From Tubiluchus corallicola (taxonomy: Eukaryota; Priapulida; Priapulimorpha; Priapulimorphida; Tubiluchidae): a stretch of 64,000 bases of DNA. Of this stretch, positions 1-64,000 are shown in pieces (position 1 is the stretch's first letter; each line of letters begins with the position of its first letter). Below the pieces are notes generated by a model. It had not been told where the DNA came from and searched no databases. It saw nothing but the letters and a program-made list of their open reading frames with translations. The stretch covers positions 1,708,501-1,772,500 of the forward strand of contig JAQGDQ010000001.1 of assembly GCA_030141605.1 (NCBI GenBank), read 5' to 3'. Both the position numbers and the translations under genes were made by a program.

Positions 1-227
1 TTTTCACGAACCAGTATTCGATCCCATTTTTTAGGCTGCCATGTCATGAGCCCATGGAACAAATTACCAACGACCAACGACAACCGTTGAAGCACCATCC
101 ATCTGTCAATAGTTTTAAATCGTGTTTGGGAAAGGACTGCAATCGAGTTTAACTCTTATTCCATATGAGATATGACTTTAAAATAAATTTAACAATTTTA
201 TAATTATTGTATTTAAAATACGCTACT
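1..227. other. Unassigned sequence at the left edge
   Basis: I see no coding frame, RNA gene or recognisable repeat here. It ends where the 3' end of the first LINE copy begins. Confidence 0.4.
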
Positions 228-1830
228 TGCTTGTCGAGGTCTAAGAGACCTAACCATAACATTCTTATTTACGGTCTCTCCTCAACAATTTGCAAAATTG
301 TGGCAGATTTGATATGTCAACTGTTTCACTATTAAGTGAATTCCAAGGGCCAACATTTGTCACTACGCAAAATAGAATTACCACTAATGACTTTATAACA
401 GTAGGTCTATAGTATCATGGCAATGTGTTCAAGAGAAGATACAGAGTCACGTTGAACATCACGTAATTAGGACCAGTCATTTCAGCATTCATGAAGATTT
501 GTTACTGTGGAGCGTTGTGGTAATAAACCATGTTGATTATTACTTAATTGGCCAGAAGATAACAGGAATTTTAGTATATCGTCCCGCAAAAGAGATTCAA
601 GACATTTAGAGACATCAGAAGATAGAAAAATAGGGCGTAATTCGTCACATGTCGAGTTGGTGCTAGGTTTTTTAGGGACAGAGGTAACATTACAATCTAA
701 CCAGTTCTTAAGGGACTATACCACACTCCAAGGATTTGCAAAAAAGAAAAAGAGGTCATGAGATTTTTGAGGCAAATGATTTCAATATAAAACTGCGAAC
801 ATAGTCAGGACCAACAGCTTTAAAAGGTTTAAGTTTGGAAAGTTTATCATTGACATCATTCACAGTAAATTTAACATAGGAAATACTATCATTATTCCAA
901 GACAAGAGAATTGGTAAGGGACCATCACCAGGTTCAATAGTGAAGAAAGAAGCAAAAGAATCTTTAATAGTATTAGCAACCGTGATGGGATCAGAAATAA
1001 GCTGCTGCTGATCATTAATAGTAGTAATGCGATTAGGAGGTTTAAGGAAATATTTATTATAATAGTAAAACTCTTCACCATTCTTACTTGGTCGATTTGC
1101 AAGACACTACCCACATCTTAAGCGAGCAGAATATAAAGCTGATTTTAGTTTCCTGAGAGGAGCAAGTATATCCAGCATGCACACTGTTAAGATTAGAATA
1201 GTTTCATTTTGACCATAATTTGCATTTATTTCTTGCTTTAGTAATAATGGGGTTATTTAGACAAGGGCAAACTATACGTTTGTGCTGTTTAGCAGAAGTT
1301 CCTCTTAAGGGTACAAACTGGTCATATGCTTCATTATATATTAAATAATGTCACAATTGTGAAACTGAGCTTTCCAGTCAATAATTTCCAATGAAATTAG
1401 TAATTTAGAATGATTAATCATAATCAATTTAATCATAATTTAGAATGATTAAAGTCATGCCAGGGTCTATTTACAAGTTGTTGGTAACTTTACTCAACAT
1501 AAAACAAATGCTAGTGTCATGATCACTGGTTGAAAATCCATGCCAAGGAGAGCAATTCCTAATGCGTTCAAGACAATTAGTTAAGACTAATTCTAGGCAA
1601 CAGCTTTTGCAAATAGGAAAATGAGCCGAGAAAGCAGATTATCATGTAAGGAATTAAAAAACATACATTCTAAACCATTATGAGGGACAGGGTCAGGTCA
1701 TGCTAATTTTGGAAACTTAAAATTACCGCAAATGACAACATCATTTTAAGAGTAGATAGAAATAGCTTGTTTAATTTCTTCAAGTATATTATTGATTTCA
1801 GAATAACCAGTGTATGAATATCATTATTAA
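228..1830 (-). mobile_element. Degenerate APE-type LINE, copy 1
   Basis: Read on the minus strand, this is a decayed non-LTR retrotransposon. Near 1690-1745 the reverse complement reads GNFKFPKLA, matching the GDFN block of LINE AP-like endonucleases. Near 1517-1535 it reads SDHD, the endonuclease catalytic-histidine block. From about 1085 down to 770 one frame stays open and gives the linker and RT finger region, with the segments TIKDSFASFF, DVNDKLSKLKPF and GPDYVRSFIL. The 3' end (about 228-450) matches 3104-3430 closely, so both are copies of one family. Most of the RT palm and thumb is missing between about 450 and 610 when aligned with copy 2. Scattered stops show it is dead. The clade (CR1/L2/Jockey-like) is not resolved. 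Confidence 0.75.
1400..1452. repeat. Short direct repeat inside LINE copy 1
   Basis: A segment reading aatttagaatgattaa occurs twice about 35 bases apart (near 1402 and 1437), separated by a copy of the similar motif aatcataat. It is a small local duplication in the dead element. Confidence 0.5.
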
Positions 1831-2009
1831 CGCTACTCGCCTATCCAGACGAGCTAATTAAAGTTAAACCATTGATTACATTTCGTTGGTACCTTTTCAA
1901 TCAACCCCTGTTTTATAAGAAAAAATTTTAAACATGTATGAAATTAAATGTGCATTAGCCTCCACATTATCGCAACGAGAAAACAATCATTTCAGATCGC
2001 TGAGTTGGG

Positions 2010-2533
2010 CGCCGAGTAATCCACTAGCCGAAGTAGGACAATAGGCGTACATGGGCTAAGTAGGACGCGTCGTAAATGGGCTGACGTAGGACACTAGAGG
2101 CAGGTCGCGAATTGAGTCGTTAACCTTACTGGCACCGTCCATTGTCCTTGTTTATGTAATAATAATAATTGAGAACGTCAATAAACATTGAATAATTTGT
2201 TATACAACTGATAAAATAAAATAATTTTTTTCTGAGCTGGTATAATTAATAGTTGCCAATATTAATCTTTTTTGAAGTGAAATAAGCGCACTTTTAGGCG
2301 ATTCCAACATTTGCTTAAGGTATATCATTTTTTATTTTGTCTTGTGTCACAGAGAGGTGATCCCTTTCACTCCCTCTTGGACAAATAATTGTTTTCTACT
2401 AAGTCATAAATCTCGATTCTCGACAGAAATCGCTAGTACTCTACTTGGACTGCCATGTACGACACTGCATTTCCGCAAATTTAACATGCGTTTTGCCTGA
2501 AGTGTCCTACGTTGGCTAGTAAGTTACTCGGCG
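2010..2533. mobile_element. DNA transposon or MITE with inverted ends
   Basis: The left end (2010-2041) and right end (about 2503-2533) are inverted repeats. The outer ten bases, cgccgagtaa and ttactcggcg, match perfectly, and the next twenty or so continue as ctagcc..gtaggaca with a few mismatches. Just inside the left end a motif of the form gtaggac...cgta.atgggct repeats about three times (2027-2100), like subterminal repeats of a DNA transposon. No transposase frame is present, so it would be non-autonomous. No target-site duplication is clear and the superfamily is unknown. Confidence 0.6.
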
Positions 2534-2645
2534 TCCGACACGCTGTTTCCATGTTCTCACTATTGCAGATTTCCGGTACAAATGTCATTACTAACAACAC
2601 ATCTTTGATTGGTTGTTACACATCTGATGTAAGAACACACTGAGA

Positions 2646-2652
2646 TGACGTG
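2646..2652 (+). promoter_or_regulatory. UPRE/CRE-like site TGACGTG
   Basis: The bases TGACGTG followed by T match the core of the unfolded-protein-response element TGACGTG(G/A), bound by ATF6 and XBP1, and also contain the CRE half site TGACG. The site lies about 50 bases upstream of an exact ERSE in the same block, which is why I record it. A heptamer alone would be weak evidence. Confidence 0.45.
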
Positions 2653-2667
2653 TCATTCTGATTTTAA

Positions 2668-2686
2668 CCAATCACATGCAGCCAAA
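2668..2686 (+). promoter_or_regulatory. Partial ERSE (CCAAT-N9-CCAAA)
   Basis: CCAAT at 2668-2672 is followed after nine bases by CCAAA, which matches three of the five bases of the ERSE second half CCACG. A reverse CCAAT (ATTGG) also occurs near 2610. Clustered CCAAT boxes with spaced second halves are typical of BiP/GRP78 promoters. Confidence 0.35.
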
Positions 2687-2700
2687 TTTTGGGTGATCGG

Positions 2701-2719
2701 CCAATCCGATAGGGCCACG
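2701..2719 (+). promoter_or_regulatory. Exact ER stress response element (CCAAT-N9-CCACG)
   Basis: CCAAT at 2701-2705, nine bases, then CCACG at 2715-2719 is a perfect match to the ERSE consensus bound by NF-Y plus ATF6 in animal ER chaperone promoters. A TATA-like ATAAAAG follows at 2741. The next gene downstream on this strand is a BiP gene, the classical ERSE target, with its start codon at 6066. I infer that this is the promoter of that gene, acting through a 5' untranslated exon and a long first intron. Confidence 0.65.
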
Positions 2720-2740
2720 CTAGTTATGCTTTTAGTTTCC

Positions 2741-2747
2741 ATAAAAG
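2741..2747 (+). promoter_or_regulatory. TATA-like box ATAAAAG
   Basis: This AT-rich hexamer-plus lies about 22 bases downstream of the ERSE. It would place transcription initiation near 2770. Confidence 0.35.
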
Positions 2748-2769
2748 CGTGGTTTTAGGTAAGTTATCT

Positions 2770-2900
2770 ATTTTTCTTGAATATTTTGAATAATATTTCC
2801 TACAGTCGAAACAAAAGTTATATTTCGTGCAGACGCTCTTGGTTTTTATACTGTGAACATAAAAGTGAAAGAAATTCGTTTCGCATTGGCAAGACACGGG
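2770..2900 (+). other. Candidate 5' untranslated exon of the first BiP gene
   Basis: The stretch follows the TATA-like box and ends with a good donor (cacggg|gtacgt at 2901). The first coding exon of the downstream BiP gene is preceded by an acceptor at 6050-6051, so splicing 2900 to 6052 would join this exon to the start codon region. An additional strong donor (catg|gtaagtg near 5799) could mark an alternative or middle 5' exon. This is an inference from splice signals only. The short open frame from 2777 is not evidence of protein. Confidence 0.3.
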
Positions 2901-3103
2901 GTACGTATCTCCATGTAATAATAATTAATATAACATTAATACTTAGACTTGGTAGGTTTGCTGCTTTTATTTAGGTACTGGGTAGTACCGTAGATACCTT
3001 CCTTTGATTATAATATCTACAGTGGCCAATAACTACACTTTAAGATTGGCTTTTGGGTATTTTGTATGTAGTGGCAGAGACGAAAATTGAAATCCACGCG
3101 CTG

Positions 3104-4262
3104 GTACTTGCTGCGAAGTCTAAGAGACTAATCACAACACGGTTATTGACGGTCTCTCCTCAACAATTTGCGAAATTGCGGCAGATTTGATGCGTCAACT
3201 GTTTCACTATATTAAGTGAATTCCAAGGGCCCACCCACAACACCGGAAGAGAAGAAATGAGCTCTGATAATTAGTGCGAGAGTATTAATCATACAAATAA
3301 TTTAGAACATAAATCACGTAGTGGTCTAGATAAAAATTTGTCACTGCGCAAAATAGAACTACCACTAATGACTTTATAACAGTTAATAATGTCTATAATA
3401 TCACAGTGTTGTTCAAGAATGACACAGAGTCAGGTTGAATATCAGAGGCCAGACTAATACATCTCCATTGAGTTTTTTCTAAAGCATTTTTAAGAGTAAC
3501 ATACTGTTGTGACCAAACAATGCACGCATATTCTAGTATTAGTCTAACTATAGCTTTATAAAGAGGTGCAATAACTTTTGCACTACGTGATGAAATGCAG
3601 CGTTTTATCATTCCAACGCATCTATTGGCCTGAGAAATAATATGCTCAATATGTGAATTCCACTTCAGGTTATTTGAGATTAATACCCCTAAATCGTGTA
3701 CAACTGATTTTTCTTCAACGACACCATCTCTCAGATAATAAGGTATTGCAGAACTAGAACAAATACGAAGTGCGCTGCATTTACTACGTTTGAGGGAACA
3801 TTGACCATTTGTCTCACCACCGCTCATTTTCAGGCAGGTCAGCTTGTAAGATCTCTTGATCAGAGGAATTTCTAATTGGACGGTATGGTTTTATATCATC
3901 AACAAACAGTGTTATGCGTGTGTCTGGGGATACACAATCAGTAACATCATTGATAAAAATAAGAAAACAATAAGGTCTCGACAAAGTCTCTTGAGGAATG
4001 CCACTGGTTATATTTCTCCAGGAAGTGGTTATACCATTTAAAACTACTCTTTGCCCTCTGTGTGTTAGAAAATAATGAAACCATTGGAGCAGTTTACCTC
4101 TTATACCTGCAAATTCCATTTTTAACATGAAACGACGAAAGAGGAACGGAATCAAATGTTTTTCTAAAATCAATATATAGAATGTAAATTGATAACAGAA
4201 GATAGAGAAATAGGGCATAAAAAACCACATGTCAAGTTGGTGCTAGGTTTTTTGGGGATAGG
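3104..4262 (-). mobile_element. Degenerate LINE, copy 2 (RT region and 3' end)
   Basis: Minus-strand frames give an RT palm segment at 3814-4230 with the GIPQ block and FVDD in place of the usual [FY]ADD. At 3393-3827 the RT thumb and C-terminal region contains DLGVLISNNLKWNSHI and LYKAIVRLILEYACIVW. The two frames are offset, so a frameshift separates them. The 3' segment (3104-3430) and a segment near 4196-4262 align to copy 1 at 228-450 and about 620-690, in the same orientation about 2.9 kb apart. The altered catalytic box and the frameshift mark it as inactive. If the upstream ERSE drives BiP, this element sits in the 5' intron of that gene. Confidence 0.78.
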
Positions 4263-4840
4263 GGTATCTGCTGGTGTGTGGGATCGACTGAAAATATAGC
4301 AAAACTAAAATTAATATTAAAAGTACCTATACTTTAAGATTATCGATGAGCTAATGTTTGATTTCATTTGCCACTTGTCAGTTAGGATGCAAATTATTAT
4401 TGCATTACTCCCTTATTTGTAGAGCTATTTAAATTTTATACATTAAATCAATTTGAATGATTTATTCTGGGGTAATCTTTTTTATGTATATAATAAGTTA
4501 TTTATCATCATTACAAGCAAAAGATTGAAATACAGTACAGCATAAAATTGCAATATAAAATTTTTAAAAAGAATACACAAGGTAGAACATAGAGTGACAA
4601 GCACTATTACACTGTTACAAGATGAATGTACGAAATTAAAATTAAATGAGTCAAACTTAGGTTTGGAAATTAAATAAGCCATATGGGATGAATATTTTAA
4701 GCAAGTCAGCAACTCAAAAACTGTATAAAGCTGGGTAATCAAATTTGTGTAATAGAGTTCTTAAGGTGGTATGTTTACTGAGTGTGTGGTTAAATCTAGA
4801 AGCCAAAACTATTTTCTGTAAGTTGATAATTAGTATCAAA
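4263..4840. other. Non-coding AT-rich sequence
   Basis: No supported gene. The short minus-strand open frames at 4482-4742 and 4714-4926 show no family motif and look like chance openings in AT-rich DNA. Confidence 0.4.
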
Positions 4841-5490
4841 TAAGGGTGTACCAGATCTGCATACAGGGATCCGGTAATTTTAATCAATCCGGACCCGGCA
4901 GAAATGTTCATTGGATTTTGCACCATTTGTATTTCTATTTTTTCATGCGTAAAACTACCATCTGCACAGCTATTGTGAAGAAGAATTTGAGCATTTAAGA
5001 AAAATTATACGTAGCAGCTTAATTAGTAATAATTACGCAAATTGAGTTAATTTTTTAAAGAATTTAAGGATTTCTATTAAAATCTTTAGAAATTTACAAA
5101 AGAATTGCTTAGTTTTTATGCCGGCATGGTTGTAGCACAAGCGATACCAGCAGTCTTCATGCTGTGACTCCTTCCAGCAAGTAGTGTGCAAAGGTAGCAC
5201 TTTCTCCGCAAAAATATCTGCTAAAGATTTAGAACCATCTTCCAATAAAAGCACAGTTTGGTAATTTTTTAGTTTATACCAAGCACAAATCAAGTCTTCA
5301 AAATTACAAAATTAGCAATGTTTGCAGTGTTTCCAGTCAAAATTACTCAGTGACCTTTCAAAATGGACAGGCGATCCCAATCACATGAATAATGCGGCCT
5401 AACAAATGAAATATCCTCTACATTAATTTGTAGATCCAGATCTGGCACATACAGATCCGAAACTGGCAAATCTTATCCAGTACATCCCTA
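4841..5490. mobile_element. hAT-like non-autonomous element
   Basis: The left end begins taagggtgtaccagatc. The right end, read in reverse complement, begins tagggatgtactggataag. Ends of the type TAGGG(A/G)TG.ACC are common in hAT transposons. The flanking octamers gtatcaaa (4833-4840) and ctagcaaa (5491-5498) match at six of eight positions, fitting a decayed 8-bp hAT target-site duplication. The interior has no recognisable transposase; a minus-strand open frame of 86 codons at 5033-5293 shows no family motif I know. Confidence 0.5.
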
Positions 5491-5498
5491 CTAGCAAA

Positions 5499-6065
5499 TT
5501 AATGAAGTACCAAGAGCTGTTAAATGGTTGAAACATACCAATGTACTTCACTTGCAAGTGCATCTCTAATAGCATGTCCCTATTATAGCAAAATGTCCAG
5601 TAATATATTGTACATATGCACTCTACAAAGTATTACTTAATATTATATTTTGTTATAACAGAACAGTTCTAATTATTTCCAGTCATTTCCTGTTTGAGAT
5701 CACACCAGTTTAGCTGAATATTTTTGTATTGATTTCCAACGAAGAGTTGTGTTTGTCTAGCCTACCAGCTGTGTTTTTTTGTGCATGTGTTGTGCATGGT
5801 AAGTGTATAAAACTAAACTGCTTAATTAATAATGCTTATAAAAGGCATTACATAATTTGACTATATATCAAAATCTTTAATTTAAAATGTATAATTTGGG
5901 CCTGATTGGTCTGATTAGCCTAATTATGCTGTTTTTGTGATTTAGTAAATTTAGTTTAGCAACTATAAATTTAATTTAACAGTCGAAAGACTATATACCA
6001 TATATTGAATCCTGTGTTTTAGCACTCTAAAGGTAATATATTTATTTTTAGATTAATAACAAAAC
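5499..6065. other. Upstream region and untranslated leader of the first BiP gene
   Basis: Non-coding. It contains a strong donor-like catg|gtaagtg near 5799 and a clear acceptor tttatttttag ending at 6051, which leaves a 14-base leader before the start codon. No ERSE is present in this stretch. Confidence 0.45.
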
Positions 6066-10838
<4,773 letters not shown>

Positions 10839-10839
<1 letters not shown>

Positions 10840-10844
10840 ATAAA
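10839..10844 (+). terminator. Poly(A) signal overlapping the BiP stop codon
   Basis: AATAAA begins on the last base of the TAA stop. A second AATAAA at 11344-11349 would give a 3' UTR of about 500 bases and is the more usual placement. Confidence 0.4.
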
Positions 10845-12015
10845 GTGAAACTGAATGTTGATTATTTAATGTAATATTTCAAGTATTAAAATATAAAGTT
10901 TGTACTATGTATGGTAATTGCTCTTTGCATTTCCTAATGTAGAAGTTTAGAAAGTATGTTTAACATTTTTGGGTTGTTTTATAATGTTTTAATTGTCATT
11001 TGTAGTTAGTTTGCATTTTACTGCCCTGTTTTTTTCTATATATTTCAGATCCGTATATTTTCGATATATTTCCGATAAATAAGCAAGATCAGTGTGTTTT
11101 CTACATATTACCAGTACGGCCTATTATTATTGTGTTCCATAGTTTTCTAAAGCAAAACGTTAACTAATATGATTCAGTAATGTTTGTTTCATTATTGTTG
11201 AAAGTGTGGGCATTGACATTGCCATATTTTATGTGGCTTGCCAATATTGCTTTCATTACTACATTGTGCTATGTAGTATCATTACTACATATAATAATGT
11301 AACATTTTAAATATTTAACTTTGTAATCTTGTAAATATGGACAAATAAATTGTTTACTATTTATACCTAAGGTATAATACCATAGCTTTTATTAATTTTT
11401 GTGTTCCAGTAATAAAATTTAAAAAATTAATAGCTGCTGCCTATCTTTTACATTAAATAAAGTAAAACTGTTTTTGGGCTTCTAAATGTAAATTATACAT
11501 GTTTTGTGAATTTTTACATTATCGAAAATTCAAACTGAGATATGAAATTTAACTACAATTTGAAGATGCTGTCTTGTTGGTAAGCCTGGCCAAAATAATG
11601 CAGGTCCTAGATTTTTGTATTTGAAATATCAGACTTTATTAAAATTTACAAATTAACATAAGTTAATGTAATTAATGAGTATGATATACATCACTTAATA
11701 GCTTTGGCAGCCTAGGAAAGTATAAGCTAAACTGCAAACTTTAAACTACGAGTTTTACCAATAGTCACCAACAGTTGTTTGCCTGTACTTAAAATTTACA
11801 ACTTTTGTTTTCTTATGGCTATGTAGGCCAAGTAGTTGTAAAAAACATAGTTGTGAATGTCTTATATGGTTGTAGACCAGTTCTGTGTAAATGCCAGGGG
11901 TTCGTTGCCTGTATATGAAATATATCCAACTCTGATAGACGGACATTTCTAGTCTGTACATGATATATGACGATTTGCGCTTTTTTGTTTTTGTGGTATT
12001 AGCGTAACATTTCAG

Positions 12016-12044
12016 TTTGCTATTTTGTATAGCAAAATAGCAAA
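12016..12044. repeat. Perfect hairpin, 12-bp arms
   Basis: tttgctattttg at 12016-12027 is the reverse complement of 12033-12044, with a five-base loop. It lies about 170 bases upstream of the second BiP start codon and next to another hairpin. Confidence 0.7.
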
Positions 12045-12059
12045 TATTTTGTATTTGCA

Positions 12060-12093
12060 CTATGTTAACTAGTGCAAATACTAGTTAACATAG
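12060..12093. repeat. Perfect hairpin, 14-bp arms
   Basis: ctatgttaactagt at 12060-12073 is the exact reverse complement of 12080-12093, with a six-base loop (gcaaat). It lies about 120 bases upstream of the second BiP start codon. Confidence 0.75.
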
Positions 12094-12210
12094 TCAGTCA
12101 AGTATTTAATGCGTTTTACTGTTAATTTCACTTTTCAACTTTTTTCAACCTTTGAACTGCAATAGCATTTATTTTCAATTCAGGTTTATAGAAGGCAGTT
12201 CTACAAGAAA

Positions 12211-20931
<8,721 letters not shown>

Positions 20932-23639
20932 TCAATTAACTGTATAGATGTTTGTCACTAGCATGGGTCTCATTTTGGTGTATATATAACTGTACAAATT
21001 GCTCTTCTGATATCAAATTTTTACACAGCTCACTGTGCAATGAGTTTGCTGAAAATGATGTAGTCTTTCTGGATTCGTCTTAATGGAAAGTGGCACATAA
21101 ATGACAGCACTTTCACTTACCAACATTGCATATCTTTTGTTTATACTTTGTACTTGTTTTGTCGGGGCAATACTTGATATTAGCTACTTCAAAAAAATTT
21201 TTGTGATGTGTAAATGGTTTGTAATGACTGAATATTGATTTCCATATGAGCTCAATATGTGATAAAACATTTATTATTGTGACACCTTATCTGTATCTGC
21301 AGCTAAGAATGAATTTCAAGTGATCGAGCTTGCATACTGACGTGAGGACCATGATAGTGTTATTGTCTTTGACGTACATAATTTCATAAAACTTATCCAT
21401 TTGAATCACATGTTACCATTTTAATTGCCATATCTTGAATCGCTTGTACAAATTTAGATTATAATATCCATGTAAATTGTAAAAGTTAGTATTACATTTT
21501 GTGTTTTACAATGAACCAGTACTGGTGAAATACAATATTTTGCAAATGTGTGACAAATCTTTATTTTTTGGATTCTGACATTATACTGCATGAAACAGTA
21601 ATATCGGTCGTATCGTTAAAAGTGTATCATTCTTGTTCAGTTTTGGGTTTTTTTGTGTTGTGTTAAATTTGGTTTAACTGAGAGAACATGGGCTTGTACT
21701 TCGACTTACCTGACGGTATAGTTGTTGTATAAAAATAAAACATTTTTTACTGTTATAAAGTTCTTTACATTATTTTATGCTCTTATAGATTTTTATTACA
21801 AATGCAGATGTTCTCAAAGTTTATCAGTTGAATACCTCTCAATAACATATTTCGTCATTGAAGTTCGTTTTAGCATCCTTTGTGTCTTCCATGACAGCTC
21901 TTAGAATTTGGTCGGTTAAGGTATGATGAATTTGGGGGTTCGATCTGATCTGGCCCCCTTTAAGATCATACCTTTAAGATTTCAGGCTGAGTGAGGCACG
22001 TGTGGCTTCCACATTATGATATTAAGGACATGATAAGGTGCTTGCCTGCAAGGTGTCATATCTACAAATTTTCAGGAAATTGCCTTCACTGAATAAAATA
22101 AGTGACATGTGTTGCAAACTGTAACTTGTAACTTATATGTTCAACGATTTGCAAAGTGCCAGTTCTTAAAATTTCCAAAAATTTCTGGAAAATAAACATA
22201 CTAACTCCAAAATGGCGTCCTAAAAAGTTGAGATAAATTGCCTAGCCTCACTGTTTTTGTAATAGCAAAAAACTTAAAATTTCTTAAAAACACTTTTCAC
22301 TTAGATATGACACTGCAGGTAAGCTCCGCTATTGATTCAGTAATACATGCACTTTGATTTAAGAAATTATACTATACCCGTTTTTAATTTTGTACCCCTC
22401 CCCCAGCAAAAGATTAGGTGTACACTACTGTACGTTGTCTTTGTACCCTTTTGTATATACATAATACAAAATATTACGTTGTAGGACCACGTAGTTTAGG
22501 GTCCCACCTATCTAGTGGCCAGAGATACAAGATTTAAAACGACTATATTTATAACATCAGTAAAGGGTGCCAGGCTAGGTTAAACACTTTGGTTTAAATT
22601 TCAAAACAGCTGAATTTAATTATAATATTCGAACTGAATGAAATCAGTTTCATTCCAATAGCGTTTTTAACATACAAACTGGGTTGGGCATATACCTCCT
22701 GCAGGCTCCCTTATACCCCCTGCTTGATTACTGACATTAGAGACAAATAAGAAGTTACATGTCAGCTTTCATTTGGTAATGCGATTAGTGACCTTGGAAG
22801 TGGCCAAATACGTCATCCATATGCCCTCTATGTATTTACGAAATAAAATATTTGTTGATAACTTGCAAGCGAAGCCATAAAATGTTAAAAAATGTCTTAC
22901 GGGCCAATAGAAAATACGCCATTTGCTACCAGAATTTAGGGTCTAACTTGCACCGCAAGGGCAGTGATGACGTCATCTGCACCCTCTCCCATGCAGCAAA
23001 TTTGAAAAATCTTAATAATTTGTCATATATTTATTTTTCTCTGTATTATATGGATACACATGTATCATTTTTCACTAATAAAATAGTTATTCATTTATGA
23101 AAAAGTACAGAGAACTCTTGACTAAATTCACTTATAATGAATTGGCTTGTAGTTATCAACTACAAACTGATTCATTTTTTCGGCTTTTTGCGACTAGGAC
23201 ACAACTCCGCTCCACGCATTCTTAATGTACAATTTGACATGTTAACAAAACATGTACTGCCATAGCAAACTAAGAAGCGTAATCTCTAGCACACCCACAT
23301 CTGCAGATATGTCATCTATAGTCATCGAAAATATGTTAATGATCCATACTAGGTAAGAATCTAAGATTGTGTCCCGAGGATGACCATGCGGGACTATGAC
23401 ATCATCAGCACCATGTCGCTAACTTTAAGATTGCTTTATCAGCAAAATTACTGGCCAGGTAACCTTTAATGATCATAAAATACATCAAATGATGTTAAAA
23501 AGAAATTGATGTATGGCTTTTTTGTCCAATAGCTAGTTTGCAGCTAATGACGTCACTAAAATCTTTACTGTTAACAAAAACAATATAGTCCTGTCAAATT
23601 AGCCCAAAAATGTGTGTGCTAATTACGTTAATAATATTA
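20932..23639. other. 3' UTR of the second BiP gene and non-coding intergenic DNA
   Basis: The first 0.8 kb is probably the 3' UTR, ending near the AATAAA at 21734. Beyond that I see no supported gene. Short open frames (for example 22852-23100) have no family motif. Confidence 0.5.
21734..21739 (+). terminator. Poly(A) signal of the second BiP gene
   Basis: AATAAA about 800 bases after the stop codon, the first good hexamer downstream on this strand. Confidence 0.4.
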
Positions 23640-25250
23640 TTATCTAACACATACGTCAATTCTACTTTATTGCACAAATACAATAACGTATCATGGCAAA
23701 AAATTACATTTACAAAAGGTCAAAGTACAAAAACAAATACAATTATGCAACGTTGCAAAAGCATTGGTTTGTACAACTTAATTAAATAGCCTACTTAAAT
23801 CTAACAAGAAATGTGCTCTTATGAAATCATATTTTATGCTACAATTGCAAATAACTAATATAAACACAAAACCTAAATAACTATAATCACAAACGAGATT
23901 GAATTACACAATCACTGCACAAGGTTTATCCTCACAGATTACAACCAAGATATAACTGCCTTTTTCATCTGACATTTATTTAAGTAGTTTCCAAAGTGAA
24001 TAAGGTCTTCTGGGTTTGTATTTGGAAAAAGTCACATTACTGAGCATACATTGCTTTTTTATAGAGTAAGATAGTTAGATTATATATTTTATGCTCATAT
24101 TTTTGTCTAATATCTTCATACAAAGGATATGTAAAAAGGTAATGTAATTGGTTTTCTACGTACAAATTTTGAGCTGTTGTTGTGAGAGACTGACAGTATT
24201 GACAAAGCCTCCCATCCTCTTTTTTATTTTTATGTCTCTCGCGTTCTATTTCCAGGTCATGGTTGTTGATACATAATTTTGTAATTTTTTAACTCTGTTT
24301 CTTATTATAAATAATTTTTAAATAATATTCTAATTCATAATTGATTTTTACATGTCTACACAATTGTTTTTTGCCACCATTTTGACTAGTGTCGTTATGT
24401 ACCGCTGTAAAACACGGTTTTCTGTACCTCCTCTGATTTGAGTTCGTTACCGAATTCTTTTAATTTGCAATTCAGACACATTTTATCTTTTTTATCTACA
24501 CTTTGTTTGAAATCCTGGAATTGTTTGAAATCCATTTTGCACAAAGCTGTTTCATTTCTTCATGAGACTGGTAACTATACATATTTTTAAAATTAATAAT
24601 GTATTTCTTGGCTTTATATGTTTCATTAATAGATATTTGTGAAGAATTGTTGATGCTTTAATTAGCAGTGGGTATGCCTAATTCAGCTTTACCGCTATAT
24701 TGGAACACTTCCCCGGACACCTAAAACCCATTTTAAGAATCTGTTCTGAAGATACTCGAATGAAAAAAAGATTCTTTAAAAGTTTTTCTGAGTTGTCAGT
24801 GTTTACGTTATTTACTTTACTGATAAAAGACTGACACGAAATTTCACAGCTATAAAGTGCTACTGGTAAGTCTAAGGATTCAGATAGGTAAAGAAGTATA
24901 TTTACATCAAAACTGTATTGAAATATTTTAATTTAAATAATGCCTAAATGCTTTGTTTTCTCATTGTGTCACAGTGCTTTGTGCATGAACCATTGTTTGT
25001 AAAATACATTCCTAGGTATTTGATATGTTTTTGTTTTTATAAAGTATAATATCATGTATTATAATATAAGATAAAAGTGAATATTCAATATTTTACTGGA
25101 TGGTTTGTTTCCAAAGGTAACAACTTTAGCTTTGGTATGATTAATTTGTAATGAGTTCTGTTTTGCTTATAAAGTTAGTTTGTTGATTTTATTTTGTAGC
25201 CCTTCTTTAGAGATGTTTAAGTTGAAGGTTCAGCTTGATACAGAATGAAG
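23640..25250 (-). mobile_element. Degenerate LINE remnant (RT thumb to C-terminal Cys motif)
   Basis: The reverse complement of about 25030-25250 reads as an RT thumb region with segments like QNSLQINHTKAKVVTFGNK, followed by a YLG-like strand. Further on (about 24600-24750) comes a region like CPGKCSNIAVKLN, and near 24170-24240 a C-terminal block of the form CQYC...ENQLHYLF..PLY..IRQ, as found at the end of many invertebrate LINE polyproteins. Stops and frameshifts are frequent, so the element is dead. The exact borders are uncertain. Confidence 0.6.
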
Positions 25251-25289
25251 GTTTCTTGTCTTGGCAGATGGCGGTTACTGAAAAATAAG

Positions 25290-25830
25290 CGTAAGTGTAT
25301 TCCTCATTCCTTATTGATTAACAATATGCAGATAATATTGGGTGGATTAGTGTATCAAATTTTCAAACTAACACAGTAAAAAGGGATTTTTCAAAAAAAA
25401 ACTAGAGGAAAGAAATCTTCAAGTAAACCAGTCAAAAACAGAAGAATATATTTTTGAAGAGATGGTAACCAGTCTTGGAAAAAGTGCAATACATGGGCAC
25501 TTTTCTAAGCACCGAAGATGTCATTAAAAACAGAAAGCAAAAAGCAATGCATGCTTTTCTCCAGCACAAGAATGTATTAACTAGCAAGAAATTAAGTCTT
25601 ATCTATTGATGCACCTCGAAAATCTAAGATACAGTAGTAAGTCTAAGCAAAAAAGTCACACTGTTTTCGAACTGTGTTTGAAATCTGTTTCAGATCTAAG
25701 AAAAAAGGCCACAGAATTTTTCTCAAACTGTTTTGAAAGTAAAGAAAAGGGAACATGATCCATGGAAGATGCAATTATAACAATTTTTATATTTCCTATA
25801 TATATATAATTTTATATTTTTATAGCAAAC
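25290..25830 (+). mobile_element. Degenerate LINE reverse transcriptase fragment, plus strand
   Basis: The plus strand reads QYADNIGWIS near 25325, equivalent to the YADD catalytic box with the second Asp changed to Asn. It is followed by a helix ending NLQVNQSKTE and a segment FLSTEDVIKNRKQKAMHAFLQ typical of the thumb region of endonuclease-reverse transcriptases. It is a second LINE family, oriented opposite to the remnant immediately upstream, with frameshifts. Confidence 0.55.
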
Positions 25831-26099
25831 AAACTGACTAGTAAAATAAATAAATCTGTTCAATAGCTTTATATTCGTTTAGAAACTGTGGTTTTTGTTG
25901 CAACAAACACATTCAGGTATACATCAATTTTGGTTAAGTTTATATGCTTATTCCACTACTGGCTATGTTTCATGCACAATACAACTGCACGGCAAGATGT
26001 TTGTCTGACTTTGGCAACTTGCGCACTGGACTACAAAAGCCATGACATCATCCTCGATAAGGGCTATAGTATTAAGGTTAAATTGGACAAAAATTGTGA

Positions 26100-26162
26100 A
26101 TTGCAGTTTTTGTTATCTAGTCCGGATAATCCAATATTCCAAATAATTGGGGTCCCGCTGTA
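26100..26162. mobile_element. Possible pogo/Tigger-type terminal inverted repeat
   Basis: Read in reverse complement from 26162, the sequence begins cagcgggaccccaattattt and continues through attatccggactagata. This resembles the CAGT...ATTATCCGGA ends of Tigger/pogo elements, and a TA dinucleotide follows the end. I could not find the partner end, so only one terminus is claimed. Confidence 0.3.
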
Positions 26163-26169
26163 CTAGTCT

Positions 26170-27038
26170 ACAGTACTAGTAATAGAGTTATGTTGTTATT
26201 ATTCGACAATTTTGTAAATGCTATTTTGCTGAGAAACAACACTTTTCCTGTTATTCGTCGTAACACAAATTGTACTGTTAACTGTTTTTCCATGTGCTTC
26301 CTGTGAAACAGTTGTCGTAGGGTACTAAGTCACTAAGCATAGCGTCTGAAGCCGTTATTGCGTTAACTGCTAAGCCACTCCATGAGGACTAAGAAATTCA
26401 GTAGTGTTCTGGGAAAAGTATTGTTTGATCTGTGGTTCATGGAAATTTTACAGCGGATGTATCTTTGCTTGAGAAAATCCCCATTAAGGCTTGATCAGGA
26501 TGTTGCTAATTTTATGTAAGCATTGTACACTGCACAGTCTGTAGTACTTTGCAGATTGATCATAAGCCAAAACAGTCAGTGGCCTCAAGTTTCTTCAACA
26601 TATGCACATCTCACATTTTGGCAAATATGTGTGCAAATAATAATAATGAATTAATGGTAAACGATTGTAGATAACTATTGTGTTCTGATTGACAGGCACA
26701 GCTATAAGAAACTTGTTTGATTTTTAGTCAAATCCTGCAAAATGTTGCATCAGATAAACATTAAAAAGTGCAAGTTTTACAGTAGCTGCTGTGTTCTGTA
26801 AAAACACTTATGGATTTGGATAGTTACGAATTAATCAACCGTGACAGTTTAAAGGCAAAACAGCATGATAGGAAAGATTGCATCTGATACCAAAATATTA
26901 ATAAGTGATAAAACTACTAATTCTAATAAAGGTGTGATCAAGTCATGTTGAATGAGTTAAATTGCTATTTATTGTATTGTAGAGCTTGGAAGACTATTTT
27001 GCTTTGAAGCCAATTAGTGGAGCTCATCTTCTACTGAA
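26170..27038. other. Upstream region of CMTR2
   Basis: Non-coding sequence with no clear core promoter motif. A splice acceptor (tattgtattgtag) ends at 26982, leaving 56 bases before the CMTR2 start codon, with an in-frame TAG at 27015. Confidence 0.4.
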
Positions 27039-30000
27039 ATGATGGGGTTTGAGCCAAAAGCATGTTGTGGGTCGAAGCGAAATAAGAAAGCTAGGCATCA
27101 CTCTGGTCGCCGTAGCTATATCCGCAATTATGCTCCTGCAGTGTATTTTGAAGTTAGCCAGCTGTTTGACAAGAAATTCTCTTATTCCAAATGTCCATCT
27201 TGGACGCTTGTAGATTCCAGTAAGATATTTGAATCACCAACCTGGCAGGTACAGATTTCCATTTTTTTATTCAAGTACTTGCGATTGGTACAAGAGCATC
27301 ACTTTCGCTGTACTAGTTTCTGCCACTTTTCTTTATTTTCAACAAAGTTCAAGTAATGTGTATTAATCTTCATGACGTTAACCTTCCACCCTAACTGAGA
27401 AGAAAATAATAACTCCTAGGATTGGCACCAAAATATAAACGCTTTCTTTCCGTGCAACTATATTGAAATTTACTAAAATCTGTAGCGTAAACTTAATGAG
27501 CATTTGTATTTGTGACTTAGTATTAGTGTTTTTATAATGATGTAAATCATTTTGAGCACAAAGTGTCTATACTTTAAAAGTTTATGAATAAATGCAGAGG
27601 CAGTGTAAAATAAATAACGGTTGTGTTTTATATGTGTACATCTAAGGCGTGTTAGGTCGTGCATAGGATTGTGCTTATTATTGTTATTATTTAAACTACA
27701 GTAAGTTGGTAGCAAGTATACCTGTGCTTGTCAGTTGGAGACACGAATCAGATCAAAATACTTTTGCCACAGGTGTGGAGTATCACGAATAAAACAAACT
27801 ATGATTTCTTTACTTGAAACAAGCTATGCCTCAACGAAGTAATTTTTTTAATTGAAAAAACTATTTGACAACTAAGGACTAATAAAGGGTTTATAACATA
27901 CCACAAAATGTAAGCTTAACAACACACAAAAAGTGATATACATTATTCTTTGCCCTATGTTTTATAGTCCTAAGCTTAATGCAGGTAGCTGATTCTTTAA
28001 ATTTAATACTTGCCTATGTAATGCTACCCAGTTTAACTATGAAGCCAGGTTGTCCAGTGCTCTACACCTTAAAGCATTGTTCAGACAAGCTGTTAATGAT
28101 TTTTTGCCATCTAGACACGGGCTGCTGCAGCAAAAGGAGACCCGGGCTAATTGCCAAGTGTGGATAATTGCTTTTTATCATCGTCAATCAAAAATGATCT
28201 TAGTTTTTTTTACAATAAACTTTTTGTGGTTGTAATACCGATTCTTTTAATACTACAGTTTCGAAGTGTGCACTAATATACTGTTATTAAAGTGACTCAT
28301 AGAGATAAGAAATCTCATTTTTTATTTCAGTATTGCCATTTATATTATGGTATATGAGCTGTTATTACATATTTTTGTAGATATCCAAACTGCAGAACTT
28401 AAAAGAAAAACTAAATAAAGTGAAGGATAGTTTGAGTGACAAAGAGATAAATGTCTGGCACGCACACACTGAGAAAACCAATAAAGCGGGAAGTATTATT
28501 AACCATTTGAGAAGTTTTGTAAACCCTGAGCTGTGTACACAAGCTTGGACGAAATTTTACGAAATACTCGGAACTTTTCCGCTAATTCCAGGTAACTTTC
28601 AAATGTTTTGACAGGCTGTTTTTTCCAAATTGTTAGTGAAAAAAGTAGTTCCAATCTTGTGAGATTATTTTTAAAAATAGTTGAATGTCTGAAATTGCAA
28701 CACCTAGCCAAATGACTAGGTAACGTCTTTATGTAAATTTTAAAAATAGTCCAAGCTTAATAAATTATGAATGCAGTTTTTATAATTTTGCTGTCCCTGT
28801 CATTATGAATACATCAAATATGCATAAATTTAGTGTTAAAGGTTGATTTCTTGGTGAATAATTGCACTGGTAGTATACTCGCTTAATATTTCACAGCGCT
28901 GAATGTGTATTATAATACAAATAGTTCGAATATGAAATCTGCACTACATATCGCAATTAATGAGATGTAAAAAAGTCATTTGAAGTATTTGCTTTTACGT
29001 CTTAGTTTTAAATATATATCTAGAGTTACTGGTTATTGGTTATTTGCTTAAGTGCTATATTTATGATATTCTACAGATGGTGATGAACAGTTTAATTCTG
29101 TTCATTTGTGTGAAGCACCTGGAGCCTTTATAACTAGTCTCAACCATTACATTAAGTCTAGGAGAATCTCGGTTCCCTGGACGTGGCTTGCAACAACGCT
29201 AAACCCATACTACGAAGGAAATGACCCTTTTGTAATGATAGACGATGATAGGTGCTGGTTTTAAATATTTATGTAATTCATCAGTTTTGCTCTTGTGTCA
29301 CAGTATTTTTGATTATGTATTCAAGGCACGAATTTCTGACAAACTTCTCTAGAAATATGTGAAATTTGTTCTACAGTAGCTTTTACTAGAAAAGCATTAT
29401 ATATATACGCACAGTTTTGTTTGCTTTGCGCCGCCTATTGTTTACGTGCACAATCTTGTTTTTGGAAAAATCGTGACAGCTACAGAATTTCATATGTAAT
29501 TTTTCATTTGAAGGCTGTCCAAGTCATTTAGTCAACTTGCATTTATGTTTTATGGTCATATTGTTACATTTAAATACTATTATTACAGGTTCATAGTTAC
29601 AACTTTAAAATCTTGGTACTTTGGCAAGGACAACACAGGTGATGTGACAAAGTTGTCGAATTTGCTGGGCTTGCTGGAAGAAGTTGACAAGAAACTGGAT
29701 GTTGTTCATTTGGCAAGTACTCAAGATTTGGATTGTCAATATTTGACATTTGTAAATTAATTTGTTTATTACTAGCTCTTGTTGTATCTGTGGACCTGGT
29801 GATGTTGTCATGCGCTACTTTGGTTGTGAGAATGAAAATTTATTAAGACACATTTTTTTTATATTAAGTAATCACAGGCATATAGTAACAGTAGACAAAA
29901 ATAGTGGCATTTTCATGTTTATTAGATTTCAGAAGTGAAATGCAAGAAAACAAATATTCTAAATAATATAATTGTTATATAAATGTAGCTATTTATACCT

Positions 30001-33000
30001 AAAATATAACTAACATATTTTTGTTAAATTTTTGATATTGATTTGCTGATTTACCACAGAGTGTGCACAACTCACAAAATCGCATCAAACTACGCTATTC
30101 AGCATTACTAATACTGGTGTAACAAACAAATGTTTTCATTTGGTTACAAGTTTCTTAGCCACTGAGCTAGTAGGCAAGGAACCTGTGAACATTTTACTAT
30201 ATTCTGTAGTTAACTGTGATTTCATCTACTTTCACATGTTTGTCAGTTAGTAAATTGTAGTGTTTTTGGCAGTTATGCATATTTCTGTGACTTTATATGA
30301 CTAACACTCATACTTAATATGCCTGTGCCTGTTTACTATATTTTGTAAATCTGAACTTGTAATCTTGTAATGTAACTTTTGTATGAACGCATTTTTACCA
30401 GGTGACAGCAGATGGTAGTTTTAATTGTCAGAACAATCCAGCTGCACAAGAGCAGATTACGGCACCCTTGTATTACTGTGAAATGGTTTCTGCTTTTCAT
30501 ATTCTTTCACCAGGTGGCTCATTTATCCTGAAAATGTTTACACTGTTTGAGCACACGTCAGTCTGCTCCATATATCTATTGAATTGCCTGTTTGATGAGG
30601 TTTGTGACCTTATTCATTAATTTATGTCAAAATAGACTGTAGCAAAGCCATGTAAATTCTAATTTTTTGAGACAAATGTCCTGAAATCTATATTATGAAC
30701 TTGGTGGTCAGGGTTCTTGATGTTTCACTTCTACTTTTTGCTTTTGTTATTCCAGGTAACTATTTTTAAGCCAGCTACTAGTAAATCTGGTAATTCAGAA
30801 GTGTATGTTATCTGTCAAGGTTACTGTGGCAAATCTAAGTTTCCTTCCACTTTTCAAAAACTTTTACAAGAATATGGTAGGTTTACTGTCTGTTAACATT
30901 GTTTTAATATCAAATTTCCAATGTATTTTAAAAATACACTTGTATGTCAAAATTCTGAGACAGAAGCCTTCCAATTACTGTATGTCATAGCAGTGATGAT
31001 ACATCATTATAGCTAATCTTAAAATATTAGTACCCTCATGTTGAGATTTCTCGATATATAAACATTATATTCATACACTCATATCTGGGTTTTCTGGAAC
31101 TCGCTTTCGGAAGAATATATCTGAAGGGTTATAGAAGGGATATCGGTAGAATCAGACAAAATACTAGTTCCACATATTACGGATATAGTCCGTAGCTTTG
31201 CGAGCTGACCACTATTTATTTTTTATTTATTTATTTATTAAATATATCCACAATGATCATTACAGCATTGTACATAAAAGTATTTAATAATATATTTATT
31301 ATTATGTGCACAAGATGCCAAGCCGCAAATGACCCGTGGGGTACTCAAGAAGTAATTACTTGTTTAGAGTACCCCAAATGAATGTGGACTGAGTGTAATA
31401 GAAAAGAGCAGTAAAGGAGTAGAAGGAAAGGTTAATAGAGAATAGAAAGAAGGAGAAAGATGTGGTGGTATCTGTATGAGTAACATGACCTATAGAAATG
31501 TGAAAATTGACATAGCCAGCAACACAATGGATTCCGACAGGGACAGCAGTGTAATTAATCAAATTGATTTGTTCTGTATAATTAGAAAAGATTTCACTTT
31601 TGAAATTTCTTTTGAAGTTATTTATAGATAAAGAATTTTTTATGTATTCGTCGATGTTATTCCAAAGTCTAGGGCCAGTGTTAGTGATGAAGTGCCTTGC
31701 CGCGTCAGTCCTGCAACACTTAATACGAAATTTGTTAAATCTTGTTGAGTAATGTCTTACGTTAATAGATAATGGGTTTAAAAAGAAAGCGGGGAGAAGT
31801 TTATGTTTGGTTTTGTAGATGTATACAGCGGTATTCAGGTTTATTAGATCATTTAGCACTAGGATGGAATAATTCTTAAAAAGATTAAGACCTACATGTT
31901 CACGCTTGTTCAAATTAGCTATCAATCTTATAAATTTACGTTGTAGAGAGTTTAGTTTAACTAGAGTTGAAGGGTAAAAAGTTGGTGGGCTGTCACTTTG
32001 TTTACACCTTGCTCAGAAACAAACTACTTAATGTGATTGTTTGGACTACGTATGTTATAGTGCACAGAAGTGTAGTAAGACGAAACAAAAATAGTAGAAG
32101 CTCATTGATCACACAAAAGTATCTTATTTAAGTATGTGCAGAAAAATATAGAGTCAATTGTGCTGAGTTATTTGAGTCAATTGCCAACGGTTTTTATATA
32201 CTTTTGCATGGGAGTGGCCCATACTAGATGTTTTTGAGACAATTAGGCTATTGATTCTACATTATTGTGAGTCTAATACACGGTGCCTACTGTATTAGTT
32301 TAGTCACTAAATATGGACAATCGGCATATTCAGATTGATGCTGCCTGCTTTTGTCCGGCAAACCGAGATATGAGTGTATATTGTTGGATTTATAATAGTC
32401 AATTAAGATATGTTAATATATTGTAAAATATTTATTTAAAGGTAGTGTGGCATAGTATATTCAGTGTAGTGCCGCATACTACATGTAGCATGGCATGCTA
32501 TGGATAATTCGGAAAATGAGTGATAGACGCATAAGTTATCACGTCCTTTGTTTGTGATCAGCTCCTTTGTCGAACACTTTGTCAATAGTATAAAATACAG
32601 TACATTATGTCTTTTGTAACCAAACTGTTTATCGCAATTTGCGTTGTTTTGTACTTAGCTTGGCTTGCTTAAGTTAAATGTCTTTTTTATTGGCAGACTC
32701 TGCGAGTGATATGTTTTCCAATTCTATGGTTTCACTAGCAAACATTCCAGACAGTTTCATTGAGCAACACTTGGAATGTTGCTCCTTTTTTACTTCCTGT
32801 CAAATTGAAACAATAGAAGCAAATAAAGATTTATGGGAGAATTCCACAGAGTCAGTTTGGAGGTATTTAAAGGATGTTAAAGAACTAGCTGTGCAGACTT
32901 ACTGTGAGCGTTTCCAAATGGGTGCTATTGCTGATTCAGAAAAAATATCTTCTGCAAGTCAGGTAATATTAATGGTTCATGTGTAACTAGGTACATTCCT

Positions 33001-36000
33001 TTACGAAAAATATTTTAGTAGTACAATATTAAAAAATGCACTGAACAACAATCTTTATCAATGAATCAACTTTCTCAATTTCAAATGTTTAACAACTGTT
33101 CTGAAAGAAATTGGCATTAATTTTATTTTTGTCTGAATATTAAATGTGTATATTCAACAGCTTGCAAGCACAGAGACCTAGATATAGTGATTTTATTAAA
33201 CGAGTACAGTTATGCCTTGCTATTTGCAAATTCTTCATTTGCTCATTTCATGAGCAGAACTCTTAATGAAACAACATTTTTATCATTTTCAGAACTTTAT
33301 CTTGTTATTTTCACATTATAAATAATTTACGATTGTATACTAACTTTTCAACACTTGGCCCAACACTTGTGTCTAACATAACAGACAATTTTTTAAAATT
33401 ACAGCTAAATATTTAAAAACCAAATGCAAAATTTACAGTTTTTTTAGATGTGATAGACCTTAAAGAATAAAACATGTTGTTAGCTATGAATGCAGCTTTT
33501 TTTAATTTGAAAAAGTGTTGGATGGTTGGTCATGAGTGAATGAGTTAACAGTGACATAGTTCTACCTTAAATACACCTGGTATTTTGGTCTAGTTATACA
33601 ACTAATATCATGAACTAAAAAGAAATAAAAAATATTTTTCAGACAAAAAATTCTTTCGTATCAAAAAGTTACGCAAGTCAAGGAGGGCGAAAACTGAGAG
33701 GCAGTTTTGTAGAGAGACTCAAAAGTCCCAAGCCACATACTTGGCGTGAAAAAACATTTAAGGTCTTGGAACCATGTCAAATGCCATGTGGCTACTACTG
33801 GTGGTCACTCAAGGTGTGTTAAGTGCTAGCTTATAGCTTGCCTTTGAAATAAATTTCAAAGTCTAGAAAATCTCAGTTTGAATTTTTGGATGCAGGTTCT
33901 GCAGCAAAGTTAAACACTATTGTTGGCTAGTGTATCTAAACTTTTCTAGGGAGTCCAGGGTACAGGTATTTTTTAATGTAAATTGTTACTTTTTCCGGCA
34001 ATGTAGCCTAACTTATCAGTACATGAAGCTCCCTACCATCTGGACAGAATGAGTGAATTCATTGAGGTGAAAGTTCTTACAACTGTTTGACTTATTTGCA
34101 GGTTGCTTCAGTTAGATGATGTTAGTCGTGACTTTAAGTTGTTTTAGAAATTTCTGTGAATTTTAAAAAATTCTGGTTGCATTCAAAAGTGCATAGCAAG
34201 CAGTTTCTTGATAACTAAGATTTCTCAATAATTTGTTGCATATCGATAATGTACTATAAAATATGTTGTGGTGCATTTGGTTTTCAGAAAAAGGCATTAG
34301 TTAGTAACCGAAACTGCATTAGTGTTTAAACATTTGTTTTCTGCTTCGTTTTGCAAAAATTTGCCTAATTATTATTGGTTTAATTTCTAGGCGCCAATAG
34401 AAGGAGCATCTTTGCAAACTAGTGACTTGGACATTGTTGTAGGAAAGAAGATGACTACAGTGTTGTCTACAAAATTTTGCAATCCGAATGTCATGGAGAT
34501 TTTTAATGAATCTCTTTGCGATGAAAAGGTTGTATGTTTGTGGTTTGATGCCATAATTTTTTATTACCTTACAGCATGTGCAATAAAAAAAATAATGAAA
34601 AGACCCTATAATTGATTGAGGTTTTGTTTATTGGACAGATTTACCAATGTGCTAGACCAGAATATTAAGTTGAGGTCTTTCGTTTTCTTTCCATTTTGTT
34701 TTGACAATACTTTTCTATTTTTTACGTTTATCTACTTTTTTCTTTCGTTGAAGCCATGTTAAAGCATAATGTTATAGCTGTGATAACAGCAGCAAATTTT
34801 CTTTTTGTACTGATTTATTTCATATTGATACTATGTGACATCCAGTATGGCATTGTACGTAAACATGAAAAATGCTTAGAGATGTAAAAGTGAAATACTT
34901 TAATAGGTTCAAGAGATGTTTGTACCCATTAAACTATTTCAACATGTTTCAAAGTGTTAACATATCAATAAAATAGGTGCAAAAATGCAGCAGGCTGTTA
35001 TGGCTATTTGTGTGCAATAACGCATGTTTAGAAAAAATAAAGTAATCTTGTTTGTGTTTTCTAGCTGATGTGTAAGCTCAAAGAAGCAACAGAACAGATT
35101 TCAGAATGGGTGCCATCATTTGTGCAGTTTCTTAATTCACAGTTGACTACTTCATCTGAATTTTACATCAGTTGTTTAGCAGAAATTAGCAGTACTTGTA
35201 CTTTTGCTAGTCATGTGATAAAGTGCTTGTCTGACACTGTGTCTCAGAAAGTAAGAAATGTTGGTTATTTTGCTTTATTTGATGCACTAATCACTAAAAT
35301 TAGAATATTTAACTAAAATTTGCCAAATTGTTTTGGTGCCATTGTACCTCGCTAATGTTTTAGCAGTTTCTCTAATTTTGTGAAACAGTTATTGAGTGCC
35401 AAATAGGTGGTTTGGCTTCTTTTGTATCAGTGAAACCATACAACCCATTAAAAACAGTAAATCTTAGGTTTTTAGTTTTACATTGTTACATTGCTAGAAA
35501 ACATTCATTAATAGCTTATTATTCTTGGCAAACGTATATCGAAAGTTGGGTAATGATCAGCATTACTAAGTTTAAGTATTCCTGGATTTTTTTTTATTAT
35601 ATTGGTTTATTTTCAGGTGGTAGTCAACACACTCACCGGTAAATCTTTGGACGAATCACATAGTGAGCAAGTAGGGCTTAGTGTGAAAAGTAGTTACGTA
35701 AGTGACACTCATCAGAAAAATAGACTTCTGAATGTTCAGACGGAAAAAACATATTTAAAAAGTGCAGCAAACCCTCAATGTGCACAAAATGTGTCACCGC
35801 TTTCTGTCGACGAAAGCTGTGATAAACTTGACTATGATGAAAGTAAAACCTCTGCTAGTACTACTTGGATACATATCGTTGATGTGACAGGGTTTTCACA
35901 GGAGGATATTAGCTACGGGAGAGAAGAACTAGCAGCTAGCTCTACACTTATTAGCCTTTGCTTGGAATCTTTAAATGTATGTTTATATTCTTGTTCTTGG

Positions 36001-37558
36001 CGAAATGTAGTTCTAAAGTTGTTAAAATTTAAAATTTTATATTTTATACTTTACTAAATGAAATAAAAAATTATGTTTTGTTATATTTTTTGTAGTATCA
36101 AGTTTACTTTGTTGTCCTATTAGGCTGTCTCTCCCGTTATTTGAGTTATCAAATGTGGCTTCCTGTAGTTTACATCTTTCTTTGTTAGTTTGTGTTACAC
36201 AAGCATTACATCTTTGCTTTTGGAAAAAACATGATTTCTGCATATTGCTAAAGTGTGAGCGATGGCAGTGAACAAGCTGGAATGGTGTATGAAAATAGTG
36301 TCTGCTTCTGCACTGTTGTGGCATGAAACTTGTGACAATGATAACATAGTCTTAAAATATTTAGCTTAACTGACTTGGTTATTTTGCTTTAGGAATTGAC
36401 GACATAATCTCAGTTAGTTCGCCTTTGATACTGTATTAATTAAATGCCTAAATGAACTAAAAAAAAACTAGATGATACAGCCTTCTACATTTATTGCTAG
36501 GCTTCTTATTTGGAAAAAGTTTTTATTATTTTGTTCATTGTTCATGATGCATTATTCACTTGGAATTATCTAGCTGTACCTGTAAGTGTACATCGTAGAT
36601 TACATTAGGTTTAGTATGTACCATGAATAAATTACTTAAATTGGAAGTGTCATTAAACCACTGCTTTTTCAGAGAAAGCAACAGTCTAAATAGTATATAG
36701 TTATAAACATGTGCATTTCACTTTCAGACTTTACCAACAGGAGGGGCACTGGTCATTGTCATGTTTGATTGTTTGACACGGGTGTCAATAGGAATGCTGT
36801 ATATCCTATACAAGCTTTTTAAACAGGTTTGTGCCAAGAATTTTAATGCAGTCAACATTGTGAGGGCTGGTGGCCCAGACATTTCTGTAAGTGTTCTGAC
36901 AAGAAAATCCTATGGCAGCTTTCAACATGACATTTTGATTTACAATAAAGAAAACAAACTTTTTATTCTTGTAATGGTTTCTTTCAGATCGGCTTCTTCA
37001 AACCATTGTGTAGTCTTGAAAGTTGTACTAGAGTGTTAGTGTGCACAGAGTTCAGGGGATGTGAATCAAACATCTTGTACCATTTACAATGTGCTTTAGA
37101 CACAGCAAATGTCTTTCCTGAGCAGCAGCTGTTACAAGTAACAAGCATCTCATGCTTGTTTGGTAAGACTGATTTTTTTTTGAGAATTAAGCTTGTTGAA
37201 GTTTAGGTTTCAGTTTCATTGTTGAGACAAAAGAAGTGCTAAGGCTGTGCTTTAAGGCCTGTATGAATTGATAAATCTTTGTATGTTGTGTCTTTGTGCA
37301 CTTAAGTAAGGTTTTAGAACATTCCTAATGGGATTCTAAAGGCATTGGTATCTGCATGAAATGTTACTTCTGATAAACAGCTGTAAAAATAATTCACCTC
37401 ATTCAACATATTTAAGCAGAATGGTAGCAGTCTTAAAAGTATCATAGTAAAATGTTATATTTTTTGCAGATAAAAATTTCTTCCACTTTATCTGTCAGAC
37501 AAATGATCAGATTTTGAGCAGTCGACTATTGCAGCTTGCGAAAATGGCAGATTTGTGA
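27039..37558 (+). CDS. CMTR2: CMTR2, cap-specific mRNA (nucleoside-2'-O-)-methyltransferase 2
   Basis: Transfers a methyl group from S-adenosylmethionine to the 2'-O of the second transcribed nucleotide of capped RNA (cap-2). Coding exons: 27039-27248, 28381-28591, 29077-29251, 29589-29712, 30402-30599, 30756-30876, 32697-32962, 33643-33813, 34391-34528, 35065-35250, 35617-35976, 36728-36886, 36988-37162, 37470-37558. They join to 860 residues; human CMTR2 is somewhat shorter. The Rossmann methyltransferase domain keeps NKAG with Lys105, the SAM loop CEAPGAF, TADGSF with Asp244, and ILKMFT with Lys284, the expected K-D-K catalytic set. The start is fixed by an in-frame upstream stop at 27015. 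Intron 4 is of GC-AG type. Intron 6 carries a LINE fragment. The C-terminal half is the inactive methyltransferase-like domain, conserved only in pattern. Confidence 0.93.
31212..31985 (-). mobile_element. 5'-truncated LINE in CMTR2 intron 6
   Basis: On the minus strand, from about 31985 to 31380, one frame reads as the RT C-terminal domain of a [21 protein letters not shown], then [20 protein letters not shown] and [21 protein letters not shown] 3' UTR follows and the copy ends in an (AAAT)n tail, visible on the plus strand as tttatttatttatt at about 31212-31240. The A-rich tandem tail and 5' truncation are hallmarks of target-primed LINE insertion. The long open frame (189 codons) suggests a fairly recent copy. 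Confidence 0.8.
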
Positions 37559-37631
37559 GTTAAAAAGCAGTGATCAGTAATATTTGCAGCTGATTTGAGG
37601 TGGAAATGGATTAATCCTGTATGTAGACTGT

Positions 37632-37710
37632 GTATATAATAAATAGTATATATGTATAATATTATATATGTACATATATAATATATATGTAGACAATATA
37701 TATATCTACT
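37632..37710. repeat. AT-rich microsatellite
   Basis: Impure (TA)n with tatatgtata-type interruptions, directly after the CMTR2 stop codon. Confidence 0.8.
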
Positions 37711-38160
37711 ATTATTATTATTACTATTACTGCTTTGTTGTAAATTGTGTTGACGATTGTATTGTACCCCAATATTGTGGGGGGGGGGGGTTGTCTGTGT
37801 TTTTTCTTCATTGTAATGTACTGCATTGTTTATGTAATGTTTTGTAACTTGTAATTGCAATTGATTGTAAATCGTCAATAAATATTTGTTATAATGCTGT
37901 GTATAGAGAATTATGTAGTTGCTATTCGAAGATGTCTGCCATCTTCAGTTAGTGCAGTTTGGTGACCACGTAGTAGCTTATTCGAGTGTGATTTTAGGTA
38001 ATGTTATGTAGTACAAATGTGTAATTATCAATCATTGCATCAATTCGGAAAACTATTTCTCATTATAGAATTGATATTACTTTTGAAATATCATAATGTT
38101 GATTTCTCTGCTTGTCATTATTTGTCGTTTTCTTCATTTGACTATATTGCCATTACTGAA

Positions 38161-38220
38161 TTTGTATAACTTAACAGCCTGTATACAATACATCGTATAC
38201 AGGCTGTTAAGTTACACAAA
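38161..38220. repeat. Long near-perfect inverted repeat (hairpin)
   Basis: Arms 38161-38186 and 38195-38220 are reverse complements over 26 bases with one mismatch, separated by an eight-base loop. The similarity continues outward in gapped form (ctatattgc blocks on both sides, about 38140-38240), so the full structure is about 100 bases. It lies in the short gap between convergent genes. It could be a MITE or a structured RNA. Confidence 0.8.
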
Positions 38221-38996
38221 TTTAGCAATATAGTAATGGCGCGATATGATACAAGCAAAGCAACAACTATACTGTATATTAAAATGACAATATTTCTAAA
38301 ACAAAAAATATATATAATGAATGCTGCTTCAATTTCAATAATATTTGTATCCTTACAAAGTTACAAGTAGAGGGCTTATTAATATGTATCGATGTAATGG
38401 TGTGTATCTACAAAATAGATTTATAAATTTAGTTCAGTTATTAATTTCCAGTCCTCAACTGATTTTGATTCTGATCCATTCTCATACCAAAAATAAAATA
38501 TATAAGAGCAAAATTTCATTGTAGTTTTTTTGGAAATTTAATATTGGTATACAAATGTACGAAATTACAGTATATTAGAATCACAATTAAGAAATGCCAC
38601 TTAAAAAAGATGCACAGGTAGGAATGAAAGCGTGGGAAAACAAAATACAAAAAAGTACTAATTTACATAACTAGTGTCAAATGTTTTATGCATGCTTAAA
38701 ATGAAACAAGACTCGGGTTTTTATTTAAGAGATGATTTATATTATAATTACAAATTAAAGGCTGAATATATTAATGCTCATATTAAGATTACAAAATATT
38801 AATTAGTGAATGAAAGATTAATCAAACTTATTGCACTATTCTAACTAACACTGCATTAAACTAATTAAAAAAACAATTTTATTGTTAACAAAAGTTAATT
38901 TAAAATTTATTTAAAGTATATAAAAGAAAGTAAGTGGCTTTTCATTGACAACAGGAATCAGTAATCGAGAAAAATTCTATTTGAATTTTAGCTGAA

Positions 38997-39002
38997 TTTA
39001 TT
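38997..39002 (-). terminator. Poly(A) signal just after the coilin stop codon
   Basis: AATAAA on the minus strand begins three bases after the TGA at 39006-39008. Further AATAAA hexamers at about 38906-38911 and 38877-38882 are likely alternatives with more usual spacing. Confidence 0.4.
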
Positions 39003-39005
39003 GAT

Positions 39006-40688
39006 TCATGTGTCCAGCATAAGCTTAGGATTGTATAAATGTTTGAATGCAACAAATATTGTTGTGCCATCTGTATTGTTGTTGTCAGCAGTTAGAAAGT
39101 TTTCGTGCACCATGCCTTTCAGGATCTTCACTTGCACATGTTCAGTATTGTCATCCACACTTGTCACTTTGGCTTCCATGTACTCAGAAACTTGTGGACA
39201 AACTGATTCAGTTAATTCTAGGATCTTGAATGCAATACGATCTCCAATTCTGGGCAGTGATTTCAGATCAGCAAGAGTTTCATAGTTAACACGTTTATTA
39301 TCATTTAAGGATAATTCAGCATTTTCTAAAGATGAAGTAACAGCCTCTGCTGCAGTCTTTTTGGTATCTACTGGAGTTTTTAGTTGTGCAACAGAGTCAC
39401 TCTCCTGTTGTTGCCCATCTTCATCCATTGCTTCCGCTGCTATCACACTGTTACAACATCCAGCATTATATGAGTTACACTCATTAGTATTTCTTTCCCG
39501 AACTTGTAAAGTTGTTTCGCCTTGCTTTTTTGTGTCTGCTAGAACAGAATCAATATAGCTGTTGTCATTCAATGATTCAAAAAATGAAACTTGATGTGTA
39601 GCTCTTTCAGCTGTTTCTGGAATGACTAAACCGGGAGCTGGATTTTGCATGTCACTATCGGAATCTGGAAAGACAATTTTCTTGTTCTTTACGTGACCTA
39701 TCAAGGGTGTAAAAGAAGGATTAGTTATCGGTAAGGGAGTGCACTGAACAGGTTCCTTTTTCTTAGCCAATTTACGTCTCTTTCGTCGCTTCTTTTGTTG
39801 CGATTCATTGGCTACATTCACAAGTTGCTGATTTTCTATAGGAACAATGTTCAGATACTGCTCAGGGGTGCGACTATTGTCAGCCGACTCATGGTATTCT
39901 TCACTGTGTTTTTCCCTCCGTTTTTTGTTCTTCTTTTTCCTGTGTGGTTTTTCATATACTTGTTGGCATTCTACATCCACTGCGTCAGTTGAGTTAGACT
40001 TGCAATGTTTCTTTTCGACTTTTTCCTCACAAATTTCAGTTTTTTGTGTCTTGCTGACCATTTCAGTGTCTCTAAGAGACCATCCTTTCCCAGTTTGTTC
40101 TTTCATAAGCCGATTCATTAACTCTTGTTGAGTTAGTGGAACAATCACTCCACAATCTTGACTTGTATTTTTCTTGGCAATTGTTTGCACAAGTTGTTCA
40201 CTTTTGCTTTTCATTTCAGGATTATTTTTCTTTTCTTTCCCTTCTTTTCTGTCCCTGCTTTTCTTTGCTTTTGGTTTAGTACAATGGTGACCAGCTTCCA
40301 CATTTTCCACACCAGTATTTACTGTTTTTGTTAATGACTGCAATTTTAGTAATTCAACACTTATCAAATCTCCATCTCTTATGATTTGTGAACTTTCGTC
40401 AGAAGGCAACAATCCTCCATTGAGAAATAGGTGTACACGTAAATGGGCTATTCCAGCTTCGTCATTATAAGGCACATGAATTGGCTCAACTTTCCAATTT
40501 GAAAAATAACTATTACACGAATTCTCAGTCCAGTTTACTGCACTTATTCGTCGAGAAACAAGATTTTCCACATCAGCAACATGTTTATGGATGTTAGTGT
40601 CAATTAGAAGCCAAAAGCTAGAACATAATCCGGTAAAATCACTGGAGCTGTTCAGAAACTGTACACGAATGACTGAGTTATTGGTCAT
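39006..40688 (-). CDS. COIL: Coilin, Cajal body scaffold protein (single exon)
   Basis: Nuclear scaffold that organises Cajal bodies and binds snRNPs. The 560-residue product (human coilin is 576) begins with the coilin N-terminal self-association domain: VIRVQFLN, SSFWLLIDTN, then FLNGGLLPSDESSQIIRDGD. The middle is lysine-rich with nuclear-localisation clusters such as KPHRKKKNKKRREK and KKRRKRRKLAKKK. The last 93 residues are the Tudor-like coilin domain (LPRIGDRIAFKILELT and IFVAFKHLYNPKLM). I start at the methionine at 40688 because the coilin domain follows at once; an in-frame ATG at 40781 would add 31 unlikely residues. About 20 extra residues sit between the self-association strand and GGLLP compared with human. 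The frame has no intron, unlike its neighbours. Confidence 0.9.
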   Translation of the reverse strand: MTNNSVIRVQFLNSSSDFTGLCSSFWLLIDTNIHKHVADVENLVSRRISAVNWTENSCNSYFSNWKVEPIHVPYNDEAGIAHLRVHLFLNGGLLPSDESSQIIRDGDLISVELLKLQSLTKTVNTGVENVEAGHHCTKPKAKKSRDRKEGKEKKNNPEMKSKSEQLVQTIAKKNTSQDCGVIVPLTQQELMNRLMKEQTGKGWSLRDTEMVSKTQKTEICEEKVEKKHCKSNSTDAVDVECQQVYEKPHRKKKNKKRREKHSEEYHESADNSRTPEQYLNIVPIENQQLVNVANESQQKKRRKRRKLAKKKEPVQCTPLPITNPSFTPLIGHVKNKKIVFPDSDSDMQNPAPGLVIPETAERATHQVSFFESLNDNSYIDSVLADTKKQGETTLQVRERNTNECNSYNAGCCNSVIAAEAMDEDGQQQESDSVAQLKTPVDTKKTAAEAVTSSLENAELSLNDNKRVNYETLADLKSLPRIGDRIAFKILELTESVCPQVSEYMEAKVTSVDDNTEHVQVKILKGMVHENFLTADNNNTDGTTIFVAFKHLYNPKLMLDT

Positions 40689-40863
40689 GCTGGCACGTTT
40701 AAGTGCAAACCTATCAATGAGATAAATTGTTAGCACTGTAGATGAGCGAACTGTAACTTTGTTTTTACTGTAACTTGTCATGTAAGCCTGGACATAAACT
40801 GAGCCTGCTGCACAGACACAAAAAATTTACGACTTACATGTTAATACCGAATGTCAGACATTA

Positions 40864-40871
40864 GTGTTAGC
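40864..40871. repeat. Left target-site duplication of the hAT element
   Basis: gtgttagc, matching atgttagc at 42032-42039 at seven of eight positions, directly abutting the element ends. Confidence 0.65.
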
Positions 40872-42031
40872 CAGTGGCAGATTGGGTCTAAAATTTCTAC
40901 CGGGAAAACTTGTAAAAGGACCCAGACAAAAGCACCTACTTAATCCCAAAATGTAGTCAAAGGAATCAGATAAACGTAAAGGTTTCAGGTAAATAAAATG
41001 TTACATCTATTCAATATTGTGTTGTATTCATTTATGTTAATGTGTGCGTAATATGAATGCTAGAAAATTTTAATAATCTTATAACAAAAATGAAAATCTC
41101 AATCATAGAACAACCAATCCGAGTAAAGCATAATTTGAAATTATTTTCAAAATATAATTAAAATTGAAATGTGTGCATTTTTTAAAGTGTGCACACATCA
41201 CTAGCAGTCAAAATTCAGTAACATACAAAGCACAAATCTCCTAGATAGCAAGCAATCTAGGAAAATGTGTCGATTTTTTCTCAAGAAATTGAATAATATC
41301 ATCCACAGAAATTTCAGAAAGTAAATGTTTTTCGATGCTTATCAACATAAGCTTTTAGAAGCTCATTCGATAGTGAAGAGCGTAGTCAGCAATCGACTTT
41401 TTACGATTTTTAATTATTTGGAACTGATCAGTTGGACAGCTGTAAATGAACTAGTCTTACATGACACTGCACATTGTTTTTGCGGGAGTTTTCTACGTTG
41501 TACTGTCATATGAACCATGTGGTAATTTTCCTAAATTCCTGTGCGCAGTAAGTGCGGCGCATGCTATATTAACGACAACAATAAAATTAATTAAACGAGA
41601 CCATTCTTTGCTTTTGCAATGTATAATTTCATTGCAGATCTTATAATGCTGTTGTGTCGATGGGCAATGTGTAATACATGGCTATCTTTCATGATGTAAT
41701 AAAAATATTTTGTGTCTTTTACCCGATGCCTCAAATTTTGAATTACTGACGGAATATTTCTTATAATGTGCTTAATATCTCATAAATCAAAACAAAAATA
41801 AAAAAATACCCTTAAAAATGAAAAAAGCTTCATCAAACAAGGAATTGAGGATATCTATTATCTACCGAAAGAATTGTGGCGTAAAAGATGCCTTATTTAA
41901 ATCTTTCCCGAATCTATGCAATATTCTTATTTTTTTAGTTTACTTTTTTCGGTTATTTTTAAAATGATGGTCCATCACTTTTGGGCCGACCAGGAAATTT
42001 CTCGGTATCGCGGTGAGCCAGTTCGCCACTG
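40872..42031. mobile_element. hAT transposon, decayed, upstream of coilin
   Basis: The ends are cagtggc... at left and ...cgccactg at right, the CAGTGGCG type typical of hAT elements, and the inner terminal bases remain partly complementary. The flanking octamers form a target-site duplication with one mismatch. On the minus strand at 41241-41351 an open frame reads LMLISIEKHLLSEISVDDII, which matches the SIE...DDII signature near the end of hAT transposase C-terminal domains. The rest of the transposase is not recognisable, so this is a deleted copy. It begins 184 bases upstream of the coilin start and may lie in that promoter. Confidence 0.75.
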
Positions 42032-42039
42032 ATGTTAGC

Positions 42040-43460
42040 TTATACCCGAGTCTTATGTTTCATTGAAACAGAATTTTTTTAGGTTTACTATATACTAATT
42101 TTTTGTGGGAAAATATCTTTCATATTATTTTTACAGAAAGTTGTGATACAAAATTGATTAAAGTTTAAATGTCCATTAGATGAGTAGTAGATCTTATGAA
42201 CATCTGTGTGCACACCATAAATGGGCATGCCCAAACGTAACACACCCAGAAAGAACAGGCTAAAAAAGCCAATTTGCAGTTTCCCCCTCAGGGGTCCAGC
42301 AATCTGCTTCAAGATGCATCTTTTTTCTCAGCTAGCCACCTTTTTCACAAAGTGTCATGCAAATCTTAGGTAGTTTTTGTATAAGAAAGGACCAAACAAA
42401 CAAACAGCATTGGAGCATAACTTTCTTGGCAGAGGTAAAATAATTAAGATAATTGTCATCTAGAGCAACCTAATTAATTTTATGTGTGTCATTTTTTCCT
42501 ATTTTTTCCATTTTTGCCCCTTTTTCCTGTGCGATTTTTACCATGTGCCTATATAAGTGGTAAATTAACAAATTTTATTGGCTTCTATCAAAAATATACA
42601 CTTCTCAGCTTCCTTTTGACTTGTTTAGTATAGACTTTTTACAAATTTTATATTGCTGCTTTCTATCTGTGTAATGTATTACAATGTAATGCATTAATGG
42701 TCTAAAATGACTAATTAACCAAGTAACATCACAGGCATTACCTGCAGCCTGTTCAAAGCAATTATTGTGGTTAGTATGTATCAAATTTCGTGAGCGTAGA
42801 TGGGAACCGAAAAAAGGTGCTTATGGCATTGCACAGCCAAATTTTTGCATACTTCACAAATATAGCATCACATATATATTGTTATACTGTCATGATTAGG
42901 GGTTAAACGAGTACACTCATAGAAACCCCATAGTCGAGTAATGGTATCATAAAGGCTAGTGTAAAACAAAAATGACTTTTAAAGAAAAATTGTAATTTTA
43001 ATGGCTTCTTCAATTAATATTAATCAGGCTTTCAAATATAGCTCCAAAATCCACATCATGCGACAGCCCCTGGAGCGCGACCCTCACCTCTCTCGGTTAG
43101 TCATAAATTATTATCTAAAATTAACTTTAAAAATATTATTACGTAATGCTCCCTATATTTTATTTATATGCATATCTTGGTAATCACAGAAAAGTAGCTT
43201 GAACATAACTTACAACAGCACCACATTTAATACGGCATGAATGTACTGCCGTAAGTGCAGACTGCAAGGCTTGCCAACTCCCTCATAGCCGGGTATTTAC
43301 TTTAAAATTAGTAATATTATTATCTATGGCTCCCCTATATAACTTGAATAAAGTATACAACCGATGACTTACACTGCATAGTTCTGTCACCTAGAAGTAT
43401 TCTTATGAAGTATTATTTGTATACAATTATGAGATACATTTATTTCTAAATAAATAATTA
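42040..43460. other. Non-coding intergenic DNA
   Basis: No supported gene. Includes one copy (42881-42930) of a short dispersed repeat also found at 58779-58828. Confidence 0.45.
42881..42930 (+). repeat. Dispersed repeat, copy 1
   Basis: Shares gttatactgtca, a ggggt.aa.cgagtac block and ctcatagaaa in the same order and spacing with 58779-58828, about 80 percent identical by eye over 50 bases. The parent element is unknown. Confidence 0.55.
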
Positions 43461-44520
43461 TTACAAAATGGCATTACTGTTTTCCACATAATATTGTTTT
43501 CGATTATGTAAATATGACTGCAGCAATTGAAGAGGCAGGCCTCTGATGCAATAGTGTTCAAGTTTGGCTAATAAAATATCATGTTGTACAGTATCAAAGG
43601 CCTTCGATAAATCTAAAAATATGGCACACGTGCACTTATTATGATCCATATTTAGTAACAGATTGTATATATTCAGCAACAGCTAAGGCTGTGCAGTATC
43701 TTTTGGGAAACGCAAACTGAAATCTAGAGAGAATTTTGTTGTCGTTTATAAATTTTATTAGTCTGTCATAAAGCAGTTTTTCAAAAATTTTGGAGATAGG
43801 TGAAAGTAAGGATATTGGCCTATAGTTAGTGGGGTTATCGGGGAGTCGCCTTTATAAATAGGAATAATTTTAGCTATCTTTAAATAGTTAGGGAACGTAC
43901 CTTCAGTAGTAGCCTTGTTAAATAATTTAGTTAGAACAGGGGAAATAACGAGGCCAGTTGATTTGTAAAATGATATAGGAATATTTTCATGACCAGAGGC
44001 TTTGTTCTGATTTAAATTATTTATTGCTGTATTTACTTCAGCTTCAATAATGAGTATTAAGAAGAACGAATTTAGCAAAGGACATTCTAGAAAAGACTGA
44101 AATGACAGTTGTGAGTATTTTAGATGCCATGCCAGGACCAATGCAAGAAAAAAGTGTTCATGACTTGACAGATATCAGTTCTATCACTTAAGAGAATGCC
44201 ATCTTTGTATACCTTTCTTCGTGTTATGCGTTGATGCAATTTAGCATTAATTAAACTATTTATGGTCGACCAAAGTTTCTTTGTGTTATTTTTATTATTT
44301 TGTGAGATTTCTTGATAGTAGCTTTTGTTTTGCTAAATATTTTATATGGTTGAGTTTGTTCGAATAAACTTTGTAAAACTTTGTATTTATTTCTATTATA
44401 AATATTGTTAGAGTTTTTAAATATATTAAACAGTTGGCTTCTGGTTTTAATAGATTTCAGTATGCCTGGTGTTATCCACGGCTTGTGAAAAGTTACCACT
44501 TCACATCTTGTCCGTTGCAA
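43461..44520 (-). mobile_element. Degenerate LINE fragment (linker and RT fingers)
   Basis: Three minus-strand frames in 5' to 3' order: 44260-44520 (linker, KPWITPGILKSIKTRSQLF), 43758-44141 (NNLNQNKASGHENIPISFYK and LTKLFNKATTEGTFPNYLKIA, the RT finger region) and 43461-43679 (AIFLDLSKAFDTVQHDILL). The palm with its YADD box and the 3' end are missing, so the copy was broken or deleted at the 3' side, unlike a simple 5'-truncated insertion. Frameshifts separate the frames. Confidence 0.75.
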
Positions 44521-45064
44521 TTTTTGTCAGATTTGTTAATTGAGATAATAATTAATGTCCATTGTTCAATGTTCAGGCCCCAGGGATAAGACAACTTTTA
44601 GAAGCATTCTGTTCAAGGTCCATACAAAGTGTAAAAAGAGAAAGGACGAAACTTACTGTTACGTATTCCGTTTTTGCGATCAGCGGCTATCCTGGCGGCA
44701 TCAAACGGCGGATGATTAACAAATTTTGAGCGGCGCATTGACTGTAATAATAATATTTTTAAGTTCATCAATAATGTTGGCTTACTCGCAATTTCGATAA
44801 GCCAAAATCACTTTTGCGTTTTTAATAAAAGAAGAACATCTCAATTAAAAGCAATTATTAGTTTAAAAAACTGAAAACGTGTAATGAAAAGGAAAAAAAT
44901 GTAGCAATAAGTTTGTATTATGTACTTGCAAATACTTCTTCAGTTTTCTTGTAAGTAAAATTTTATTGTGCTTCCTGAGGAAAGAGGCTAACTGGCTGCG
45001 TGATGGGCTGCCTACTATGTAAAAAAGTAATGCATTTTTTATTGATTTTTCTCTTCCTCCCTCT

Positions 45065-45137
45065 CTTAGACAGAGAGCAGGAGGGAGAGAGAAAGAAAGA
45101 GAGAGGGAGAGGAAGAGAGACAGTGAAAGGGATGGAC

Positions 45138-45185
<48 letters not shown>

Positions 45186-45200
45186 AGGGAGGGAGGGAGG
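45065..45200 (+). repeat. GA-rich microsatellite, (GA)n then (GGGA)n
   Basis: Purine-only tract: impure GA and GGGA units, a pure (GA) run of about 20 units near 45141-45178, then five GGGA or GGAG units. An open frame through it is a low-complexity artefact. Confidence 0.9.
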
Positions 45201-45408
45201 TAGTGAGTCCTGCAATTAATCTATATAATTACACATATTTTATATTGTAGGTTTGTTTATAAATAATTTGCACACGCATGCATGCACACAACAAGTAATT
45301 GCATACAGTGCTTCATATATAAATAATCATTACAGTAGTAGAGATGAGTAGGACTGAACTGCCAGCCTAGGGCGTCGTAATGTCTTGATACACCCATGAA
45401 CACACACT

Positions 45409-45430
45409 AACGTACATGTATGTACGTTAA
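45409..45430. repeat. Palindrome with 9-bp arms
   Basis: taacgtaca, a four-base spacer, then tgtacgtta. A short perfect inverted repeat in non-coding DNA. Confidence 0.6.
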
Positions 45431-47509
45431 ATTATTACATACAAAGTTTCTATGAAGCTGAGCCTATATATTTAACTATATAAAATGATTGGCCTTAGCA
45501 CTTAGGCCTGTATAAAATCAATTAATTTAAGCCCATCAATAAATAACATTTATCAAGACTTGTCAGTGGATTTAGCCATAGGTGTTTTATTAGTATGCTT
45601 ATACAAGTTCATTTTTTACACGTAAACAAACTGTATTCAATGAACACTTATTTTAATGTGAGCCTAACTAAATCTTAAAAAAATTAGGCTAAATATAAGT
45701 GACGTCTACACGTGATATATAAAGTGTTATGACACGCCTGCCGATTCTAATTTATGTGCCAGGTTGGCTTCTCACCTGAATTCCGTAACTTGATTTTGAC
45801 CTATTTAGTTGGTTGTATAGAGGTGGAAGTAATGTGACGTGCTTAGAATGACAGCTCTGATGTTTTGTTTTTTTTGTTTTTTGTTCACTGATAATGAAAA
45901 AGAGGAGTAATGTCGTAAATGCATCTCCGTTTGTTCAACATGATTTTATAACCAACTCCAACTCATGACAAAGGCCAATGTACGATTATATGCTTTTTAA
46001 ACATCTTTTAACTTGGAATTAACAAAACATGCAGATCCTAAGATTAAGTTTTCTTCTGGAAAAATTATTTGCTCTTCTGAAAAAATTGATTTTTTTCTAT
46101 AAAAGGTATTACACATGAAAGTCAGGCCTAATATTTCTTCAAGTTATATTTCCTGATAAGAACATATTGAATAGGAATGTTTTTAGAAAAATATTTCTCC
46201 AGAAATAGAAAACTGCACGAGCCAGGTATTTGCAAACTTTCTTTATGATCAATTTTCTTAACTTCTTTTGTAAATAAGCCTATTAATTTTCACGAGATAT
46301 GATTATAATAGTTTTTATTTTAACTACTAATAATTCTTAATGCCTTATGCTTACTTTAAATAATATTCAAATGTATAACAGCTGCTACAAATCACCAAAC
46401 AGAGATGTAGGCCTTGCAGTCTTTGCTTCGTGTACAAAATATTTAACTTGTAAGAAAAGTTACAAAACTGTGTTATAATTAACATTTTATTATAATTACC
46501 TGGCTGCATCCTAGGAAAATTTTATTTGTGTTTTCGCAACTCCCGCTGAGCAATTTATGAGCTCACTGTTAACCAGCCTGATTTTGGGGTGGTATCATGG
46601 ATTCATCTGGTGCAGTACAAGGTGTGCGAACAGCTTGCGCTATAGCGTACCTGACAACAACAGTCCGTCCTGCTGTGCCGCTAGGGCGACAGTAACTGCG
46701 CGAACTGCTGCGCCGAATGCTCCCCTGCTTTATGTGGTCCGTATTCTTTGGTACATACGCATTCGAAAGTTTTCACTTTAAAGGTTTCCCATAATGAATT
46801 TGTTCCGTTGCGGTTACTTCACTTGCTTCCTTTTTCAAAGACATCTCTGCAGAAAGTTCTTAGGAATTAAATGGCCTGACAGAATGTACAATGGTGATCT
46901 GTATAATGTGGTGAAGAAGAACCTTTGGGTAAACTAATCCAAAGTAAGAACTAGAATTTATTGCTAGATTTAACATGAGCATACAAGTTTACAATGATAA
47001 TTACACGGAAGCATTAAATTAACCCAAATTTTGACACAGAAAACTTTAATATATAATTTTTATTGAGACTACTGGTGTGCTTCTGGACACCACCAGGAAT
47101 AAAATCTTGTGTTGGTGCTGCCCAGATGAATGGTGAATTTGAAATTTGAGAAACAAAAACAGAAATGCAGTAAATTATCTCACACTTACTCACTCTTGAG
47201 GACAATGTGCAAAAAGGACGTTTCAGGGAATACAGCACGTTGATGAGGAATACGTGAATGACAGATGTTAGTACGATGATGTTGTGACGCCGATTAAGTC
47301 ATGATAGTATTGCCAAAGCATAAATATAGCCAAAATAAGAATAAATAGAAAGAGGCACAATTGATTGCCAATTATATTATATAGTTTTATATGGATGAAT
47401 TGACAGTTGTGCGTATTTGCATGTACATGCTGTGAAGGCATATATTTGCATATACCATGCTGTTGGTATATACATTATACATCCACACATTCAAAGTGAT
47501 CATTCGGAA

Positions 47510-49745
47510 TATGTGGCAAATATGTATGATTTGAGATTTTTCTTTAATTTAGGAATTGACTCAGAGGTTTTAATGCATTCAGGTAATTTATTCCAAGTTA
47601 TAGGGCCATTAGTGGAAGTAAAATGTTTACCAACATTAGTTCTTGAAAAATTAATAGTATATTCGTTGTTTCTAGTGTTGTACCGTTTTATATTAAGTTT
47701 AGCTGGATTATTGAAAAAGTTTGGAAATCACTTGAAATGAGTCATACGTATATTTAGAGGTACGGAAATACAACAGATCTTCTAGCCTAAAAATTTTACT
47801 GCCAAGGTAATGAGCTTTAGTGACTGTTATACCTTTAGGTAATTTATGAACAATGCGAAGAAATTTTCCTTGTAGTCTTTGAAGTTTTAACAAATTAGAT
47901 GGATAAGTTGAGCCTCGTTGGATGTTTGCATAAGTTAAATATTGCAAAATTAATGAGTTATATACTGTGATTAGGAGCTGAGGCAATAGACTGCGACTAA
48001 TATGACTGATAATTCCAACATTTTTTGCAATTTTCATACCTATGAGGTTAATATGAGAAGTCCAATTTAAATTTTCTTGTAAAATAACTCCTAGAAATTT
48101 TATTTCAGTTACTTGCTCTATAGTAACACCTTCTATTACTAGCTGATTATTTAAAGGCAATGGCTTGTTTTTAGGGTGAAATAGTATAACTTTAGTTTAA
48201 TTAGGATTTAAGGATAACTTATTGACTTTCAACTAGTCAGAAATTTGTTGCAGGACAGCATTCATTTGATTTATTAGATGATTTTTCACATGCATAAATA
48301 TAGCTGTATCGTCAGCATACTGGGTTATTTCAATATCATGTTGAAGAGCGTTAATATTATTTATATAGATGAGAAATAATAGAGGCCCAGGGATCAAATT
48401 TTGAGGTACTCTACTACTAACTGTTTGCTCAGAGGAAATTGTCTCATTACATCTGACAGACTGCCTTCGATTTATTAAGTAGCTTTTAAACCACGAAAGT
48501 GCAATCCCCCTAATTCCATAGAATGAAAGTTTGTGCAGGAGAGTGTTATGGTCCACAGTGTCGAATGCTTTTGATAAATCACAAAAAATACCAGCAGTAA
48601 TAGAGATATTTTCAATAGCTTTAACTAGTTCATTGCATACATTATTATTGCGAGTTCTGTGGAACATCCTTTACGAAACCCAAACTGGTTATCATTTAAT
48701 ACGTGGTATTTACCTAGAAATTGATTTAATTGACTATGAACACATCTTTCAAGAAATATAGAAAAAAGTGTAGCAAAGACACTGGCCTATAATTATTCAT
48801 TATGGTTGCATCTCCGAATTTTAGCTAATTTCATATTATCAGGAACTATTCCAGTGCTTAGAGAGGTATTGATTAAGTAACATAATGGTAATGAAATTTG
48901 GTGAATTACATCTAAAGCAATCCTAGGAGAAAAATTATAAATATCAGAACTTTTATAAGGATTAAAGGTTTTACTGATTTTTATTACAGCCTCGGGAGTG
49001 ACTGGAGTAAATAAAAAGAAATTCATACAGTTTCCGTGTAAATAATGTTCATAATTTACTTCTGCGGGAACGAGTTGGTTAGCTAAATTACTGCCAATGT
49101 TAGCAAAATGTTGATTGAAAGTATCACCTATTGAGGAATTATTAGTTATTATTTTGCTATTTATATTTAGTTTGATGTGAGCATAAAGTTTTGTTCGATT
49201 CATCATCTTTTTCATTACAACCCAGGTTCTTTTTATATTGTTAAAAATGAACTCTAATTTATTTTTGTAATAAGTATCTTTAGAAATTCTTATAAGTTTG
49301 TTTAATTCATTATGATGCTTTTTGTAACTGGCAGGTATGAGCGGATCATTTTCTTTCAGAGTAAATTTATACAGTTTTTTTTGGTTAATAGATTATAGCA
49401 AACCATAAATGATCCAAGGCCTTTTAGGTTCTTTAGATGATCTGTTGGAATTTTTTTTATAGAATAGTTCCATTGCTGAATTAACATCATTACTAGCTAA
49501 GACATTATCTCAGCAAGTATTATTTAAATCTTGTTTCAAATTGCATTTAACAGCATCATTACAAATAATTCTCTTGGGGTTTCTTTTATTGACAGACGGT
49601 ATTATTCAATCAATTAAAGTAAAAATAGGTAAGTAGTCAGTAATATCTGTAAGCACAGCATCAGGCTTATAGTCATATTCTACTATATTAGTAAATATAT
49701 TATCAAGACTGCATTGGATTGGGCATTTACTGAGATTGCCTAGTC
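47510..49745 (-). mobile_element. LINE, 2.2 kb, endonuclease end through complete RT
   Basis: The most complete LINE here. Minus-strand order: 49745-49600 carries the end of the endonuclease (CSLDNIFTN, LTDITDYLPIF); 49215-48793 the linker and RT fingers (FTPVTPEAVIKISKTFNPYKSSD); 48667-48233 the RT core with IFCDLSKAFDTVDHNTLLHKL, the GPLLFLIYINNI box and QYADDTAIF with both catalytic aspartates; 48160-47708 the thumb (IKFLGVILQENLNWTSHI); then to about 47510 the C-terminal GP.TWNKLPECIKTSESI block. Stops and frameshifts interrupt the frames, so it is inactive despite the intact YADD. The copy is 5'-truncated inside the endonuclease. Confidence 0.85.
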
Positions 49746-50690
49746 ACTACTAGTCTAGTACGTGTAGTTAACTAGTAAAATTTTACTAAAAACTATAGTA
49801 AAGTAAAAATTTTATTTATTGTCGAAATTTTACAAAAGAACAATATTAGGTATTTGCTATTTATTCTAAAACAATACACACTGTGTAATTAGGAATTCAG
49901 GACACATTTTACAGTACAATTTCCTATGAACTCACGACACAGGGCTGCAATGGGTAGTAACACATTTTGTTAGAACTAGAAGCTGTATATTGTTTAATGT
50001 AGGTATGTACACAACTTAAGAGAAATCCATTAAATGAAAACTTTTAAACCAGCACTTATAATCATTATTTATTATACTGTTAATGAAAGCAAGGTACAAT
50101 TGTAATTAAACATTCTTAGCAATGAAAGCTACCAAATCTCTGCGATTATTTTTACACAATCTGCCAGAAAGTGAGAGAAGAGAGGAATGCCTTAGTGTTA
50201 CATAGCAGTGGAATGTAAAACATTTTACATTTGAGTTGTTTGTAGACTCCATGCAAAGCAAATTTTAGTAACAGCTGAGGGGAGTCACCTAGCATAAATG
50301 TCAGTAACTGTCCTGCTGGGTTTTTTCCTCTGTCTCATCTGTCCAATGGAGTTGTGTCTTTGATATTGTTTTTAAAACTTGCCTGGTGTGACAGGTGGCA
50401 TTGTTATTGAGCATATTTATGATTTGGACTGTGTCTACTTGCTAAATGGCTGCATCCAAACATTCTGTCCCTTCCACATTTTATTTTCTATTACTTTTTG
50501 TCTGAGACAGAAGATTATTTTTATTAGTTGCTTGTTTTGTAATTAGTACAGTGTATAACATTGTTACACTGTATTCAAAGCTATTATTTTAGTAAATAAA
50601 TAATGAAATTTGGTTTTTTAAGAGTTCGCATTACCGGCAATACCATTCGCATTACTGTGCATGTATATCAATCATTACATTTTCAGCATT
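49746..50690. other. Upstream region of CDC7
   Basis: Non-coding. A short AT-rich dyad lies at about 49765-49800. An acceptor (attacattttcag) ends at 50686, four bases before the CDC7 start codon. Confidence 0.4.
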
Positions 50691-60701
<10,011 letters not shown>

Positions 60702-60746
60702 CGAATTTTAAAATTAAGTAGCTGGTAGCCATAGTGTGGAAATGCA

Positions 60747-60752
60747 AATAAA
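60747..60752 (+). terminator. Poly(A) signal of CDC7
   Basis: AATAAA 46 bases after the CDC7 stop codon. Confidence 0.5.
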
Positions 60753-62334
60753 CTGTTGCTAAAAAGTATGATAACAAGACATCCTAGTAGGCTATAATCA
60801 TGTTTTGGAGAATAACTTGTACTAACCATCAATAAGCGGTTACCTAAGAACAGGAACATACATGTTTTTATACAGTGAGTCATCACTTTGAAATGTCTCA
60901 CTTAATGACAATAATTACTTTTAATGTCAATATTTTTTGCTACCAATTTTCTCATTTTATAATTTTGTTGTTACTTGCATATTATTAAAAGGAATTTTTT
61001 GAGGTTGCTTAAAGTATTAAAACCTTTGTTTTTTGTATTCCATGATGTGATACATTGTATAATTATGTAGCAATGTTCTAATGCAGTTTAAGGATGTTAA
61101 AAGTAAATTACTATGCAGTATTATTTTTCATACTTTGCAACATATTTTGATCACTTCTTGCATCAGAAACTGTTTGCTTTTAACTTCTATTGTTTTATCT
61201 ACTAAAATAACAATGAATATCAACATTTTTATTAGTAACGTTATAAATTTAATATTTAATCAAGAAATTACTGAAACTATCACCACATACATACAGTGCA
61301 CTCCTGCTGTTTATATTTCACTATAGATCACTCTGTTTATCTAAAAAAGTTAAACAAAAATGATTGTATAAATAGCAAAAAGTTTCATCTGCTGTTATTG
61401 ACAATTGATACTGTGATACGGCATGATACTGTGTCCCTTGGCAAAAACACTGTCAAACTTTGATAATGCAGTTTAACACTAACAGCTGTGTTGGTTTATG
61501 CCATAAGCTTAAAATTGTATAATGGTGGACACTGGACATTCCGCTATATTGGACCCGATTTCCATACAACTGCCTGGATTAACAAAAGTTCACTATAACT
61601 GGTATTTGTTTGCACCATACTAATCTTCATTGAGCATTATTAATAATGAAAGACTTTGCTGAATATAACACACCTTCGAGCTTCTTTCCAAAACGCTACA
61701 ATCATGCAGCAAGAATGTCTTAGATGCAGAAGCACAACGTTTAGAAGTCACTCATCTAAGTTAATTCACCCAACAATCCAATCCAATCTACATTTAGCTA
61801 GTGTGAGACATAATGTTACAACTAAATTAACCCCCGTAAGAAGTTACACTGTTAGTCAGGATTTCATTAAAATTACGAAAAGCCCTCAGTAAATGAAACA
61901 TATAAACTAAAGTGCTATTAGCAGTGTGCATACTAGATGACATTTAACCTATTTGTATCTGCATGGCTGTATGCACTCTGAATCACACAAGTCAAACAAA
62001 ATTCAAAACTGTAAGTTGAAAATTACAATAGTGTTCAACATTGAAAAATAAAAAAGGCCAACAGTATTTGTGCATATACTTGTTTGAAAAGCAATACCTA
62101 ATCTTATTGGTGTGTTGTGAAAATACTACAAACAGGGCAGTAAAAGTGTCACATTCACAAAACAGGATGATAGCTGCTTATCTGTCTAACAATGTAGAAT
62201 ATGAATAATGATGTAGTTCTTAATACTGATAAGGTGTTATTAATTAAGTAATTGCTGTAGGTATATAGTACTTTATTATATTCTTGCAGTAATTATTGGA
62301 TGCAAACTGAGGAATTACTTCTATGACTGTTGTC

Positions 62335-62420
62335 ATCTGATTCCACCCAGTTTGTGCTGACACAGTATTCTGCAGGCTGAAGGCCTCTGGTTCAAGTCTT
62401 GTGTGAAGAACAATTTCAGT
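62335..62420 (+). repeat. Possible tRNA-derived SINE fragment
   Basis: The segment has tgtgctgacacag at the place of an A box, gcaggctgaaggcctc like an anticodon arm, and ggttcaagtc, a good pol III B box, with tRNA-like spacing. Pairing of the arms is poor, so this is not a working tRNA gene. I infer a SINE head from layout only. Confidence 0.3.
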
Positions 62421-62569
62421 ACTATTTTATACCAAGCATCAGCAGAGTAACTCCTCAAGTTGGAACAGTTATAATAAAGAGGTAGTCTTGTTTCATAGCA
62501 GACTCCCTCTTTTTTCAGTCATGGAAGACGTGGAAAATGCGCGAATATAATGGTATGGGTTAACGATTA

Positions 62570-62760
62570 CTAGGAATTTTTGTCTTCAATTTCAGCAGTT
62601 GATTCTTCGCTAACACCAGAAGATGATGATTCACGTGCTTCCAATGCTTCATAGTCATGTTCGCTGGCAGATCGAATGTCCCGTTGTAAAACACACAAAG
62701 TCATTAAGAAAAGTGCAGATGAGAGAACGTATAAACCAGGATATAGTACACAAAGGGCAC
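62570..62760 (-). CDS. C-terminal exon of a multi-pass membrane protein (partial)
   Basis: On the minus strand an acceptor (aatgttacag) at 62761-62770 precedes an exon that runs to a TAG at 62570. It encodes one hydrophobic segment (ALCVLYPGLYVLSSALFLMT, then LCVLQRD) and an acidic, serine-rich cytoplasmic tail (residues like EHDYEALEARES). This layout, a last transmembrane helix followed by a polar tail with an acidic EALEA motif, fits the end of a transporter of the major-facilitator (spinster-like) kind, but I cannot identify the family. Upstream exons must lie beyond the right edge or within unrecognised sequence. The in-frame extension to 62914 is probably intron. Confidence 0.5.
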
Positions 62761-63037
62761 CTGTAACATTATAACGTGAAACACTGTAGTGTAATAGTAA
62801 TATTAGATAGCAAATTTTGCTCTTTCGAAGCTGTACAATTGAGCAAGGCTTATAGTCAAGGTTGTCATCATATTTGTGATACTGAGGCTGGTCAGGAAGC
62901 AGGTAAGTGACCACTATGTTCAGTGAGCGCTTTGGGCGCTTTCGTCAACAATACCAAATTCAGTTGTTTATATAGGAGGGAGGACATGTTGATATAAGAC
63001 ATGCCTGTCAGCTCACTGTTTCATTTCAGAGGATTTT
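62761..63037. other. Probable intron sequence of the minus-strand membrane-protein gene
   Basis: No exon is recognised here; it precedes the terminal exon on the minus strand. Confidence 0.35.
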
Positions 63038-63045
63038 CTCGATGT
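63038..63045. repeat. Left target-site duplication of the hAT element
   Basis: ctcgatgt, matching cttgatgt at 63653-63660 at seven of eight positions. Confidence 0.65.
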
Positions 63046-63652
63046 CAGAGGGGTAGGAAGGTGGAGGCGAGAGGGGGCAATCGCTCCTGGATGCAAAGGT
63101 GAGAGGGCACAAAATTCTTCTAGAGTTCGATGACTGTTAATTATTAATTACTAATCCAACATTAACATAAAATAATTAAAAAAAGTTTTCAAACTGCAAC
63201 TAAATTGCCTAGTCAGAGATCATTGTAGCTGACTTAATTACTACATACAGACTAGAAAAATGGTTAATCTGGTTACTTAACGGCATGTCTAGTGTGTCGT
63301 GTGGCTTAGCAGATTAATAATTTTGAGAGAAACAGTGGCATTTTGTTCTGTATCTTTCATGAGCTTTGCATGTTTTAACGCTGGAGCTGTATGTTTAAGG
63401 ACTGTCAAGTTAGGTGCAACTAATATATAGAAAAGAGTTATTCTAGTGCATTACTGCAAACCAAACGCCGAGTAATTCTTAGAAAAAATTAGTTTATCTT
63501 TATCCTATCATCTCAAAAAAGGAAAGTCGAGTTCAGGGATACAAAAATGCACACAACTTGCAGCTTCACTCACAAAGCAAATGATCAAAACATTAAAAGG
63601 GTAGGGTGCCAGATGTTTTTTGCCCCCGGGTGCCACAAACACTACGCCACTG
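63046..63652. mobile_element. Non-autonomous hAT element, 607 bp
   Basis: The left end begins cagaggggtaggaaggtgg. The right end, read in reverse complement, begins cagtggcgtagtgtttgtgg. Both continue into a ggggg(c)aa block, so the terminal inverted repeats match at roughly two thirds of positions. An 8-bp target-site duplication with one mismatch flanks the element. CAG(T/A)GGCGTAG ends and 8-bp duplications are diagnostic of hAT. No transposase is encoded. Confidence 0.75.
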
Positions 63653-63660
63653 CTTGATGT

Positions 63661-64000
63661 AATGAGTAGAAGTTTTACTTTCATGACTACAATCGCGTAA
63701 TTACAGCTGGAAAAAATTATAAGTTACTTAGTGTGTGTAAAAGCACTAGTACAAATGCAACATAATTCACCCATTTCATAAGAGATCGACATAAAAGCTT
63801 ACATCATCACATTAAGAGTTTGCTCTTTAATTGATCGGGCAGTTTAGAGCTAGTAGCTAGCATAAACAACACATTCTATGCCGTTTTTTTCTAAAACTAG
63901 CGCTGAATTAATGTACATATTATGCACATAGTACAGTTTATCATTATAATAAAGTTAGCTGATTTGTTGTAATGACACTTATTGTTTTGGAGATGCACTA
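63661..64000. other. Unassigned sequence at the right edge
   Basis: AT-rich; no exon, RNA gene or repeat recognised. Confidence 0.4.

Follow-up and report, generated by a model that had tools for sequence, protein, structure and literature searches.

The 64-kb window analyzed here (the whole stretch of DNA under study, on contig C1874 of a 343.5-Mb assembly) very probably contains the stress-inducible promoter of a BiP gene, ordinary in kind, which transposons have displaced 3.3 kb from the coding part. In our preferred reading, which we hold to be probable, a CpG-rich block acts as a GRP78-type UPR promoter that leads into a 5' untranslated exon, and the intron that follows has been enlarged by a LINE and a hAT-like element. 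As the best reading of the data, the promoter assignment draws on the context of the site, the CpG ratio, the promoters of other ER chaperone genes and the trans-acting factors encoded in the same genome. The support thus comprises a single-copy CpG-rich block with an exact ERSE, intact BiP genes, comparable chaperone promoters and the presence of UPR factor genes.

The ERSE consensus is CCAAT-N9-CCACG and the UPRE consensus is TGACGTGG/A (PMC8301375). The sequence CCAATCCGATAGGGCCACG at 2701-2719 (+ strand) matches the former exactly, as the first-pass annotation had stated, and is its sole copy in the 64-kb window, against 0.03 expected from shuffled sequence. The extra CCAAT boxes claimed upstream are present at 2608-2612 (- strand, reading ATTGG on the + strand) and 2669-2673 (+), and the TATA-like ATAAAAG claimed downstream lies at 2741-2747 (+), 21 bp 3' of the ERSE, adjoining an additional CCACG core at 2748-2752 (-, CGTGG on the + strand). 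The same annotation also named a UPRE, which goes too far: TGACGTG is present at 2646-2652 (+) and supplies seven of the eight UPRE bases, and the 8-mer TGACGTGT at 2646-2653 departs from the full consensus at its final base. Similarly, the ERSE-II pattern (ATTGG-N-CCACG) occurs only with one mismatch, overlapping the ERSE at 2709. From the ERSE to the BiP1 start codon at 6066 we measure 3365 bp, in agreement with the separation of about 3.3 kb given earlier.

The exact pattern by itself proves nothing, because ERSE counts are close to background genome-wide and many copies fall in a transposon ORF. Across the genome there are 207 exact ERSEs and 175 matches to the reversed pattern, which is no clear enrichment, and the weight initially placed on exactness was therefore excessive. 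The combination of an ERSE with ATAAAA occurs 36 times versus 7 for the reversed pattern; the majority of these 36 sites belong to one repeat family, whose ERSE lies within an open frame of 269-522 codons in all four copies checked, so that it is probably coding rather than promoter sequence. In this repeat, where an exact ERSE is followed by ATAAAA (1501-1540 of fetched locus L049, and about 30 more genomic places), the motif is probably a coincidence within a transposon gene. Genome-wide enrichment, whether of the ERSE or of the ERSE with ATAAAA, was accordingly rejected as proof, both being at background level once repeats are discounted.

The surroundings of the site are more informative. 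Among 36 other exact ERSEs, namely those in fetched loci, some of which are repeat copies, none has TGACGTG in equivalent surroundings, and a pair of extra CCAAT boxes accompanies three; the BiP site combines the two features. The genome-wide density predicts 3.4e-4 exact ERSEs for the 570-bp promoter block and 3.7e-3 for the 6 kb upstream of BiP1. The earlier description of the composite as characteristic of GRP78 promoters thus holds insofar as the site context favors a UPR promoter, and fails in the weight given to the exact pattern and in its full UPRE; it also passed over the second, HDEL-ending BiP gene and its lack of a visible promoter of this kind. That the motifs are a chance assembly devoid of promoter function would fit the background-level counts of the ERSE and of the ERSE with ATAAAA after discounting repeats, but is highly improbable in view of their position before BiP, the rarity of the composite, and the CpG signature and single-copy nature of the block.

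This CpG-rich block extends from 2540 to 3110 between repeats, and its tested part, 2540-3000, matches itself alone in the assembly. Its CpG observed/expected ratio of 0.95 exceeds that of 94.6% of 400-bp windows, whereas the window overall is depleted (0.53); CpG loss of this kind is attributed to methylation-driven mutation (PMC8857923). The ratio offers support and not proof, since high values are also seen in exons and in young repeats. Two BiP genes lie downstream of the ERSE block, whose CpG signature is promoter-like. Upstream, the block adjoins a MITE-like inverted-repeat element at 2004-2539 with 37-nt arms that are 81% identical. Elsewhere in the window, a coilin gene at 39006-40826 (- strand), with Coilin_N and Tudor_Coilin matches, has an upstream CpG peak at 41.2-42.25 kb.

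Both BiP genes are intact and lie in tandem on the + strand within the first 21 kb of the window, 1.37 kb apart. BiP1 (6066-10839) and BiP2 (12211-20931) each have eight coding exons and encode 645 and 658 aa, respectively, with 76% identity, a dN of 0.18 and a saturated dS. BiP1 is an HSP70 (E 3.7e-250) whose closest solved structures are GRP78/BiP. The assignment to BiP/HSPA5 follows from HSP70 family membership, a signal peptide (assessed by eye in BiP1 and BiP2), an ER-retention tail and a top match to BiP. The retention tails differ, with KQEL in BiP1 (10825-10839) and HDEL in BiP2 (20917-20931); BiP2 is the more canonical copy and BiP1 the more diverged. We also considered the loss of an AMPylation residue in BiP1 through a Thr-to-Ser change and rejected it: under human numbering, counted from the tail of the human protein, Thr518 falls elsewhere, on a threonine conserved in both copies. 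No further BiP genes were found in the genome, the remaining matches being HSP70-type genes of lower similarity, of which some are apparently bacterial DnaK. Long intronless DnaK/HSP90-like ORFs occur on contigs such as C2165, C101, C20, C575 and C861, several apparently bacterial, which suggests that these contigs derive from a symbiont or a contaminant. Mitochondrial COX1 has no match in the assembly.

Other ER chaperone genes of the same genome have related 5' ends. The genes for calreticulin, GRP94 and a P4HB-like PDI carry CCAAT with CCACG near their start codons, and CpG rises there as well (up to 1.2 in calreticulin, 0.9 in PDI and 0.7-1.05 in GRP94). Counting CCAAT within 100 bp of CCACG or TGACGTG, we find three sites in 2540-2840 and, for calreticulin, GRP94 and PDI, at least one per promoter, compared with 3.2% of random 300-bp segments that contain such a pairing. 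For GRP94, we positioned the beginning of the signal exon by eye, and the control set excludes calnexin and MANF, whose first exons are unplaced; an HSP110-like gene on C1738 and an HSP90 gene on C4 were dropped as controls, not being ER chaperones. The exact ERSE is absent from the scanned stretches of these other ER chaperone genes.

The factors that such a promoter would require are also encoded in the genome: genes for NF-YA and XBP1 are present, together with an ATF6-like bZIP exon (88% identity). The XBP1 mRNA contains CCG^CAG and CTG^CAG sites 23 nt apart in twin 7-nt loops, as in an IRE1 substrate. The stem-loops are no more stable than shuffled sequences (z -0.27), and the IRE1-type call therefore rests on loop sequence and spacing. 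The corresponding intron of the XBP1 orthologue lies on contig C2138 (2523-2554 of fetched locus L045). Three contigs carry the XBP1 bZIP exon, and over 3.1 kb the C1787 locus is identical to that on C2264; duplicated haplotype contigs therefore appear to be present in the assembly.

Taken together in our preferred reading, the GRP78-type core promoter would span 2540-2770, with NF-Y predicted to bind the CCAAT half of the ERSE. Under an unfolded-protein load, the CCACG half, and probably TGACGTG too, would be occupied by cleaved ATF6, by XBP1s or by both. Initiation is expected about 30 bp past ATAAAAG, near 2770, and would yield a transcript whose short untranslated first exon (about 2770-2900, + strand) is joined to 6052, a position 14 nt 5' of the BiP1 ATG. 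Through this block, BiP would become stress-inducible.

The splice sites are compatible with such a leader, as the first-pass annotation had proposed; the exon and its intron remain the best reading of this region, with the junction itself a prediction, and splicing of the exon at about 2770-2900 to 6052 is likely. Placed from the TATA-like box, the putative exon contains no ATG and ends after 2900 at the donor GGG/GTACGTAT, whose score of 8.6 falls inside the range of the BiP donors (1.0-11.8). A splice-site scan places the far end of the candidate 5' UTR intron (2901-6051, +) at the acceptor TTTTTAG/ATTAATAAC, and joining 2900 to 6052 gives an ATG-free leader. The strongest donor of the block, at 2758, precedes the start expected from ATAAAAG.

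A start closer to BiP1 is one counterpoint to this model. The strong donor ATG/GTAAGTG after 5798 would close a rival 5' exon or promoter-proximal region at 5683-5798 (+), and TATA-like boxes, one at 5.84 kb and AT-rich ones near 5.96 kb, would permit initiation within 5.7-6.05 kb, the transcript either carrying the exon that ends at 5798 or running unspliced from about 5.99 kb, with the ERSE block left as a distal enhancer or relic. We consider this arrangement quite unlikely: the CpG ratio of 5500-6050 is 0.17, the CCAAT/CCACG pairing is absent from 5500-6066, the putative leader, itself CpG-poor, contains ATGs, and TATA-like words are to be expected at about 28% GC. A very unlikely alternative treats 6052 and 12184 as acceptors for spliced-leader trans-splicing and 2770-6051 as an outron, which might belong to an operon of BiP1 and BiP2. 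Acceptors directly 5' of both start codons and tandem genes only 1.37 kb apart would suit it, whereas the promoter motifs of calreticulin and PDI lie about 60-170 bp from the ATG with no evident acceptor between.

Under the promoter reading that we prefer, the intron would have grown to about 3.15 kb by taking up a fragment of a LINE together with a hAT-like element. The LINE, already noted in the first reading of the sequence, is well founded: the fragment at 3128-4266 (- strand) retains pieces of a reverse transcriptase ORF that, with no direct Pfam match of its own, shares 35% identity (E 2e-17) with another ORF of the window that matches RVT_1. A related fragment of this repeat lies at 250-686, so that the promoter block is flanked on both sides by fragments in direct orientation that share 83-94% identity. 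The hAT assignment is tentative. The 650-bp element at 4842-5491 has imperfect TIRs and an 8-bp target duplication matching at 7 of 8 positions (TATCAAAT/TAGCAAAT flanks), and within it we see no transposase and no ORF of at least 100 aa, consistent with a hAT-like non-autonomous element. Rfam returned no match within the window.

The control of BiP2 is a separate matter. The 1.34-kb gap between the genes (10840-12183) contains neither a CCAAT/CCACG module nor a clear CpG peak (ratio 0.49) in our motif and CpG scans, and as it lacks such a promoter, BiP2 would be either constitutive or dependent on the promoter at 2.7 kb. In an extension of the preferred reading that we rate as rather unlikely, one promoter would serve two genes, with the exon ending at 2900 spliced to 6052 for BiP1 or to 12184 for BiP2, which would place BiP1 inside the BiP2 5' UTR intron. 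BiP2 does have its own acceptor (12183/12184, 27 nt 5' of the ATG), and joining 2900 to 12184 likewise gives an ATG-free leader. Against sharing, the single moderate donor of the gap (11579, score 7.8) permits a separate constitutive BiP2 start, and the slight increase in CpG at 10751-11150 might reflect a weak promoter. The two BiP genes of C. elegans also differ in inducibility: hsp-3 is constitutive and hsp-4 strongly stress-induced (PMC12193957). The present genome likewise has a pair of BiP paralogues, of which one may plausibly be constitutive and the other strongly stress-induced; unlike the C. elegans pair, they lie in tandem, and the one visible UPR promoter precedes the diverged KQEL copy.

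If BiP2 did use the 2.7-kb promoter, the locus would resemble the cholinergic gene locus, where the first intron of ChAT contains VAChT (PMC3053374), in that a whole gene would lie inside the first intron of another; in contrast to that locus, the products here are paralogous, the inner gene has eight coding exons and the sharing is hypothetical. That a single UPR promoter serves both the KQEL and the HDEL gene through a choice between acceptors 6.1 kb apart is, in our estimate, an unlikely arrangement; if it is true, the proportions of the two BiP isoforms could be adjusted by ER stress through splicing.

Our preferred assignment finds its closest counterpart in the mammalian HSPA5/GRP78 promoter, which likewise combines an exact CCAAT-N9-CCACG, extra CCAAT boxes and a TATA-like box shortly downstream with a BiP gene beyond it. 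The mammalian promoter differs in having several ERSE copies, compared with one here, and the promoter described here lies 3.3 kb from the ATG, beyond a 5' UTR intron that transposons appear to have enlarged; the mammalian gene is not known to contain such an intron. A literature search found no paper on an oyster GRP78 gene carrying an ERSE.

Read in this way, a mammalian-type ERSE switch, together with its NF-Y, ATF6 and XBP1 partners, would be placed at the BiP locus of a CpG-depleted genome. The case further indicates that CpG ratio and motif context can locate a promoter that transposon insertions have split from its ATG. With a single UPR promoter visible for two tandem BiP genes, the locus would also offer a clean test of divided versus shared stress control in duplicated chaperone genes.
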